A DNA stretch of 64,000 nucleotides from an uncultured Kiritimatiellota bacterium (GCA_944391055.1 CALXSF010000010.1:1-64000), one strand, 5' to 3'. Shown: positions 1-64,000, numbered from the stretch's first letter. Made by a program: numbers and translations. The notes: a model not told the origin generated them from the letters alone.

Positions 1-2443
1 GGTGGACGGAGGAGGTGCCGAGGCGGATCTCAAAGGGCTCGTCGGGGAGGACCCAGGATTGGTCTTCGAGGACGATCTTGAGGTGGTCGAGGGGGACGTC
101 GAGGGTGACGGTCTTGGTCTCGCCGGGGGCGAGGTGGACGCGCCGGAAGCCGCGGAGCATCTGGTCGAACCAGTAGATGGGCGTCTTGGCGTAGGCGACG
201 TAGAGCTGGACGACCTCGTCGCCGGCGACCTTGCCGGTGTTGGTGACGGGGAAGGAGACGCGCCAGCCCGCGGGGCGCGGGGCGGCCTCGCGGAAGAGGA
301 GCCGATCCCAGAGCGTGGGCTCGCCGGGCTCGGTGAGGGGGGTGACGGCGGGGCGGCCGACCTCGAAGGTGGTGTAGGAGAGGCCGAAGCCGAAGGGCCA
401 GAGGGCGCCGGGGTTGTAGGAGCCGTTCTTGAGCTCGGGCTCGTAGTTGGACTTGGGCTTGGCGGGGAAGTTGAAGGGGATCTGCCCGGCGGATTTGAGC
501 CAGGTGCCGTTGGTCTTGCCGCCGGGGTTGTAGCGCCCCAGGAGGGCCTCGGCCACGGCGGTGCCGCCGTGGCGGCAGAGCAGCCCGCAGGCGAGGATGG
601 CGGGGGTGTTGCGCGCGGCCCAGTTGACGCTCGGCGGCCGGCCGTGCATGAGGACGAGGACGGTGGGGGTGCCGGTGGCCTGGACGGCCTGGAGCAGGGC
701 CTCCTGGCGGCCGGGGAGGTTGAGCGAGGTGCGGGTGTGGCTTTCGCCGGAGGTGCGGCCGTTGTCGCCGAGGACGACGATGGCGACGTCCGCGGCCTTG
801 GCGGCGGCGACGGCCTTGGCCTGCTCGTCGAGCTCCTTCTTGGTGGGCGGGACGGGGACGAGCTCGCTGTCGGGCCAGCCGGGGTTCACGTGGTCGCAGC
901 CTTTGGCGTAGAGGATCTTGGCGCCGGGCAGGGCGCGCGCGAGGCCGTCGCGGACGGAGACGAAGGCGTAGTCGGTGGGGCCGTAGCGGTCGGGGCGGTA
1001 GCAGGCGTCGCCGGCGTTGGGGCCGATGACGGCGACGGTCTTGAGCGCGGCGGGGTCGAGGGGCAGCAGCCCGCCCTCGTTCTTGAGGAGCACGAGCGCC
1101 TCGCGGGCGACCTGGAGGGCGACGCGGTCGGCCTCGGCGGAGCCGACGAGGCGGTCGGCGGCGGCGGGGTCGGCCACGTAGGGGTTGTCGAAGAGGCCGC
1201 GGGCGAACTTGACGCGCAGGACGTCGCGCACCATCGCGTCCACCTCGTCCATCTCCAGCGAGCCGTCGTCGAGGGAGGCGTTGATCCAGCCGGCGACCTT
1301 GTCGGGCGGGTCGAAGGTGGTCCAGACGTTGAGTCCGGCGCGGATACGCAGGGTGTGGGCCTCCTTCAGGTCGGCGGCCATGCGGTGGAGCGTGGCCAGG
1401 CGCTCGACGGCGTGGCTGTCGGAGACGACGTAGCCGCGGAAGCCGAGCTCCCCGCGCAGGCGTTCCTTGAGGAGGTGGGCGCTGGCGGCGACGGGCATCC
1501 CGTTGACGTCGTTGTACGCGCACATCACGCCCAGCGGCCGGGCCTCGGTGAAGACGCGGCGGAAGGGGTAGAAGTGGATGGCCTCGAAGGTCTGCGCGGT
1601 GACGTGCGGGTCGGTGCGCGAATCGTAGCCGCGCGCGCCCTTGTTCTCCCCGTAGCCCACGTAATGCTTGGGGGTGGAGACGGCGCCGCCCTCCTGGATG
1701 CCGAGGCAGAGGGCCTTGCCCAGCTCGGCGACGAGGAAGGGATCCTCCGCCAGCGTGCCCTCCCAGCGGCCCCAGCGCTGGTCGCGGGCGACGTCGAGGA
1801 TGGGCGCGTAGACGTTGGTGTAGCCTAGGGCCGTGGCCTCGCGGCCGGTGACGCGCCCCTGCTCGCGGATCAGGTCGGGATCCCAGGTCATGCCCTGGGC
1901 GTGGGGCATGGGGAAGCTGGTGGCGTGGCGGGCGGAGATGCCGTTGATGCCCTCGTTGGTGAAGTCCGCGGGGATGCCCAGGCGGGTCTGCTCGACGAAG
2001 AAGCGCTGGGTGTTGTTGACGTAATGGGCGTTACGCGCCGGGGTGTCGCTGACGGTCTTGTCGCCGCGGTGGCGCCACCCCGCGCCCTGCTCGTCGATGT
2101 TCGCCACGCCGTCCTTCCAGACGCGCTCGGTCTTCCACGCCTGGGTGGGGAAGCGATCCTTGAGCACCGCCCGGTAACCATAGAGCGTGCAGAGCTGCAT
2201 GACCTTCTCGGCCTGGGTCATCCGGCCCAGCAGGTCGTCCACGCGCGCCTCGATGTCGGCCTTGGGGTCCTCGTAGGGGTCCAGCTCGCCGTTCTTGTTC
2301 AGGTCGATCCAGCCCTCGTGGTAGATGCCCGGCATCGCCTCGAAGGGATAAGGGTAGGGATTGTCCTTCAGCGCGGCGTCCGCGCCCGCGGCGGAAAGCC
2401 CGGCGCCCAAAAGACAGGTCAGTGCAAGCAACGTCGTTCTCAT
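1..2443 (-). CDS. Glycoside hydrolase family 3 (beta-glucosidase-like), 3' end outside window
   Basis: Secreted GH3 enzyme, expected to remove beta-linked sugars (glucose or xylose) from oligosaccharide ends. The start ATG at 2443 opens a signal peptide (MRTTLLALTCLLGAGLSAAG). Next comes a short Asp/Asn-rich motif, DLNKNGELDPYEDP, near residue 45, also present in the GH3 at 5347-8166. The GH3 nucleophile aspartate lies in GYVVSDSHAVE (about residue 340). The frame stays open to base 2, where FEIRLGTSS looks like the C-terminal fibronectin-III-like domain, so only a few residues are likely missing. A -10 box ends 6 nt before the ATG; the only AGGA is 1 nt away, so the mRNA may be leaderless. 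Substrate cannot be told from sequence. Confidence 0.93.
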   Translation of the reverse strand, partial: MRTTLLALTCLLGAGLSAAGADAALKDNPYPYPFEAMPGIYHEGWIDLNKNGELDPYEDPKADIEARVDDLLGRMTQAEKVMQLCTLYGYRAVLKDRFPTQAWKTERVWKDGVANIDEQGAGWRHRGDKTVSDTPARNAHYVNNTQRFFVEQTRLGIPADFTNEGINGISARHATSFPMPHAQGMTWDPDLIREQGRVTGREATALGYTNVYAPILDVARDQRWGRWEGTLAEDPFLVAELGKALCLGIQEGGAVSTPKHYVGYGENKGARGYDSRTDPHVTAQTFEAIHFYPFRRVFTEARPLGVMCAYNDVNGMPVAASAHLLKERLRGELGFRGYVVSDSHAVERLATLHRMAADLKEAHTLRIRAGLNVWTTFDPPDKVAGWINASLDDGSLEMDEVDAMVRDVLRVKFARGLFDNPYVADPAAADRLVGSAEADRVALQVAREALVLLKNEGGLLPLDPAALKTVAVIGPNAGDACYRPDRYGPTDYAFVSVRDGLARALPGAKILYAKGCDHVNPGWPDSELVPVPPTKKELDEQAKAVAAAKAADVAIVVLGDNGRTSGESHTRTSLNLPGRQEALLQAVQATGTPTVLVLMHGRPPSVNWAARNTPAILACGLLCRHGGTAVAEALLGRYNPGGKTNGTWLKSAGQIPFNFPAKPKSNYEPELKNGSYNPGALWPFGFGLSYTTFEVGRPAVTPLTEPGEPTLWDRLLFREAAPRPAGWRVSFPVTNTGKVAGDEVVQLYVAYAKTPIYWFDQMLRGFRRVHLAPGETKTVTLDVPLDHLKIVLEDQSWVLPDEPFEIRLGTSSVH

Positions 2444-2455
2444 ATCCTTAGCATA
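2444..2455 (-). promoter_or_regulatory. -10 element abutting the GH3 start
   Basis: On the minus strand TATGCT (2455-2450) is followed by six bases and then the ATG at 2443. A transcription start at the usual 7 nt would coincide with the A of the start codon. Confidence 0.5.
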
Positions 2456-2534
2456 CCCCAACGCGCGCCGCCGCGCAAGCCCCCGCCCGCGGGCGCCCGT
2501 CCCTGCGTCCTGCGAAGCGCAGCCCGCCCTCGGG

Positions 2535-3437
2535 TCAGAGCGGTTCGCCGTGCGCGTCCTCCGCCAAGCTCAGCGCGGCGCGTTCCTGCGCGAGCAGCGC
2601 CTCGAGCTGGCCGGGGGAGCGGAAACCGTCGAGGCGGGCGCGGAGGGCCTCGGGGGCGCCCGGCGCGTCAAGCGCCTCGCGGCGGGCTTGGGCCAGGCGG
2701 AGGTAGTCGGCGCAGCGATCGACGCCGAGGAAGCGGCGCCCGAGGAGATTGGCGGCGACGCCGGCGGTGCCGCTGCCGCAGAAAGGGTCGAGCACCCAAT
2801 CGTGCGGGGCCGTGGCGGCAAGGAGGATGCGCACGAGCAGGGAGAGGGGCTTCTGCGTGGGATGTTTGACGCCGCCGACCTTTTCCCAGGGGCGGAGGGC
2901 GGGGAGGGGCCAGACGTCGCGCATCTGCCGGCCGCCGGCGATGGCGCGGAGCAGGGCGTAGTTGTAGCGATGGGGGACGCGGGGGTGCCTGCGGGCCCAG
3001 AGGATGACCTCGGAGGCATGGGTGAGCATGCGGCAGGAGAGGTTGGGCGGGGGATTGGTCTTGACCCAGGTGACGGCGTTGAGGAGGCGGAAGCCGAGGG
3101 CCTCGAGGCAGTCGGCCACCAGGAAGCTGTTGTGGTAGGTGCCGCAGACCCAAAGCGTCCCCTGCGGGGTGAGCTTGCCGCGCACGGCGCGGAGCCAGGC
3201 CAGGGTGAAGGCCCGCTCGGCGTCGCGCCCGGGCGGCCGATCCCACGCGCCCTTGTCCACGCAGACGCGGCGGCCGGATTGGACGGAGACGCCGCCGTCG
3301 GAAAGGAAGTAGGGCGGGTCGGCGAAGACGAGGTCAAAGCGGAAATCGAAGGCCGCGAGGGCCTCCAGGCAATCGCCGAGCACGAGCGTGAAGTCGCGTC
3401 CGGGCGAGCGGTAGAAGGGGGAAAGCGCGGCGGGCAT
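2535..3437 (-). CDS. DNA adenine methyltransferase (beta-type, DpnA/MboIC-like)
   Basis: Second methylase of the restriction-modification operon, 300 residues. DPPY is at residues 40-43 (catalytic motif IV), and the SAM-binding motif VLDPFCGSGTAG lies near the C-terminus. Motif IV before motif I is the beta-class order of N6-adenine/N4-cytosine methylases such as DpnA and HinfI. The chosen ATG at 3437 lies 8 nt after the nuclease stop; the open frame extends further upstream, but only by reading across the nuclease gene. In DpnII and MboI systems the second methylase protects the same site in an altered form or strand state; a like role here is inferred. It could instead be a CcrM/HinfI-type maintenance enzyme. 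Confidence 0.88.
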   Translation of the reverse strand: MPAALSPFYRSPGRDFTLVLGDCLEALAAFDFRFDLVFADPPYFLSDGGVSVQSGRRVCVDKGAWDRPPGRDAERAFTLAWLRAVRGKLTPQGTLWVCGTYHNSFLVADCLEALGFRLLNAVTWVKTNPPPNLSCRMLTHASEVILWARRHPRVPHRYNYALLRAIAGGRQMRDVWPLPALRPWEKVGGVKHPTQKPLSLLVRILLAATAPHDWVLDPFCGSGTAGVAANLLGRRFLGVDRCADYLRLAQARREALDAPGAPEALRARLDGFRSPGQLEALLAQERAALSLAEDAHGEPL

Positions 3438-3445
3438 GGGGTGCC

Positions 3446-3964
3446 TCACGGGACGGGAAGCCCGAGCCTCTGGAGCGGGATGTAGTTGAAATAGTAGTGG
3501 CAGCCGACGGCGATGATGTAGTCCAGGGTGTCGCGGTAGCAATCCTGCCTGAACCAATCGTTGAGGATATAGACGTATTCCACCTCGTAATTGAGCTCGG
3601 CGAGGAGGCGTTTGTAGCGCTTGCGCTTGTAATCGCAGGTTTGCAGCTTCTCATCGACGGAACCGGCCACGCGCTGATATTTGCATTCGATGATGAACAG
3701 GGTGTTGTTGACGATGACATAGATGCAGTTGTCCGGGAAGAGCTGCTTGGAAAGGTGCCTGCGCCAGTCCACGCCCTTGGCGGCGAGATAACGGTAAAAG
3801 GCGTGTTTCTTGAAGACGTGCGCCACCAACTCGTCGCGATAGAAGACGTCCACGCCCGCCACGCGATAGCCCGGCTGGGCGGCAAGGAAGGTGGCCAGAT
3901 CCGTCCGCCCCTCGAAAAGGAGCCCCGTGCGCGTGTTGGCGCCGCCGACGCCGCCCGTGATCAT
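3446..3964 (-). CDS. PD-(D/E)xK nuclease, probable restriction endonuclease
   Basis: A 172-residue protein between two methylase genes. P77-D78 followed 14 residues later by E93-C-K95 in FIIECKYQ matches the PD-(D/E)xK active site. Other features are an N-terminal GGANTRTGL segment and a basic region around residues 105-120 (DEKLQTCDYKRKRYKRL). It is much shorter than DpnII or MboI nuclease (about 280 residues), so it belongs to another nuclease family and its target site cannot be read off. Its ATG overlaps the upstream methylase stop (ATGA), so translation is probably coupled. Base composition is clearly more AT-rich than the flanking genes, which suggests transfer. Confidence 0.75.
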   Translation of the reverse strand: MITGGVGGANTRTGLLFEGRTDLATFLAAQPGYRVAGVDVFYRDELVAHVFKKHAFYRYLAAKGVDWRRHLSKQLFPDNCIYVIVNNTLFIIECKYQRVAGSVDEKLQTCDYKRKRYKRLLAELNYEVEYVYILNDWFRQDCYRDTLDYIIAVGCHYYFNYIPLQRLGLPVP

Positions 3965-4854
3965 GGCGCGTCCTCCGGGGCGTAGTTGCTGACGAGGAGC
4001 TCATGGAGGGGGCCGCGCTTGGCGGGGTTGGCGTTGACGGCGCGGCGGGCCAGGACGCGCTCGATGCGGAAGCCGGCGTAGAGGCGCTCGAAGAAGCCGT
4101 CGCCGGGCGCGGAGTTGCTGAGCAGGAAGCGGTGCCCCGCACGGTCAAGGGCGCGGCAGAACTCGGCCAGGCGGCGCTGGGCCCCGTCGTCGAACGGGGT
4201 CCTCACATAGGCGTTGAAGCTGGAGGTCTGGCTGAGGGGGCGGTAGGGCGGGTCGAGGTAAAAGAAGGCGCGGCGCCCCTCGGGGAGGGCATCGGGCACG
4301 GCGGCGAAGTCGCCGCAGAGGAAGGTCACGCGCGCGCGGCGCAGCAACGCGGCGTCGGCCCGGATCGTGGGGGCGTCGCAGATCAGCGGGTTGGCGGCGC
4401 GGCCGAAGGGGACGTTGAACGCGCCGCGGGCGTTCTCGCGGTAAAGGCCGTTGAACCCGGTGCGGTTGAGAAAGAGCAGGCGGGCGCACTGCCCCACGCC
4501 CGCGGGCGCCTCGGCGTTGAGACGGGCGCGCTGCGCGAGGTAAAAGGCCCGCCGCGCCGGTTCGGCGAGCGGCAGATAGGCGTCGGCGAGGGCCTGGAGG
4601 GCGGCGATGAGCGCCTCGGGCTGGCTTTGGACGGCGCGCCAGGCGGCGACGAGGCGCGGGTTCAGGTCGTTGGCCGCCGCCTGCGGGATGGCGGGGAAGG
4701 CCTCCAGCACGGCCAAAAGCACCGCGCCGCCCCCGACGAAGGGCTCCGCGTAGGCCCATTCGCCGGAGGCCAGCGCCCGCCTGGGCACGCGCCGCATGAT
4801 CTCGGGCAGCAGCTGCCGTTTGCCGCCGACCCATTTGACAAAAGGTTTGACCAT
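3961..4854 (-). CDS. Dam-family DNA adenine methyltransferase
   Basis: First gene of the restriction-modification operon, 297 residues, close to DpnM/Dam length. SAM-binding FVKWVGGKRQLLPEI (residues 5-19) and AEPFVGGGAVLL (37-47) precede LDPPY (200-204), the alpha-class order of Dam, DpnM, MboIA and EcoRV methylases. GATC is the commonest target of this family, but EcoRV shows that the site cannot be assumed. The start at 4854 has a purine-rich GGAAGAGG about 10 nt upstream; an upstream in-frame ATG at 4983 lacks a site and its extension looks non-coding. The modification gene being first fits protection before cutting. Confidence 0.9.
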   Translation of the reverse strand: MVKPFVKWVGGKRQLLPEIMRRVPRRALASGEWAYAEPFVGGGAVLLAVLEAFPAIPQAAANDLNPRLVAAWRAVQSQPEALIAALQALADAYLPLAEPARRAFYLAQRARLNAEAPAGVGQCARLLFLNRTGFNGLYRENARGAFNVPFGRAANPLICDAPTIRADAALLRRARVTFLCGDFAAVPDALPEGRRAFFYLDPPYRPLSQTSSFNAYVRTPFDDGAQRRLAEFCRALDRAGHRFLLSNSAPGDGFFERLYAGFRIERVLARRAVNANPAKRGPLHELLVSNYAPEDAP

Positions 4855-4876
4855 CGCCTTGCCTCTTCCGTTTCGT

Positions 4877-5122
4877 GGTGGCCTAGGGAAAAGGGTCGGC
4901 AACAGACAGCCGGAAGCGACCATGTGACCGGCGGGGAGACGGCGCGCGGGAGCGTCCCCGAAAGGGCGTCTGCGCTTCGCCAAAAGCCACTCCGTTCCAA
5001 GCGCTTAGGCGGAACGTCAAAGGGCGTTCGGGCGGGTCGCCTTCCCTCTCTCTCGCCAGCCCCAATGCCGTTTGCTATAGTATGGGTGGCTGAGATCAAG
5101 GGACCCTTTTTCCTAGGCCACC
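4877..5122. repeat. 21-bp inverted repeat enclosing the RM upstream region
   Basis: 4877-4897 and the complement of 5102-5122 match at 20 of 21 positions (core GGTGGCCTAGG then an A-rich run and GGGTC). They enclose 204 bp. The left arm ends 22 nt from the start codon of the Dam-family methylase. It could be a degenerate mobile-element relic (MITE-like) or a pair of operator sites. No transposase or obvious target duplication is seen. The 492-bp gene-free stretch 4855-5346 otherwise holds only a short reading frame and a terminator; two GATC sites are at 5094 and 5124. Confidence 0.6.
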
Positions 5123-5278
5123 CGATCCGAGCAGAAGTGCAACCCTGACATCAAGTTAAAAGGAAAATCACAGTGGCGTGGCCTAACGCTTCTGAGGTTG
5201 TTGCGTGAGGCGGAGGGGGAATTGGGCATGCCGGTGGGCAAGGTGGAGGAAAATGCGGCCGCGGAAGAGGAGGCGTGA
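5117..5278 (+). other. Short open frame, possible remnant of a gene end
   Basis: A 53-codon frame opens after a TAG at 5114 and ends at TGA 5276-5278, 14 nt before a terminator hairpin with a T-run on this strand. Its second half has few start options (ATG at 5228 or TTG/CTG upstream). Composition (Lys/Glu-rich, mixed codons) differs from shadow frames. It may be the decayed 3' end of a lost gene or chance. No function recognised. Confidence 0.25.
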
Positions 5279-5292
5279 GTGGGGTGGGAGGC

Positions 5293-5330
5293 AAAAAAAG
5301 GGGGGCGCTCGAAGGGGCGCCCCCTTTTTT
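5293..5330. terminator. Bidirectional intrinsic terminator
   Basis: GGGGGCGC (5301-5308) pairs with GCGCCCCC (5317-5324), flanked by seven A on the left and six T on the right, so it can stop transcription in both directions. It lies directly after the GH3 stop at 5347 on the minus strand. Confidence 0.85.
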
Positions 5331-5346
5331 GTTTTGGGCGGCGGGC

Positions 5347-8166
5347 TTAGTCGAGGGTGACCTCGGCGATGTCGGAGGGGGCGTCCGCGCGGAGGCGGAG
5401 GGCGGAGGCGCCTTGCGCTTGGAGCGGGAGGGTGTGGGTGGTCGGCGCGTCGGCGGAGAGGGTGCGTTGGTCGAGGAATTGGCCGCCGCCGAAGGAGAGC
5501 TGGAGGGTGAGGCGGGCGGGGCCGGCGGCGCGGAGGGTGAGGGTGCGGGGCGGGTTCTGCGGGTCGAGGGGGAGGGTGAGGGTGTCGCCGGGGCGGGCGG
5601 CCCAGACGGTGGCGGGGTCGCGGTCGAGGGCGGCGGCGACGGCGGCGCCTTCCTCGGCCTGGGGGGCGGGGGCGGTTTGGGGGGCGGGGCGGGTGGAGTG
5701 GGCGGGGATGGGGTTGGCGGGCGCGGGGCGGGGGATCGCGACGGGGGCGGGGTCCTCGCCGACGATCTCGAAGGCGGCTTGGGCGATGGGTTTGCCGTTG
5801 GGGGGGCCGAGGCGGAGGGTGAAGCGGCCGGGCTCGACGGTGCGGCGCCAGGCGGCGTCGATGAGGGCCAGGCGGTCGCGGGGGATGGGGAGGGTGAGGG
5901 TGCGGGTCTCGCCGGGGGCGAGGCGGACGCGCTCGAAGGCGGCGAGGAGCCAGTCGTAGGTGGTGACGGAGGCGCGTTCGTCGCGGACGTAGAGCTGGAC
6001 GACCTCGTCGCCGGCGCGGTCGCCGACGTTGGTGACGGTGACGGTGGCGGTGGGGGTCTGGCCGTTGGGGAGGCGCGTGGCGCTGAGGGTGAGGGGGCCG
6101 TAGCGGAAGGTGGTGTAGGAGAGGCCGTGGCCGAAGCCCCAGAGGGGGCCGTTGACGGCGATGGTGCCGGGGGCGTTGGCGGCGGGCTTGGAGGGGAAGT
6201 TGAGGGGGATCTGCCCGACGCTCTTGGGGAAGGTGACGGTGAGGCGGCCGCCGGGGTTGAGGTCGCCGAAGAGGGCCTCGGCGACGGCGGTGCCGCCTTG
6301 GGCGCCGGGGTACCAGGCCTCGAGGATGGCGGGGAGGTTGCGCGCGGCCCAGTTGACGGAGAGGGGGCGGCCGTTGACGAGGACGAGGATGACGGGCTTG
6401 CCGGTGGCGTGGAGGGCCTTGAGGAGGGCTTCCTGCCGGCCGGGGAGGTCGAGGGAGGTGCGGCTCTTGTTCTCGCCGCAGGTGGCCTGGTTGCCGCCCA
6501 TGACGGCGATGACGGCGTCGGCCTGGCGGGCGTTGGCGACGGCGGCGTCGATGGCGGCCTGCTCGGCGGGGGTGATGGGGTAGTCGACGAGCTCGGAGTC
6601 GGGGAAGTGGGGGTCGACGACGTCGCAGCCCTTGGCGTAGAGGAGGCGGAAGCCGTGTTTGTCGGCGTAGGCGCGCAGGCCGCCGAGGATGGTGACGGCG
6701 GGGGTGGCGAGGGGGCCGTAGTGGGTGTGGATGTGGTTGGTCTCGTCGGCGTTGGGGCCGCAGACGGCGAGGGTGCGGATCTTCTTGGGGTCGAGGGGGA
6801 GGGTGGCGGCGTCGTTCTTGAGGAGGACGAGGGATTCGCGGGCGGCGCGGAGGGCGAGGGCGGTGTGCGCGGGGGCCTCGACGATGCGGTCGGCGGAGGC
6901 GGGGTCGCGGTTGTAGGGGCGGTCGAAGAGGCCGACGAGGAACTTGACGCGCAGGACGTCGCGCACGCGCGCGTCGATGAGGCTCATGGGGAGGGTGCCT
7001 TCGCGGACGAGCTCGCGGAGGGGGCGGACGTAGGTGTCGGGCTGGCTGAAGTTGCAGCGGACGTTGAGGCCGGCCTCGACGGCTTGGCGGACGGAGTCCT
7101 TCATGTCCTGGGCGGTGCGGTGCTTGCCGTGGAGGTATTCGACGGCGTCGCTGTCGGAGACGACGTAGCCGCGGAAGCCGAAGTCGCCGCGGAGGCGGTC
7201 GGTGAGCCAGTAGCGGGAGGATTGGAGGGGCTCGCCGTCGTAGTCGCTGTAGGTGCTCATGACGCCGAGGAGCCCGGCCTCGCGGATGACGCGCGCGAAG
7301 GGGTAGGCATGGAGGTTCTCGAGCTCGCGCGGGGGCATCTGGGGGTCGACGCGGCTCCAGTTCTCGCGGGCGCCTTTGTTGTTGGAGTAGGCCAGGTAGT
7401 GCTTGGCGGTGGCGGCGACGAGGCCTTCCTCTTGGAGGCCTTTGGCCATTTGGACGCCGAGTTCGGCGACGAGGAAGGGGTCTTCGCCGTAGACTTCCTC
7501 GCAGCGGCCCCAGCGTTGGTCGCGGGCGACGTCGAGGATGGGGGCGTAGATGTTGGTGTAGCCGAGGGCGCGGGCCTCGCGGGCGGTGACGCGGCCCACT
7601 TGGCGGAGGAGCTCGCGGTCCCACGTGTGGCCGAGGCCGAGCTGGGTGGGGAAGCAGGTGGCGCGGTAGGCCTCGACGCCGCGGATACCCTCGTTGGTGA
7701 GGTCCGCGGGGATGCCCAGGCGCGTCTCCTCGACGAAGAAGCGCTGGACCTCGTTGAGCGCCCAGGCGTGGCGGCTGGCGGGCCAGACGTTGGGGTTGTC
7801 GCTGACGGGGCGGCCCCACTGGACGAAGCCGTTGAGGTGCTCGTCGATGGCGCCGATGCCGTCCTTCCAGAGCTTCTGTTTCCACGCGGGCGTGGGCAGG
7901 TCGTCGGCGAGGACGCGGCCGTAGCCGTAGAGCGTGACCATCTGGCAGGTCTTCTCCTCCAGGGTCATCTGCCCGAGCAGATCCTCCACGCGCGCCTCGA
8001 CGTCGGCCCCCGGATCCTCGTAGACGTCCTTGCGGCCGTTCTTGTTGAAGTCGATCCAGCCGTCGCGGTAGATGGGGCCGGTGGGGGCGTAGGGCTGGGT
8101 GACGGGTTCGCCGGCGGGCGCGGCGGCGGCGAGCAGGGCGGCGAGGGCCAGGAGGGTCAGGCGCAT
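5347..8166 (-). CDS. Glycoside hydrolase family 3 (BglX/xylosidase-like) with extra C-terminal domain
   Basis: Secreted GH3 of 939 residues. Signal peptide MRLTLLALAALLAAAAPAGE; motif DFNKNGRKDVYEDP near residue 40; N-terminal barrel with the nucleophile in GYVVSDSDAVEYL (about residue 335); GH3 C-terminal domain (RESLVLLKND, then VAVMGGN); fibronectin-III-like domain after FGHGLSYTTF. An Ala/Pro linker leads to a roughly 100-residue beta-rich tail resembling a discoidin-type module, which ordinary BglX lacks. Start ATG 8166 has AAAGGA 8 nt upstream; the reading frame runs on upstream only through antisense of purA/uppS. It resembles the GH3 at 1-2443 through the barrel and is probably a paralogue. 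Confidence 0.94.
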   Translation of the reverse strand: MRLTLLALAALLAAAAPAGEPVTQPYAPTGPIYRDGWIDFNKNGRKDVYEDPGADVEARVEDLLGQMTLEEKTCQMVTLYGYGRVLADDLPTPAWKQKLWKDGIGAIDEHLNGFVQWGRPVSDNPNVWPASRHAWALNEVQRFFVEETRLGIPADLTNEGIRGVEAYRATCFPTQLGLGHTWDRELLRQVGRVTAREARALGYTNIYAPILDVARDQRWGRCEEVYGEDPFLVAELGVQMAKGLQEEGLVAATAKHYLAYSNNKGARENWSRVDPQMPPRELENLHAYPFARVIREAGLLGVMSTYSDYDGEPLQSSRYWLTDRLRGDFGFRGYVVSDSDAVEYLHGKHRTAQDMKDSVRQAVEAGLNVRCNFSQPDTYVRPLRELVREGTLPMSLIDARVRDVLRVKFLVGLFDRPYNRDPASADRIVEAPAHTALALRAARESLVLLKNDAATLPLDPKKIRTLAVCGPNADETNHIHTHYGPLATPAVTILGGLRAYADKHGFRLLYAKGCDVVDPHFPDSELVDYPITPAEQAAIDAAVANARQADAVIAVMGGNQATCGENKSRTSLDLPGRQEALLKALHATGKPVILVLVNGRPLSVNWAARNLPAILEAWYPGAQGGTAVAEALFGDLNPGGRLTVTFPKSVGQIPLNFPSKPAANAPGTIAVNGPLWGFGHGLSYTTFRYGPLTLSATRLPNGQTPTATVTVTNVGDRAGDEVVQLYVRDERASVTTYDWLLAAFERVRLAPGETRTLTLPIPRDRLALIDAAWRRTVEPGRFTLRLGPPNGKPIAQAAFEIVGEDPAPVAIPRPAPANPIPAHSTRPAPQTAPAPQAEEGAAVAAALDRDPATVWAARPGDTLTLPLDPQNPPRTLTLRAAGPARLTLQLSFGGGQFLDQRTLSADAPTTHTLPLQAQGASALRLRADAPSDIAEVTLD

Positions 8167-8187
8167 GGGTGGAATCCTTTCGCCATG

Positions 8188-8198
8188 AGGATAGCACA
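8188..8198 (-). promoter_or_regulatory. Extended -10 promoter for the GH3 gene
   Basis: Minus-strand TGTGCTATCCT. It matches the recurring TGTG(C/T)TATNNT element seen before purA, ppx, the ferredoxin gene and others. It leaves a leader of about 15-20 nt with a Shine-Dalgarno site. Confidence 0.55.
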
Positions 8199-8282
8199 AA
8201 CCCGGCTGCCGCGGGGGCGCCTCTCGCGCGCCGCGCGCTCCATGCGTCGCGCGGTGGGCAGGGGTTGTGCCGGGAGGGCGCC

Positions 8283-8975
8283 TCAGATCCCGCCGTAACG
8301 GCGGGAGCGGCGGGCGAAGGCGTCGAGGGCGGCCCGGAAATCGGCCTCGGAGAAGTCGGGCCAAAGGGTGGGGGTGACGTAGAGCTCGGCGTAGCTGGCC
8401 TGCCACAGGAGGAAGTTGCTGAGGCGGAGCTCGCCGCTGGTGCGGATGATGAGGTCGGGGTCGGGGACGTCGGGGAGGTAGAGGTGGCGGGCGACGGCGG
8501 CCTCGTCGATGGACTCGGGGTCGATCTCGCCTTGGGCGGCGAGGCGGGCGAGCGCGCGGGCGGCGTGGGCGATCTCGGTACGCCCGCCGTAGCTGAGGCA
8601 GACGATGAGCTGGCGCTCGTAGGCCTCGGTGGCGCGCTCGACGCGGGCGAGGGCGGCGTCGACCTCGGGGGGGAGATCCTCGCGGCGGCCCATGACGCGC
8701 AGGCGCACCCGATGCTCGTGCAGGAGGGGCTCCTCGCCGGCGAGGTGGGCGACGAGCAGGCGCATGAGGGCCCCCACCTCGGCCGCGGGCCGCTTCCAGT
8801 TCTCGACGGAGAAGGCGTAGAGCGTGAGGTAGCGGATCCCCGCGTCGCGGCAGTAGCCAAGGACGCGCCGGACGGTCTCGCCGCCGGCGCGGTGCCCCTC
8901 GGTGCGGGGAAGGCCGCGGGCCTGCGCCCAGCGGCCGTTGCCGTCCATGATGATGGCCAGGTGGCGGAGGCCCAT
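8283..8975 (-). CDS. uppS: Undecaprenyl (isoprenyl) diphosphate synthase
   Basis: Cis-prenyltransferase that makes the C55 lipid carrier for cell-wall and surface polysaccharide synthesis; cytosolic, membrane-associated. 230 residues, normal length. HLAIIMDGNGRWA at the N-terminus holds the catalytic Asp and the Gly/Arg diphosphate site. YAFSVENWKRP and the C-terminal DPDLIIRTSGELRLSNFLLWQ with the E-x-Y motif are family signatures. Its ATG overlaps the purA stop by one base (TGATG), so the two are co-translated. No strong Shine-Dalgarno site is visible, consistent with reinitiation. Confidence 0.97.
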   Translation of the reverse strand: MGLRHLAIIMDGNGRWAQARGLPRTEGHRAGGETVRRVLGYCRDAGIRYLTLYAFSVENWKRPAAEVGALMRLLVAHLAGEEPLLHEHRVRLRVMGRREDLPPEVDAALARVERATEAYERQLIVCLSYGGRTEIAHAARALARLAAQGEIDPESIDEAAVARHLYLPDVPDPDLIIRTSGELRLSNFLLWQASYAELYVTPTLWPDFSEADFRAALDAFARRSRRYGGI

Positions 8976-10252
8976 CAGATGCCCACGCGGAGGGTGGATT
9001 CCCGGGCGGGCCCGATGGAAAGGATGCCGAGGCGGCCGCCGCAGAGCTGGATGAGCCGCTCGACGTAGGCCTTGGCCTTGAGGGGCAGGCGGGCCATGTC
9101 GGTGATGGCGCTGGTCTCCTCGAGCCAGCCGGGCATGGTCTCGTAGATGGGCTTGCAGCGGGCGAGCTGGGCGGCGGAGGCGGGCATCTCCTCGATGCGC
9201 CGGCCGTCAAGCTCGTAGGCCACGCAGATTTTGATCTCGGGGAGGGTGTCCATCACGTCGAGCTTGGTGAGGGCCCAGAAGTCGACGCCGTTGACCATCT
9301 GCGCGTAGCGGGCGACGACGGCGTCGAACCAGCCGCAGCGGCGGGGCCGCCCCGTGACGGCGCCGAACTCATGCCCGCGCTCGGCCAGCGTGCGCCCCAC
9401 CTCGCCGAAATCCTCGGTGGGGAAGGGCCCCTCGCCGACGCGGGTGGTGTAGGCCTTGACCACGCCGACCACGCGGTCGATGCGCCGCGGGCTGAGGCCC
9501 GAGCCGACGCAGGCGCCGCCGGAGGTGGGGTTGGAGGAGGTGACGAAGGGATACGTGCCGAAGTCGATGTCCAGCATCGTCCCCTGGGCGCCCTCGAGGA
9601 GGATGGACTTGCCCTCGCGGTCGGCCCGGTGGATGAGGGGGATGGTGTCGACGATGTAGGGGCGCAGACGCTCGGCCGCCTCGATGTACGTGCGGGCCAT
9701 CTCCTCGGCGTCGAGGGGCGCGGCGCCGAGGGCGTCGAGGCGGAGGTTCGTCTCGGCCACCTGCTCGCGGACGAGGTCGGGGAACTCCGGCAGCAGCATG
9801 TCGCCGCAGCGGAGCCCGGAGCGGGAGACCTTGGCGGCGTAGGCCGGGCCGATCCCGCGGCCCGTGGTGCCGATCTTCTTGCCCGCGGGGCGGGCCGCCT
9901 CGTCGGCCTTGTCGAGCGCGCGGTGGTAGAGCATCACCATGTGGGCGCGGGTGGAGACGAAGAGGCGGCCGCGGCATTCGACGCCCGTCCCGCGCAGCAT
10001 CTCGATCTCCTCGATGAGGTCGAGCGGGTTCATCACCACGCCGTTGCCGATGACGCAGACCTTGCCCGCGTGGAGGATGCCCGAGGGCACCAGGCGCAGG
10101 ACGCGCTTCTCGCCCTCGGCGATGACCGTGTGGCCGGCGTTCGAGCCGCCCTGATAGCGCACGATCAGGTCGGCCTGCGCGGTCAGCACGTCGATGATCT
10201 TGCCCTTGCCCTCGTCGCCCCATTGCGACCCAATCAACACGGTGTTCGGCAT
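8975..10252 (-). CDS. purA: Adenylosuccinate synthetase
   Basis: GTP-dependent conversion of IMP and aspartate to adenylosuccinate, first step of AMP synthesis. 425 residues. P-loop GSQWGDEGKGK near residue 10, catalytic GSNAGHTV, GTTGRGIGPAY, QGTMLDIDFGTYPFVTSSN and the C-terminal LTKLDV guanine site are intact. ATG 10252 is preceded by AAAGGAAG at good spacing; an upstream in-frame extension is non-coding. A promoter with TATCCT is about 55 nt upstream. It leads uppS in a two-gene operon. Confidence 0.97.
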   Translation of the reverse strand: MPNTVLIGSQWGDEGKGKIIDVLTAQADLIVRYQGGSNAGHTVIAEGEKRVLRLVPSGILHAGKVCVIGNGVVMNPLDLIEEIEMLRGTGVECRGRLFVSTRAHMVMLYHRALDKADEAARPAGKKIGTTGRGIGPAYAAKVSRSGLRCGDMLLPEFPDLVREQVAETNLRLDALGAAPLDAEEMARTYIEAAERLRPYIVDTIPLIHRADREGKSILLEGAQGTMLDIDFGTYPFVTSSNPTSGGACVGSGLSPRRIDRVVGVVKAYTTRVGEGPFPTEDFGEVGRTLAERGHEFGAVTGRPRRCGWFDAVVARYAQMVNGVDFWALTKLDVMDTLPEIKICVAYELDGRRIEEMPASAAQLARCKPIYETMPGWLEETSAITDMARLPLKAKAYVERLIQLCGGRLGILSIGPARESTLRVGI

Positions 10253-10302
10253 ACGTCGCTTCCTTTTTCGTCCGCGCCCTTCCGCGGGCGCAACGTGTGT
10301 GA

Positions 10303-10311
10303 AGGATAACA
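10303..10311 (-). promoter_or_regulatory. -10 promoter element of purA-uppS
   Basis: Minus-strand GTGTTATCCT, the recurring extended -10 motif, about 50 nt before the purA start. The 218-bp gap 10253-10470 holds no gene that I can support. Confidence 0.5.
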
Positions 10312-10470
10312 CATTCCCCCGCCCCGCGCAATTGCCCGCAGACGGCATGGGGCGCGCCCGCAATGCCGCATGGTCGGGGGATTTCAACGACGAGGCCGGT
10401 CTCGGGCGTGCCCCAAATCGTGCCTCCTCGCATTCAAGTGCGAAGTTCTCCGCCAAGAGTGATGCCGGGC

Positions 10471-10521
10471 CTATGCGGCTGCTAATCCGCAAAGACCCAC
10501 TAGCCACGTAAATCGTTTCAT
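10471..10521 (-). pseudogene. Truncated third Sel1-unit start (signal-peptide stub)
   Basis: ATG at 10521 opens a 16-residue peptide, MKRFTWLVGLCGLAAA, then stop. It looks like the start of a signal peptide and matches the start of the next unit (MKLFVWL at 10762), including the upstream GTGAACAG and AAAGG sequences. The rest of the gene is missing. This is a relic of a tandem Sel1 duplication. Confidence 0.5.
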
Positions 10522-10555
10522 GGGAAAGTCCTTTCTCTTGTTTCTGTTCACAACG

Positions 10556-10762
10556 TTACTTCTGCAATGCTTCCAGCATCGATTTGGCCTCCTTGTGCCC
10601 CTGCCTGGCGGCCTTACGCCACCACTTTGCGGCCTCGGTGTCGGACTGTTCCACGCCTCGGCCTTCGTCATAACTTATTCCAAGGAGGCATTGCGCGCCT
10701 GCGTCCCCTTGCTCGGCGGCCTTGCGGTACCACTTCGCGGCTAACCATACAAATAGTTTCAT
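10556..10762 (-). CDS. Small Sel1-repeat protein, signal peptide deleted
   Basis: 68 residues: MKLFVWLA runs straight into one and a half Sel1-like (TPR-type) helices, AAKWYRKAAEQGDAGAQC, then GVEQSDTEAAKWWRKAARQG. Sel1 repeats bind proteins and are often found in secreted or periplasmic proteins. Compared with the stub at 10521, the hydrophobic part of the signal peptide is gone, as if an internal deletion joined the first seven codons to the repeat. The start has AAAGGG 8-10 nt upstream. It may be expressed or dying. Confidence 0.6.
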   Translation of the reverse strand: MKLFVWLAAKWYRKAAEQGDAGAQCLLGISYDEGRGVEQSDTEAAKWWRKAARQGHKEAKSMLEALQK

Positions 10763-10788
10763 GAAAAATCCCTTTCGATAATCGCTGT

Positions 10789-11103
10789 TCACAGTGTTAC
10801 GGTATGCAATGCTTCCAGTGCCGATTTGGCCTTCTCGTGCTCCTGCTCTGCCGCCTTGTGGTACCACTTTGCGGCCTCGGAGCCCGACTGCTCCACGCCA
10901 CAGCCTTCGTGATACATCAGGCCAAGGTTGAATTGCGCGAAGGAATTGCCACCTTTCGTAATCGGGCGTAGGACGGCGGGGTCTTTGGAGATGTATGCGT
11001 CCTTTATCTCCATTTTTTCGACCCAATGGCCTTGATCCATCTCTTGCGCGAAGCGAAAGGAGCCAAACGACGCGACAACAAACGATAAGACAAAATGGTG
11101 CAT
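10789..11103 (-). CDS. Small secreted Sel1-repeat protein
   Basis: 104 residues: hydrophobic N-terminus MHHFVLSFVVASFGSFRFAQ (likely signal peptide), a charged stretch, then one Sel1 repeat (FAQFNLGLMYHEGCGVEQSG and AAKWYHKAAEQEHEKAKSAL). AAAGGAAG precedes the ATG. The C-terminal end differs from the neighbour by a one-base insertion that shifts past the ancestral stop. Lower GC than surrounding housekeeping genes. Function unknown; Sel1 proteins often act as adaptors or interbacterial effectors. Confidence 0.65.
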   Translation of the reverse strand: MHHFVLSFVVASFGSFRFAQEMDQGHWVEKMEIKDAYISKDPAVLRPITKGGNSFAQFNLGLMYHEGCGVEQSGSEAAKWYHKAAEQEHEKAKSALEALHTVTL

Positions 11104-11128
11104 GGCGACAGCTTCCTTTGGGGCGAAT

Positions 11129-11458
11129 TTACAAAACGATTAACGCGGCGCACTTGGGTTTGGTGGGGGCATCAAGGTTGACCTTAAAGCCAAGCTTGCT
11201 TTTGTTGTCCTTCAGGTGGAGCAACTCCAGCAAAGTGACAATACCAATCACAATCTTAACCGGCCCCCGATAGGCTTTGAGGGCGATTTCTGAATTCGTA
11301 TTTCTCGCGTTCTCCGAAACTAAACAACTGTATGATTCGCTCTCGGAGCGTGTGACCTTGAAGGAGGGGGTGGGCTCGATGGTGATCGTCATTTCACCGC
11401 GTGGGGCGACCGACAACGCGATCGTCTTGATCGTGCCTTCGCAGTAATACTTACCCAT
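11129..11458 (-). CDS. Hypothetical protein coupled to the FRG gene
   Basis: 109 residues, not recognised. Predicted beta-rich N-terminal half (GTIKTIALSVAPRGEMTITI) and a hydrophobic stretch PVKIVIGIVTLLELLHL near residue 75; no signal peptide. Its ATG overlaps the FRG stop by 8 bp (ATGGGTAA), so the two are made together and may interact. Relatively AT-rich codons point to the same accessory origin as the FRG gene. It could be an immunity or partner protein, but nothing in the sequence shows that. Confidence 0.6.
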   Translation of the reverse strand: MGKYYCEGTIKTIALSVAPRGEMTITIEPTPSFKVTRSESESYSCLVSENARNTNSEIALKAYRGPVKIVIGIVTLLELLHLKDNKSKLGFKVNLDAPTKPKCAALIVL

Positions 11459-12446
11459 GCTGTTTTCCTTTCGTGTTGAGCTGACGTTGGAAGGCCGTGG
11501 CGAACGTGGTGAACTCGGGGTAGTACTGATACTCCGCCATCCCGATCATCTCCAGCTCGTCCCGGATGTGGCCCTTGCTCGGGCCGTCGATGAAGATGGT
11601 TCCCACCTGCTCGATGCCATACGAAGGCGCCCGCGGGTCGTCGAAGTCCTCGCGCGAATAGGTCGGCTCCAACGCCGCCTTCCCCTCCTTGTTGCCGAAG
11701 AGGATGAAGCAGCCCGATTGCGCGCGGACGTGCTCGGTGGTCTGCAGGGGCTTGATGCACCACAGGTGCTGCAGGTCGGCGACCAATTGGTCGCGCGTGC
11801 CCTCCATGATCGCGAAGCCGGGCCGCTTCGCGCGGACGGCGTGCAGCAGGAAGCCGAGGTCGCCATCGAACACGATTTCCTCCGGCCTCCGGCGCGCCAT
11901 CGCGGCGATTGCGGCGGCGGTGTCGGAATCGGTATACTTGATCCGGTCCCTCCGAATGGCGTAGACATAGAGGAACCCCGGGACGTCCTTCGCGTCCGCC
12001 TTGTCGGCGTTGCCGGGATTCACCGCTATTGCCGTGGAAAGGCGCAAATCCAGCGAAACGTCGAGCAGGCGGGTCGGCAGGAAGTAGTGTTGCATACGCG
12101 AGAGCAACTCCAACGTCGGCAAATCCGGCGAGACGAAGTCCGGATACCACCGGACGGCCTCGTTCAGCATGATGTGCTCGTTCTTGAGCAGCGTTTGGTT
12201 CCATGGGCGGAAAATGCTCGCGATGGCGTTCCCCGGCAACGAGGGCAGGCTTTTGTCCCCGCTCGGGTGGTGACTCTGATATTCCCCGCGAAAGAAGAAT
12301 TCGCAATCCGCGTAGGCCGGATCCCGTTGGCAACGTGCGCGAATCGCCCACGCCTCCCGCAAAATATCCGAAAACGACCCGCAAACCATGACTCCATGCT
12401 CCACGAAGCCTTCTCCCCCGGCACGCTTGCCGAGGAAGGACTTCAT
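11451..12446 (-). CDS. FRG-domain protein
   Basis: 331 residues from ATG 12446 (313 from the alternative ATG 12392; neither has a clean Shine-Dalgarno site). The FRG family signature is clear: EFFFRGEYQSHH near residue 50, then LLSRMQHYFLPTRLLDVSLD around residue 120. FRG proteins are common in accessory and phage-related loci and have been proposed as toxin-like enzymes with distant likeness to ADP-ribosyltransferases; activity here is unknown. It is translationally coupled to the 109-residue gene downstream. Upstream TAAAAT (about 12485) may be its -10. Confidence 0.75.
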   Translation of the reverse strand: MKSFLGKRAGGEGFVEHGVMVCGSFSDILREAWAIRARCQRDPAYADCEFFFRGEYQSHHPSGDKSLPSLPGNAIASIFRPWNQTLLKNEHIMLNEAVRWYPDFVSPDLPTLELLSRMQHYFLPTRLLDVSLDLRLSTAIAVNPGNADKADAKDVPGFLYVYAIRRDRIKYTDSDTAAAIAAMARRRPEEIVFDGDLGFLLHAVRAKRPGFAIMEGTRDQLVADLQHLWCIKPLQTTEHVRAQSGCFILFGNKEGKAALEPTYSREDFDDPRAPSYGIEQVGTIFIDGPSKGHIRDELEMIGMAEYQYYPEFTTFATAFQRQLNTKGKQHG

Positions 12447-12637
12447 TGGGCATTTGACGCCAAGAGGGGAAATTTTACGGGGAAAGTGATTTTTTCTTGG
12501 GGAGAGGTTCTCGTGTTGCCCGGGGACCGCTCGAAGGCCGCTTTTGGGGCGCGCGGGGGCGTGGGTGGAGGGGCGGTCCGGGGGGCTTTTTCGGCGGGGG
12601 TGGGGGAACGAGATTGCGGGGGTCGTTTCTTGGATCA

Positions 12638-12690
12638 CGGCGTGTCTCGGGGTGAGGGACGGCGTGTCTCGGGGTGAGGGACGGCGTGTC
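12638..12690. repeat. 22-bp tandem repeat, two copies plus a partial
   Basis: 12638-12659 and 12660-12681 are identical 22-mers (CGGCGTGTCTCGGGGTGAGG core); a third starts at 12682 and fades after 9 bases. The complement matches the 22-bp repeats at 26837-26902 at about 17 of 22 positions. The gene-free stretch 12447-12814 otherwise shows only promoter-like sequence. Confidence 0.8.
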
Positions 12691-12767
12691 GCGGGCGGGG
12701 GTGGGTGCCGTTCGGCGTATGCAGGGAGAGGGGGGCGCGTGGGCGGCGGGGCGGGCGGCGGTGGCGT

Positions 12768-12777
12768 GTGGTATGTT
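12768..12777 (+). promoter_or_regulatory. Extended -10 promoter of the GH38-like gene and ispE
   Basis: TGTGGTATGTT, with the -10 at 12772-12777. It lies 7 nt before an ATG at 12785 and 37 nt before the ATG at 12815 that has a Shine-Dalgarno site. Confidence 0.5.
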
Positions 12778-12814
12778 TTAGGCGATGGAAGTATCCGGAA
12801 AGGAGCGCGGCGCG

Positions 12815-14863
12815 ATGCGACAGAGGTCTCGATGCGGTTGGATGAGGTGCTGGGCGGCGTCGGTGGCGTTGGCCTGCGGGGCGGCGTTCGGCGCGCCGTC
12901 GCCGGAGGAGGCGGCGGTGGAGCGGGTGCTGGTGGTCTTCAAGACGCATCTGGACGTGGGGTTCACGGATTTGAGTTCCGCGGTGACGGCGCGTTATGTG
13001 GGGGAGTTCCTGCCCAAGGCGATGGATGTGATCGAGGCGCTGGAGGCGGAGGGGGGCGAGGCGCGGTATGTCTGGACGACGGGGGCGTGGCTCATCGACC
13101 GTTATCTGCGGACGGCGGGGCCGGAGGCGAGGGCGCGTCTGGAGGGGCATCTGCGGCGGGGGACGGTCGCGTGGACGGCGGTGCCGTACACGGTGGAGAG
13201 CGAGGCGCTTTCGCGGCCGCTCTTCTCGGCGATGTTGGGCCTGTCCCAGCGGCTGGACAGGCGGTATGGGCGGCGGACGGTGGCCGCCAAGATGACGGAT
13301 GTGCCGGGGCACACGCGGGGCATCGTGGCGCCGTTGTGCGCGGCGGGGGTGACCTTCCTGCACGTCGGGGTCAACCCGGCCAGCGCGGTGCCGGAGGTGC
13401 CGCGGCTTTGCCGGTGGCGGGCGGCCACGGGCGAGAGCCTCATCCTGATGTACCAGGGGGATTACGGCGCGACGGAGATCCTGCCGGACGGGAGGACCGC
13501 GCTGTCGCTGAACTTCACGGGCGACAACCACGGCCCCCACACGGTGGCGCAGGTGAAGGCGCGTTTCGCGGAGCTGCGCCGACGGTTCCCGAACGCCACG
13601 TTGGAGGCTTGTTCCCTCAACGCGGTGGCGGAGGCGCTGGAGCCGCTGAAGGAGACGTTGCCGGAGGTGACGGCGGAGATCGGCGACACGTGGATTTACG
13701 GCTTCGCCTCGGCGCCGTCGCGGATGGCGCGCTTCCGGGCGGTGATGGCGTGCTTCGACCGCTGGGTGGCCACGGGCGCGCTGACGCCCGAGGCAAGCGT
13801 GGACGTGGCGGTGGCGCTGGGCATGGTGGCGGAGCACACGTGGGGGGTGGACGTGAAGACCTTCCTGAAGGCGTGGGATTGCTACGCGCCGGAGGCGTTC
13901 CGGGCGGCGCGCGGCACGGCGCCCTTCCGCTTCGCGGAGCGTTCGTGGGCGGAGGTGGACGGGCGCCTCGCGGCGGCGGTGGCGCTGCTGCCGGCCCCGC
14001 TGCGGGCGGAGGCGGAGGCGGCGATGGCGGAGGCCGTCCGCGCGGAGGCGTGCCCCATCCCGCCCGCGGAGGCGGAGGCGGAGCCGTGGCGGGCGGCGCT
14101 GCCGGGGGGCGTGGGCGCCGTCGGCCTGTGCTATCAGACGTTGGACGCGGCGGATTACGAACGCTTCTTCGGCCGTTATCTCCGCGCGCGGCCCGGCTGG
14201 GCGCTGTGCGACTTCGGGAAGCCGGGGCTGGGGCGGAGCCCGGCGGAGAGCGCCATCCTGCCGGCGCACGCCGCCGGGGCGCGCGCGGAGGGGGCGCCGT
14301 CGGGGCGGGCCGTCGTGCGGGAGCTGGTCTTCCCCGCCGCCACGCCCTTGGCGCGGGAGCTGCTGCCGCGGCGGGTGCAGGTGCGCGTGGAGGAGTATGC
14401 CGGGGAGCCGCGCCGCGCCGACATCACCGTGACGCTGCTGGACAAGCCCGCCGTGCGCCTGCCCGAGGCGTATTGGCTCCGCTTCGACGTGCCGGGGCTG
14501 CGCCGCCTCTTCGCCTGGAAGACGGGGGAGCGGATCGACCTGATGGACGTGGCGCCCCGCGGCGCGCGCCGTCAGCACGGGGTGGGGGAGGCCGTGGAGC
14601 TGGTCACCGACGCCGGGACGCTGCGTATCCGCCCCCATCAGGCGTTCCTGCTCAACGTGGGGCGGGAGATGGGGCTGAGCTATGACGTCGGGCTCCCGTC
14701 GCTCGAGGGCGGGGTGCAGTTCTGCCTGCTGAACAACTTCTGGGGGACGAACTTCCAGATGTGGTGCGAGGGGTCGATGCGCTTCCGCTTCACGGTGGAG
14801 TGGGAGCCGCGGGCGGGGCCGGGGCGGGATGTGGTATGTTACGGGGGAAAGGAGGCGCGATGA
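12815..14863 (+). CDS. Secreted GH38-like (DUF5054-type) glycosidase
   Basis: 682 residues, likely an alpha-mannosidase-like enzyme. After a signal peptide (RCWAASVALACGAAFGAPS) come VVFKTHLDVGFTD, resembling the metal-binding HxD of GH38, then AWLIDRYL, DVPGHTRG, GDNHGPHT and GDTWIYGFASAPSRMARF, which match my recollection of the DUF5054/GH38-like family. ATG 12815 has AAAGGAG 8 nt upstream. ATG 12785 in the same frame is 7 nt from a -10 box and would give a 10-residue longer, leaderless product. The stop overlaps the ispE start (ATGA). True substrate unknown. Confidence 0.8.
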   Translation: MRQRSRCGWMRCWAASVALACGAAFGAPSPEEAAVERVLVVFKTHLDVGFTDLSSAVTARYVGEFLPKAMDVIEALEAEGGEARYVWTTGAWLIDRYLRTAGPEARARLEGHLRRGTVAWTAVPYTVESEALSRPLFSAMLGLSQRLDRRYGRRTVAAKMTDVPGHTRGIVAPLCAAGVTFLHVGVNPASAVPEVPRLCRWRAATGESLILMYQGDYGATEILPDGRTALSLNFTGDNHGPHTVAQVKARFAELRRRFPNATLEACSLNAVAEALEPLKETLPEVTAEIGDTWIYGFASAPSRMARFRAVMACFDRWVATGALTPEASVDVAVALGMVAEHTWGVDVKTFLKAWDCYAPEAFRAARGTAPFRFAERSWAEVDGRLAAAVALLPAPLRAEAEAAMAEAVRAEACPIPPAEAEAEPWRAALPGGVGAVGLCYQTLDAADYERFFGRYLRARPGWALCDFGKPGLGRSPAESAILPAHAAGARAEGAPSGRAVVRELVFPAATPLARELLPRRVQVRVEEYAGEPRRADITVTLLDKPAVRLPEAYWLRFDVPGLRRLFAWKTGERIDLMDVAPRGARRQHGVGEAVELVTDAGTLRIRPHQAFLLNVGREMGLSYDVGLPSLEGGVQFCLLNNFWGTNFQMWCEGSMRFRFTVEWEPRAGPGRDVVCYGGKEAR

Positions 14864-15831
14864 AGGTTTTCGCGGCGGCGAAGGTGAATCTGGGGCTGAA
14901 GGTGCTGGGGAGGCGCGGGGATGGGTTCCACGCGCTGGATTCGGTGGCGGCGCTCCTGGGGCTGGGGGACGAGGTGGAGCTGGAGCGGGCGGGGGCGATG
15001 GCGCTGGAGGTGGCGGGGGAGGGGGTGGACGTGGGGGCCTTGCCGGCGGACGCGGAGGCGAACCTGGCGATGCGGGCGGCGCGCCTGGCGGAGCGGGCGG
15101 CGGGGCGGGCGCTGCCGACGCGGATCCGGATCCGCAAGCGCATCCCGCTGGGCGGGGGGCTGGGCGGGGGGAGCAGCGACGCGGCGGCGGTGCTGCGGGG
15201 GATGGACGCGCTGTGGGGGCTGGGGTTGGGGGCGGGGCGGCTGTGCGCGCTGGGCGCGGAGCTGGGCTCGGACGTGCCGCTCTTCGTCCTGGACGGGACG
15301 GTGCGGATGCGGGGGCGGGGGGAGCGGGTGGAGCGGCTGCCGATGGAGGGGGCGCCGCCGCTGTGGGTGGTGCTGGCGAACGACGGCTCGCATTGCGCGA
15401 CGCCGGCGGTGTACCGGGAGTGGGACCGGCTGAACGGGGGCGGGGCGCCGGCGGGGGGCTTGACAGCGGGGGCCGGGCTGTGGGATAATCTGTGTTTCTT
15501 TCTCCGAGCGGGAAGGTCGGCGGCGGTGGCCGAGGCGGTCGTGAACGACCTGCAGGCGCCGTGCGCGGGGCTGTTCCCCGGGGTCGCGCGGACGCTTGGG
15601 GCGTTGCGGGCGGCCGGCTGCGGGGGGGTGACCCTTTGCGGCAGCGGCGCGACGGTTTTCGGGCTGGTCGGGTCCCGCGAGGAGGGGGAGAGGGCGCTTG
15701 CCCATCCGGCGCTGGCCGGGTGTTGGCGGGCGTGCGCGCAGACGCTGCCCGATGGTGTAATGGCAGCACACGGGCCTTTGACGCCCATAGTCATGGTTCG
15801 AATCCATGTCGGGCAACCATGCGGCGTCTGA
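14860..15831 (+). CDS. ispE: 4-diphosphocytidyl-2-C-methyl-D-erythritol kinase, reading into tRNA-Gln
   Basis: GHMP kinase of the MEP isoprenoid pathway. AKVNLGLKVLGRRGDGFH opens the protein, the ATP loop is PLGGGLGGGSSDAAAVL (about residue 100), and the C-terminal GHMP motif is LCGSGATVFGL. 323 residues, about 40 longer than E. coli IspE. The extra C-terminal residues are encoded by the tRNA-Gln gene (15746-15819), and the frame stops only at 15831. ATG 14860 overlaps the previous stop and has AAAGGAGG upstream. It sits before prs as in many genomes. Confidence 0.93.
   Translation: MKVFAAAKVNLGLKVLGRRGDGFHALDSVAALLGLGDEVELERAGAMALEVAGEGVDVGALPADAEANLAMRAARLAERAAGRALPTRIRIRKRIPLGGGLGGGSSDAAAVLRGMDALWGLGLGAGRLCALGAELGSDVPLFVLDGTVRMRGRGERVERLPMEGAPPLWVVLANDGSHCATPAVYREWDRLNGGGAPAGGLTAGAGLWDNLCFFLRAGRSAAVAEAVVNDLQAPCAGLFPGVARTLGALRAAGCGGVTLCGSGATVFGLVGSREEGERALAHPALAGCWRACAQTLPDGVMAAHGPLTPIVMVRIHVGQPCGV
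15460..15489 (+). promoter_or_regulatory. Consensus-like promoter inside ispE
   Basis: TTGACA (15460-15465), 18-nt spacer ending TGTGG, then GATAAT (15484-15489). It is positioned to drive tRNA-Gln and the prs operon independently of ispE. Confidence 0.5.
15746..15819 (+). tRNA. tRNA-Gln (anticodon TTG)
   Basis: 74 nt with encoded CCA. Acceptor TGCCCGA/TCGGGCA perfect, D-stem GTGT/GCAC, anticodon loop CTTTGAC giving TTG, T-arm CATGG-TTCGAAT-CCATG perfect. The first anticodon-stem pair (27-43) is C-A, a mismatch. It lies wholly within the 3' end of the ispE frame, same strand. Confidence 0.95.
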
Positions 15832-15852
15832 CAGAGAGCAAAGGGAGCTGAG

Positions 15853-16803
15853 ATGGAAAACCTGCAAGTCTTCTCCGGAAGCGCGAACCGGCCTTTGGCC
15901 GAGAAGATCGCGGCGTGCATGGGCACGACGCTTGGGGCGATCGACATCCGCCATTTCCCGGACGGGGAGACGTTCTGCAAGTACAGCGACAACGTGCGCG
16001 GGGCGGATCTCTTCCTGGTCCAGCCGATCTGCCGGCAGCCCAACGAGATGCTGATGGAGCTGCTGATCATGATCGACGCGGCGCGCCGCGGCTCGGCCGA
16101 CCGCATCACGGCGGTGCTCCCTTATTTCGGCTACGCGCGGCAGGACCGCAAGGATCAGCCCCGCGTGCCGATCACGGCGAAGCTGGTGGCGAACCTGTTG
16201 GTGGCCGCCGGCGCGAACCGGGTGCTCACGATGGATCTGCACGCGCAGCAGATCCAAGGCTTTTTCGACATTCCCGTGGATCACCTTCACGCCGCGCCGG
16301 TAATGGTGAAATACCTGCGCGAGATGAAGCTGGATAAGCCGCTTGTGGTTTCCCCCGATACCGGCGGGGTCAAGACGGCTTACGCTTATTCGCAGATGCT
16401 GGGCACGGGCCTGGCGATCGTGGCGAAGCAGCGTTTGGGTGCCGCGGAGGTGGATGCGTTCAGCGTCGTCGGCGACGTCGGCGGCTGCGACGTGATCATG
16501 GTGGATGACATGACGACGACCTGCGGGACGTTGTGCGCGGCGGCGAAGCTGCTGAAGGCGCACGGGGCCCGGAGCGTCCGCGCCGTGGTCAGCCACATCC
16601 CGCTGACGCAGGTGGGCATCGACCGCCTGCGGGCGAACAACGGGCTCATCGAGGAGCTCATCTGCACCGACTCCATCCCGTTGGACGAATCCATCGTGGG
16701 GCTGCCTTCGGTGAAGGTGCTCTCGGTGGCGCCGCTGCTGGCGGAGGCGATCACGCGCATCCACAACAACCGGTCCGTCTCCTCCCTCTTCCGCTTGTCG
16801 TGA
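15853..16803 (+). CDS. prs: Ribose-phosphate pyrophosphokinase
   Basis: Makes PRPP from ribose 5-phosphate and ATP for nucleotide, His and Trp synthesis. 316 residues, standard. RQDRKDQPRVPITAKL, MDLHAQQIQGFFDIPVDHL and the PRPP-binding VMVDDMTTTCGT are intact. AGGGAG lies 7 nt before ATG 15853. It opens the housekeeping run prs-rplY-pth-rpsF-ssb-rpsR-rplI. Confidence 0.97.
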   Translation: MENLQVFSGSANRPLAEKIAACMGTTLGAIDIRHFPDGETFCKYSDNVRGADLFLVQPICRQPNEMLMELLIMIDAARRGSADRITAVLPYFGYARQDRKDQPRVPITAKLVANLLVAAGANRVLTMDLHAQQIQGFFDIPVDHLHAAPVMVKYLREMKLDKPLVVSPDTGGVKTAYAYSQMLGTGLAIVAKQRLGAAEVDAFSVVGDVGGCDVIMVDDMTTTCGTLCAAAKLLKAHGARSVRAVVSHIPLTQVGIDRLRANNGLIEELICTDSIPLDESIVGLPSVKVLSVAPLLAEAITRIHNNRSVSSLFRLS

Positions 16804-16846
16804 GGGGTGGGCGCGGGCCTTTTCGCAGGAACCAAGGACACAATCC

Positions 16847-17512
16847 ATGAATCAGATCACACTCACCGCCTCCGTGCGCACCGTGCAGGGGTCGAAGGCC
16901 GCCGGGCGTCTGCGCCGCGCGGGCAAGATCCCCGGCGTCGTCAAGCGCATGGACGGCGCCTCGACGCTCATCGAGCTGGACGCGCACGATTACGAGATGG
17001 CGATGCGCGGGCACCACGGCGACCAGCTGCTGGTGGTGCTGGACCTGGGCCAGAGCAAGCTCTCGGCCCTGCTGCGCGAGCTGCAGCACGACGTCATCTC
17101 CGGCAAGGTCATCCACGCCGACTTCGGCGAGGTGGACATGGGCCACGCCGTGCGCGTGGAGATCGCCATCAACCTCGTCGGCACCCCGGACGGGGTCAAG
17201 AACGCCAACGGCGTGCTCGAGCAGGATCTCCGCGCCATCCACGTGGACTGCCTGCCGGCGGACATCGTCGAATCCTTCGACATCGACGTCTCGGGCATGA
17301 AGATCGGCGACAAGCTCCTGGCCGGCCAGCTGAACCTGGGCGACAAGTACCACGTCACCACCCACAAGGACACCGTGGTGGCCAGCTGCGTGGCCGCCGA
17401 CGAGGAGATCGAGCTCCCGCCCGTGGCCGACGGCGCCGCCCCCGCGGCCGAGCCCGAGGTCATCGGCGCCAAGAAGGACGCCCCCGCCCCCGCGGCCGAG
17501 CCCAAGAAGTAA
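16847..17512 (+). CDS. rplY: 50S ribosomal protein bL25 (CTC/TL5 form)
   Basis: 221 residues: N-terminal 5S rRNA-binding domain (ASVRTVQGSKAAGRLRRAGKIPGVV) and the longer C-terminal CTC domain (HVDCLPADIVESFDIDVSGM), ending in an Ala/Pro/Lys-rich tail. Gene order after prs and before pth is the usual one. Confidence 0.95.
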   Translation: MNQITLTASVRTVQGSKAAGRLRRAGKIPGVVKRMDGASTLIELDAHDYEMAMRGHHGDQLLVVLDLGQSKLSALLRELQHDVISGKVIHADFGEVDMGHAVRVEIAINLVGTPDGVKNANGVLEQDLRAIHVDCLPADIVESFDIDVSGMKIGDKLLAGQLNLGDKYHVTTHKDTVVASCVAADEEIELPPVADGAAPAAEPEVIGAKKDAPAPAAEPKK

Positions 17513-17545
17513 GCAACCGGGGCCGGCGCGCGCGCCGGCGGAAGC

Positions 17546-18157
17546 ATGAAGCTGATCGTAGGTCTTGGGAACCCCGGCGCGGAATACGCCGACACCCCGC
17601 ACAACCTCGGCTTCCGGGCCGTGGACGCGCTGGCGGGGCTGCTCGGCGCGGGCCCGTGGCGGGAGGAGCGCCGCTTCAAGGCGTTGGCCGCGAAGGCGGC
17701 GCGCCGCGGCGAGGCGCTCTGGCTGCTCAAGCCGCAGACCTACATGAACGCCTCCGGCGAGAGCGTGGGGCCCTTCCTGCGCTACTACGGCGGCACGGCG
17801 GCGGACCTCCTGGTGCTGAGCGACGACTGCGACCTGCCCCCCGGCCGGCTCCGCGTGCGCCCCGGCGGCTCCGCCGGCGGCCACAACGGGCTCAAGAGCC
17901 TCATCGCCCACGTGGGCACCGAGGCCTTCGCCCGGGTGCGCATGGGCGCCGGGCGTGACCCCGCCGGGCGCCGCGGGCTCGTCGCCCACGTGCTCCACCG
18001 CTACACCGCCGCCGAGGCCGCCCAGGCCGACGCCGAGGCGCGCGAGGCCGCCCAGGCCGCGCTCTGCTGGCTGGACGGCGGCCTCGCCGAGGCCCAGAAC
18101 CGCTTCAACGCGGCGCGCCCCGACCCCGAACCCTTATCAGGAACCATCGCAAAATGA
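17546..18157 (+). CDS. pth: Peptidyl-tRNA hydrolase
   Basis: Recycles peptidyl-tRNAs dropped from ribosomes. 203 residues. KLIVGLGNPGAEYADTPHN holds the catalytic His and Asn; KPQTYMNASGE and SGGHNGLKSLI follow as expected (here GGSAGGHNGL). Its stop overlaps the rpsF start by 4 bp. Confidence 0.97.
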   Translation: MKLIVGLGNPGAEYADTPHNLGFRAVDALAGLLGAGPWREERRFKALAAKAARRGEALWLLKPQTYMNASGESVGPFLRYYGGTAADLLVLSDDCDLPPGRLRVRPGGSAGGHNGLKSLIAHVGTEAFARVRMGAGRDPAGRRGLVAHVLHRYTAAEAAQADAEAREAAQAALCWLDGGLAEAQNRFNAARPDPEPLSGTIAK

Positions 18158-18537
18158 AGCAGTACGACGCAAACTTCATCTTCGTCCACACCGGCCGCGA
18201 GGAGGCGTGGGCGAAAACCATCGAACGGATGCAGGGCGAGATCGCCCGCATCGGCGGCAAGGTGCTCGGCACCGAGGACCGCGGCAAGAAGACCTTCGCC
18301 CGCCCCCAGCAGAAGAAGGAGAGCGGCACCTACCTGACCATCCGCTTCGAGCTGGAGCCGGCCAAGGTCAACGAGCTGCGCGCCCGCTACGCCCTCATCG
18401 AGGGGATCTTCCGCCTGCAGATCCTGGCGGTCGACCCGATCGCCGAGATGAAGCTCTCCAAGCAGGCCGCCGAGAAGAAGGCCCGCGCCGAGGCCGCCGC
18501 GGCGGAAGCCGCCCAGGCCGCCGAGCCCGAGGCCTGA
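18154..18537 (+). CDS. rpsF: 30S ribosomal protein bS6
   Basis: 127 residues with the bS6 fold (YDANFIFVHTGREEAWAKTI at the start, YLTIRFELEP in the middle) and a charged Ala/Glu-rich C-terminal tail. ATG 18154 overlaps pth. Followed by ssb and rpsR, the classic operon in which bS6 and bS18 pair in the ribosome. Confidence 0.95.
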   Translation: MKQYDANFIFVHTGREEAWAKTIERMQGEIARIGGKVLGTEDRGKKTFARPQQKKESGTYLTIRFELEPAKVNELRARYALIEGIFRLQILAVDPIAEMKLSKQAAEKKARAEAAAAEAAQAAEPEA

Positions 18538-18556
18538 CCAACCCGGGAGGTTTCCG

Positions 18557-19057
18557 ATGGCCGCGACCCTCAACAAAGTCTTCCTGATGGGCAACCTGAC
18601 GCGGGACCCCGACATGCGCCAGACCCCCTCCGGCGACACCGTCGCCGAGCTGGGGCTGGCCGTGAGCGAGCAGTTCCGCAGCCGCACCACCGGGGAAACC
18701 CGCGAGGTCGTCACCTTCGTCGACGTCACCGTCTGGGGGAAGGTCGCCGAGAACTGCGGCCAATACCTCAGCAAGGGGCGCCCCATCTTCGTCGAGGGCC
18801 GCCTGGTGCTCGACACGTGGGACGACAAGACCACCGGCCAGAAGCGCAGCCGCCTCCGCGTCCGCGCCGACCGCGTGCAGTTCCTCTACGCCCCCGAGCG
18901 CCGGCGCGACCAGAACGGCGCGGCGATGGGCAGCGACTGGGCCCCGGCCAACACCCCGCCCACGCCGCCCCCCGCCCCGCAGCGCCCGGCGCCCCAGCCG
19001 GCGGCGCCCGCCGAGCCCCCCCCCGAGGGGCGCGACCTCGAAGACCTCCCCTTCTAA
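18557..19057 (+). CDS. ssb: Single-stranded DNA-binding protein
   Basis: 166 residues. OB fold at the N-terminus (NKVFLMGNLTRDPDMRQTPSG, TFVDVTVWGKVAENCGQYL), Pro/Ala linker, and the acidic tip DLEDLPF that docks repair and replication partners. Shine-Dalgarno GGGAGG precedes the ATG. Confidence 0.96.
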   Translation: MAATLNKVFLMGNLTRDPDMRQTPSGDTVAELGLAVSEQFRSRTTGETREVVTFVDVTVWGKVAENCGQYLSKGRPIFVEGRLVLDTWDDKTTGQKRSRLRVRADRVQFLYAPERRRDQNGAAMGSDWAPANTPPTPPPAPQRPAPQPAAPAEPPPEGRDLEDLPF

Positions 19058-19086
19058 GAACACTCTGAACCGCAAGGAACGAATCC

Positions 19087-19329
19087 ATGCCCATGAAACC
19101 CACCCGCCCCGGCACGCGCAAGCCCAAGGCCGAGGTTCTGCCCCGCAAGCGTCAGGCCGCCCTCGAGCCCACCGAGCTCGTCGACATCAATGACATCGAG
19201 CTCCTCAGCCGCTTCGTCACCGAATACGGCAAGATCATCCCCGCCCGCGTCACCGGCGTCACCGCGCTCCAGCAGCGCCACATCAAAAAAGGCATCCGCC
19301 GCGCCCGCAACATGGGCCTGCTCGCCTAA
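19087..19329 (+). CDS. rpsR: 30S ribosomal protein bS18
   Basis: 80 residues; VDINDIELLSRFVTEYGKI and the C-terminal RHIKKGIRRARNMGLL are typical of bS18. The four-cysteine zinc form is not present. Confidence 0.95.
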   Translation: MPMKPTRPGTRKPKAEVLPRKRQAALEPTELVDINDIELLSRFVTEYGKIIPARVTGVTALQQRHIKKGIRRARNMGLLA

Positions 19330-19344
19330 GCGAAAGGAACCGCA

Positions 19345-19803
19345 ATGTCCCAGCAAGTCATCCTGATGGACGACGTCGAGCACCTCGGCAAGATCGGCGA
19401 CACCGTGCACGTGCGCGACGGCTACGCCCGCAACTACCTCCTGCCCAAAGGCCTCGCCGAACCCGTCACCAAGAACGCCCTCCGCAAGCTCGACAAGATC
19501 CGCAAGGAGCGCGAGGAGCTCCTCAAGATCCGCCGCGCCGAGGCCATGGACAAGGCCGGCAAGCTCCGCGGCCAGACCCTCACCATCGCCGTCAAGGCCG
19601 TCGAGGGCGACGAGGAGGGCAAGCTCTACGGCTCCGTCACCGCCGCCGACATCGCCAAGGCCCTCACCGAGGCCGGCGTCGCCGTCGACCCCGCCATGGT
19701 GAAGCTCGCCGAGCCCATCAAGAACCTCGGCACCACCGACCTCACCATCGCGCTCATGCCCCAGATCGAGGTGACGCTCCGTCTGGCCATCATCGCGGAG
19801 TGA
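19345..19803 (+). CDS. rplI: 50S ribosomal protein bL9
   Basis: 152 residues: N-terminal 23S-binding domain (VILMDDVEHLGKIGDTVHVR, GYARNYLLPKGLA), long helix rich in Arg/Glu, C-terminal domain. Last gene of the prs operon; a strong hairpin follows 13 nt after the stop. Confidence 0.96.
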   Translation: MSQQVILMDDVEHLGKIGDTVHVRDGYARNYLLPKGLAEPVTKNALRKLDKIRKEREELLKIRRAEAMDKAGKLRGQTLTIAVKAVEGDEEGKLYGSVTAADIAKALTEAGVAVDPAMVKLAEPIKNLGTTDLTIALMPQIEVTLRLAIIAE

Positions 19804-19816
19804 CCCCCGCGCCCAC

Positions 19817-19854
19817 GCGAGCGCCGCGCCCCGGTCCCCGGGGGCGGCGCTCGC
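19817..19854 (+). terminator. Strong GC hairpin after rplI
   Basis: GCGAGCGCCGC-G-CCCC pairs with GGGGGCGGCGCTCGC (15 bp with one bulge, 7-nt loop). No T-run follows, only TCTCCTT, so it may need a factor or act as an mRNA 3' end. Confidence 0.6.
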
Positions 19855-19899
19855 GTCTCCTTCCCGAAGGGGTGCCCCGCCGGGGCACGACGAAAAGGC

Positions 19900-19929
19900 T
19901 TGCGCAGATATGCGCCTTTATGGTATTTT
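19900..19929 (+). promoter_or_regulatory. Promoter of the exopolysaccharide cluster
   Basis: TTGCGC (19900-19905), 18-nt spacer, TATTTT (19924-19929). An in-frame ATG at 19937 lies 7 nt beyond the -10. Confidence 0.5.
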
Positions 19930-19978
19930 GTGTGCGATGTCTCTCCCTAGATTGGGTCGGGACGCACTGGAGAACGGA

Positions 19979-20620
19979 ATGTTACGAGCGTTGCTGATGA
20001 CCGCCTGCCTCCTCGCCCTCTGCGGGTGCGGACTCTTTGCGCCGGATGGGCTGACCCGCGTGAGCGTGGCCGAGCTCAAGCCCGGGGTCATCGTGCCGCA
20101 GCTCCGCGCGGGCGTCAAGGTCCGCATCTCCGTCATCGCCTCCGGGCAGTCGGTGCTGGAGGAGGCGATCAAGGAGGTCTCCGCCGAGGGCGACATCGTC
20201 CTCCCCTATGTCGACGCCGTCCCCTGCGCGGGCATGACCATCGAGGAGTTCCGCAAGGAGCTCATCAAGCGTTATGCGGAGTTCTACATCGACCCGCAGG
20301 TCTCCGCCGACTACGTGCCCACCAGCGAGGGCGGCACCTCGCCCTATGGCTCGGTGCTGGTCTCGGGCTGCGTCGGGCAGCCGGGCATCATCAGCATCCC
20401 CGCGACGCGCGACCTTTCGCTGTATCAGGCCATCCAGCAGGCCGGCGGCACCGGGCAGTGGGCGAACCGCGGCGCCGTGCGCCTCACGCGCAAATTGGCG
20501 GACGGCTCGAAGCAGCAGGTGCTCATCGACCTCGACGAGATCGGCGCGAACGGCGCCTCCGAGCTCAACGTCCTGCTCATGCCGGGCGACGTCGTCGACG
20601 TCCCGGAGAGCAATTGGTGA
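19979..20620 (+). CDS. Polysaccharide export lipoprotein, Wza-like
   Basis: 213 residues, shorter than E. coli Wza (379), like many Poly_export/SLBB proteins. Signal MLRALLMTACLLALCGCG with a probable lipidated Cys17 (LCGC). The Poly_export core is AGVKVRISVIASGQSVLEEA, AEGDIVLPYVDAVPCAGMTI and a DPQVSADYV strand; the SLBB part is SVLVSGCVGQPGIISIP, LLMPGDVVDVPES. It forms the outer-membrane channel or its periplasmic part for exopolysaccharide. ATG 19979 has GGAG 8 nt upstream; ATG 19937 is an alternative leaderless start giving a 14-residue longer product. Confidence 0.9.
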   Translation: MLRALLMTACLLALCGCGLFAPDGLTRVSVAELKPGVIVPQLRAGVKVRISVIASGQSVLEEAIKEVSAEGDIVLPYVDAVPCAGMTIEEFRKELIKRYAEFYIDPQVSADYVPTSEGGTSPYGSVLVSGCVGQPGIISIPATRDLSLYQAIQQAGGTGQWANRGAVRLTRKLADGSKQQVLIDLDEIGANGASELNVLLMPGDVVDVPESNW

Positions 20621-20656
20621 TTTGTTGGTCTACGTAAAGGAAAGAGAGTGATTGAC

Positions 20657-21661
20657 ATGAAACAACTGACCCTTGTGGCCGCGGCCCTTTTGGCCGGCAG
20701 TCTGTGCGCGGCCCTCACCCAGGCGGACCTGACCCCCGAGGCCATCGCCCCCGCCATCGCCGCGCAGCCCGAAGCCCAGCGCCAGGCCTATGCCCGCGAG
20801 GTGCTCCAGGCCATCGCCGCCAGCCCCTCGGACGACGCCGCCAAGACCCAGGCCCTCACCTCCGCCTCCCGCGCGCTCATCTCCGGCGCCGGCAAGGCCC
20901 AGGGCGTCGCCGTCATCGCCGAGATCTTCAACACCGTCCCCATCGCCCAGCTCCAGGGCGTGGCCGACCTGCTCGCCGAGGTCAACTTCGGGCAGGCCGT
21001 CAACGGCTTCACCGACGCCCAGTACGATGACTTCTGCGCGAAGGTCGTCGGCAGCGCGGCGCGCTACATCGAGGCCTCCGGGACGGACTCGCCCGCCGTG
21101 CGCATGAGCATCCTTGCCGCGACCTTCGCCAAGGCCAGCGCGGATCCCGACCGCACGCGCCCCAAGCTGATCGCCGCGCTCCCCGCCTCCGTCCAGACCG
21201 CCGCCGCCACCTACGTCGCGGCCTCCGAGCAGGGCAACCGCGAGGTCATCGCCGCCGCCACCGGCGTCGACGAGGTCACGCCCACGCCCGCCGACCCGGA
21301 CGCCGCCAACGTCGTGGCCGCGCCCGCGGCGGAGCCCGCCGCGCCCGACCGCGTGGAGGCCGAGACCGATTACCTTGAGCAGGGGCGTCCCGCCGTCGAG
21401 GCGGACGACGAGGCCGCGCGGACCGTCGAGGTCAAGGTGCCCCTCCTCTCCCGTTATGTCACCGACGTCAGCGGCCTGACGATGGACGCGATGCGCGCCT
21501 CCATGTACAACTGGGAGGTCGCCTCGCCCGGCGTGGTCACGCTGCCCGGTTTGGGCGGGCCGATCGACCCGGCCCTCGGGCTCCATGAGCAGGTCCCCGA
21601 GAACTTCCCGCGCCCGCGTCCGTTGCCGCCCAGCCCGGTCTATGGCAACCAGCGCATCTAA
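20657..21661 (+). CDS. Unknown secreted protein of the exopolysaccharide cluster
   Basis: 334 residues, no family recognised. Signal peptide MKQLTLVAAALLAGSLCAA; helical, Ala/Gln-rich N-terminal two thirds; an acidic, Ala/Pro/Glu linker around residues 215-260; then a conserved-looking block (VEVKVPLLSRYVTDVSGLTM) and a Pro-rich end (PRPRPLPPSPVYG). It lies between the Wza-like and beta-barrel genes with short gaps (36 and 25 bp), so a role in export or periplasmic assembly is likely by context only. GTG 20648 is an alternative start. Confidence 0.75.
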   Translation: MKQLTLVAAALLAGSLCAALTQADLTPEAIAPAIAAQPEAQRQAYAREVLQAIAASPSDDAAKTQALTSASRALISGAGKAQGVAVIAEIFNTVPIAQLQGVADLLAEVNFGQAVNGFTDAQYDDFCAKVVGSAARYIEASGTDSPAVRMSILAATFAKASADPDRTRPKLIAALPASVQTAAATYVAASEQGNREVIAAATGVDEVTPTPADPDAANVVAAPAAEPAAPDRVEAETDYLEQGRPAVEADDEAARTVEVKVPLLSRYVTDVSGLTMDAMRASMYNWEVASPGVVTLPGLGGPIDPALGLHEQVPENFPRPRPLPPSPVYGNQRI

Positions 21662-21686
21662 CCGTCTGTAGGAGAAAGAGCAAGTC

Positions 21687-22904
21687 ATGAAAAAGCCTCT
21701 TCAGCTCGCCGCGTTCCTTTGTGGGTGTCTCTTGGCCACCACGGCTTTCGCCGCCCCCGGCAAGGAGCCCGGCTTCAAGTTTGGCAACGGTTGGACGCTT
21801 CTGCCGCAGGTGAGCCTGGGTCTCTTCTGGGAGAGCAACGCGCGCGACACCGTCAACGACGAGGAGTCCGGCGGCGGCTGGCGTGTCCAGCCGAGCTTCT
21901 CCCTGAACTATGAGCTCAACCGCACGCGCCTCGGCATCAACGGTTTCTATACCCTTGAGCGCGGTTTCGACGACGAGGACGCCCAGGACACGGATTCCTA
22001 TGGCGTGAGCTTCGCCCTCCTCCGCGAGCTGGGCTCGCGCTGGAACCTCTCCCTCTCCGCGTCGTATGTCCACTCCGAGGACGATGAGTTCTATGGCGAG
22101 GGCTGGGATCTCAACAATCCCATGGCCTTCCGCGTCGAGACCGACGAATCCGACAACTACACCGTCAATGGCGCCTTGGGCTACACGTCCGCGAAGTGGC
22201 AGGCCTCGATCGGCTTCGGCTGGAGCCGTCAGGACTATGACGACGACTGGAACAACACCTCCGACTCCTACAACGTTAGCCTGATGGGCGGCCGTGCCAT
22301 CGGCCAGAACACCTTCTGGAACCTGTCGGTCACCGGCCAGTGGGACGACCCGACCTACGGGGACACCTCGCTCGCCTATTACATCATGACTGGCGTCAGC
22401 GGCGATCTTTCCCGCAAGCTTTCCTACAGCGTGATGGTCGGCCTCGGCATCTATGACTTCGACGGTGCCGACGGGTACAGCAGCGACACGGAATACGGCC
22501 CCTCCTATTCCGCCAGCCTGTCCTACAAGATCAACAAGACCTTCGCGCTCTCCCTGTCGCTCAACTCCCGGTATGAGGCGGAATACGCCGGTTATGCGGA
22601 CTGCTACTATGTCTGGTCGCACAACCTGTCCGCCGGCCTCAACGCCCAGTGGACCGACAAGTTCAGCTCCAGCCTCCGGCTCGCCGCCTTCTACGAGGAT
22701 CACATCTCCTCCGACGCGCGCGGCGGCTCGGACAACGACCGCACCTATTATCAGGTGGTGCTCGGCTCGAGCTATCGTTTCAACCGCTATATGTCCCTCA
22801 ACGGGTCGATCTCGTGGAAGAACGATCAGTACGACTACGGTCAGAGCGGCGACGATTCGTCTGACGATTTCCGCGCGGACATCGGCTTGACGTTCACGTT
22901 CTGA
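21687..22904 (+). CDS. Outer-membrane beta-barrel protein of the exopolysaccharide cluster
   Basis: 405 residues. Signal peptide MKKPLQLAAFLCGCLLATTAFA; the mature part is an alternating aromatic/hydrophobic pattern typical of barrel strands (VSLGLFWESNAR, RTRLGINGFYTLERGF, WQASIGFGWSRQDY) with acidic loops, ending IGLTFTF with C-terminal Phe, the outer-membrane insertion signal. Similar barrels occur in exosortase/PEP-CTERM linked polysaccharide clusters. AGGAGA precedes ATG 21687. Probably a polysaccharide pore or surface anchor; specific role unknown. Confidence 0.85.
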   Translation: MKKPLQLAAFLCGCLLATTAFAAPGKEPGFKFGNGWTLLPQVSLGLFWESNARDTVNDEESGGGWRVQPSFSLNYELNRTRLGINGFYTLERGFDDEDAQDTDSYGVSFALLRELGSRWNLSLSASYVHSEDDEFYGEGWDLNNPMAFRVETDESDNYTVNGALGYTSAKWQASIGFGWSRQDYDDDWNNTSDSYNVSLMGGRAIGQNTFWNLSVTGQWDDPTYGDTSLAYYIMTGVSGDLSRKLSYSVMVGLGIYDFDGADGYSSDTEYGPSYSASLSYKINKTFALSLSLNSRYEAEYAGYADCYYVWSHNLSAGLNAQWTDKFSSSLRLAAFYEDHISSDARGGSDNDRTYYQVVLGSSYRFNRYMSLNGSISWKNDQYDYGQSGDDSSDDFRADIGLTFTF

Positions 22905-22930
22905 CGGTCTGAGCAGCCGGTGACGCTTCC

Positions 22931-24304
22931 GTGTTGCGGATTCTGCTGACCAAATATTGGGTGCTCGCTCACCTTTTGGTGCTTGCCAGCACCCTTTGTT
23001 TTGCCCCGGCGCTGTCGGCGGGCTTCGGGTTGTGGGCGGCGGCCTCGCTGCTGCTCATGGCGCTTTGCCTGCCGCCGGTGCTTCGGGGGGAGAGTTTTTG
23101 GTTGGCGCGGACGCGCGCGGCGCATGCCTTGCGCGATGACGTGGTGACGTGGGCCGGCCTTTTGGCCGTGCTTTACGTGGGGGTCGGGCTGCTCAACGGC
23201 CCGCGCACGTTGGTTTATGTCTCGGAACTGCGCCGCTGGCTGTGGTCGTCGCCCAAACTCCCCTTCCTGCCGTCTTCCGTTGAGCCTGCGGAAGGCGTGG
23301 CCTTTTGGGTTGGGCTGCTTTGCGCGTTGGCGTGTGCGGTGACGATCCGCGCGGTGCTGCCGCGCGGGCAGCGCCTCTTCGCGCTCGTTGGGCTGGGGCT
23401 GCTGACCGGCCTCCTGACGGTGTTGGGGGGGGGCATCGCCGTGGCCACGGGCGGGGCGCCGGCCTTCGCGTGGCTGGGCGGGCGCTTCGACGTCTCGGTG
23501 CTGTGGACGCTGATGTTCTGCGTCTGCCTCGGCATCGCCGGCGAGGAGTTCTTGGAGGATCGGACGCGGACCTGCGCTTGGGCGCTGGGCGGGGCCTTTC
23601 TGAACGAGGCGGGGCTTTTCGCCTTCGGGACGCCGGCTTTCGTGGGCGTGGCGGTGGTGCTGGGGGTGGTGTGGCTGGCCTTCGCGGCCTTCGCCACGCG
23701 CGCCAGCGGCCGCGGGCGGCGTCTGCTTTGGAATAGCGTGCTGATGCTGCCCGTCCTCTTTGGCGCGGGCGTCGGGCTGGCGTTGGTGCCGGGCGCGGCG
23801 TTGGCGCGCGAGGGGGTCACGGCCGAATCGCTGTCGGCGGCGTGGCAGGCCTTTGCCGCGCAGTGGCCGTTCCGCGCCGGATTGGCGCTGGAGGTTTTTG
23901 GGGCGAACCCGATGCTGGGGGCGGGGCCGGAAGGCTTCGCGCACAACGCGCGATTCTACGTCAGCGGGTCGCTGGGGTGGTCGCTTTGGAAATCCGGCGG
24001 GGCGTGGGTGCCGTGCGATTTCCTGCGCTTGCTGGCCGAGCGTGGGATGGTGGGGGCGCTTCTGCTGCTCCTGCCCGGGTTTGCGCTGATCGGTCGGTGC
24101 CTGATGCGCTGGACGGAGTTCCGGCAGGATCGCCGCCATCGTTACAGTCTGCGCTATGTCTTTGTGTTGGCGGGGTCGGTCGTCGGCGTGCTCGCCGCGC
24201 TCGTCGCCTCGTTCTTTGGCACGCCGCTGCACACGCCGGCGGTCTTGTGCGCGTTTGTGATTGTCTGCGCCTGCATGGGCGGATGGATGCCCCGGCCGCG
24301 CTAG
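22931..24304 (+). CDS. O-antigen ligase/polymerase-like membrane protein (Wzy_C type)
   Basis: 457 residues from GTG 22931, with about ten or more hydrophobic segments. A large loop carries NPMLGAGPEGFAHNARFYVS followed by DFLRLLAERGMVGALLLLLP, the pattern of the Wzy_C domain where repeat units are polymerised or ligated. It sits between the barrel and the Wzc-like gene. No glycosyltransferase genes are in this cluster. The start lacks a clear Shine-Dalgarno site and could be translationally coupled. Confidence 0.82.
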   Translation: MLRILLTKYWVLAHLLVLASTLCFAPALSAGFGLWAAASLLLMALCLPPVLRGESFWLARTRAAHALRDDVVTWAGLLAVLYVGVGLLNGPRTLVYVSELRRWLWSSPKLPFLPSSVEPAEGVAFWVGLLCALACAVTIRAVLPRGQRLFALVGLGLLTGLLTVLGGGIAVATGGAPAFAWLGGRFDVSVLWTLMFCVCLGIAGEEFLEDRTRTCAWALGGAFLNEAGLFAFGTPAFVGVAVVLGVVWLAFAAFATRASGRGRRLLWNSVLMLPVLFGAGVGLALVPGAALAREGVTAESLSAAWQAFAAQWPFRAGLALEVFGANPMLGAGPEGFAHNARFYVSGSLGWSLWKSGGAWVPCDFLRLLAERGMVGALLLLLPGFALIGRCLMRWTEFRQDRRHRYSLRYVFVLAGSVVGVLAALVASFFGTPLHTPAVLCAFVIVCACMGGWMPRPR

Positions 24305-24332
24305 AGGCCGGATGACGGAAGGAAGACAGACC

Positions 24333-26732
24333 ATGTCCGAGGAACACAACCAAAAGGGGCGCAGCCTCTACTATCAGCGCTTTTCGGCGCAGCAGATGCC
24401 CTCCGGCGGCCCGGCCTACGCCACGCCGGCCTATGCCGCGCCCGTCTACGGCGACGCCGGCGGCTATGGCGGCGACCCCTTGGAGGACGTCGGCGGCAGC
24501 GCGATGAGCGTGGGCCGCATCATCCGCGTCTGCGCCAACCACTGGATGACCATCTTCGTCTTCCTCATCCTGGGCCTGCTGGCCGCCTTCGTCATCTTCC
24601 AGCTGCTCCCCACCAAGTGGGAGGCCAAGGCCTACTACGCCATGTCCGTCCAGGGCCGCTCCCTCGTCGCCGGCCAGCTTTATTCCGAGGGCGGCACCTC
24701 CGGCGGCGGCGTCTCGCCCCTCCAGGAGGTCTTCAACACCCGCCGCGAGCAGTTCAACACCCCCGCTGTCCAGAAGCGCGTCATCGACCTTTACCGCACC
24801 GAGCACAGCAGCAGCGCCGTCACCACCCAGGAGCTCATCCGCATCCTCCGCGAGGACACTGAGATGGAGCTCATCCCCCGCTCCCGCCTCGTCGAGGTCA
24901 CCGTCACCGCCGGCGACCCCGAGCTCGCCTCCAACCTCGCCAACGCCTACGTCTCCACCTGCGAATCCTTCATGGGCGACCAGAACAAGGCCGACGCCGA
25001 GCAGGCCGTCGCCTGGCTCACCACCATGCTCAACAACGAGGAGCTCGTCCTCGCCCAGCTCGACGACGAACTCCTCAACCTCCGCAAGAGCCGCAAGGTC
25101 GAGAGCCTCAACCGCGAGCGCGAGAAGACCCAATCCCGCCTCAACGCCCTCGATTCCCGCGCCATCGAGCTTGAGTCCCAGATCTCCGTGGCCAAGGAGC
25201 TCCAGGCCGCCCTCGCCATCATCAAGGAAGACCCCACCAAGTTCGGCACCCTCCCCGAGAGCATCCCCCGCTCCTCCGAGATCGCCGAGGCCTTCCAGCG
25301 CTGGCAGACCGCCTCGATGGACAAGCGCACCATGCTCACCCGCCTCACCGAGAACCACCCCGACGTCAAACTCAAGACCCGCGAGGAAGAGGTCTACCGC
25401 GACCAGTTCGTCGAGGCCGCCCAGCGCGCCTTCGACACCGGCAAATCCCAGCTCCAGTTCCTCGAGCGCCAGCGCCAGCCCGTCGTCGAGGAAGCCTCCA
25501 GCCTCCGCGCCCGCCTCGTCGCCCTCGACACCGAGGTCATCGGCGCCGAGATGGCCCTCCAGCAGCTCGAACGCTCCCGCGCCATCGAGGTCGAGAAGAC
25601 CGCCGAGATCCGCGAACGCTCCCGCGTCGCCCGCCTCAAGGCCGACGAGAACGCCGCCACCGTCAAGCCCATCCGCGCCGCCGAGCCCCCCGAGAAGCCC
25701 GCCAGCCCCAATCCCTACATCGTCTTCCTCACCGGCATCTTCGCCGGCCTGGCCTTCGGCGTCCTCTTCGTCCTCCTCCTCGACCACATGGAAGACAAGC
25801 TCGTCGGCGTCACCGACATCGAGCAGCGCCTCCGCCTCAAAGCCCTCGTCGTCTTCCCCCACCTCCGCCGCAAACAGCGCGCCCAGGTCGCCCTCATCAT
25901 GCACGACGAGCCCTTCTCCCAATACGCCGAATCCATGGCCGGGCTCCGCAACCTCCTCGACTCCCCCCGCTACCACGGCCTCACCCAGGTCATCCTCTGC
26001 ATGTCCACCCAGCCCGCCGAGGGCAAGACCTGCACCGCCACCAACCTCGCCATCGCCTACGCCCAATCCGGCCAGAAGACCCTCGTCGTCGACTTCGACA
26101 TGCGCCGCCCCCGCCTCGCCGGCATCTTCGGCCGCGCCAACGACTCCTTCCCCTCCCTCCCCCACGTCCTCGCCCACAACGACCCCGCCGCCTTCGACAC
26201 CCTCCCCCAGCGCTCCCAGGTCCCCAACCTCGACGTCGTCTACTCCCGCGCCTCCAACTCCATCAGCCCCTCCGTCCTCATGGGCACCAACATCATCACC
26301 GACTTCTTCGCCTGGGCCCGCAAGCGCTACGACCACATCATCATCGACTCCCCGCCCTTCGGCCTCGTCGGCGACGTCATCGTCCTCGCCAACCTCGCCG
26401 ACTCCGTCCTCCTCGTCGCCACCCCCGACAAGACCCGCTTCGGGCCCATCCAATTCGCCTCCCGCCGCCTCACCGAGGTCGGCGCCAAGATCCTCGGCGT
26501 CGTCGTCAACAACGTCGACTTCGGCCGCTGGGGCGGCTTCGGCAACTACGGCACGCGCTACGGCTACGCCACCAGCACCTACGTCCCCCGCGTCTCCAAG
26601 AAAGACCAGGCCAAAGGCAAGGAAAACCTCGACAACGCCGCCTTCACCGTCGACGCCCCCGTCGCCAAAGGCGCCCCCGCCTCCCCCGACGACCGCCCCA
26701 TCGACGACGCCCTCGCTTCCGACGACGACTGA
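24333..26732 (+). CDS. Chain-length determinant fused to BY-type tyrosine kinase (Wzc-like)
   Basis: 799 residues. Tyr/Pro-rich N-terminal cytosolic tail; first membrane segment IFVFLILGLLAAFVIFQLL (about residue 70); long periplasmic coiled coil; second segment VFLTGIFAGLAFGVLFVLLL (about 470); then the kinase: Walker A STQPAEGKTCTATNLA, Walker A' VVDFDMRRPRL, Walker B HIIIDSPPFGLVGD. A tyrosine cluster near the end (NYGTRYGYATSTYV) is a likely autophosphorylation site. It controls polymer length and export. ATG 24333 has GAAGGA at 9 nt; upstream ATGs lack one. A terminator follows. Confidence 0.93.
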   Translation: MSEEHNQKGRSLYYQRFSAQQMPSGGPAYATPAYAAPVYGDAGGYGGDPLEDVGGSAMSVGRIIRVCANHWMTIFVFLILGLLAAFVIFQLLPTKWEAKAYYAMSVQGRSLVAGQLYSEGGTSGGGVSPLQEVFNTRREQFNTPAVQKRVIDLYRTEHSSSAVTTQELIRILREDTEMELIPRSRLVEVTVTAGDPELASNLANAYVSTCESFMGDQNKADAEQAVAWLTTMLNNEELVLAQLDDELLNLRKSRKVESLNREREKTQSRLNALDSRAIELESQISVAKELQAALAIIKEDPTKFGTLPESIPRSSEIAEAFQRWQTASMDKRTMLTRLTENHPDVKLKTREEEVYRDQFVEAAQRAFDTGKSQLQFLERQRQPVVEEASSLRARLVALDTEVIGAEMALQQLERSRAIEVEKTAEIRERSRVARLKADENAATVKPIRAAEPPEKPASPNPYIVFLTGIFAGLAFGVLFVLLLDHMEDKLVGVTDIEQRLRLKALVVFPHLRRKQRAQVALIMHDEPFSQYAESMAGLRNLLDSPRYHGLTQVILCMSTQPAEGKTCTATNLAIAYAQSGQKTLVVDFDMRRPRLAGIFGRANDSFPSLPHVLAHNDPAAFDTLPQRSQVPNLDVVYSRASNSISPSVLMGTNIITDFFAWARKRYDHIIIDSPPFGLVGDVIVLANLADSVLLVATPDKTRFGPIQFASRRLTEVGAKILGVVVNNVDFGRWGGFGNYGTRYGYATSTYVPRVSKKDQAKGKENLDNAAFTVDAPVAKGAPASPDDRPIDDALASDDD

Positions 26733-26750
26733 CCCCGCCCGTCGCCCCCC

Positions 26751-26793
26751 AAAAAAGCGCCCCCGACCGCAAGGCCGGGGGCGCTTTTTTTTT
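26751..26793 (+). terminator. Intrinsic terminator of the exopolysaccharide cluster
   Basis: GCGCCCCCG (26757-26765) pairs with CGGGGGCGC (26776-26784) around an inner stem with a GCAA tetraloop, followed by nine T. Six A on the left may let it work from the other side too. Confidence 0.9.
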
Positions 26794-26836
26794 CGCCCAC
26801 CCCTCCCCCTCGGCAACGTGTTTGCGGGCCTCGTTT

Positions 26837-26902
26837 CCCGAAACCCGCCGTACCTCGACCCGAAACCCGCCGCACCCCGACCCGAGACGCGCCGCAGTCC
26901 GA
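26837..26902. repeat. 22-bp tandem repeat, three copies
   Basis: Units 26837-26858, 26859-26880 and 26881-26902 (first unit begins CCCGAAACCCGCCGTACCTC); units 1 and 2 differ at 2 positions, unit 3 is more diverged. It is the same family as 12638-12690 in opposite orientation. It lies about 40 bp upstream of a promoter-like TATGCTATCCT. Confidence 0.8.
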
Positions 26903-26956
26903 CCCCGGGCCGGCGCGGAAAAGACTTGATGGGGGGGCAGTATGCTATCCTTGTGG

Positions 26957-27023
26957 ACGTTCGGGGAAGCCTCCCCGGATGGCGCGCCCGTCCACGGCCC
27001 CCAAGGCCGGGGGCTTCCCTTTT
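26957..27023 (+). ncRNA. Candidate small RNA with own promoter and terminator
   Basis: A -10 like sequence (TATCCT 26946-26951) precedes a stem GTGGACG/CGTCCAC (26953-26959 with 26989-26995) that encloses a GGGG/CCCC hairpin. A second stem, GCCCCC/GGGGGC (26997-27014), is followed by TTCCCTTTT. There is no open reading frame. The layout fits a short stand-alone RNA, but it could also be an attenuator before the tRNA-Thr gene. Confidence 0.4.
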
Positions 27024-27099
27024 GGCGCGGGCGCGCGCGGGGCCCGCGCTTTTCCCTTGCGCGGGGGCGGCGCGTATGGTATCGTATGCGGCGTTTTGC

Positions 27100-27175
<76 letters not shown>

Positions 27176-27196
27176 TTCGCCCCGCGCAAAAACCGC

Positions 27197-27226
27197 TTGA
27201 CCGGGAAGGGTCGGGTGTGGTACAGT
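27197..27226 (+). promoter_or_regulatory. Promoter of tRNA-Thr copy 2 and tuf
   Basis: TTGACC (27197-27202), 18-nt spacer, TACAGT (27221-27226). A GCACCC/GGGTGC hairpin lies in the leader just before the tRNA. Confidence 0.6.
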
Positions 27227-27303
27227 GTGGGGACTTTCTGGGCGAAGCGTCGTTTGGCGCGGAGCCTGGGAAGGCACGGGCACCCGTGAGAGGGTGCGTT
27301 TGT

Positions 27304-27379
<76 letters not shown>

Positions 27380-27418
27380 TGTCAACCACCCCACTTCTGT
27401 TCACAGGAGTACGAGAAA

Positions 27419-28624
<1,206 letters not shown>

Positions 28625-28647
28625 GCCGCTCCGGCTTTCCTGTGAAC

Positions 28648-28677
28648 GCCCCGGGGCGGCGGCCCCGCCCCGGGGGC
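28648..28677 (+). terminator. GC hairpin after tuf
   Basis: GCCCCGGGGCGG pairs with CCGCCCCGGGGGC (one bulge). It lacks a T-run (CTTCTCT follows), so it may only reduce readthrough into rpmG-secE. Confidence 0.5.
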
Positions 28678-28712
28678 TTCTCTGGGAGGCGGAGGGCGAA
28701 GGAGAGCACGAG

Positions 28713-28865
28713 ATGCCCCGCGACCTCGCGATTTTGGCCTGCACCGAGTGCAAGCGCCGCAACTACACCACCACTCGCAACAAGAAGACGCAGACCGAGC
28801 GCGTCGAGCTCATGAAGTTCTGCCCCTTCGAGCGGAAGCGCACGCTTCACCGCGAGACCAAGTAA
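28713..28865 (+). CDS. rpmG: 50S ribosomal protein bL33
   Basis: 50 residues. [18 protein letters not shown] and [16 protein letters not shown] are the bL33 signature. The Cys pairs are C-x2-C at the start but a lone Cys near the end, so the zinc site is incomplete. GAAGGAGA lies before ATG 28713. Position between tuf and tRNA-Trp/secE is usual. Confidence 0.93.
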
Positions 28866-28888
28866 CCTTTTAAGGAACGTCGCCGCAC

Positions 28889-28962
28889 AGGGTGTTAGTT
28901 CAATGGCAGAGCAGCAGTCTCCAAAACTGCCTATGGGGGTTCGAATCCCTCACACCCTGCCA
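28889..28962 (+). tRNA. tRNA-Trp (CCA)
   Basis: 74 nt with encoded CCA. Acceptor AGGGTGT/ACACCCT, D-stem GTTC/GAGC, anticodon stem GCAGT/ACTGC, loop CTCCAAA (anticodon CCA), T-arm GGGGG-TTCGAAT-CCCTC. Lies between rpmG and secE, a common arrangement. Confidence 0.95.
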
Positions 28963-28987
28963 TAACGCGACGGAAGGCATGCGCACT

Positions 28988-29179
28988 ATGCAGAAAATCC
29001 GGCAGTTCTTAGAAGACGTGGCTTTGGAGGCCCGGCGCATCAGCTGGCCTGCCCGCCAGGAGCTCGTCGAATCCTCGGTCGTCGTCATCGCCTTCATCGT
29101 CATCCTGGCCGTCGTCATCATGCTGTGCGACGAGGCCATCCGCCTGGTGCTTCAGGAAATCTTCAAGCTGGCGGCCTAA
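28988..29179 (+). CDS. secE: Preprotein translocase subunit SecE
   Basis: 63 residues, the short one-segment form. Amphipathic QKIRQFLEDVALEARRISWP, then membrane helix VVVIAFIVILAVVIMLC. ATG 28988 has GGAAGG at 10 nt; the ATG at 28979 is only 1 nt from that site. Next to nusG as usual. Confidence 0.93.
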   Translation: MQKIRQFLEDVALEARRISWPARQELVESSVVVIAFIVILAVVIMLCDEAIRLVLQEIFKLAA

Positions 29180-29205
29180 CCCTCTCAGATCGGACGCGCG
29201 CGACT

Positions 29206-29850
29206 ATGGCAGAGTGCGAGAAGCAATGGTATGTGCTCCAGACCCTCACGGGACAGGAGCAGAAGGCGCAGCGCCAGATCGTCGCCCAGGCCCGCAGCGC
29301 CGGGCTCTGCGAGTTCTTCGACATCCCCGCCGAGCCGTCGCGGGGCGAGACGCTCAACGACTTCAACGTCGTGGTCCCCACCGAGCGCGTCAAGGAGATC
29401 AAGGACGGCAAGCAGCGGATCGTCACGCGCCGGCTCTGCCCCGGCTACGTCGTGCTCCGCATGGCCCTTTACGCGGATGCCTCGCTGCGGCAGATCAACC
29501 AGGAGCTGTGGCAGTTCATCCTCAACATCCCCGGCGTCACCGGCTTCGTCGGCTGCAAGCGCGGCACCAACCAGAAGCCGCGGCCCATCACCGACGAGGA
29601 GGCGGCCAACCTCATCCGCCGCGTCGCCGCCGAGGACAAGCGCAAGCCCAGGCTCAAGGTCGTCTTCCAGGTCGGCGAGACCGTGCGCGTGACCGAAGGC
29701 CCCTTCATGAATTTCAACGGCGTTATCGAACAAATCGATCCTGACAGCGGGCGCCTGCAAATCTCCGTCTCGATTTTCGGACGCAGCGCCCCCGTCACGC
29801 TCGAATACTGGCAGGTGGAGCGGATCACCGAGCACCCCGAGGGCGTCTGA
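29206..29850 (+). CDS. nusG: Transcription antitermination factor NusG
   Basis: 214 residues, about 30 longer than E. coli NusG. NGN domain begins KQWYVLQTLTGQEQKAQRQI; RRLCPGYVVLRM and PGVTGFVG follow; C-terminal KOW domain VGETVRVTEGPFMNFNGVIE. The extra residues lie in the NGN loop (SRGETLNDFNVVVPTERVKE). Binds RNA polymerase and links it to ribosomes or Rho. Confidence 0.95.
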   Translation: MAECEKQWYVLQTLTGQEQKAQRQIVAQARSAGLCEFFDIPAEPSRGETLNDFNVVVPTERVKEIKDGKQRIVTRRLCPGYVVLRMALYADASLRQINQELWQFILNIPGVTGFVGCKRGTNQKPRPITDEEAANLIRRVAAEDKRKPRLKVVFQVGETVRVTEGPFMNFNGVIEQIDPDSGRLQISVSIFGRSAPVTLEYWQVERITEHPEGV

Positions 29851-29941
29851 CGCCCTCCGCCTTTATTCGGCTGCGTCAACGGCCGTGCGTCTGCACCGGA
29901 AGGATCCCGGGAGCGCGGCATAAGACAAAGGACCACCCAAA

Positions 29942-30367
29942 ATGGCCAAGAAAGTAACCGGGATGATCAAGCTCCAGATTCAGGCTGGGGCCGCCAATCC
30001 CGCGCCGCCCGTGGGCCCCGCCCTCGGCTCCCACGGCGTCAACATCATGGCGTTCTGCAAAGAGTTCAACGCCAAGACCCAGGACAAGGGCGGGCTGATG
30101 ATCCCCGTGGTCATCACCGTCTACGCCGACCGCTCCTTCACCTTCATCCTCAAGAGCCCGCCCGCCGCGGCCCTCATCAAGAAGTACGCCAACCTGCCCA
30201 AGGGCTCCGGCAAGCCCAACACCGAGAAGGTCGGCAAAATCACCCGCGCCCAGATCGCCGAGATCGTCAAGATCAAGGCCGAGGACCTCAACGCCTCCGA
30301 CCCCGAGGCCGCCGCGCGCATGATCGAGGGCACCGCCCGCCAGATGGGCGTGGACGTCGTTGACTGA
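29942..30367 (+). CDS. rplK: 50S ribosomal protein uL11
   Basis: 141 residues; [20 protein letters not shown] and the C-terminal rRNA-binding domain ([20 protein letters not shown]) are typical. Start has AAAGGA upstream in a 91-nt gap after nusG. Confidence 0.97.
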
Positions 30368-30378
30368 GGAGAGCAGCC

Positions 30379-31062
<684 letters not shown>

Positions 31063-31066
31063 TGCC

Positions 31067-31606
31067 ATGTCCAACCAGAAGAAACGCCCCGAAGTCGTCG
31101 CCATCTACGCCGAGGTCTCCGAGTTTCTCGCCGGCAAGGAATTCGCCTTCCTGCTGAACTTCGGCGGGCTGACCGTCGCCCAGATCTCCGACCTGCGCCG
31201 CCAGCTCTCCGGCAAGGGCGCGCGGATGATGGTGATCAAGAACGCCTTCATCGCCAAGGCCCTCGGCGAGCGCGGCATCGCCTTCCCCGAAGGCGTGCTC
31301 AGCGGCCCCACCGCCGTCATCGCCGGCCAGGGCGACATCGCCGACGCCGCCAAGACCGTGGTCGACTTCGTCAAGAAGAACGAGAAGGCCTCCATCAAGG
31401 CCGGCCTCATGGCCGACGCCGTCATCACCGAGGCGCAGGTGAACACGCTCTCCGAGCTCATCTCCCTCGCCGCCCAGCAGGCCCGCCTGCTCGGCACCCT
31501 CCAGGCCCCCGCCTCCAAGATGGCCCGCGTCCTCCAGGCGAAGGTCGACAAGGAAGGCGCCCCCGCTTCCGCCGACGGCAGCGCCGACGGCACCCCTGCG
31601 GCCTAA
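31067..31606 (+). CDS. rplJ: 50S ribosomal protein uL10
   Basis: 179 residues; stalk base protein. FAFLLNFGGLTVAQISDLRRQL and MMVIKNAFIAKAL match the 23S-binding domain; the C-terminal helix that carries bL12 dimers follows. AAGGAGTA just before the start overlaps the rplA stop. Confidence 0.95.
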   Translation: MSNQKKRPEVVAIYAEVSEFLAGKEFAFLLNFGGLTVAQISDLRRQLSGKGARMMVIKNAFIAKALGERGIAFPEGVLSGPTAVIAGQGDIADAAKTVVDFVKKNEKASIKAGLMADAVITEAQVNTLSELISLAAQQARLLGTLQAPASKMARVLQAKVDKEGAPASADGSADGTPAA

Positions 31607-31620
31607 ACGCCGTGTCGTAA

Positions 31621-31676
31621 AACCGCGCCGGGCCCGCCCGGCGCACCCCCCTCCCGGGGCCCGACCCCGGGCGGTT
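31621..31676 (+). promoter_or_regulatory. Structured rplJ-rplL spacer (two hairpins in an outer stem)
   Basis: GCGCCGGG/CCCGGCGC (31625-31644) and CCCGGGG/CCCCGGG (31653-31671) are perfect hairpins. AACC (31621) can pair with GGTT (31673) to close a three-way junction. No T-run. It probably sets the bL12 to uL10 ratio or is a processing site. Confidence 0.5.
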
Positions 31677-31698
31677 ACACCAAGGAAAGAGAAGAACC

Positions 31699-32064
31699 AT
31701 GACCCAGGAAGAAATCATCGACGCCCTCTCCGGCATGACCGTGCTCCAGATCGCCGAGCTCGTCAAGGCCCTTGAAGAGAAGTGGGGCGTCTCCGCCGCC
31801 GCCCCCGTCGCCGTCGCCGCCGCCGGCGCCGCCGCCCCCGCCGCCGAGGAGAAGACCGAGTTCGACGTCATCCTCGCCGAGGTCGGCGCCAACAAGATCG
31901 CCGTCATCAAGGAGGTCCGCACCATCACCGGTCTCGGCCTCAAGGACGCCAAGGATCTCGTCGAGGGCGCCCCCAAGCCCGTCAAGCAGGGCGTCGACAA
32001 GGACGAGGCCGCCAAGATCAAGGAGGCCCTCGAGAAGGCCGGCGCCAAGGTCGAGGTCAAGTAA
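31699..32064 (+). CDS. rplL: 50S ribosomal protein bL7/L12
   Basis: 121 residues. N-terminal dimer domain ([20 protein letters not shown]), Ala-rich hinge, C-terminal factor-binding domain ([32 protein letters not shown]). AAAGGAAAGAGAAG precedes ATG 31699. Followed by a terminator, not rpoB. Confidence 0.97.
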
Positions 32065-32085
32065 CCTCCTCCGGCCCAGCCGACG

Positions 32086-32116
32086 AAAAGCCCCGGGTTC
32101 GCCCGGGGCTTTTTTT
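32086..32116 (+). terminator. Intrinsic terminator after rplL
   Basis: AGCCCCGGG pairs with CCCGGGGCT around a short TTCG-type loop, preceded by AAA and followed by seven T. Confidence 0.92.
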
Positions 32117-32269
32117 GTGCCAGCGCCCCCTCCCTTCGGCAGGATTGTGTGCGTTCTGCCGTATGCGGTTTTCCTTTTCCCTTCGGGGCTCGGCACCCGC
32201 GCGCACGGTTGTGCCATACTTTTTTTGTGCGGTGCCGTGTTCGGCGCCCGAAGCGACGGAGAGCATGCG

Positions 32270-33298
32270 ATGAGGACAGTGAGCGGTTCGCAGGGATTGT
32301 CCAGACGGGCCTTCTTGGGAGGGATGGCGGGGCTTGCCGCGGGGGCGGCGATGGGCGCGGGGAGGCCGACCGGGGCGGCGGCGGACTTCACCTTCCTCCT
32401 CTGCTCCGACCTGCACGCGCAGGACGTGCCGCAGGGCGAGCGCATCCTCCGCGACATCCTGGCCGCCGCGCGTGGGGCCAATGCGGATTTCATCGTCCAA
32501 TTGGGGGACTTCCTGCGCCCCGACGCCGCGGCCCTGCGCGCCATCTGGGAGGACAAGGACCCCGAGACCGGCTTCGCCGGCGGCCGCTATCTCGCCATCG
32601 GCAACCACGACCTGGACAGTTTCTCGCGGGAGGCCTTCTGCAAGGCCTTCATCGACACCTCCGACCCCCACACGCCCACGGCCGCCCCCTACTACTCCTT
32701 TGACCACAAAGGCGTCCACTTCGTTTTCCTGGACGGCAACCTGACGAACACCTCCTTCCGCCTCGACGACGCGCAGCTGGCGTGGCTCCGGCGCGACTTG
32801 GAGGCGGCGCAGTGCCGCTGCCTCCTCTTCTCCCACGAAAGCGTCGACCACGAGCTGGCCAACGGGCGGGAGATCCAAACCCTTTTGGGCGAGGTGAACC
32901 GCGCCGCCGGCTGGCGCAAGGTCGTGGCCGCCTTCTCCGGCCACAACCACAGCAACTACGACCGCTCCATCGGCGGCATCCGCTACATCCAGATCAACTC
33001 CGCCGCCTACGTCTGGATTGGGAAGGACACGCAGGCCGAGAAGCGCCACCCGCCCGAGATCCTCGCCCGCTACTCGCTGATGCGCAAATCCATCCCTTAC
33101 GACCGCACGCTCTTTGCCGTGGTGCGCGTCGACGCGGAGGGCCTCCACCTCACCGGCACGGAAGGCCGCTTCGTCGCGCCGACCCCGGAGGAGTTGGGCC
33201 TGACCGACCCCATCCTCTCCACGAACAACTGCCCGCTGGTGCCGTGGATCCGGGACGCCGAGATCCCCTTCCGCGGCCAACCGCCCGCCCTCGCCTGA
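32270..33298 (+). CDS. Tat-exported calcineurin-like metallophosphoesterase
   Basis: 342 residues. Twin-arginine signal LSRRAFLGGMAG then an Ala/Gly-rich core. Metal-binding motifs appear in order: CSDLHAQ (D-x-H), QLGDFL, AIGNHDLD, LLFSHES and FSGHNHSNY. Tat export suggests folding with metals in the cytoplasm. It likely cleaves phosphate esters in the periplasm. ATG 32270 has GGAGA at 9 nt, and TGTGCCATACT at about 32210 may be its promoter. The next gene starts 20 nt on and may be co-transcribed. Confidence 0.9.
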   Translation: MRTVSGSQGLSRRAFLGGMAGLAAGAAMGAGRPTGAAADFTFLLCSDLHAQDVPQGERILRDILAAARGANADFIVQLGDFLRPDAAALRAIWEDKDPETGFAGGRYLAIGNHDLDSFSREAFCKAFIDTSDPHTPTAAPYYSFDHKGVHFVFLDGNLTNTSFRLDDAQLAWLRRDLEAAQCRCLLFSHESVDHELANGREIQTLLGEVNRAAGWRKVVAAFSGHNHSNYDRSIGGIRYIQINSAAYVWIGKDTQAEKRHPPEILARYSLMRKSIPYDRTLFAVVRVDAEGLHLTGTEGRFVAPTPEELGLTDPILSTNNCPLVPWIRDAEIPFRGQPPALA

Positions 33299-33318
33299 CC
33301 CTCCGCCCGGGAGACCCC

Positions 33319-36300
33319 ATGAAACAGCCCCTGCTTGCCGCGGCGCTCGCCGCGCTTCTCGCCAGCCCCCTCGCCGCGGCGGATCATCTGCTGCGCTTCG
33401 ACGGCTGGCGCATGACCAACGCCACCGACTACTTCCTGGAGGATTTGCGCGGCGTCCTCCCTTCGGACACCGCCGACGAGGGCCTCTCGGCGAAGCGTTC
33501 GTTCACGGTGATGGCCACCCTTACCTGTCCCGAGACCTTCAATGACTACGCCGGCGCCCTCAGCCTCGGCGTCCCCGGCGAGACCCAGCTGACGCTCACT
33601 TTCCCCGGCGCCAACGCCGACGGGCGGGCCTACCTCTCCGCCTCCGGCGACGACGTCCTGCCGGGCACGTGGTTCGTCCCCGCCGAGGCCTTCAGCACCG
33701 CGCGCGACGGCGGGCGCACCCTCGCCCTTGCCTTGGTCTGGGACGCCCCCGCCAAGACCCTCTCCCTGTGGCTGGACGGCGAAAGGCAGCCCCTCTCCGG
33801 GCCGTCGGGCGCCCAAGGCCCCGCCCTCGCCCCCGGCGCCGTCCTCACCCATCTGCGCCTCTCCGGCCGCATGAACGACCCTCTCCAAGGCACGCCCAAG
33901 CACTACTTCTCCGGCGGCGCCTATGCGGACGTCGGCGTCTTTGACGCCGCCCTCGGCGAGGAGGCGATTCGGACCGGTTCGGCCCTGGCGGCCGCCGCGC
34001 TGCGGGCGCGCGACGATGGTTCGGCGGAGGTCGTGTCCGTGGCGTTGGACGGGGCCGGGCGGGCCTGGGACGCGGCGTGGGACGGCAAGGCCGTGGTCGT
34101 CTCTGGCCACGGGACGCTCACCCTCGGCGCGGAAGGCGCCGCGCCGAAGGCGTTGGCCCTCACGGCGGGGACGGCGCTGACCGTCCGCGCGCCCCTCGGC
34201 GCGGCCATCGCGGTGGGTGAGGCCGTCGCCGCCGCCCCCTCCGCCACCCTCGCGCTCACCCTCACCGACGTCCCGGCGGACGCGCCCTCCGGCGCGTACG
34301 CGCTCGTGAGGACCCCGGCCTGGCTCAGCTCGCCCGCGCTGGAGGCCGTCTCGCTCGACCTGGGCGAAAGCGACGCCCATGCGGCCGTCGTCGCCCTCGA
34401 CAAGGCGGCGGGCCTTTTCTCCCTCGCCAACGTCCGCTCCGACGCGGAGGGCTTCCTCACGCTCCGCGCCCCCGAGGACTATGCGTGGTACCTCGCCGAC
34501 TGCCCCGACGGCGCCAAGATCCGCCTGGGCGCCGACCTCGTCATCGAGGGTTCGCACACGCTCGCGGCGGGCGCGCTGGAGGGCGTCTCGGTCTTCGACG
34601 GCGCGGGGCGCACGCTCACCCTCGCCCCCGGCGCGTCGCTCGTCGGCGAAGGCAAGAACGTCGGCCTGATCGCGGCGCAGGGGCGCGCCGGCGGCACCGT
34701 CGTCAAGAATCTGCGCGTCTCCGTGGAGGGGACGCTCTCCGGCGGGACGAGCAACCTGGGCGTTCTCGTGGGCTACACGGACGCGGCCCGCCCCGTCGCG
34801 GTCTCCAACGTCCATGTCTCCGTCTCCGGCCGTTTGGAGGGGTTGGGCTCCGTGGGCGGCCTCGTCGGCGGCTTTTGGAGCGCCTCCGGCTCCGTGATCG
34901 CGGACGCGCGGGTCGATCTGCTTGAGGGCGCCGTCCTCTCTGGCGGGGGCGAGGACGCCAATCGCGGGGTGGGGGGCGCGCTGGGTGCCCTGCGCACCAA
35001 CGGGTCGTCGAATGGGACGCTGCGCAACGTCTTGGTCACCGCCGCGCCCGGCGTCGCCTTCTCGGGCGCCACGGGCCGTGGGGTGCTGGTGGGTCGCTTT
35101 CAGAATACGGGCGCCGTCGAGGGCTGCGCGGTGGTGGATCTCGGGGCCGAGGGGGTGGGGCTGACCCTTTCCGCCGCGGGCCAACCCGCGGTCTGGCAGG
35201 CGCCGGACGCGACGGCCACCGCGCCTGAGGGCGTCACGCCCGCCCCGCTGGCGTTGCTGGAGGGGCGCGTCCCGATGGGCGGCCGGGCGTCCCTGCGCCC
35301 CATCCTCCAAGGCGAGGGGCTGACCGTGGCGCGCTTCGCGACCGACTCCGGCGTTTGGACGCTGGCGCGGGACGCCGAGGACGCCGCGTGCCTGACGGTG
35401 GAGGCCGTCTCCGAGGAGGCCGCCCCGGACGCCGAGGACACGTTGGCCTACGCCGTCGCCGTCCCAGCCGTCGCCCCGCCGGAGGGGGCCGTCTTCGACA
35501 ATCTGCTCGCGGCCTCCTGCACGCTCTCCATGCTCACGGAGGATGGCTTCGCCCTGCTGGATTCGGAGCGGGACTACGCGTGGTACCTCGCCGACTGCCC
35601 CGACGGTGCCAAGATCCGCCTGGGCGCCGACCTCGTCATCGAGGGTTCGCACACGCTCGCGGCGGGCGCGCTGGAGGGCGTCTCGGTCTTCGACGGCGCG
35701 GGGCGCACGCTCACCCTCGCCCCCGGCGCGTCGCTCGTCGGCGAAGGCAAGAACGTCGGCCTGATCGCGGCGCAGGGGCGCGCCGGCGGCACCGTCGTCA
35801 AGAATCTGCGCGTCTCCGTGGAGGGGACGCTCTCCGGCGGGACGAGCAACCTGGGCGCGCTCGTGGGCTACACGGACGCGGACTTCCCCGTCGCGGTCTC
35901 CAACGTCTGCGTCTCCGTCTCCGGCCGTTTGGAGGGGCAGGGCTCCGTGGGCGGCCTCGTCGGCGGCTTTTGGAACGCCGCCGACTCCGTGATCGCGGAC
36001 GCGCGGGTCGACCTGCTTGAGGGCGCCGTCCTCTCCGGCGAGGACGCCAATCGCGGGGTGGGGGGCGCGTTGGGTGCCCTGCGCGCCGGGAGTGGGTCGG
36101 GGCAGGCCGGGACGTTGCGCGGCGTCCGGGTCGCCGCGGCGCCGGGGGTCGTGCTCCGCGGGGGCGCGAATACGTCCGGCTGCGGGCTGCTGGTGGGCTA
36201 TCGCGGCACGGAGCGTGGCGTCGTCGAGGGGTGCGCGGGGTTGGATCAGGGGGCGGAGGTCTCGGGCGCGGACTTCACGGACGCCTCGGCCCTTGGCGCG

Positions 36301-37026
36301 GAGGTCTGGGTGGGGGCGGGCGTCCCGGCGCGTTACGCGGCGGCGGAGATTTGCCTGGACGGGGAGGCGCTCGTGGAGCGCGGCGCGCTGACCTTGGTCA
36401 CGGGCGGGGAGGTGGTGGTGGAGGCCGCGATCGACGGGGCGGGGTGGGGCCTCACGCGCGAGGGCAACGTGGTCACGCTCGCCGCCCCCGAATCCGCCGA
36501 CGCGGCGGGCGCGCGCGGCACGCTGACCTATCGCCTCGAGGGCTTCGCGGCGCATCCCTTCACGCTGACGCTCGTCCAGCCTTCGCTGGCGGGGCTGCCC
36601 GCGGGTACGACGGCGGGGCAGGCGGCGGCCTTGCGTCGGGCGGCGGCGGGGGCCGGTCTCGCGGAGGCCCGTTTCGTCTTGCCGGAGGGGGCCGACCCGG
36701 AGGCGCTGGAGCGCTTCACGGGCGTCGTCGCCGCGGACGCCGAGGCCGGCACGCTGACGCTCGACTGCCGGTTCGGCGTCACCGAAATCCGCCGGGAGGG
36801 GGAGGCGCTGTTGGTGACGGTGTCGGTGGAATCCGCCGCCGGCGGCGCGGACTTCGCGGCGGGCACGGCGGTGTCGCTGGCCCAGGTGGGGGGCGAGGGC
36901 GCGCTCGCCTTCGAGGAGGCCACGCCCGAGCCCGCCCCCGTCGGCGTCCGCCTCTTCCGGCTGCGGCCGGGGGCGGGCACGTGCCTCTTCCGCGCCGAGG
37001 CGCGGGCCGTCGCGGCGGCGGAGTGA
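33319..37026 (+). CDS. Large secreted protein with internal duplication (GLUG-like repeats)
   Basis: 1235 residues. Signal MKQPLLAAALAALLASPLAAA; N-terminal region resembling a LamG/concanavalin sandwich (FTVMATLTCPETFNDYAGAL, LALVWDAPAKTLSLWLDG); then two near-identical modules of about 170 residues starting DYAWYLADCPDGAKIRLGAD, each with Gly-rich short repeats (GLVGGFW, GVLVGYTD) like GLUG motifs of surface proteins; a C-terminal Ala/Glu/Val-rich part. No PEP-CTERM anchor and no catalytic motif seen. Probably a surface or adhesion-type protein. GGGAGA precedes the start; a terminator follows the stop. Confidence 0.85.
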   Translation: MKQPLLAAALAALLASPLAAADHLLRFDGWRMTNATDYFLEDLRGVLPSDTADEGLSAKRSFTVMATLTCPETFNDYAGALSLGVPGETQLTLTFPGANADGRAYLSASGDDVLPGTWFVPAEAFSTARDGGRTLALALVWDAPAKTLSLWLDGERQPLSGPSGAQGPALAPGAVLTHLRLSGRMNDPLQGTPKHYFSGGAYADVGVFDAALGEEAIRTGSALAAAALRARDDGSAEVVSVALDGAGRAWDAAWDGKAVVVSGHGTLTLGAEGAAPKALALTAGTALTVRAPLGAAIAVGEAVAAAPSATLALTLTDVPADAPSGAYALVRTPAWLSSPALEAVSLDLGESDAHAAVVALDKAAGLFSLANVRSDAEGFLTLRAPEDYAWYLADCPDGAKIRLGADLVIEGSHTLAAGALEGVSVFDGAGRTLTLAPGASLVGEGKNVGLIAAQGRAGGTVVKNLRVSVEGTLSGGTSNLGVLVGYTDAARPVAVSNVHVSVSGRLEGLGSVGGLVGGFWSASGSVIADARVDLLEGAVLSGGGEDANRGVGGALGALRTNGSSNGTLRNVLVTAAPGVAFSGATGRGVLVGRFQNTGAVEGCAVVDLGAEGVGLTLSAAGQPAVWQAPDATATAPEGVTPAPLALLEGRVPMGGRASLRPILQGEGLTVARFATDSGVWTLARDAEDAACLTVEAVSEEAAPDAEDTLAYAVAVPAVAPPEGAVFDNLLAASCTLSMLTEDGFALLDSERDYAWYLADCPDGAKIRLGADLVIEGSHTLAAGALEGVSVFDGAGRTLTLAPGASLVGEGKNVGLIAAQGRAGGTVVKNLRVSVEGTLSGGTSNLGALVGYTDADFPVAVSNVCVSVSGRLEGQGSVGGLVGGFWNAADSVIADARVDLLEGAVLSGEDANRGVGGALGALRAGSGSGQAGTLRGVRVAAAPGVVLRGGANTSGCGLLVGYRGTERGVVEGCAGLDQGAEVSGADFTDASALGAEVWVGAGVPARYAAAEICLDGEALVERGALTLVTGGEVVVEAAIDGAGWGLTREGNVVTLAAPESADAAGARGTLTYRLEGFAAHPFTLTLVQPSLAGLPAGTTAGQAAALRRAAAGAGLAEARFVLPEGADPEALERFTGVVAADAEAGTLTLDCRFGVTEIRREGEALLVTVSVESAAGGADFAAGTAVSLAQVGGEGALAFEEATPEPAPVGVRLFRLRPGAGTCLFRAEARAVAAAE
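34477..34995. repeat. Intragenic direct repeat, copy 1
   Basis: 519 bp nearly identical to 35572-36084 (offset 1095 at the start). Differences are scattered base changes and a 6-bp length difference near the end. Codes for the repeated module of the secreted protein. Confidence 0.9.
35572..36084. repeat. Intragenic direct repeat, copy 2
   Basis: 513 bp partner of 34477-34995, lacking 6 bp (two codons) near the end; frame is preserved. Such high DNA identity points to a recent duplication or gene conversion. Confidence 0.9.
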
Positions 37027-37044
37027 GCGTCTTTTCGAGGGACT

Positions 37045-37073
37045 GGCCCCGGGTGCATCCCGGGGCCTTTTTT
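37045..37073 (+). terminator. Intrinsic terminator
   Basis: GGCCCCGGG pairs with CCCGGGGCC around TGCAT, followed by six T; 18 nt after the stop of the large secreted protein. Confidence 0.92.
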
Positions 37074-37092
37074 GTGCCTTGGCGGAAATGTC

Positions 37093-37122
37093 TTGACAAA
37101 TCTGCACGGGGGGGGGTACACT
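37093..37122 (+). promoter_or_regulatory. Sigma-70-type promoter of the PEP-CTERM gene
   Basis: TTGACA (37093-37098), 18-nt spacer, TACACT (37117-37122), the most canonical promoter in the window. Confidence 0.8.
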
Positions 37123-37182
37123 ATGGGTGTTGTTGCGGCATAGGGCCGCGGCGATTGGCATTAGGAAAAAGCGAGGAAGACG

Positions 37183-37836
37183 ATGAAGACACTATTGGTT
37201 TGCGCCGCCTCGGCGCTGTTGGCCTGCGCCGCCCAGGCCGTCACCCTTGATTGGCAGACCGGCGCCGGGGTTGTCTATAGCGATGAGGGCGCCAGGCAGA
37301 TTGCCGATGTGGTCGGAGAAGGGCTGTCCATCGAGTCGGCCTCCTTTGTTCTTTCCGTCACCTTCACCGGCACGCTGTCGGCGGATTGCACCCTCGCCGA
37401 TCTTGGGCAGTGGAATCGCGGGCACACATACATCGCCGCCTATTCCGGCAAACAGGACCTCGGTTTCCGAGGGACGGGCGGAGGCGGGTATTCCCAACCC
37501 GGCATCCCAATCGGTGACATCCAGGAGGGTGGCAACACTGTCCTCTTCGCGCTGACCTATGAGAAGGTCGACTCCGACACCACCCATGTCGTCGGGTACA
37601 TCAATGGGCAGAACGTCTTTGAGTTCGATGCGAACGGCCTAAACGGGCTGAACGCCCAGATCTTCGACGGCGACGCCTACGACGTGAACGGGTCGGCGGC
37701 CTATGAGGGCGCGTTGAGCGCCGAGCAGGTGGCGTGGCTGAAGGAGCACGGCACGGTCGTCCTCCCCGAGCCGACGGCGTTGGCGCTGCTGGCGCTTGGC
37801 GCGGCGGGGTTGGCGCTGCGTCGCCGCGCGGCGTGA
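37183..37836 (+). CDS. PEP-CTERM anchored secreted protein
   Basis: 217 residues. Signal MKTLLVCAASALLACAAQA; beta-rich LamG-like body (SFVLSVTFTGTLSADCTLAD, ALTYEKVD, VVGYINGQNVFEF); C-terminal LPEPTALALLALGAAGLALRR-type tail, a PEP motif plus membrane helix plus Arg cluster, the exosortase sorting signal. The tail is nearly the same as in the protein at 49549-50220. Exosortase would cleave and attach it at the surface. GAGGAAG precedes the ATG. Binding partner unknown. Confidence 0.88.
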   Translation: MKTLLVCAASALLACAAQAVTLDWQTGAGVVYSDEGARQIADVVGEGLSIESASFVLSVTFTGTLSADCTLADLGQWNRGHTYIAAYSGKQDLGFRGTGGGGYSQPGIPIGDIQEGGNTVLFALTYEKVDSDTTHVVGYINGQNVFEFDANGLNGLNAQIFDGDAYDVNGSAAYEGALSAEQVAWLKEHGTVVLPEPTALALLALGAAGLALRRRAA

Positions 37837-37857
37837 GCGGGCGCGCCCCGCATGAGG

Positions 37858-37888
37858 AAGGCCCCGGGAAGACCCCGGGGCCTTTTTT
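37858..37888 (+). terminator. Intrinsic terminator between PEP-CTERM gene and ppk
   Basis: GGCCCCGGG pairs with CCCGGGGCC around AAGAC, followed by six T. Confidence 0.9.
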
Positions 37889-37909
37889 AGCGCCGCGCGG
37901 GCGGGGGCG

Positions 37910-40024
37910 TCAGCGGCGGAGGAGGCGGCGGATGAGGGCGAGGAGGGTGGGGCGGGGCGCGCCGGGGGGCGGGATGGGGGTGGCGTTGAGCTCGGCGTAG
38001 CGGGCGCGGAGGGCGTCTTGGGAGGAGAGGGCGCGGGGGCTCGGGGCGGGGAGGGCGTAGGTGGCGTCGGGGGCCATGACGCGGGCCTTGGCGGTGTCGG
38101 CGCGGAGGATGCGGATGAGGGCGAGGAGGTCGTCGCGGCAGTCGGGGTCGAGGATGGGGGTGTAGACCTCGACGCGGCGGTTGAGGTTGCGGTTGAGGAA
38201 GTCGCCCGAGCCGATGAAGAGGCGTTCGCGTCCGGGGGCGCCGAAGCAGAGGAGCCGGGTGTGCTCGAGGCTGTCGCCGACGACGGAGCGGACGGTGAGG
38301 CGGTCGGTCTTGCCGGGGATCCCGGGGCGGACGCAGCAGATGCCGCGGACGTGGAGGGTGAGGTCGACGCCGGCCTGGGAGGCCTCGATGAGCTTGTGGA
38401 TGAGGGGCCTGTTGTTGAGGCTGTTGACCTTGAGGAAGGCTTGGGCGGGGCGGCCGGCGCGGGCCTCGGCGATCTCCTCGTCGAGCTGTTCGAGGAGGCG
38501 GGGGAGGAAGGTCTTGGGGGCGACCCAGAGGCGGTCGGTGGCGACCTCGGGCTCGCCGAGGCAGAGGGCGCGGAAGAGGCGGATGGCGTCGCGCCCGATG
38601 GCGGGGTCGGCGGTGAGGTAGGAGAGGTCGGTGTATTGGGCGGCGGTCTTCTCGTTGTAGTTGCCGGTGCCGATCTGGGTGAGGGTGCGGGGCTCGTCGC
38701 CGCCGTCGTTGTAGAGGATGAGGCAGACCTTGGCGTGGACCTTGTAGCCGGGGAGGCCGTAGATGACGGTGCAGCCGGCCTCCTGGAGCATCTCGGAGTA
38801 GTTGATGTTGTTCTCCTCGTCGAAGCGGGCGCGGAGCTCGAGGACGCAGAGGACGTCCTTGCCGTTCTCCGCCGCGCGGGCGAGGGCCTGGGCGATGCGG
38901 CTGTTGGCGGCGAGGCGGTAGAGGGTGATGCGGATGGCGGTGACGCGCGGGTCGTCGGCCGCCTGCTCGAGGAGGCGGACGAAGGGGGCGATGCTCTCGA
39001 AGGGGAAGTGCAGGAGCCGATCCTTCTCGCGGACGCGCGCGGCGATCTCGCCCTGGGCCCAGGCGACGGGGACGGGGCGGCGGGGCGCGGCGGAGAGGGC
39101 GCGGGCGGTCTCCGGCGGGAGTGCCTTGGCCAGGCCGAAGGCGAAGGCGGGGTCGAGCGGGAGCACCTGGGCGCGGGGCTCGACGCCGGGGGGCAGGCCG
39201 AGGCGCTCGCGCAGCAGCGCCCCCAGCTCGGGGCTGGGCTCCTGGGCGAACTGGACGCGGACGGGGGCGAGGCGTTTGCGGCGGCGGAGGAAATCGCGCA
39301 TCGCGCCGCGGAAGTCGCCCTCGCCCTCGCGCTCCTCGACGGTGAGGTCGGCGTTGCGGGTGACGCGGCAGACGACGCTCTCGTCGGGGAGGCGCCGGCC
39401 GTAGAGCTTGGGGGCGAAGAAGCGGACGACGTCGTCGGTGTGGAGCGCCCAGTGGCCGGCGGCGTCGGAGAAGACCCTGAGGCGGGGCAGCCGGCCCAGC
39501 GGGATGACCCCGAGCGTGCGCTTGCCCAGGCGCGAGACGACGGCGGCCTCGCGGTCGCGGATGAAGGGGAAGGGATGGTGCGCGTCGATGGCCAAGGGGG
39601 AGAGCAGGGGCTTGAGCTCGTCCTTGAAGAAGCGGGCCATCGCGGCGGCGCGGGGGCCGTCGAGGGCCTCGGCGCGAGCGAAGACGACGCCCCGCTCCGC
39701 CAGCGCGGCGCGGATCCCCGCGCCGACCTCCCCGGCGCGCGCCATGAGGGCGTCGGCCTCGCGGACGACGGCGGCGAGCTGCTGGGCGGGGGTCCAGCCC
39801 GTCTTGTCGTCGATCGGCGGGGGCTCCACCGCGCATTGGTCCACGAGGGTGCCGACGCGCACGCGGAAGAACTCGTCGAGGTTGCTCAGGAAGATGCCCA
39901 GGAAGGTGAGCCTGTCCAGCGGCGGGCGGCTGGGCAGGGCGGCCTCCTCCAGGACGCGCTGGTCAAAGGCCAGCCAGCTCAGTTCGCGGTTGACGGTGCA
40001 GCCGTAGGCAACAGTCTCGTCCAT
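37910..40024 (-). CDS. ppk: Polyphosphate kinase 1
   Basis: Makes polyphosphate from ATP, reversibly; membrane-associated. 704 residues. Opens with RELSWLAFDQRVLEEA and LGIFLSNLDEFFRVRVG, then DAHHPFPF. The catalytic region has KVHAKVCLI with the histidine that becomes phosphorylated and the second conserved His in DSLEHTRLL; IGTGNYNE and GSGDFLNRNLNRR are also family marks. ATG 40024 has GGAGG at 8 nt. Its first 46 bases overlap the end of the Ppx/GppA gene. Confidence 0.96.
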   Translation of the reverse strand: MDETVAYGCTVNRELSWLAFDQRVLEEAALPSRPPLDRLTFLGIFLSNLDEFFRVRVGTLVDQCAVEPPPIDDKTGWTPAQQLAAVVREADALMARAGEVGAGIRAALAERGVVFARAEALDGPRAAAMARFFKDELKPLLSPLAIDAHHPFPFIRDREAAVVSRLGKRTLGVIPLGRLPRLRVFSDAAGHWALHTDDVVRFFAPKLYGRRLPDESVVCRVTRNADLTVEEREGEGDFRGAMRDFLRRRKRLAPVRVQFAQEPSPELGALLRERLGLPPGVEPRAQVLPLDPAFAFGLAKALPPETARALSAAPRRPVPVAWAQGEIAARVREKDRLLHFPFESIAPFVRLLEQAADDPRVTAIRITLYRLAANSRIAQALARAAENGKDVLCVLELRARFDEENNINYSEMLQEAGCTVIYGLPGYKVHAKVCLILYNDGGDEPRTLTQIGTGNYNEKTAAQYTDLSYLTADPAIGRDAIRLFRALCLGEPEVATDRLWVAPKTFLPRLLEQLDEEIAEARAGRPAQAFLKVNSLNNRPLIHKLIEASQAGVDLTLHVRGICCVRPGIPGKTDRLTVRSVVGDSLEHTRLLCFGAPGRERLFIGSGDFLNRNLNRRVEVYTPILDPDCRDDLLALIRILRADTAKARVMAPDATYALPAPSPRALSSQDALRARYAELNATPIPPPGAPRPTLLALIRRLLRR

Positions 40025-40926
40025 AGGAATCCCTCCCGGACGCCCGTGGGCGTCACTTCGATCGTCTCGCACCCCAGGTGGCGCGCGATGGCCTCCATGG
40101 CCAGCACGCCCGGCAGGAGGGTGGACATCCGGCCGGGAATGACGCGGCGCAGCGTCGCCACCATCTTGCCCTCGCACTTGCGGGCGTCGCGCAGCATCTG
40201 GCGGAGGGCCTCGCGCGGCACGCAGAGGCACTCGCCGTCCTGCTCGGCCTGGCCGGTGGCGCGGAGCACCTTGGCCACGGCGCGGGCGGTGCCGCCCATG
40301 GCGTGGAGGACGCTCGGGCGCACGCCGGCGAAGCCGGGGAGGTACTCCTCCAGCGTCCCGCGCACGTAGCGGCGCATCCCGCGGGCCTCCTCGCGGTCGG
40401 GGAAGAGGCCGCGGCGGACGAAGTGCTCGCCCAGCGTCAGGCAGCCGAAGGGCAGCGAGGCGCCCTCGCGCAGCCCCTCCTCGCAGAAGCGGAAGACCTG
40501 GCAGCTGCCGCCGCCCAGGTCGAAGGCGAAGCCGCCCTTCAGCCCCGCGCGCAGCAGCGCGGCGCAGTCGCACGCCATCTCCTCCTCCGCCGAGAGGGGC
40601 AGGATCTCCAGCCCCGTCAGGCGGCGCACGGCCTCCACCGCCTCCGCGCGGTTGGTGACGCCCCGCAGCGAGGCCGTCGAGAAGGCCGTCACCCGCTCGC
40701 AGCGGCAGAGGGCGCAGAAGCGCTTCATGTGCGCGAGCGTGGCGCAGAGGCGCGCCACGCCCTCCTCCGTCAGGCGGCCGTCGCGCACGTAGGCGATGAG
40801 CCCGGCGTAGTCGCGCTCGCTGTAGAGTTTGCGGGCGCGGCCCCCGCGCAGCCCGTAGACCACCGTGCGGATGGTGTTCGAGCCCACGTCGATCAGCGCC
40901 AGTTTCTCGGTCTTGTCCTTTTCCAT
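39979..40926 (-). CDS. Ppx/GppA-family phosphatase
   Basis: 315 residues. ASKHA fold: LALIDVGSNTIRTVVYG (phosphate 1), FDLGGGSCQVFRF (phosphate 2), HAMGGTARAVA. Hydrolyses polyphosphate or pppGpp; short form without the C-terminal HD domain of E. coli Ppx. It overlaps ppk by 46 bp, so synthesis and breakdown of polyphosphate are made from one mRNA. ATG 40926 is chosen because the ATG at 40938 lies within the -10 box. Confidence 0.92.
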   Translation of the reverse strand: MEKDKTEKLALIDVGSNTIRTVVYGLRGGRARKLYSERDYAGLIAYVRDGRLTEEGVARLCATLAHMKRFCALCRCERVTAFSTASLRGVTNRAEAVEAVRRLTGLEILPLSAEEEMACDCAALLRAGLKGGFAFDLGGGSCQVFRFCEEGLREGASLPFGCLTLGEHFVRRGLFPDREEARGMRRYVRGTLEEYLPGFAGVRPSVLHAMGGTARAVAKVLRATGQAEQDGECLCVPREALRQMLRDARKCEGKMVATLRRVIPGRMSTLLPGVLAMEAIARHLGCETIEVTPTGVREGFLWTRLLPTAAPSTAN

Positions 40927-40936
40927 GTCGCCGCCC

Positions 40937-40947
40937 ATGATAGCACA
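40937..40947 (-). promoter_or_regulatory. Extended -10 promoter of ppx-ppk
   Basis: Minus-strand TGTGCTATCAT; the -10 ends 10 nt before ATG 40926, so the leader is at most a few bases. Confidence 0.55.
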
Positions 40948-41053
40948 GCGATGTTAGCGCCGCGTTAGGCCCCGCCCGTGGCGTGCCGCGATCCGGGGAC
41001 GGGGACGGATGGTGTTACGTTGTGCTACAATACGCGGCAAACGCGGAGGGCAC

Positions 41054-41815
41054 ATGCTTTCGGACATCGCACGCCAGGATTGGGAGAACGGCTCGGCGCG
41101 CTGCCTCAGCAGGGGCAGGGCGGGCAACGCGTGCGTCTGGCGCGTGGAGCGGCCGGGGGGCGCGGTGGTGGTCAAGGATTTCCGGCGGTGCCCGTGGTGG
41201 ATCCGTTGGACGTGGGGGCGGTGGATGGCGGGCCATGAGTTCCGCCTGATGCGCTTGCTGGAGGGGTTGCCGGGGGTGCCGGGGGGTGTGCGGCGGGTGG
41301 ATGCCTACGCCATCGCGATGGAGTGCCTGCCGGGGCTTTCGCTGGGGGACCTCAACGCGGCGAACCAGACCGCCGGGGCGGCGGGGCGTAGCTTGCCGCC
41401 GGTCTTCTTCCGCCGGCTGGAGCGCCTGGCCTGCGCGATGCACCGCCGTGGGGTGACGCACCTGGACATGCGCAACGCCAAGAACGTCATCGTCATGCCC
41501 GGGGACAGGCCGGGGCTCATCGACTTTCAGGCGGGGGTGGCGCTGCGCCGGTGGTTCCCGCGCTGCGTGGCGCGTCTGCTGAAGCTGGCCGACCTATCCT
41601 CGGTCTACAAGCATTACTACCGCTTTTACTACGACGGGCGCGGCGGCTTCGCGGACGGGGCCGGGGGCTTCCCGCCCAGCCGCGCGCGCCTCTTCCTGGC
41701 GCATCTGCGCCTGCGCCGCCTGTGGGTGCTGAAGGGCTACGCCCTCTTCGCCCGGCGCCAGCCGAAGGATTATGAGCGCGCCCTGGCCGCGCGCGTCGCA
41801 GAAGGGGGCCGCTGA
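41054..41815 (+). CDS. Kinase-fold protein (LPS/Kdo-kinase or RIO-like)
   Basis: 253 residues. Catalytic loop RRGVTHLDMRNAKNVIV (H-x-D-x4-N) and the metal-binding LIDFQAGV are those of protein-kinase-like folds; ValLys in GGAVVVKDFRR may be the ATP-lysine site. Similar small enzymes phosphorylate lipopolysaccharide core sugars (KdkA, WaaP). Several Trp/Arg-rich helices suggest membrane contact. ATG 41054 has GGAGGG; promoter TACAAT (about 41025) precedes. Its stop overlaps the corA-like start (TGATG). The substrate is unknown; a protein kinase is also possible. Confidence 0.78.
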   Translation: MLSDIARQDWENGSARCLSRGRAGNACVWRVERPGGAVVVKDFRRCPWWIRWTWGRWMAGHEFRLMRLLEGLPGVPGGVRRVDAYAIAMECLPGLSLGDLNAANQTAGAAGRSLPPVFFRRLERLACAMHRRGVTHLDMRNAKNVIVMPGDRPGLIDFQAGVALRRWFPRCVARLLKLADLSSVYKHYYRFYYDGRGGFADGAGGFPPSRARLFLAHLRLRRLWVLKGYALFARRQPKDYERALAARVAEGGR

Positions 41816-42753
41816 TGCTCACCATCTATCAATGGGTCAACGGCAGTCTCCGCGAGGTCGTCACGCCCGACGGCCCGTGCTGGGTCAACCTGGCCGACCC
41901 GACCTCCGAGGAGATCCTCCGCGTGCAGACGCTCACCGGCGTCACCCGCGAGTTCCTCTCCGACCCGCTGGACCGTGACGAGCGGCCGCGTCTGGACGTG
42001 GACGACGACGGCACCGTCCTCATCGTCGTCCACGTGCCCTACCACGAGCCGAACGAGAACCTGCACCCCTTCAACACCCTCCCGCTCGGCGTCGTCCACA
42101 CCGCCAACGCCGTCATCACGGTCTGCAACCGGCCCACGCCCATCGCCGCCTCGTTCCTCGACCAGATCCGCCGCGTCTGCCCGCCCGAGCAGAAGTTCCG
42201 CTTCACCTTCCACCTGCTTTGGCACGCGGCCATCCTCTACCTGCGCTATCTGCGCGACATCCGCCAGCGCGCCGACCTCGTCGAGCAGGAGCTCCACGAG
42301 ACCATCTCCAACGAGGGCCTCATCCGCCTCCTCAACATCGAGAAGTCCCTCGTCTACTTCACCACCTCCCTCAAGGCCGACGACATCCTCCTCTCGCGCA
42401 TCCGCACCACGCGGCAGCTGGACATCGACGAGGACGACCTGGACGTGCTCGAGGACGTGCGCGTCGAATACCAGCAGGCGCTGGAGATGGCCTCCATCCA
42501 CAGCAACATCCTCACCGGCACCCTTGACGCCTTCGCCTCCATCATCAGCAACAACCTCAACAACGTCATGAAGTTCCTCACCTCCATGACGATCGTCCTC
42601 ACCGTGCCCATGCTCCTGGCCTCGGTCTTCGGCATGAACACCTGGCTGCCCTTCGCCAAGAGCGGCCCCTTCGGCTTCCTCGCCATCGTGGGGGTGGCGC
42701 TGCTGCTGGTGGCCGTGACCGTCATCTTCTTCTCCCGCAAGCGTTTCTTCTGA
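41815..42753 (+). CDS. CorA-family divalent metal transporter
   Basis: 312 residues. Cytosolic alpha/beta domain and long helix (RIRTTRQLDIDEDDLDVLED), then two C-terminal helices with the ion-filter motif SVFGMNTWLP and a short FFSRKRFF tail. Carries Mg, Co or Ni. One-base overlap with the kinase gene ensures coupling. Confidence 0.93.
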   Translation: MLTIYQWVNGSLREVVTPDGPCWVNLADPTSEEILRVQTLTGVTREFLSDPLDRDERPRLDVDDDGTVLIVVHVPYHEPNENLHPFNTLPLGVVHTANAVITVCNRPTPIAASFLDQIRRVCPPEQKFRFTFHLLWHAAILYLRYLRDIRQRADLVEQELHETISNEGLIRLLNIEKSLVYFTTSLKADDILLSRIRTTRQLDIDEDDLDVLEDVRVEYQQALEMASIHSNILTGTLDAFASIISNNLNNVMKFLTSMTIVLTVPMLLASVFGMNTWLPFAKSGPFGFLAIVGVALLLVAVTVIFFSRKRFF

Positions 42754-42757
42754 CGCG

Positions 42758-44059
42758 ATGACGCCCGACGAAGCCTTCGCCCGCCTCGCGGCCCTTGCCG
42801 CGCCCTACGCCGGGCGCCGTCCCGCCGCCTGCCGTTGCGGCGAGCCCGCCGCCCCGACCCCGCCGCCCGACGAGCGCCGCCTCCAGGCCCTTTGGGCCGG
42901 GCCCGGCCGCCCCGGCGGCCTCGCCCTCCCTGACGGCACGCCCATCGAGGTGCTCGACCCCGGCCGTTGGAACCGCGCGCCCGGGCCGGACTTCCTGGGC
43001 GCGCTGCTGGCCTTCGGCGGCGAGCCCCGGCGCGGCGACGTCGAGCTCCACCTCCGCCCCGCCGACTGGGACGCCCACGGGCACGCCGCCGACCCCGCCT
43101 ATCGGGGCGTCATCCTCCACGTCGCCTGGTTCCCCGGCGCGCCCGCCAAGACCCTGCCGCCCGCCGTCCCCACCCTGATTCTCCGCCCCTTCGCCGAACA
43201 CGCGGGGCCCGTCGACTTCGCGGCGCTCGACCCCTCCGCCCCCGAGGGGTCGCCGCGCCCCTGCCGCCGCGCCTTCGGGGACGACCCCGGCGCGCTGGAT
43301 CGGCTGCTCCGCGCCGCCGGCCACTGCCGCCTCCGCGCCAAGGCCGCCCGCCTGGCCGAGGCCCTCCGCGCCCAAGGTCCCGCCCAGACCCTCCACGAGG
43401 GGCTTTTCGCCGCGCTGGGCTACCGCCGCAACGCCGCCCCCTTCCGCCGCCTGGCCCAGGAGCTCCCCCTCGGGCGCCTGCTGCCGCTGGCGCCGGCCCA
43501 GCGCTTCGCCGTCCTCGCCGGCGTCGCCGGGCTCCTCCGCCAAGACCGCCACCGCGCCCTGTGGGATCTCTGGTGGCGCAGCGGGTTCCCCCCGCCCCTC
43601 CGGCCCTACGACTGGGATCTTCGCGCCCTCCGCCCCCAGAACCACCCCCTCCGTCGGCTGGCCGCCGCCGCGCCCCTCCTTGACCGGCTCGACGACCTGC
43701 TCCGCCTGCCCCTCGACCGTCTGCCGACGGCGCTGACGGAGCACGCCCGCGCGCTCTGCGCGCCGCTCGGCCTCGCCGGCGCGCCCCTCGGCGCGGCCCG
43801 CGCCAACGCCATCGTCGCCAACCTTGCCGTCCCCGCCCGCCTGGCCCTCGGCGTGCTCGACCCCGACCGCCTCGGCGACCTCCCCGGCGAGGATCCCTCC
43901 CAGCCCATGCGCCAGGCCTGGCACAGCCTCACCGGCGCCCTCCGCGCCCTCCCTAGGGACGCCCTCCGCCAGCAGGGCCTCCTCCAGATCCACGCCGACT
44001 TCTGCTCCAACCCCGCCCTCGCCTGCGCCACCTGCCCATTGGCGGGCGACGGGCCGTGA
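42758..44059 (+). CDS. DUF2851 family protein
   Basis: 433 residues. LQALWAGPGRPGGLALPDGT, IEVLDPGRWNRAPGPDFLGA, GDVELHLRPADWDAHGHAAD and GVILHVAWF are the conserved N-terminal block of DUF2851; the C-terminus has four Cys (C-x4-C type CSNPALACATCPL) that could bind metal or a cluster. Function not established in the family. Starts 4 nt after the corA-like stop and is likely coupled to it. Confidence 0.85.
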   Translation: MTPDEAFARLAALAAPYAGRRPAACRCGEPAAPTPPPDERRLQALWAGPGRPGGLALPDGTPIEVLDPGRWNRAPGPDFLGALLAFGGEPRRGDVELHLRPADWDAHGHAADPAYRGVILHVAWFPGAPAKTLPPAVPTLILRPFAEHAGPVDFAALDPSAPEGSPRPCRRAFGDDPGALDRLLRAAGHCRLRAKAARLAEALRAQGPAQTLHEGLFAALGYRRNAAPFRRLAQELPLGRLLPLAPAQRFAVLAGVAGLLRQDRHRALWDLWWRSGFPPPLRPYDWDLRALRPQNHPLRRLAAAAPLLDRLDDLLRLPLDRLPTALTEHARALCAPLGLAGAPLGAARANAIVANLAVPARLALGVLDPDRLGDLPGEDPSQPMRQAWHSLTGALRALPRDALRQQGLLQIHADFCSNPALACATCPLAGDGP

Positions 44060-44111
44060 GCGGCGGCCGCGATTATGGTATGCTGTGCGTTCTTTTCGAG
44101 AAGGAGGGACG

Positions 44112-45821
44112 ATGGGTTCGTTTCAGGATTTGGGTTTGCCGGAGGCGCTGCTGAAGGCTGTCGAGGGGCTGGGCTTCCGCGAGCCGATGCCGATTCAGGA
44201 GCAGGCCATCCCCGCGCTGTTGGGCGAGCCGCGCGACTGCGTGGCGCTGGCCGCGACGGGGACGGGCAAGACGTGCGCCTACGGTCTGCCGCTGCTGGCG
44301 CGGATCGACGGCGCGCTCGCCAAGCCGCAGGCGCTGATCTTGGCGCCGACGCGCGAGCTGTGCCTGCAGATCGGCGAGGAGCTGGCGCGCTTCGCCAAGT
44401 TCCTGCCCGAGGTCAAGGTGGCCGCCTGCTACGGCGGCGCGCCCATCGGCCAGCAGATCCGCCGGTTGGAGCGCGGGGCCCAGGTGGTGGCCGCCACGCC
44501 CGGGCGCCTCTGCGACCTGCTCCGCCGCGGGGCCGTCAGCTTGGAGGAGGTGCGCGTCTGCGTGCTCGACGAGGCCGACGAGATGCTCGACATGGGCTTC
44601 CGCGAGGAGCTGACCTTCATCCTTGACGCGACGCCCGACCCCGCCGCGCTCTGGCTCTTCTCGGCCACCATGCCGCCCGAGGTCGAGGCCATCGCCCGCA
44701 AGTACCTTTCCGAGCCGCTGGAGATCCAGGTGGGCGAGCGCAACGTGGCCCAGGCCAACATCGCCCACCACGCCTACGCCGTCGCCGAGCGCAACCGTTA
44801 CGGCGCGCTCCGCCGCGTCATCGACTTCGTGCCGGAGATGTACGGCCTCGTCTTCTGCCGCACGCGCGTGGACACCCAGCGCCTCAGCGAGGCCCTCATG
44901 CACGACGGCGTCTACGCCGAGGCCCTCCACGGCGACCTCTCCCAGGCCCAGCGCGACGCCGTGATGCGCAAGTTCCGCGAGAAGGCCGTCCGCATCCTCG
45001 TGGCCACCGACGTCGCCGCCCGCGGGCTTGACGTGGACGACATCTCGCACGTCATCCACTACCATCTCCCCGACGACCCCGCCGTCTACACCCACCGCTC
45101 CGGGCGCACCGCCCGCGCCGGCAAGAGCGGCGTCAGCATCGTCCTGTTCGCCCCGCGCGACGGCGCGAAGGTGCGGCTCATCGAGCGCATCTGCGGGCTC
45201 CGCTTCGAGCGGCGCGCCATCCCCACGGCCGACGACGTCCGTCAGAAGCACGTTTTTTGGCTGGCCGAGCAGATCCGCGGCGTGGACGCCGGGCAGGTCG
45301 ACCCCGCCCTGCGCGAGCTGCTCCCCGCCGTCGCCCCCCTCGTCGCCGGGCTGCCGCCCGAGGAGGTGCTCGCCCGCGTCCTCCAGCTCCGCCTCGGCCC
45401 CCTGCTGGAGGCCTACAAGGACGCGCAGGACATCAACCTCGCCGAGAAGCCCAGCCGCGAGGAGCGCGCCGCCGCCTTCGGCCCGCGCCAGCGCATCCTG
45501 ATCCACGTCGGCCGGCTCGACGGCCTGCGCGAGGGCGCGGTCGTCCGCCTGGCCTGCGAGGCCTCCGGCATCCAGGCCGCCGACGTCGGCGCCATCGCCA
45601 TCAAGCGCGAGTTCGCCTTCTTCGATGTCCGCGCCGAGGTCGCCCGCCGCGTCCTCTCCGCCCTGCGCGGGGCGGACTTTGACGGGCGCCCCCTCAACCC
45701 CGAGCTCGCCGACCCCACCGAGGATCTCCGCCAATCCCGCAAGGGCCGCCCCCGCGGCCGCCCCTTCAGGAAAGGCAAGGGCCCCGGGAAACCCCATCGC
45801 AAGGGCCCCCGCCATGGCTGA
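44112..45821 (+). CDS. DEAD-box RNA helicase, CsdA/DbpA type
   Basis: 569 residues. Q motif GFREPMPIQEQAIPALL, Walker A AATGTGKT, PTREL, DEAD, SAT, ARGLD and HRSGRTARAGK are all present. A C-terminal DbpA-type RNA-binding domain (RILIHVGRLDGLREGAVVRL) precedes a basic Arg/Gly/Lys tail. Likely assists ribosome assembly or RNA decay in the cold. GAAGGAGGG precedes ATG 44112; promoter TATGCT at about 44080. It overlaps the next helicase gene by 8 bp. Confidence 0.95.
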   Translation: MGSFQDLGLPEALLKAVEGLGFREPMPIQEQAIPALLGEPRDCVALAATGTGKTCAYGLPLLARIDGALAKPQALILAPTRELCLQIGEELARFAKFLPEVKVAACYGGAPIGQQIRRLERGAQVVAATPGRLCDLLRRGAVSLEEVRVCVLDEADEMLDMGFREELTFILDATPDPAALWLFSATMPPEVEAIARKYLSEPLEIQVGERNVAQANIAHHAYAVAERNRYGALRRVIDFVPEMYGLVFCRTRVDTQRLSEALMHDGVYAEALHGDLSQAQRDAVMRKFREKAVRILVATDVAARGLDVDDISHVIHYHLPDDPAVYTHRSGRTARAGKSGVSIVLFAPRDGAKVRLIERICGLRFERRAIPTADDVRQKHVFWLAEQIRGVDAGQVDPALRELLPAVAPLVAGLPPEEVLARVLQLRLGPLLEAYKDAQDINLAEKPSREERAAAFGPRQRILIHVGRLDGLREGAVVRLACEASGIQAADVGAIAIKREFAFFDVRAEVARRVLSALRGADFDGRPLNPELADPTEDLRQSRKGRPRGRPFRKGKGPGKPHRKGPRHG

Positions 45822-47058
45822 GGAGGAGGTCTTCGCCCGCCTGGCCCCCGCCTTGCGCGAGGCCGTCGCCGCATTGGGCTTCCGCGCGCCCACGCCCATC
45901 CAGCGGGCCGCCATCCCGCCCATCCTCGAGGGGCGCGACGTCCTTGGCTGCGCGCAGACCGGCACGGGCAAGACGGCCGCCTTCGGGCTGCCCCTGCTCC
46001 ATCGCCTCGCCGCCGAGCGCGCGCCCATGCGCCCCGGCCGGCCGCGCGCGCTCGTGCTGGCCCCCACCCGCGAGCTCGCCGCGCAGATCGGCGAGGCCCT
46101 CACCGCCTTCGCCAAGGGGCTGAGCCTCCCCGTCCTCACCGTCCATGGCGGCGTCTCCCTCCTGCCCCAGGAGGCCGCGCTGCGCAAGGGCGTGGCCGTG
46201 CTCGTGGCCACCCCCGGGCGCCTGCTCGACCTGACGCTCCGTCGCGCGCTGAGCCTCGACGCCGCCACCGCCGTGGTGCTCGACGAGGCCGACCGGATGC
46301 TCGACATGGGCTTCCTCCCCGACATCCGCCGCCTCGCCGCCCTGCTCCCCGCCCGCCGGCAGACGCTCCTCTTCTCCGCCACCTTCCCGCCCGAGGTCAC
46401 GGCCCTGGCCAAGAGCCTGCTCTGTGCCAAGCCCGTCTCCGTGCGCGTCGACCCCGGCCGCCCCGCCGCCGAGCGCGTCCGCCAGCGCGCCCTCTTCGTC
46501 TCCCAGGCCGACAAATACGCCCTGCTCAAGTGGCTCCTCGACAGCCCCAAGTGCTTCCGCGTCCTCGTCTTCCCCCGCATGAAGCACAACGCCGACCGCC
46601 TCGCCAAGCGCCTTTCCCGCGACGGCTTCCCCGCCGCCGCCCTCCATTCCGACAAGTCCCAGGGCGCCCGCACCCGCGCCCTCGAGGCCTTCCGCCAAGG
46701 CAAGATCCAGGTGCTCGTGGCCACCGACATCGCCGCCCGCGGTATCGACGTCGAGGACGTGACGCACGTCATCAACTACGACCTCCCCGACGAGCCCGAG
46801 ACCTACGTCCACCGCATCGGGCGCACCGCCCGCGCCGGCGCCGAGGGCGAGGCCCTCAGCCTCGTGGCCCCGCACGACCGCCAGGCCCTCCGCGCCATCG
46901 AGCGCCTGCTGGGCCGCCCCGTGCCCCAATGGCTCGACCAGCCCCTCCATTGCGAGGCCGCCCGCCTGGCCATGGGCGCCGACGCCGTCCGCCCCGCCGC
47001 CCGGCCCCGTCCCCCGCGGCCCGCGCGCCCCCCCCGCGGCGCACCCCGCCGCCGCTGA
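45814..47058 (+). CDS. DEAD-box RNA helicase, RhlE type
   Basis: 414 residues. GFRAPTPIQRAAIPPIL, AQTGTGKT, PTRELAAQ, DEAD, SATFPPEV, ARGIDVED and HRIGRTARAG are complete; a Pro/Arg-rich tail ends the protein without a folded domain. The start is in the 8-bp overlap ATGGCTGA with the upstream helicase, so both are made together. Confidence 0.94.
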   Translation: MAEEEVFARLAPALREAVAALGFRAPTPIQRAAIPPILEGRDVLGCAQTGTGKTAAFGLPLLHRLAAERAPMRPGRPRALVLAPTRELAAQIGEALTAFAKGLSLPVLTVHGGVSLLPQEAALRKGVAVLVATPGRLLDLTLRRALSLDAATAVVLDEADRMLDMGFLPDIRRLAALLPARRQTLLFSATFPPEVTALAKSLLCAKPVSVRVDPGRPAAERVRQRALFVSQADKYALLKWLLDSPKCFRVLVFPRMKHNADRLAKRLSRDGFPAAALHSDKSQGARTRALEAFRQGKIQVLVATDIAARGIDVEDVTHVINYDLPDEPETYVHRIGRTARAGAEGEALSLVAPHDRQALRAIERLLGRPVPQWLDQPLHCEAARLAMGADAVRPAARPRPPRPARPPRGAPRRR

Positions 47059-47074
47059 ACCCCGGAGCCCCGCC

Positions 47075-47500
47075 ATGCTCACCGTCTCCAAGACCGTCTC
47101 CTTCGACGCCGCCCACTTGCTCACCGGCCATGCCGGCCAGTGCCGCAACCTCCACGGCCACACCTACCGCGTCACCGTCACCCTCCGCGGCGCGCCGCCC
47201 CTGCCCGGCCAGCCCGGCGACATGGTCATGGACTTCAAGGAGCTCAAGGCCGTCCTCCGCCAAGAGATCGTGGAGCCCTGCGACCACGCCTTCCTGTGCG
47301 ACGAACGCTCCGAGGTCGAGCGCGACATCGCCGCCACCCTCCGGCGCCACGGCCTGCGCGTCTACGCGCTCCCCCACCGCTCCACCTCCGAATGCCTGGC
47401 CGAGCACTTCTTCGGCAAGCTCCGCGCCCGCGGCCTCCCCGTCGCCGCCGTCGCCGTCAGCGAGACCCCCGACTCCCTCGCCACCTACGGCGAGCCGTGA
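47075..47500 (+). CDS. queD: 6-carboxy-tetrahydropterin synthase (QueD/PTPS)
   Basis: 141 residues. Zn-binding His in FDAAHLL and NLHGHTY, catalytic Cys in AGQCRNLHGH, DFKELK and CDHAFL, and the C-terminal SETPDSLATY. Makes the preQ0 precursor of queuosine. Starts 16 nt after the helicase gene; CGGAG at 7 nt. Confidence 0.93.
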   Translation: MLTVSKTVSFDAAHLLTGHAGQCRNLHGHTYRVTVTLRGAPPLPGQPGDMVMDFKELKAVLRQEIVEPCDHAFLCDERSEVERDIAATLRRHGLRVYALPHRSTSECLAEHFFGKLRARGLPVAAVAVSETPDSLATYGEP

Positions 47501-47564
47501 GGGTGCGTACTTCGATTCTGCCGATTCTTTTCCAATGACTTGCGCCTTCCCTTTCATGGGGGCT

Positions 47565-47574
47565 GTGCTAAACT
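47565..47574 (+). promoter_or_regulatory. -10 element abutting the GH63-like start
   Basis: TGTGCTAAACT; the hexamer TAAACT (47569-47574) is followed by six bases and the ATG at 47581. Confidence 0.5.
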
Positions 47575-47580
47575 GCCCTC

Positions 47581-49062
47581 ATGAAAGCGCGCCTCCTCCC
47601 CCTGCTGATGGCCGCCGCCGGGACGGCGGCCGCCGCGATCCCCACCGTCATCCACCCCGACGCCGACCTCGTCGCCCTCTATGACGAGGCCTGGCGCGAG
47701 GCCAAGACCCGCACCTGGGAGGCCCCCGCGGGCGCCCCCGTCCGCCGCTACATGGACGAAGGCGTCTACGCCGACCAGATCTGGATCTGGGACTCCTGCT
47801 ACATGGCCCAGTTCACCAAATACGCCGCCGCCGACTATCCCGGCATCGAGACCCTCGAGGCCCTCTACGCCCCCGTCGTCGACGGCAAGGACACCTCCCT
47901 GCGCGTCCACATCTGGGACAACCCGCCCCTCTTCGCCTGGTGCGAGCTGGAGCACTGGCGCTTCCACGGCGACCGCGCCCGCCTGGAGGAGATTCTCCTC
48001 AAACGCCGCCTCCTCCAGCGCCACTACGCCGCCTTCATGGCCCCGCCCACCGGCAAGACGCCCCCCGGCGCCGCCAACCCCGTCCTCCTCCGCCCCGCCA
48101 AGGCCGCCAACGGCGCCTGGGGCTTCACCTGGCACGGCGGCCGCAGCGGCATGGACAACACCCCCCGCGGCCACGGCGTGGGCTGGGACAAGATCCTCTG
48201 GGTCGACGCCATCGCCCAGCAGGCCCTCGCCGCCAAATGCATCGCCGAGCTTTACGACGCCCTCGGCCCCGACCACGCCGCCGAGGCCCGCCGCTGGCGC
48301 GCTGAGCACGCCCGCCTCGCCAAGGAGATCAACGACCACTACTGGTGCGAGGAAGACGGCTTCTACTACGACGTCCGCCTCGCCGACGGCGCCTTCTGCA
48401 AGGTCCGCACCCCCGCCTCCCTCTGGCCCCTCCTCGCCGGCGTCGCCACCCAGGCCCAGGCCGACCGCGTCGCCAAATGGTTCGAGGACCCCATGGAGTT
48501 CGGCGGCGAGCGCCCCATCCCCACCGTCTCCCGCCGCTCCCCCGGCTACGACGCCAAGACCGGCGACTACTGGCGCGGCGCCATCTGGCTCCCCACCAGC
48601 TACCTGGCCATCCGCGCCCTCGACGCCTACGGCCACCGCGCCCTCGCCGACAGCCTCGCCAAGCGCACCCTCGCCCTCCAGAGCCACGTCTTCAAGAACG
48701 TCGAGCCCCACACCATCTGGGAATGCTACGCCCCCGAGGCCGACGCCCCCAGCACCGAGCACGGCCGCCGCGTCCGCCAAACCTTCTGCGGCTGGTCCGC
48801 CCTCGGCCCCATCAACCTCTTCATCGAGAACCACATCGGCCTGCGCGCCTGCGACGCCCCCTCCGGCATCGTCGTCTGGGACCCGCCCGCCGGCGCCGCC
48901 TATCCCCTCGGCGTCCGCGGCCTCGTCTTCGGCGGCCGCACCCTCTCCATCGAGGACGACGGCCGCACCCTCACCGTCACCGCCGACAAACCCCTCACCG
49001 TCATCGACCGCGGCGTCCGCCGCGACCTCCCCGCCGGCGTCACCCGCGTCCGCCGTCCCTGA
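47581..49062 (+). CDS. Secreted GH63-like (alpha/alpha)6-barrel glycosidase
   Basis: 493 residues. Signal MKARLLPLLMAAAGTAAAA. IWIWDSCYMAQFTKYA, GRSGMDNTPR and YWRGAIWLPTSYLAIRAL match the GH63/GH37 barrel with the general acid Asp in the SGMDN motif. Family members act on alpha-glucosides or mannosylglycerate; the substrate here is unknown. A C-terminal beta domain follows. No Shine-Dalgarno site is visible. It overlaps the convergent cytidine deaminase gene by 23 bp. Confidence 0.87.
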   Translation: MKARLLPLLMAAAGTAAAAIPTVIHPDADLVALYDEAWREAKTRTWEAPAGAPVRRYMDEGVYADQIWIWDSCYMAQFTKYAAADYPGIETLEALYAPVVDGKDTSLRVHIWDNPPLFAWCELEHWRFHGDRARLEEILLKRRLLQRHYAAFMAPPTGKTPPGAANPVLLRPAKAANGAWGFTWHGGRSGMDNTPRGHGVGWDKILWVDAIAQQALAAKCIAELYDALGPDHAAEARRWRAEHARLAKEINDHYWCEEDGFYYDVRLADGAFCKVRTPASLWPLLAGVATQAQADRVAKWFEDPMEFGGERPIPTVSRRSPGYDAKTGDYWRGAIWLPTSYLAIRALDAYGHRALADSLAKRTLALQSHVFKNVEPHTIWECYAPEADAPSTEHGRRVRQTFCGWSALGPINLFIENHIGLRACDAPSGIVVWDPPAGAAYPLGVRGLVFGGRTLSIEDDGRTLTVTADKPLTVIDRGVRRDLPAGVTRVRRP

Positions 49063-49456
49063 CCGCCCCCAACGCGAACGGCGCCGGGAAGAGCGCCCCC
49101 AGCGTCGTCCGCCCCACCGGCGCGGCGGGATCCAGCGACCCCAAGGCGATCGGCAGCCCCCCGTCGCAGAACTCCGCCAACGCCTGCCGGCACGCCCCGC
49201 ACGGGACCGTCGGCTCGGGCGCCGCCAAGGCCAGCGCCCGGAACGCCCGGCACCCGCAGGCCACCGCGTGGAAGAGCGCGTTGCGCTCGGCGCAGAGCGA
49301 GAGCCCATACGAGGCGTTCTCCACGTTGCACCCCACATAAATCCGCCCATCCGCGCCGAGCAGCGCGGCCCCCACCGTGAAGCGGGAATACGGCGCGTAC
49401 GCGCGCCCCGCGGCCTCGCGCGCCGCGGCCAACAGCTCATCCGATCGCGTTTCCAT
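49040..49456 (-). CDS. cdd: Cytidine deaminase
   Basis: 138 residues, homotetrameric short form. CAERNAL (Zn Cys and catalytic Glu) and PCGACRQAL (two Zn Cys) are intact; YAPYSRFTVGAALL at the start. ATG 49456 follows a TAGAGT box by 6 nt; GTG 49462 lies in the same frame but would fall before the expected transcript start. Salvages pyrimidine nucleosides. Confidence 0.94.
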   Translation of the reverse strand: METRSDELLAAAREAAGRAYAPYSRFTVGAALLGADGRIYVGCNVENASYGLSLCAERNALFHAVACGCRAFRALALAAPEPTVPCGACRQALAEFCDGGLPIALGSLDPAAPVGRTTLGALFPAPFALGAVRDGGRG

Positions 49457-49462
49457 GCCCAC

Positions 49463-49472
49463 ACTCTACCAC
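49463..49472 (-). promoter_or_regulatory. -10 element abutting the cdd start
   Basis: Minus-strand TGTGGTAGAGT; the hexamer TAGAGT (49468-49463) ends 6 nt before ATG 49456. Confidence 0.45.
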
Positions 49473-49489
49473 ATCCCCGCGCGCCTGCC

Positions 49490-49517
49490 AAAAAAAGCCC
49501 CCGGCGGGGCCGGGGGC
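49490..49517 (-). terminator. Intrinsic terminator of the PEP-CTERM gene
   Basis: On the minus strand GCCCCCGGC pairs with GCCGGGGGC around a 3-nt loop, followed by seven T. Confidence 0.88.
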
Positions 49518-49548
49518 CGTTGGGGCGATTGGGCGGGGCGCGTCGCCC

Positions 49549-50220
49549 TTATGCCGCGCGGCGGCGGAGCGCCAGGCCCGCCGCGCCGAGCGCCAGCAGC
49601 GCAAGCGCCGTCGGCTCGGGGATGGCAGCGGCGGCATAGGCGTCGTCGTAGGTCATCCCATCGACCAGGTAAATGTCGGCCTGCCACGTGCCGCCCAGGT
49701 TGTTGTAGCCATTCCCGTTCTGTTGCCCCCAGACGAGCGTGACGGCGTCCCAGTCCGGGAAGCCCGTCACCGTCCCGTAGAGCGTCCCGTCCACGTAGAG
49801 CGAAAGCACGTCGGTCGCCCCGTCGAAGGAGAAGACGAACTCATACGAGCCCGCCCCCATCTGGCGTCCCTGCCAGCCCTCCGCCTGGGTGAAACCGTTG
49901 TTGTCGCTGCCCGTGTGCTTGATGATGCTCGCGAGCGTGTTGCCGTTGCCTCTGTAAAAGAAGCGGGTCGCCTCGGTGCCGCCGTTCGTGATGCCGAAGA
50001 GGCCGGGGAATCTGCCATTCGCGTCCTGGAAGACGGAGATGTTCAGCACGCACGCGGCGACCCACTTCGTGGAATCCTCCGCCAACGTGATCGTGCCCGC
50101 GCCCGCCGAGGTCTTGTCGGAGAAGCGGTTCGTACCCGCGAGGCTGCCCCAGTCGACCGTGGCGGCCTGGGCGGCGCCGAGGGCCAATGCGGCGAAGGCC
50201 GCGGTTAGGATGTGTCTCAT
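49549..50220 (-). CDS. PEP-CTERM anchored secreted protein (LamG-like)
   Basis: 223 residues. Signal MRHILTAAFAALALGAAQAA; beta-sandwich features (KWVAACVLNISVFQDA, YEFVFSFDGATDVLSLYVDG); C-terminal PEPTALALLALGAAGLALRR tail, nearly the same as the protein at 37183-37836. The bodies of the two differ, so they share the anchor rather than function. A weak GGAG lies about 14 nt before the ATG. Likely surface-exposed, perhaps sugar-binding. Confidence 0.87.
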   Translation of the reverse strand: MRHILTAAFAALALGAAQAATVDWGSLAGTNRFSDKTSAGAGTITLAEDSTKWVAACVLNISVFQDANGRFPGLFGITNGGTEATRFFYRGNGNTLASIIKHTGSDNNGFTQAEGWQGRQMGAGSYEFVFSFDGATDVLSLYVDGTLYGTVTGFPDWDAVTLVWGQQNGNGYNNLGGTWQADIYLVDGMTYDDAYAAAAIPEPTALALLALGAAGLALRRRAA

Positions 50221-50501
50221 TTGCTCAGGATTGCTCCATTTCCCGCCCCGTGCCGTGAAACCGAAGGAGCCCCGGGACGAGAAGTACCCTCTTCGATGTC
50301 TTTGGCGAGGTCTTAGGATTACCCTTACAGCAACATCGAAAGGGCACGCGGAACCACGTGCGCACATTCGGACGGCTGTGGAAAGTTCCTAAGTTTCGCC
50401 AAACGTCCTGATCGTGCGGTCAGCACACTGCGGCGGCTCTCCCGCTGCGTGCCCCTAAGATACCACCTTCGGGTGGTCGCACGCAAGGCTTTTCGGCGGG
50501 G
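50221..50501. other. 281-bp gene-free, structured region
   Basis: No open frame that I can support. Contains the inverted repeat TTCGATGT (50292-50299) / ACATCGAA (50333-50340), a GCACG/CGTGC hairpin near 50345, a large imperfect hairpin around 50427-50452, and ACCACC-TTCG-GGTGGT at 50463-50478. Probably the promoter and 5' leader of the PEP-CTERM gene plus the 3' end of the CAAX protease transcript; an RNA gene cannot be excluded. Confidence 0.4.
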
Positions 50502-51164
50502 TCAGAGGAGGGCGAGGAGGAGGGCGAGGAGGAGGGCGAGGAGGTTGAAGAGGGCGTGGAGGAGGATGGCGGGGAGCAGGCTGCGCGCGCGGAGCGTCAC
50601 CAGCCCCAGGCACCAGCCCAGCAGGGCCAGGGGCAGGGCGAAGGCGTCGGGGCCGTGCGCCAGGCCGAAGAGCAGCGAGGAGAGCGGCAGTGCGGCCCAC
50701 GGCGGGGCGGCGTGGAGCAGGACGCCTCGGAAGAGCGCCTCCTCAAAGGTCGGCACGGCAAGGACGAGGATGGGCGCGAAGAGCAGCAGCTGGCCGGGCC
50801 GCAGCGCCGAGAGCTGCCGCGCGGCCTCCTGCTCGCCGCCGCCCGCGACGCCCTCGGCCAGGGCGTAGCTCCCCGCCAGGGCCAGGGCCAGGCACCACGC
50901 CAGGCGGCGGAGGCCCCAGCCCTCGGGCCAGGCAAGGAGTCCGCGCAGACGCGCGCGCCCCTCGGCGGCGGCCCACAGCGCGGCGGGCAGCGCCAGGAGG
51001 GGGAGGCTGACGGCCTGGGCGCGCAGGAGCAGGCCGAACAGCGCGTCGGGCGGGGGCGGCGCGTCGGGCGCGGGGAGGGCGTTGGCGGCGCAGAAGAGGA
51101 GGGCGACGACGGCGGCGAGGAAGGCGGCGAGGACGCGGAGGGCGGGGCGGAGGGTGGGTGTCAT
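50502..51164 (-). CDS. CPBP/CAAX-type intramembrane protease
   Basis: 220 residues, about six to eight hydrophobic segments. The catalytic pattern is TFEEALFRGVLL (E-E-x3-R), FGLAHG and HALFNLLALLL. Such proteases process prenylated proteins in eukaryotes and act in bacteriocin immunity or maturation in bacteria; target unknown. The start overlaps the exonuclease stop (ATGA). Its 3' end is a repetitive Leu/Ala run coded by GAGGAGGGC-type repeats (antisense), possibly length-variable. Confidence 0.85.
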   Translation of the reverse strand: MTPTLRPALRVLAAFLAAVVALLFCAANALPAPDAPPPPDALFGLLLRAQAVSLPLLALPAALWAAAEGRARLRGLLAWPEGWGLRRLAWCLALALAGSYALAEGVAGGGEQEAARQLSALRPGQLLLFAPILVLAVPTFEEALFRGVLLHAAPPWAALPLSSLLFGLAHGPDAFALPLALLGWCLGLVTLRARSLLPAILLHALFNLLALLLALLLALL

Positions 51165-51757
51165 GGCGCGGCGAGGTCGGCGAGGGTGAGGTCGCGCCAG
51201 CCGGGCTGCCCGAGGAGGGTCTCGAGGAGGAGGGCGCAGGCGAGGGCGTCGTAGTAGGCGTCGTGCGGGGCGCGGCCGGGGGCGAGGGCTTGGAGGCGGG
51301 GGAGGAGCCCCAGGGCGGGGATGAGGGCCTCGAGGGCGTGGCTGGGGAGCCCGGGCCAGGCGGCGCGGGCCAGGCGCAGGGTGTCGACCCACCACGGATA
51401 GCGCGTGAGGGGGGCGAGGCGGGCGAGGGTGGTGCGCTCGGCGGAGACGTTGTGGGCGACGGGGACGGTGGCGGCGAGCAGGGGGTGGAGGCGCGCCCAG
51501 ACGGCGAGGGGCTCGGGCGCGGCGGCGATTTCCCCGCGCCGGGCGCGGTGGTCGCCGGGGGCGTGGCGGGAGAAGGGGTGGCCGGCGGGGACGCGGATGA
51601 GGGTGTCGAGGCGGGGCGCGCCCAAGTCGACGCGCCCGCCGCGGAGGCTGACGGCCCCGAGCTGCCAGGGCAGGCTCTCAAAGCCGCGCACGACGCCGGT
51701 GGTCTCGAAGTCGAGCGCGGTGAAGGGGAGGTCGCGGGCGGGCGCGTCGGGGCTCAA
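51161..51757 (-). CDS. DEDD-type 3'-5' exonuclease (DnaQ-like)
   Basis: 198 residues from TTG 51757, which overlaps the sialidase stop (TTGA) and has AAGGA 6 nt upstream. FTALDFETTG carries the first D-x-E; PVAHNVSAERTTL corresponds to Exo II, with Glu where Asp is usual; HDAYYDALACALLL carries Exo III His and Asp. Resembles DNA polymerase III epsilon-like or stand-alone exonucleases. The non-ATG start and the Exo II change lower certainty about activity. Confidence 0.78.
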   Translation of the reverse strand: MSPDAPARDLPFTALDFETTGVVRGFESLPWQLGAVSLRGGRVDLGAPRLDTLIRVPAGHPFSRHAPGDHRARRGEIAAAPEPLAVWARLHPLLAATVPVAHNVSAERTTLARLAPLTRYPWWVDTLRLARAAWPGLPSHALEALIPALGLLPRLQALAPGRAPHDAYYDALACALLLETLLGQPGWRDLTLADLAAP

Positions 51758-53214
51758 GGGATGTCCTTGAGGGGGACGCGGAGGAAGTAGAGATAGTCGG
51801 ACTGGCCCTCGTAGAGGACGCCGACCCAGCCGTCGCCCAGGTCGCAGAGGGAGGAGTAGCCGGCGCAGGGGCGGGGGTCGTAGACGAGGCCCTTGGACCA
51901 GGTTTTGCCCTCGTCGCGGGAGGCGCGCAGGGTCATGGTGTCGCGCTTGCCGGAGTTGGGGTTGGAGAAGACGAGGGTGTCGCCGACGCGGAGCATGGCG
52001 GCCTGGCAGAGGTTGCCGGGCTGGCGCAGGGGGGTGGTCTCGACCTTGCGCCAGGTCTGGCCGAGGTCGTCCGTCCGGGCGGTGATCCGGGTGGCGGGGC
52101 CGCCGCCCTCGCGGGTGTTGAGGAGGATGGAGCCGTCCGCGAGCTGGACGACGGTGGATTCGGAGCCGCCGAAGGGGTCGCCGTTGGAGACGGCCCAGGT
52201 CTTCCCGTGATCCTTGGAGTAGATGAGCGTGCCGTGGCGGGGGGCCTTGCCTTTGTCGCCCCAGGCCTGGCCGGGGAAGACGAGGGTGCCGTCCTTGAGG
52301 ACGATGCCGGCGCCGGGGCCGTCGAAGAGGAGGCCCCATTTGGCGGCCTCGGGGTGGCCGGGGTGCTTGAGCTCGGCGGTGAGGTTGCGGGGGGCGGACC
52401 AGGTCTCGCCCTCGTCGTCGGACCAGGCGACGTAGAGCTGCCCGCAGGTCTCGTGGCCGACGGTGCCGGCGGAGGAGCTCCAGATGGGGTGCCCGGAGTC
52501 GGGCGTGCGCATGGCCATCACCCAGATGCGGCCGTTGGCGGGGTCGACGAGGATGGCTGGGTCGCCGATGCCCGGGCGCTTGCCGGGGAGCCCGGCGTAG
52601 TCCATGGCCGTGCGGATGGGACTCCAGGTGTTGCCGCCGTCGCGGGAGGTGGAGACGCCCACGGTGATGTCGGCCGGGAGGTCGCCGGCGTGTTTGTAGC
52701 GGATGTCGAAGACGGCCACGAGCGTGCCCTTGGGGGTCTTGGCCAGGCCGGGGATGCGGAAGTTCTTGGAGGCGCGCAGCCGGCCGTCGGGGAGGCGGCG
52801 GTCGGCGATTTCCTGCGCGGGGCGGGTGACGAGGCTGCCGATGCGGATGCGGTGGCCGGCCACGCAGAGGCTGCCGCGGAGGTCGGCCCCCTCGGCGAGC
52901 TCGGCGTAGAGGGGGAAGGTGTTGGCGCCGGCCTTGACGGGGAGGGTGAAGGTGGCCGTGTCGTTGTCCACGCGCGCGCACTGCGAATCGCCCAGGCTCA
53001 GGCAGACGACGTCGGAGGGGTTGGTGCCGCGGATGTCCAGGCGGAGCTTCTCGGCCTGCGCGTCCTGCGAGGCGGTGAAGGTGACGTGCGCGATGGGCAC
53101 GTCCTTGCGTCCCTTGAAGGCCGGCACGCCCGTCGGTTCCACCTTCACGCCCGAAAGCGCCGCCTGCGCGGCCGCCGCGAGGGCCGCAATCGCCACTGTC
53201 ATCGTCTTGCGCAT
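51754..53214 (-). CDS. Exo-alpha-sialidase, GH33
   Basis: 486 residues, secreted (MRKTMTVAIAALAAAAQAAL). N-terminal beta domain of about 130 residues, then the six-blade propeller starting KNFRIPGLAK (FRIP, about residue 152). Asp boxes: SRDGGNTW, SDDEGETW, SKDHGKTW, TDDLGQTW, SRDEGKTW. Releases terminal sialic acid from host glycans. AAAGGAA precedes ATG 53214. It is the first gene of a coupled set with the exonuclease and CAAX protease. Confidence 0.95.
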   Translation of the reverse strand: MRKTMTVAIAALAAAAQAALSGVKVEPTGVPAFKGRKDVPIAHVTFTASQDAQAEKLRLDIRGTNPSDVVCLSLGDSQCARVDNDTATFTLPVKAGANTFPLYAELAEGADLRGSLCVAGHRIRIGSLVTRPAQEIADRRLPDGRLRASKNFRIPGLAKTPKGTLVAVFDIRYKHAGDLPADITVGVSTSRDGGNTWSPIRTAMDYAGLPGKRPGIGDPAILVDPANGRIWVMAMRTPDSGHPIWSSSAGTVGHETCGQLYVAWSDDEGETWSAPRNLTAELKHPGHPEAAKWGLLFDGPGAGIVLKDGTLVFPGQAWGDKGKAPRHGTLIYSKDHGKTWAVSNGDPFGGSESTVVQLADGSILLNTREGGGPATRITARTDDLGQTWRKVETTPLRQPGNLCQAAMLRVGDTLVFSNPNSGKRDTMTLRASRDEGKTWSKGLVYDPRPCAGYSSLCDLGDGWVGVLYEGQSDYLYFLRVPLKDIP

Positions 53215-53244
53215 GATACGTTCCTTTCGTTGAGGGACGGGGAT

Positions 53245-53255
53245 AGCCTAACACA
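53245..53255 (-). promoter_or_regulatory. Probable -10 of the sialidase gene
   Basis: Minus-strand TGTGTTAGGCT about 30 nt before the start; a variant of the recurring extended -10. Confidence 0.4.
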
Positions 53256-53259
53256 AATC

Positions 53260-54087
53260 TCAGGGACGGTAAAGCCCCGCGGGCGCGTCCTCGCCATCGA
53301 AGGCGGGCAGGGGGAGGTGGGCGTCGGGGGTGCCCTCGGGGATCGCGTCGACCCAAAGGTCGCCGAAGGGGGCGCTTTGGGTGACGGTGACGTGGCGGAG
53401 GCGCAGGAGCTCGAGGAGGGCGACGAAGGTGACGATGATCTCGCCCTTGGGCGCGTCCGGCGCGAAGAGCGCGCCGAAGCGCAGGTGGCGCGCCTCGGCG
53501 ACGCGCGCGAGGATGCACCGGATCTTGTCGGGCACGGACCAGCGGCGCATCTTGAGGTGGCCAAAGGAGACGGTCTCGGAGGCGCGCGCGAGCACCGCCT
53601 TGAAGGCGGCCAGCAGCGCGTCGACCCCCACGTCGCCCAGGCGCGGGGCGGGGGGGCCGGGGGAAGGGTCGGGCGCGGCGCGCCCGCGGGGGAAGGTCTC
53701 GCCGCGCAGGGCCTCGCGCGCGGCGAGGTCGGCGGCGGCTTCCTTGCAGCGTTTGTAGGCGATGAGCTGGCGGACGAGGTCGAGGCGCGGGTCGGGGCCC
53801 TCCTCGCCCTCGCCGTCCTCCTCCGCCGCCTCGTTGGGGAGGAGGGAGCGGCTTTTGATGAGCATGAGGGTGGCGGCCATGACGGCGAACTCGCCGGCGA
53901 CGTTCACGTCGGGCGCGCGCCACCGCGCCAGGTAGGCGAGGTATTGCTCGGTGATGCGGCCGATGGGGATGTCGCAGATCGCCACCTCCTCCCTGCGGAT
54001 GAGGAAGAGGAGGAGGTCGAGCGGGCCCTCGAAGGCCTCGAGGCTTACCTTGTAGTCGTCAAAGAGGGGGAGCGTGGCGTCGGCCAT
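53260..54087 (-). CDS. scpA: Segregation and condensation protein A
   Basis: 275 residues, kleisin partner of SMC. FEGPLDLLLFLIRREEVAICDIPIGRITEQYLAYL is the N-terminal SMC-neck domain; AGEFAVMAATLMLIKSRSLLP follows; the C-terminal winged-helix is VTFVALLELLRLRHVTVTQ. Starts 15 nt after the GH3 stop with no Shine-Dalgarno site, so it relies on readthrough or reinitiation from the GH3 gene. scpB is not next to it. Confidence 0.95.
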   Translation of the reverse strand: MADATLPLFDDYKVSLEAFEGPLDLLLFLIRREEVAICDIPIGRITEQYLAYLARWRAPDVNVAGEFAVMAATLMLIKSRSLLPNEAAEEDGEGEEGPDPRLDLVRQLIAYKRCKEAAADLAAREALRGETFPRGRAAPDPSPGPPAPRLGDVGVDALLAAFKAVLARASETVSFGHLKMRRWSVPDKIRCILARVAEARHLRFGALFAPDAPKGEIIVTFVALLELLRLRHVTVTQSAPFGDLWVDAIPEGTPDAHLPLPAFDGEDAPAGLYRP

Positions 54088-54102
54088 CGGGGCGGGGCCT
54101 GG

Positions 54103-56400
54103 CTATTTGTGGGGGCGCGCCTCGTGGCGCACGGGGAGGTTGGCGGCGGAGTCGCCGATGAGCACGGCGCAGGGGGCCTGGGGGATGCGCCAGGCGCCGG
54201 CGGCCTCGCTCCAGTAGCGGAAGTCGTTGGGGCGGAGGTCGAAGGTGACGAGGCGTTCCTCGCCGGGGGCGAGGGTGACGCTCTTGAAGGCGGCGAGCTC
54301 CTTGGCGGGCATCTCCTGGCCCTCGCTCTCGGGCTTGGAGACGTAGCATTGGACGACCTGGCGGCCGGGGCGCGCGCCCGTGTTGCGCACCTTGACGGCG
54401 TAGCGCAGGGCGTCGGGGTCGGCGTGGGCGGGCGCGATGGCGAAGGTGGTGTAGGAGAGGCCGAAGCCGAAGGGCCAACGCGGCTGGCGGCCGTAGCGGT
54501 CGAAGCCGCGGTAGCCCACCCAGATGCCGTCGTGGTAATACTGGCGGGCCTGGAAGGGCTTGGGCAGGCGCTCGCCCTTGGCGTCGGTGAGGAGGCCGGG
54601 CCAGGCGAGGCTCTCGCCCATGCTGTGGCAGGGCCAATCCTCCAGCCTCCGGCCCCAGGTGTAGGGGAGGCGGCCGGAGGGCGAGGCGTCGCCGAAGACG
54701 AGGTCGGCCAGCGCCAGGCCCCCCTCGCCGCCGGGGTACCAGGTGACGAGCAGGGCCGGGATGGCGTCGATCCACTCCTCCACGGAGACGGGCGCGCCGG
54801 TGGTGAGCGCGACGACGACGTTGGGGTTCGCCGCGGCCACCCGCCGGATCAGCTCCGCCTGCGGGCCTTTCAGGGCGAGGCTCGGGCGGTCGGCGGGGAG
54901 GACGAGCCCCCAGCCCTGCACTTCGCGGTCGAGGGAGTGGTCGAGGCCGCCGCAGAAGATGACCAGGTCGGCCTGGCGCGCGGCCTCCACGGGGTCCATC
55001 GCCGGCATCCCCGGCACGGAGATGGCGTCCTTGCGGCCCTCGTTCTCGAAGCGGAAGCCGGGGGCGAAGAGGACGCGGTCGCGGCCGAGGCGTTCGACGA
55101 AGGCGGCCAGCGGCGTGACCTCGCGGTCGGTGTGGATGGCGCCGGAGGCGCCGCGCCGCTCGAGCGGGGAGCCGTCGATCATCGAGTGGTACTGGTCGGC
55201 GTTCGGGCCGATGAGGGCCACTTTGCGGACGTCCTTCTCGGCGCGGGGGAGGAAGGCGCCGTCGTTCTTCAGCAGCACGGCGCTTTCGCGGGCGACGCGG
55301 CGGGCGAGGGCGCGGTGCTCGGGGGAGCGGAGGCTGCGCTCGCAGGCGGCCTGCTCGGCCTTGTCGGCCTCGGTGGCGAGGTCGAAGGCGCCCATGCGGA
55401 AGAGGTTGCGCAGGTTGCGGCGCGTGGCGTCGTGCGCGCGTTCGGGGTCGATGAGGCCGGCGCGCACCTGCTCGGCCTCGCGTCTGTCGCGCGCGGGGTC
55501 GGGGCCGGCGGTGCCGGATTCGAGGGTGGCGCCGCCGTTGAGGGCCTTGACGGTGTCGCGCCAGCCGCCCCAGTCGGAGTAGATGGCGCCGTCGAAGCCG
55601 AAGCTTCGGAGCAGGTCGTTGATCTCGGCGCTGTGGGAGCACCAGTGGCCGCGCACCGCGTTGTAGCCGCCCATGACGGCCCAGACGCCGGCCTCCTTGG
55701 CGGCGATCTCGAAGGGGCGGGCGTAGAGCTCGCGCAGGGCGCGCTCGGGGCAGTCGACGTCGAGGATGGTGCGGGCCCATTCCTGGTCGTTGAGCACCCA
55801 GTGCTTCATGCAGGGGGAGACCTTGACGGATTGGAGGCCCCGGCAGATGGCCGCGGCCATCTTGCCGGTCAGCACCGGATCCTCGCCGAAATACTCAAAG
55901 TTGCGCGCGCCGAGGGGGGAGCGCGCGAGGTTCGCGCCGGGCCCCAGGAGCATCCGCGCGGGGACGTCGGCGACGGCGTAGGCGCCCCGGGTCTCGCGGC
56001 CGAGGGCGCGGCCCACGGCTTCCACGAGGGCTTCGTCCCACGTGGCGGCGTAGGCGATGGCGGTGGGGAAGTAGGTGACGGGGCGCGCGGGCTCGGTGCG
56101 CGGGCCGTTGGGGCCGTCGAGCGTGCGGATCTCGGGGAGGCCGATGCGGGGGATGAGGCCGCTGCTCATGCCGCCGCTGGCGTGGCGGAGGCGCGCCTTC
56201 TCCTCGTCCGTCAGGCGGGCCATCAGGTCGTCGACGCGCGCCTCGATGGGGAGGGTGGCGTCGCGGTAGGGGGCGTCGGCCGGCGGCGCGCCCGCGATTG
56301 TCGCGGGGTGCGCCACGCGCGAGACCGTGCCCGTGGCCATGCCTTGGGCCAGGAGTGCCCCGGGGAGCATCGCCGCCAACAAAAGCGCAGACGTTTTCAT
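54103..56400 (-). CDS. Glycoside hydrolase family 3, BglB type
   Basis: 765 residues. Signal MKTSALLLAAMLPGALLA. Nucleophile in DGAIYSDWGG (about residue 275); MKHWVLNDQEW with the KH motif; C-terminal FGFGLSYTTF and fibronectin-III-like domain. Unlike the two GH3 enzymes above it lacks the N-terminal D-N-N-G motif and groups with amygdalase/BglB-like forms (SDWGG rather than SDSxAV). A -10 TATACT ends 6 nt before the ATG with no Shine-Dalgarno site. Confidence 0.94.
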   Translation of the reverse strand: MKTSALLLAAMLPGALLAQGMATGTVSRVAHPATIAGAPPADAPYRDATLPIEARVDDLMARLTDEEKARLRHASGGMSSGLIPRIGLPEIRTLDGPNGPRTEPARPVTYFPTAIAYAATWDEALVEAVGRALGRETRGAYAVADVPARMLLGPGANLARSPLGARNFEYFGEDPVLTGKMAAAICRGLQSVKVSPCMKHWVLNDQEWARTILDVDCPERALRELYARPFEIAAKEAGVWAVMGGYNAVRGHWCSHSAEINDLLRSFGFDGAIYSDWGGWRDTVKALNGGATLESGTAGPDPARDRREAEQVRAGLIDPERAHDATRRNLRNLFRMGAFDLATEADKAEQAACERSLRSPEHRALARRVARESAVLLKNDGAFLPRAEKDVRKVALIGPNADQYHSMIDGSPLERRGASGAIHTDREVTPLAAFVERLGRDRVLFAPGFRFENEGRKDAISVPGMPAMDPVEAARQADLVIFCGGLDHSLDREVQGWGLVLPADRPSLALKGPQAELIRRVAAANPNVVVALTTGAPVSVEEWIDAIPALLVTWYPGGEGGLALADLVFGDASPSGRLPYTWGRRLEDWPCHSMGESLAWPGLLTDAKGERLPKPFQARQYYHDGIWVGYRGFDRYGRQPRWPFGFGLSYTTFAIAPAHADPDALRYAVKVRNTGARPGRQVVQCYVSKPESEGQEMPAKELAAFKSVTLAPGEERLVTFDLRPNDFRYWSEAAGAWRIPQAPCAVLIGDSAANLPVRHEARPHK

Positions 56401-56406
56401 GGCGAC

Positions 56407-56416
56407 AGTATAACAC
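56407..56416 (-). promoter_or_regulatory. -10 element abutting the GH3 start
   Basis: Minus-strand GTGTTATACT; TATACT (56412-56407) is followed by six bases and the ATG at 56400. Confidence 0.55.
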
Positions 56417-56498
56417 CTTCCCCGAGGCCCCGTCCCGCCCGGCGCGCCCGGCGGCGCGGCCTGCGCCCTGCGATACGCGGCGGGGCGCGCGGGGACGG

Positions 56499-56527
56499 AA
56501 AAGCCCCCGGCCGGGTGGCGCGGGGGC
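56499..56527 (-). terminator. Intrinsic terminator of the FGE-like fusion gene
   Basis: On the minus strand GCCCCCG pairs with CGGGGGC around an 11-nt loop, followed by TTTT. Confidence 0.7.
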
Positions 56528-56554
56528 GTTGTGGGGAGTGACGAGGGGCGGGGG

Positions 56555-59500
56555 TCAGTCTTCGACGACGACGCGGAAGCCGACGTTGTAGGGGTGCTGC
56601 CAGGCGGGGTAGCCCCAGCGGTTGGCGGAGGAGGCGCGGATCTGCCGCTGGTACCAGGAGCCGCCGCGGATGACCTTGAGCGCGGGGTCGGCGCCTTCGA
56701 AGCCGGGGCCGCCCTGGTAGGGGACGAAGGGCGAGCTGGTCCATTCGGCGACGTTGCCGTGCATGTCGTGGAGGCCGAAGGCGTTAGGGAGGTAGGAGCC
56801 GACCTTGGCGAGGTGGAGGACGCCGTCGTCGAAGCGGGGGTCCTTCTTCTCGTAGTCCATCCACTTGTTGGGGTTGCGGATGGGCTGAGGGTCGACGCCG
56901 TGGACGGCGAGGCGCTTCATGGTGACGTCGGCGAGGTTGGCGTGCTTGGAGAAGTCGGCGTTGAAGTCGCCGTAGTTCATGGGCGTGGCGGTGCCGGCGC
57001 GGCAGGCGTATTCCCATTCGGTCTCGGTGGGGAGGCGGACTTTCTTGCCGGTCTTCTTGGAGAGCCAGTCGCAGAAGGCCTGGGCCTGGTCGTAGGAGAC
57101 GCGGATGGCGGGGAGGTCGGGGCCGTTGACGAAGTAGCCGCGGTTGACCTGGTCCTTGTAGTGCTTGTCGTAGACGCCGTTCTCGAAGGTGGGGTCGAAC
57201 TGCTGCATCATGCCCATGGTGACCTCGGTGGTGCCCATGTAGAAGGGCTTCTCGACGGCGGCGGCGTGGGCGGGGGCCTCGGCGTTGGTCTCGTCGTTGG
57301 AGCCCATGACGAAGCTGCCGGCGGGGATCTTGACGAGGGTGATGGTCTGGTTGCCGCCGAGGTCGAGGGTGAGCGTCTCGCGCTTGCCTTGCTTGGCGGC
57401 GCCGTCGAAGGGCCAGCCGGCGACCTGGGGCGCGGGGGCCTTGGCGACGGTGGGGCCGGTGGGCTTCTGGAAGGCGACGGCGCCGGGCTTGTAGGGGTTG
57501 ATGACGCGCTCGGGGTCGAAGTCGAGGTTGGAGGTGGTTTTCTCGAGCTCGCGGCGCTTGTCGATCATGTTGTTGCGGACGCCGCGTTCGGTCCAGGTGC
57601 CGTAGTAGGGGACGTTGAGGTCGATCCAGGTGATGAGGCGGTCCCATTCCTCGGGGGTGAGGGTGACGCCGTGGTGGCCCTTCTTCAGAATCTGGTAGAG
57701 GTCGGAGGTGGAGGCGTGGAACTCGAGGGGATTGAGGATGTGGTAGTCGCCCTCGGGGCCGTTGCGGCGGACGTAGGGGTGGAGGGCGAGGTAGGACTCG
57801 GAGAACTTGCCCCAGCCGAGCTTCGGGTTGTACTCCAGGTTGGGGATGGGCTCGCCCATGGCGGTCTTGGCGGTGGTCTTGCCGTTGTGGCAGCCGACGC
57901 ACTTGGCGTCGAGGACGGGCTGGAGCTCGCGCTCGAAGGCCCAGCCGCGGGCGGGGCCGTACCAGGGCTTGATGGTCTGCGGGGGCTTGCGGCTGGCGGC
58001 GGTGCGCTGGCCGGAGGGGGCGGCGGCGTTCTGGTTCTCGTGGCAGCCGATGCAGCTGATGGTCTCGCCGGGCTGGCCGACGAGCCAGGAACGCATGACC
58101 TGGAGGGCGCGGCCCTCGCTGTCGAGGGGCTGGACGCTCAGCGGGGTCTGGGCGGGGAACTGGAACATGCAGGAGCCGTCGTCCTCGACGTCGACGGTGC
58201 CGTGGAGGACGCGGGGATCCCACGGGCCTTCCATGCCGATGACGTAGTGGCCGCCGGCGTAGCGCGGGGAGTACTCATAGTGGAAGACGCGGAGTTTCTT
58301 GACGGTGCCGTGGGGGACGTCCTTGAGGGTGTTCTGGCCGCGGTAGACGTTGGCCATGTAGACGTTGCAGGTCTTGGCGTCGGGGACGATGTTGTCGGTG
58401 CGGACGGCGGGCTTGGCCGGGGCCTTGAGGGGGATGGGCTCGTAGAGGTTCTCGTTGGGGAGCTCCCAGAGGGTGAGGCAGTTGTCGTAGATGTCGATGA
58501 GGACGATGCGGAAGGTGGAGGAGGGGGAGTCCTGCATGGCGGCGAGGACGAGCTCGTCGTTCAGCGGGCGGGGGTGGAGGAAGAAGGGCCGGGCGTTGTT
58601 GACGAGCTGATCCTTGGTGATGTTCTCGATGGGCTTGCCGGCGTGGGCGAACTTGTGGATGGCGCCCTGGGTCTCGATGCGGCCCTTGGTGACGTCGAAC
58701 ATCACCATCTCGCCTTTGCGGGCGACGCCGTGGTGGCCGGAGACGATGCCGACGAACTTGGTGTTGCTGCCGGGGATGTTCTGGTGGTAGAAGAGGGAGT
58801 TGGGCCAGTAGGAGCCCGAGCCGTAGAACTCCTGCTGGTCGGTGCCGTCGGGGTTCATGGTCATGAGGACGCGGGAGAAGTAGTGGGCGGAGTCGGTGTA
58901 CTCCCAGCGCAGGAAGACGACGCGGCCGTTGGGGTAGACCTCGGGGTTCCAGTTGCCGTCCTGGTCGAAGGTGAGGCGGCGGACGGTCTTGCGGTCCTTG
59001 GAGATGCGGCAGAGGTTGGCGACGATGTCGTTGCCGCCGACGCAGGGGACGCCCTGGAAGCCGACGGTGGCGGAGGAGATGATGTCGCCGTTGGGGAGGT
59101 AGCAGGCGTCGTAGAAGTCCACGGACTTGTCGGGGGATTTGTAGGCGACGCGCCAGTCCTTGCCGTCGACGCCGACCTCATAGAGGCCCCAGTTACCGCC
59201 CTTTTCGTCCGCCTCGCCGGAGGACATCAGGATGGTCTTGCCGTCCCAGTCCAGGCAGAGCTCGCCCATGTAGGCGGAGGATTCGCGCAGGACAGTGGGC
59301 GCGCGGCCCTTGGCCGTGTCCTGGTCGAGGGGGCCGCGCAGGAGCTTGCCCTTGTAGCCGCGCAGGGAGCCGTCGTTGTTGCCGACCCAGCCGGTGTTGC
59401 CCTGCCAGTTGGCGAAGAGGCCCTGCTTGGAGCCTTTCTCGCGGGAGAGGAAGATGATCTCGCCGAAGTCGACCGCCGGGTGCTTGAGGAGGATCGCCTT

Positions 59501-60229
59501 CTGGAGGGCGCGGTAGTCGGCGTAGATGCTGGGATAATCCTTGTCGCCCTGCTCGATGCGCCGCTGCAGGGCGTCGATGTCGGCTGCGATCTCCTTGGCG
59601 TTCGGGTAGTTCTCGGGATACTTGGCGGAATAGGCCTTCAGGCCGTCGCGCAACGCGTTGAGGTTGATGGCCTTGGTGAGGGCGGCGATGCGGGCGCGCT
59701 CGGCGCGCTCGGCCAGGGTCTCGCAGCGCTGGCCGGCGCGGGGGCCCTTGCCGGGCCGCTCGGTGACGAAGAAGTTCTGGCGCTCGGTCTTGGGGCGGTC
59801 CTCTTCCCAGACGATCTTGCGCTCGCCGTCGGAGAGGGTCACGCGCACGCCGTCGAGCCGGCCGCCGAAGCCCTCGCCGCGGTTCCACAGCACCACGCGG
59901 TCGATGGGATAGGCCTTGCCGAGGTCAAGCTCCCAGGTGGGGGTGTCGACGTTCTCCTCGGTGTGGGTGATGGTGTTGGCGCCGAAGCGGTCGGAGGTGT
60001 TGCCGTCGATCGCGCGCTTGGCGGGGGCTTTGTAGGCGGTGCTGCTCTGGGTGGCCTGGCCGGAGGGGGCGACGTTCTTGTCGCCCACGAAGACCTCCAC
60101 CTCGGCCAGCGAGAGCGTCGCCGACTCGCGCGGGATGTCGACCGTCACATAACGGGCCTCGACCGCGCCGTAACCGTGCGCGGCCAACGCCGCCAGCAGG
60201 GCGGCCAAAGCGAATCTGGAGCACTTCAT
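56555..60229 (-). CDS. Fusion: discoidin - HzsA-like propeller - cytochrome c motifs - FGE-like domain
   Basis: 1224 residues. Signal peptide (to about 22); discoidin/F5-8C-like domain (25-135: YVTVDIPRESATLSLAEVEV, WELDLGKAYPIDRVVLW); helical linker; beta-propeller resembling the hydrazine synthase alpha / TolB type (about 240-700); two c-type heme motifs CIGCH (about 723) and CVGCH (about 775); C-terminal FGE/SUMF1 fold from VKIPAGSFVMGS (about 965) through RLPTETEWEYACRAGT, FGLHDMHGNVAEW, VIRGGSWYQRQ. In true FGE the tail carries two copper-binding Cys; here that stretch reads GGSWYQRQIRASSANR, without Cys, so formylglycine formation is unlikely. Periplasmic; role unknown. GGAGAAA precedes the ATG. 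Confidence 0.88.
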   Translation of the reverse strand: MKCSRFALAALLAALAAHGYGAVEARYVTVDIPRESATLSLAEVEVFVGDKNVAPSGQATQSSTAYKAPAKRAIDGNTSDRFGANTITHTEENVDTPTWELDLGKAYPIDRVVLWNRGEGFGGRLDGVRVTLSDGERKIVWEEDRPKTERQNFFVTERPGKGPRAGQRCETLAERAERARIAALTKAINLNALRDGLKAYSAKYPENYPNAKEIAADIDALQRRIEQGDKDYPSIYADYRALQKAILLKHPAVDFGEIIFLSREKGSKQGLFANWQGNTGWVGNNDGSLRGYKGKLLRGPLDQDTAKGRAPTVLRESSAYMGELCLDWDGKTILMSSGEADEKGGNWGLYEVGVDGKDWRVAYKSPDKSVDFYDACYLPNGDIISSATVGFQGVPCVGGNDIVANLCRISKDRKTVRRLTFDQDGNWNPEVYPNGRVVFLRWEYTDSAHYFSRVLMTMNPDGTDQQEFYGSGSYWPNSLFYHQNIPGSNTKFVGIVSGHHGVARKGEMVMFDVTKGRIETQGAIHKFAHAGKPIENITKDQLVNNARPFFLHPRPLNDELVLAAMQDSPSSTFRIVLIDIYDNCLTLWELPNENLYEPIPLKAPAKPAVRTDNIVPDAKTCNVYMANVYRGQNTLKDVPHGTVKKLRVFHYEYSPRYAGGHYVIGMEGPWDPRVLHGTVDVEDDGSCMFQFPAQTPLSVQPLDSEGRALQVMRSWLVGQPGETISCIGCHENQNAAAPSGQRTAASRKPPQTIKPWYGPARGWAFERELQPVLDAKCVGCHNGKTTAKTAMGEPIPNLEYNPKLGWGKFSESYLALHPYVRRNGPEGDYHILNPLEFHASTSDLYQILKKGHHGVTLTPEEWDRLITWIDLNVPYYGTWTERGVRNNMIDKRRELEKTTSNLDFDPERVINPYKPGAVAFQKPTGPTVAKAPAPQVAGWPFDGAAKQGKRETLTLDLGGNQTITLVKIPAGSFVMGSNDETNAEAPAHAAAVEKPFYMGTTEVTMGMMQQFDPTFENGVYDKHYKDQVNRGYFVNGPDLPAIRVSYDQAQAFCDWLSKKTGKKVRLPTETEWEYACRAGTATPMNYGDFNADFSKHANLADVTMKRLAVHGVDPQPIRNPNKWMDYEKKDPRFDDGVLHLAKVGSYLPNAFGLHDMHGNVAEWTSSPFVPYQGGPGFEGADPALKVIRGGSWYQRQIRASSANRWGYPAWQHPYNVGFRVVVED

Positions 60230-60261
60230 GGCTTTTCTCCGTTGTTTCTTCGTTTAGTGAT

Positions 60262-60271
60262 AGGATAACAC
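60262..60271 (-). promoter_or_regulatory. Extended -10 promoter of the fusion gene
   Basis: Minus-strand GTGTTATCCT about 33 nt before ATG 60229. Confidence 0.5.
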
Positions 60272-60310
60272 GGCCAAGGGGAGGCGGGGCGCTTTTTCGC
60301 CCCCCGCCGC

Positions 60311-60336
60311 CCCCTGCGTCCTGAAAGACGCAGGGG
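60311..60336 (-). terminator. Perfect hairpin after the decarboxylase
   Basis: CCCCTGCGTC (60311-60320) and GACGCAGGGG (60327-60336) form a 10-bp stem with a 6-nt loop, directly after the stop. No T-run, so it may be factor-dependent. Confidence 0.55.
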
Positions 60337-60338
60337 CC

Positions 60339-62519
60339 TCAGCGCTCGGCGGGCTCGGTGGTGAGGCGCTGGGCCTCGTCGTGGTTGAGGACCTCGACGA
60401 AGGGGCGCTTGCCGCGGGTGAAGAGCCCGTGGACGGCGTCGACGCCGGATTGGGCGATGACGTCCTGGATGAGGCGGATCATCGGCCGGGTGATGCGCAG
60501 CCCGGGGATGAGGACGGGGATGCCCGGCGGGTAGGGCACCAGGAGCTGGCTGGCGATGCGCCCCTCGGCCTCGTCCAGCGGCACCAGCTCGCCGTCGCAG
60601 AGGGCCGCGGCGCGGGGGAGCACGGCGGGCTGGCCGGCGATGGCGTGGGCCAGGACGTCGGCGTCGCCGGGGGCCTCGTCGGGCGGGCCGATGAGCGCGC
60701 GCACCTGCCGGATGCAGCGGAAGAGGTACTCGAAGTGCTCGTGGACGGTGCCGGCGGTGACCAGGAAGAGGACGGTGGTGGGCGAGGCCTTCTCCCATTG
60801 GATGTGGGCGGCGTGCAGCAGGCGCCGGAACCCCGCGCACGCCTGGGGGGTGCGCAGCATGAGGATCATCTTGAGCGGGTCGTGGAAATACCCGTCGGCC
60901 CGCCAGGAGGGGTCGTCCCCCGCGATGGCGCGCAGCCCCGCGAAGCACTCGTGGACCGGCCGCCCGACCAGCCCGGCGACGCGCCGCTGGAAGTCGCGGA
61001 CCCAGCGGAGGCGCTCCTCGATGATGCGCAGCCCCTCGAGCCGCATCTGGATGCCGGCGATGTCGAGCGTGGCGAGCGTGGGGTAGTGCGGCGAGGTGGA
61101 GTGCCAATAGCGGAGCACCTCGTGCAGGTCGTGCGAGAACTTCTCGTAGGAGCCGTGCCCGTGCAGGTGGAAGCGCCGGCGCAGCCAGCGGAAACGCCGC
61201 GAGGCGTCGCTCTCCAGCAGCGCCTTGAAGCGGTTGGAGACGTGGATCATCGAGGCCTGCGAGAAGGCCGCCAGCGCCTTGTGCGTGGATTGCACGGAGA
61301 GGTGCGCGCCGCCGAGCTCGGAGACGGCGGCGTAGCGGCGGACCGTCCCGTCCGCGAGCGTGCGCGTGTAGGCCGGGTGGAAGGCCAGGTAGGGCGCCCA
61401 CGCCTCGTCCGCGTAGAAGAGGATGCCCGCCTCCTCGCAGAGCCGCCCGATCTCCCAGACCGGGTAGAGCACGCCCTCGTAGGTGCAGGTGGTGATGACC
61501 AGCAGCTTGGGCCGCGCGGCCTCGGGCAGGGCGGCGGCGCGCGCCAGCTCGGCGCGCAGCTCGGCCAGCGGGATGGGCCCCCAGACGCCGAGGCGGGGGT
61601 TGTAGTGCGCCGGCAGGTAGCGCGGGACGGCGCCGGCCATGACGACGGCGTGGTGGACGGACTTGTGGCAGTTGCGGTCGAGCAGCACCGCCTCGCCGGG
61701 GCGCAGCAGCGTCATCAGCATCGCCTTGTTGGAGGTGCTGGTGCCGTTGGTGACGAAGCAGCTCTGCGCGGAGCCGAAGATCTCCGAGGCCATCCGCTGC
61801 GCCTGGCTCAGGGGCGAGCGCCCGTCCGGGTCGGAGAGATCCCCCAGCGACTCCACCGACACCGAGAGGTCCGAGCGGAAGATCATCGACGAGAAGGCGT
61901 CGTGGAAACCGTGCAGGAAGGGCGAGCGCTCGAAGGCGTTGCCGTGGTTGTGCCCCGGCGTGTGCCAGGCGGTGCCCGCGCGCCGGCGGACGTACTGCCG
62001 CAGCGCGTCCCAGAAGCGCGGCAGCCAGAAGGCCGCGAAGAGGTGCCCCAGCCGCTCCCGGTGGCGCGCCGGGTCGGCCAGCACCGCGAAGGGCTTCTGC
62101 GCCCACCGGCGGCTGGGCAGGTGCTGCTTGGGGCGCCCGGGGCGCGTGACGAGCACCTTGGGGATGGCCGGGAAGTGGGTGAGGAACCATCGCGGGATGG
62201 GCAGCCCGCCGATGGCCTGCTCGAAGAGCGGCCGCCCGCCCACCCAATCGTCGAGCAGGAAGAGGCAGGCGCCGCACCCCTCGGGCGTCAGCGCGCGCGG
62301 CCCCGGCGGCTCCGGCGGCAGGAAGAGCGCCGCCTCGAGCGCCTGGGGGGTGGGCACGGCGACCAGCCGCAGCTCGGGGTAGTCCAGCGGGTCCTCGAAG
62401 GTGAAATGCTCGCGGCAGAAGGCCTGGAAGAGATCCGAGAGCCCATACTCCAGCTCCTGCAAGAAGCCGGGCGTGGCCTCGGGGGCGTCGGTGAGGTAGA
62501 AGACGGTCTGCGGTTCCAT
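60339..62519 (-). CDS. Orn/Lys/Arg decarboxylase (PLP, fold type I)
   Basis: 726 residues, size of inducible amino-acid decarboxylases. N-terminal wing domain; PLP region with WHTPGHNHGNAF, TNGTSTSNKAML, NCHKSVHHA, and the Schiff-base lysine in SVQSTHKALAAFSQ; C-terminal domain VPYPPGIPVLIPG. Decarboxylates lysine, ornithine or arginine to a polyamine or for acid resistance; substrate not clear. ATG 62519 follows a TATAAC box by 8 nt with no Shine-Dalgarno site. Confidence 0.93.
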   Translation of the reverse strand: MEPQTVFYLTDAPEATPGFLQELEYGLSDLFQAFCREHFTFEDPLDYPELRLVAVPTPQALEAALFLPPEPPGPRALTPEGCGACLFLLDDWVGGRPLFEQAIGGLPIPRWFLTHFPAIPKVLVTRPGRPKQHLPSRRWAQKPFAVLADPARHRERLGHLFAAFWLPRFWDALRQYVRRRAGTAWHTPGHNHGNAFERSPFLHGFHDAFSSMIFRSDLSVSVESLGDLSDPDGRSPLSQAQRMASEIFGSAQSCFVTNGTSTSNKAMLMTLLRPGEAVLLDRNCHKSVHHAVVMAGAVPRYLPAHYNPRLGVWGPIPLAELRAELARAAALPEAARPKLLVITTCTYEGVLYPVWEIGRLCEEAGILFYADEAWAPYLAFHPAYTRTLADGTVRRYAAVSELGGAHLSVQSTHKALAAFSQASMIHVSNRFKALLESDASRRFRWLRRRFHLHGHGSYEKFSHDLHEVLRYWHSTSPHYPTLATLDIAGIQMRLEGLRIIEERLRWVRDFQRRVAGLVGRPVHECFAGLRAIAGDDPSWRADGYFHDPLKMILMLRTPQACAGFRRLLHAAHIQWEKASPTTVLFLVTAGTVHEHFEYLFRCIRQVRALIGPPDEAPGDADVLAHAIAGQPAVLPRAAALCDGELVPLDEAEGRIASQLLVPYPPGIPVLIPGLRITRPMIRLIQDVIAQSGVDAVHGLFTRGKRPFVEVLNHDEAQRLTTEPAER

Positions 62520-62527
62520 GGTTGGCC

Positions 62528-62533
62528 GTTATA
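62528..62533 (-). promoter_or_regulatory. -10 element close to the decarboxylase start
   Basis: Minus-strand TATAAC, 8 nt before the ATG. It lies just beyond the ferredoxin terminator. Confidence 0.4.
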
Positions 62534-62540
62534 TGAAAGC

Positions 62541-62572
62541 AAAAAAGCCTGCCCCCGGCAAGGGGCGCAGGC
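62541..62572 (-). terminator. Intrinsic terminator of the ferredoxin gene
   Basis: On the minus strand GCCTGC-G-CCCC pairs with GGGGGCAGGC (one bulge), followed by six T. Confidence 0.88.
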
Positions 62573-62599
62573 TTCGTTCCGCATGGGTGCGTCCGCCGC

Positions 62600-62770
62600 T
62601 CACTCGGCGACGATGGCTTCCATCGGGCAGGCGCCGGCGCAGGTGCCGCAGCCGACGCACTTCTCGGGGTCGATGACGTAGGTGGGGTCGCCGGCGGAGA
62701 TCGCCTCGACGGGGCACTCGCCCGCGCAGGTGCCGCACGCCACGCACTTCTCGGTGATTTTGTAGGCCAT
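62600..62770 (-). CDS. 2[4Fe-4S] ferredoxin
   Basis: 56 residues, clostridial type. Two C-x2-C-x2-C-x3-CP motifs: CVACGTCAGECP and CVGCGTCAGACP. Low-potential electron carrier, as in fermentative anaerobes. GAAGGAG precedes ATG 62770. Single-gene transcript between a promoter at 62828 and a terminator at 62541. Confidence 0.96.
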   Translation of the reverse strand: MAYKITEKCVACGTCAGECPVEAISAGDPTYVIDPEKCVGCGTCAGACPMEAIVAE

Positions 62771-62827
62771 GATGAGCTCCTTCGTTGGGTCGGCCCCAAG
62801 CCTCCTGCCCGGGGTCTGAATGGCAAT

Positions 62828-62838
62828 ACGATAGCACA
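62828..62838 (-). promoter_or_regulatory. Extended -10 promoter of the ferredoxin gene
   Basis: Minus-strand TGTGCTATCGT about 58 nt before the ATG. Confidence 0.5.
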
Positions 62839-62859
62839 GCGCCGCACGCTTTGGCGAGG

Positions 62860-64000
62860 CTAAATGCTGGCCGCCGCCCCTTCGCCGCCCCCGGCCGGGG
62901 CGACGGCGCGCCGCTCGCCGCACCGGAGCGTGAGGGTGAGGGCGCGGTCGGGGAGGCGCAGGCGGAACGTCCCGTCGCGCAGGGCGGTGACGGTGAGGGC
63001 GGTGAGGCGGCCCCCCTCCCAGGCGGCGTCGACGAGCAGCCCGGGCTCGGCGCGGAAGCCGCGGAAGGCGCCGGCGGCGGCGAGGCGCCGGGGCAGGGCG
63101 GGGAGGACGTGGACGACGTCGCCCTCCGTGCGCAGAAGCAGCTCGCAGAGCGCGGCGGGGGCGCCGTTCATGTCGCTGACCTGGGGGCAGCCGACGGTGA
63201 GGGTGAAAAGGTTGGGGCAGAAGTGCAGGGCGGCCTGGTCGATGGCCTCGAGCGCGGCGTCGCCCTGGCGGAGGCGGGCGCGGATGCCGGCGGCGACGCC
63301 GAGGGACCAGCCGGTGACGTGGTAGCCGTGGGCGAAGCGTTTGCGGAGGGTCTTGTCGAGGGCGGCGCAGAGTTCGGGCGTGCCGTCGAGGGTGACGCGG
63401 CGGCCGGGGAGGAGGCCGTAGGCGTGGGAGATGTGGCGGTGGCCGGGCTCGGCCTCGGGGAGGGGCTCGGACCATTCCTGGAGGGCGCCGTCGGGGCCGA
63501 TTTGGGGGAGGGCGAGCCGTTCGAGGGCGGCCTGCGCGCGGGGGATGAGGGGGTCGGCGGGGGTCTGGGCGCGGGCGAGGGCCAGGAAGTCGGTGAGCGT
63601 GGCGTGGATGAGCTCCTGGTCGTGGGCGGGGCCCATGTCCACGGAGGCGCTTGAGCCGTCGGGGAGGCGGTAGGCGTTCTCGGGGGAGGTGGAGGGGCCG
63701 GAGACGAGGCGCCCGGTGCGGGGATCCTCGACGAGCCAGGAGAGGAAGAAGCGGGTCTGCTGGCGCAGGAGGGGCAGCAGGCGGTCGCGGAGCGCGGGGT
63801 CGCGCGTGTAGCGCCACGGGGCGAGGGCGTCTTGGAGGAGCCAGGCGCCGCCGGCGACGTAAAGCCCCCAGCTCACGTGCCCGAACGGGACGGGGAAGCC
63901 CCAGGCGTCGGTGCAGACCGAAAGGAACCAGCCCTCGGCGCCGAGCATGTCGCGGGCGGTCTCCGCGCTGCGGGGGAGGGCCATCTCGGCGAGGGTGGTC
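62860..64000 (-). CDS. GH95-like alpha-L-fucosidase, 5' end outside window
   Basis: C-terminal 379 residues of a glycoside hydrolase 95 enzyme. PFGHVSWGLYVAGGAWLLQ with YTRDPALRDRLLPLL, VSGPSTSPEN, GPAHDQELIHATL, GHRHISHAYGLLPG and TGWSLGVAAGIRARL are GH95 (alpha/alpha)6-barrel motifs; a beta domain closes the protein. Removes alpha-1,2-linked fucose (or galactose) from host-type glycans. The frame is open to base 64000. Confidence 0.9.
   Translation of the reverse strand, partial: TTLAEMALPRSAETARDMLGAEGWFLSVCTDAWGFPVPFGHVSWGLYVAGGAWLLQDALAPWRYTRDPALRDRLLPLLRQQTRFFLSWLVEDPRTGRLVSGPSTSPENAYRLPDGSSASVDMGPAHDQELIHATLTDFLALARAQTPADPLIPRAQAALERLALPQIGPDGALQEWSEPLPEAEPGHRHISHAYGLLPGRRVTLDGTPELCAALDKTLRKRFAHGYHVTGWSLGVAAGIRARLRQGDAALEAIDQAALHFCPNLFTLTVGCPQVSDMNGAPAALCELLLRTEGDVVHVLPALPRRLAAAGAFRGFRAEPGLLVDAAWEGGRLTALTVTALRDGTFRLRLPDRALTLTLRCGERRAVAPAGGGEGAAASI

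Follow-up and report, generated by a model that had tools for sequence, protein, structure and literature searches.

The window analyzed here is a 64,000-nucleotide stretch of DNA from an uncultured Kiritimatiellota bacterium. Near its end, a reading frame with an ATG start occupies positions 56555 to 60229 on the minus strand and encodes 1,224 residues; an initial annotation of this DNA had described the frame, and its length, coordinates, domains, motifs and tail were confirmed. A Shine-Dalgarno-like GGAG lies ahead of the ATG (60237-60240), and an inverted repeat follows the gene upstream. The following features were assigned:

56555..60229, minus strand: whole gene for a 1,224-residue, predicted secreted HzsA-like/FGE-like fusion (ORF, translation, Pfam)
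60164..60229, minus strand: predicted Sec signal peptide, residues 1-22 (MKCSRFALAALLAALAAHGYGA, read by eye)
59750..60160, minus strand: discoidin-type (F5/8C) module, residues ~24-160 (PF22633, E = 8e-13; PF00754, E = 6e-9)
59489..59716, minus strand: four-helix segment, residues ~172-247 (AlphaFold pLDDT mostly 85-96)
58310..59482, minus strand: HzsA-like beta-propeller, residues 250-640, carrying the invariant C396, R441, Y444, D446 and H500
58037..58309, minus strand: HZS_alpha middle domain, residues 641-731 (PF18582, E = 3e-29)
58040..58054, minus strand: heme motif 1, C726-I-G-C-H730, at the HzsA heme alphaI site (kept in 41/41 relatives)
57575..57994, minus strand: C-terminal heme domain, residues 746-885, aligned to the HzsA heme alphaII domain
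57887..57901, minus strand: heme motif 2, C777-V-G-C-H781 (kept in 41/41 relatives)
57671..57676, minus strand: H852-H853, candidate distal ligand of heme 2 (conservation in relatives and HzsA alignment)
56567..57340, minus strand: FGE-like domain, residues 964-1221 (PF03781, E = 2e-42; PvdO 5hha, PorK, SUMF1)
56633..56650, minus strand: positions of the FGE cysteines, occupied by Gln1194 and Ala1199 (alignment to SUMF1 Cys336/Cys341)

Each of the four parts named in the initial annotation (discoidin module, HzsA-like propeller, paired CxxCH motifs and FGE-like domain) was recovered by Pfam or by an HzsA profile, but a confident helical bundle between the discoidin module and the propeller, absent from that annotation, makes the chain five parts rather than four. 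The N-terminal module matched F5_F8_type_C_2 over residues 72 to 136 (E = 8e-13), exceeded the Pfam cut-off for F5/8 type C (49.2 versus 27.8 bits) and matched the fucolectin FBP32 (3cqo, E = 3e-23). Two very long frames lie on the plus strand: 56531-60268, over the gene itself, looks like a GC-rich shadow frame, and 52207-56541 is a second shadow ORF opposite real genes, again an effect of high GC content.

The middle of the protein belongs to the HZS_alpha family (PF18582, 101.8 bits against a Pfam cut-off of 26.6). A profile built from 41 relatives aligned with HzsA (5c2v) at E = 7e-37, in pieces over the propeller, heme-alphaI and heme-alphaII domains, and the two CxxCH motifs therefore correspond to the two HzsA heme sites, motif 1 aligning with the CSGCH of HzsA. 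The HzsA segment with the zinc ligand Cys303 lies outside these aligned pieces. Structural overlay, which the initial annotation had proposed as a check, agreed: in Foldseek searches with two AlphaFold models, 5c2v was the best PDB match (E = 3e-21 and 2e-24, TM ~0.5), the models being of middling quality (pLDDT 60, poor, for the mature whole chain and 72, fair, for the core). The whole-chain model also matched PvdO through its FGE part. Both CxxCH motifs were present in every complete HZS_alpha ORF examined, the sole ORF lacking both (L053) being cut off by a contig edge ahead of motif 1. The heme motifs are real, and the test that the annotation had set itself, refutation if they were not conserved in relatives, came out in its favor. 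Also invariant across the 41 diverse relatives were C396, R441, Y444, D446, H500, R647, D684, S686, E722, Y813, W868 and D870. By analogy with HzsA, the propeller residues among these would face heme 1, and an invariant set of this kind points more to a reaction site than to simple electron transfer. At the candidate distal ligand of heme 2, H852 was found in 38/41 relatives and H853 in 21/41; the HzsA chain residue H745 (probably His772) aligns at H853, whereas H852 is the more conserved histidine.

The C-terminal domain has the FGE fold (PF03781, 145.9 bits). Its tail contains no cysteine, Gln1194 and Ala1199 standing where SUMF1 has Cys336 and Cys341, and the copper pair was found in 0 of 58 fused relatives. 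A single cysteine occurred at the 341 position in five of these and at the 336 position in one. The claim that the tail lacks the active cysteines thus holds for the window protein and for its relatives, and the refuting pattern named in the annotation, homologues in separate genes whose FGE cysteines are normal, was not seen. In one locus (L125, G018:C52:13300-18300), the HZS core and the FGE-like domain lie in two adjacent ORFs, split or frameshifted; the separate FGE ORF likewise lacks the pair. The 336 position was Asp in 22, Gln in 17 and Glu in 6 of the 58 relatives (45/58 together), with Gln rather than Asp or Glu in the window organism's own genus. In a structure-database alignment PvdO carries Glu there; a glutamate of PvdO has been proposed as catalytic. 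PvdO was also the solved relative with the best E value for the single window sequence, and the closest solved structures, PvdO and GldK/PorK, have the FGE fold but serve other roles; given these, the missing pair is not remarkable in itself. Most residues conserved within the domain belong to the fold as such. Scores against the NCBIfam PvdO model (NF051459, 105.4 bits, cut-off 500) and against EgtB (45.9, cut-off 360) fell below threshold, and no DinB family that would indicate EgtB/OvoA was among the Pfam matches.

We found five HZS_alpha genes in the window organism's own genome. Besides the window gene on G000:C10, there is a duplicate of the whole fusion on another contig (G000:C14:46520-50188, 89% identical); of the other three, one carries NPCBM where the window protein has discoidin, one is long and one lacks the FGE-like domain. 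A family-profile match was present in 16/16 sampled congeners, as fragments in a few poor assemblies. More broadly, of 289 Verrucomicrobiota genomes sampled, 60 encoded HZS_alpha, the copy number reaching 16 or more in some, and the domain was also detected in Bacteroidota; FGE-fused forms occurred in Verrucomicrobiota beyond the genus and in Bacteroidota, so that the family search suggested by the initial annotation revealed a fusion recurring across two phyla rather than a one-off. Proteins lacking the FGE-like domain were common too, with the heme core retained. When 41 cores were placed in a tree, a single branch (support 100/100) separated all 22 FGE-fused forms from the rest, requiring one change, from which a single fusion, apparently kept ever since, follows most simply. 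The Bacteroidota homologues (L019-L026) were placed inside the fused clade beside a Kiritimatiellae paralogue (99/97), a nested position that suggests lateral transfer between phyla. Two further HZS-FGE homologues (G003:C7:81859-85365, L127; G023:C66:141819-143915) each contain one in-frame TAG, attributable to decay, error or recoding.

Cytochrome c maturation genes track this family. The window organism's genome encodes a CcsA scoring over cut-off, with a short ResB-like gene just upstream of it. Across the class, CcsA was detected in 57 of 59 genomes with HZS_alpha versus 55 of 134 without (Fisher 6e-15), the two exceptions being 68-69% complete; within the order, the counts were 16/16 versus 0/13. 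These p-values are inflated by kinship, although both states occur within one family (f3). Because the heme motifs are kept, ResB and CcsA are present and CcsA co-occurs with HZS_alpha, covalent heme attachment to the window protein is likely. Pfam searches of the same genome for three other cytochrome families (NrfA, CBB3-type and CCP/MauG) returned no match; judging by these, HZS proteins may be the main clients of ResB/CcsA.

The gene's surroundings and N terminus connect it to glycan breakdown. Across relatives the N-terminal module is discoidin, NPCBM or absent, having been swapped. In 20 stretches drawn from multi-copy genomes, sulfatases made up 9 of the 117 neighbors of FGE-fused genes; controls taken from some of those genomes gave ≤1 of 117 (p 0.003-0.02). 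The test is small, with home-made gene calls and non-independent stretches, and its control figure derives from the 25 families listed. In two Bacteroides loci (L024 and L025), the neighbors include SusD or a sulfatase together with GH88-like, GH2 and alginate-lyase-family genes, and in the window organism's own genome GH3 adjoins the window gene and GH36 adjoins the C2 paralogue. Together, module swaps, sulfatase enrichment and the Bacteroides cluster bear out the link to glycan use drawn in the initial annotation, a link that we grade as moderate for the fused proteins. The multi-protein system also envisaged there was not borne out: no conserved operon was found across the genus loci, with purM upstream in four and PBP/VTT in two, and throughout the genus the orthologue adjoins housekeeping genes. 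Several minus-strand genes for glycan degradation crowd the window end (sialidase-like BNR, 51754-53214; GH3, 54103-56400; GH95, 62860-63984). Also on the minus strand are a PEP-CTERM protein with a weak laminin-G-like match (49549-50367) and, between the GH95 and Orn/Lys/Arg decarboxylase genes, a small 2x[4Fe-4S] ferredoxin (62600-62790, MAYKITEKCVACGTCAGECP...). Elsewhere in the genome, a radical-SAM neighbor of the C8 paralogue was considered as an anSME and rejected, as it carries UPF0004 and is of the tRNA-modifying type.

The reading that we favor, to which we give roughly an even chance, is that the window gene encodes a secreted two-heme c-type redox protein acting beside glycan breakdown, with an FGE fold that binds or helps transform the substrate in a PvdO-like manner. 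Such a protein would reside in the periplasm or at the surface, with a fixed HzsA-like core joined to the FGE-fold domain, and its N-terminal discoidin module (NPCBM or absent in relatives) would anchor it on glycans. ResB/CcsA would attach the covalent hemes to the core. Heme 1 would be the redox site, with C396, R441, Y444, D446 and H500 as candidate pocket residues, and heme 2 would transfer electrons, its ligands being His781 and probably His852. The FGE-fold domain would make no formylglycine; its closest resemblance is to PvdO, which has an acidic residue at the Cys336 position, a feature shared by about half of the fused family. The protein would act alongside hydrolases, lyases and sulfatases during anaerobic glycan breakdown; no electron partner was identified. 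In outline this retains much of the initial interpretation (architecture, heme motifs, a tail that is not that of an FGE, and a glycan link) and drops the multi-protein system.

Two enzymatic functions implied by the family names find little room in these data. The Pfam name and the nearby sulfatase enrichment could point to an active formylglycine-generating enzyme for sulfatases; however, the equivalents of Cys336 and Cys341 are both missing and the pair is absent in 58/58 relatives, FGE requires O2, and a separate anSME is encoded by cultured anaerobic relatives (PMC6388578). We rejected this activity, which is very improbable. Hydrazine synthesis or related nitrogen chemistry, to which homology over the whole length of HzsA might point, is scarcely credible. 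At the position of the heme alphaI ligand Tyr591 (H730+4) the window protein has Asn, with no Tyr nearby, and Tyr stands there in 1/41 relatives; CCP_MauG, the family of an HzsG-like partner, had no Pfam match in the 93%-complete genome; the HzsA equivalog model (NCBIfam NF052339) scored 51.9 bits against a cut-off of 800; and non-anammox homologues have been judged unable to make hydrazine (PMC12758564). Hydrazine synthase was rejected on the missing Tyr591 equivalent and the missing HzsG-like partner.

The remaining alternatives differ in what they assign to the hemes and to the FGE fold. The domain might itself be a catalytic PvdO-like oxidase, with the two hemes of the same chain accepting its electrons in place of O2. 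In favor, the single sequence has PvdO as its top solved relative, the 336 position is D, Q or E in 22, 17 and 6 of the 58 relatives where PvdO has Glu, PvdO was inactive when purified and depends on an unidentified electron route (PMC6206403), and a single clade holds the fusion as a fixed trait. Yet the conserved residues of the domain are mostly structural, the own genus has Gln rather than Asp or Glu, and FGE-less HZS_alpha proteins are common with the heme core unchanged, so we regard this as unlikely. A broader form, which we hold to be a rather long shot, is an O2-independent oxidoreductase whose FGE/PvdO-like domain oxidizes a protein or a glycan-derived compound and hands the electrons to the built-in HzsA-like two-heme core; if true, it would be a one-polypeptide anaerobic counterpart to O2-dependent FGE-fold chemistry, spread through anaerobic glycan degraders. 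If instead the protein were an electron-transfer cytochrome, possibly extracellular, lacking a glycan substrate and using its sugar-binding module merely as an anchor, two c-type heme motifs and the lack of a conserved operon would be expected; with two hemes only, no NrfA, CBB3-type or CCP/MauG partner by Pfam in the genome and many invariant polar residues that suggest a reaction site, this too seems improbable. Finally, the close solved relatives PorK/GldK and SUMF2 and the carbohydrate-binding module would suit an adhesin-like binding or structural protein with an inert FGE fold and structural hemes, but heme motifs and pocket residues invariant over two phyla that track with cytochrome c maturation make this quite doubtful.

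These results bear on a puzzle in the class. In strictly anaerobic Kiritimatiellales, 20 and 11 FGE-domain genes stand against a single anSME, which has been called paradoxical, FGE needing O2 (PMC6388578). Since many FGE-domain proteins of the class are fusions that lack the cysteine pair and are joined to a heme core, such fusions may explain at least part of this paradox, and HZS-FGE fusions should not be counted as sulfatase activators. Beyond anammox the HzsA fold is widely used, frequently in glycan contexts. The fused proteins, predicted to be secreted and to hold two hemes beside a candidate pocket of invariant residues, offer a concrete target, also in culturable Bacteroides, in the search for chemistry that may have given rise to hydrazine synthase.

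How far the system is undescribed, as the initial annotation had it, depends on the component. The fixed HzsA-FGE fusion, its apparent single origin, the Cys-less tail and the maturation tie were not found in the literature searched (subscription papers lay outside it), but HZS_alpha-domain proteins outside anammox bacteria are known from Planctomycetota, Desulfobacterota and Opitutus (PMC12758564). Also described are Verrucomicrobia cytochromes that bear carbohydrate-binding modules and whose genes lie near sulfatases (PMC5615132). The Planctomycete-specific cytochromes (PSCyt; CBM or F5/8C) likewise combine a c-type cytochrome with a sugar-binding module and sulfatase neighbors, whereas their cytochrome and partner domains are of other kinds, with no HZS_alpha or FGE reported (PMC5615132). 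FGE/SUMF1 shares the fold and the core motifs LPTExEWE, GNxxEW and RGGSW with the window protein, which lacks Cys336/Cys341. PvdO (5hha) resembles it in having the FGE fold, no Cys pair and, as predicted for the window protein, a periplasmic location, but stands alone, has no heme and differs from the window protein's Gln at the Cys336 position. The non-anammox HZS_alpha proteins have the same HzsA-like heme core without the anammox residues; they have been reported together with beta-gamma partners and lacking an FGE domain, and formylglycine and SUMF go unmentioned in that work (PMC12758564). Relative to HzsA of Kuenenia (5c2v), the window protein is extended by discoidin, helical and FGE-like parts, lacks a Tyr591 equivalent, had no HzsG-type partner in the search and has its most conserved distal histidine shifted by one residue; in common with HzsA, it has the six-bladed propeller, a CxxCH middle domain and a CxxCH C-terminal domain, with homology over the full length.
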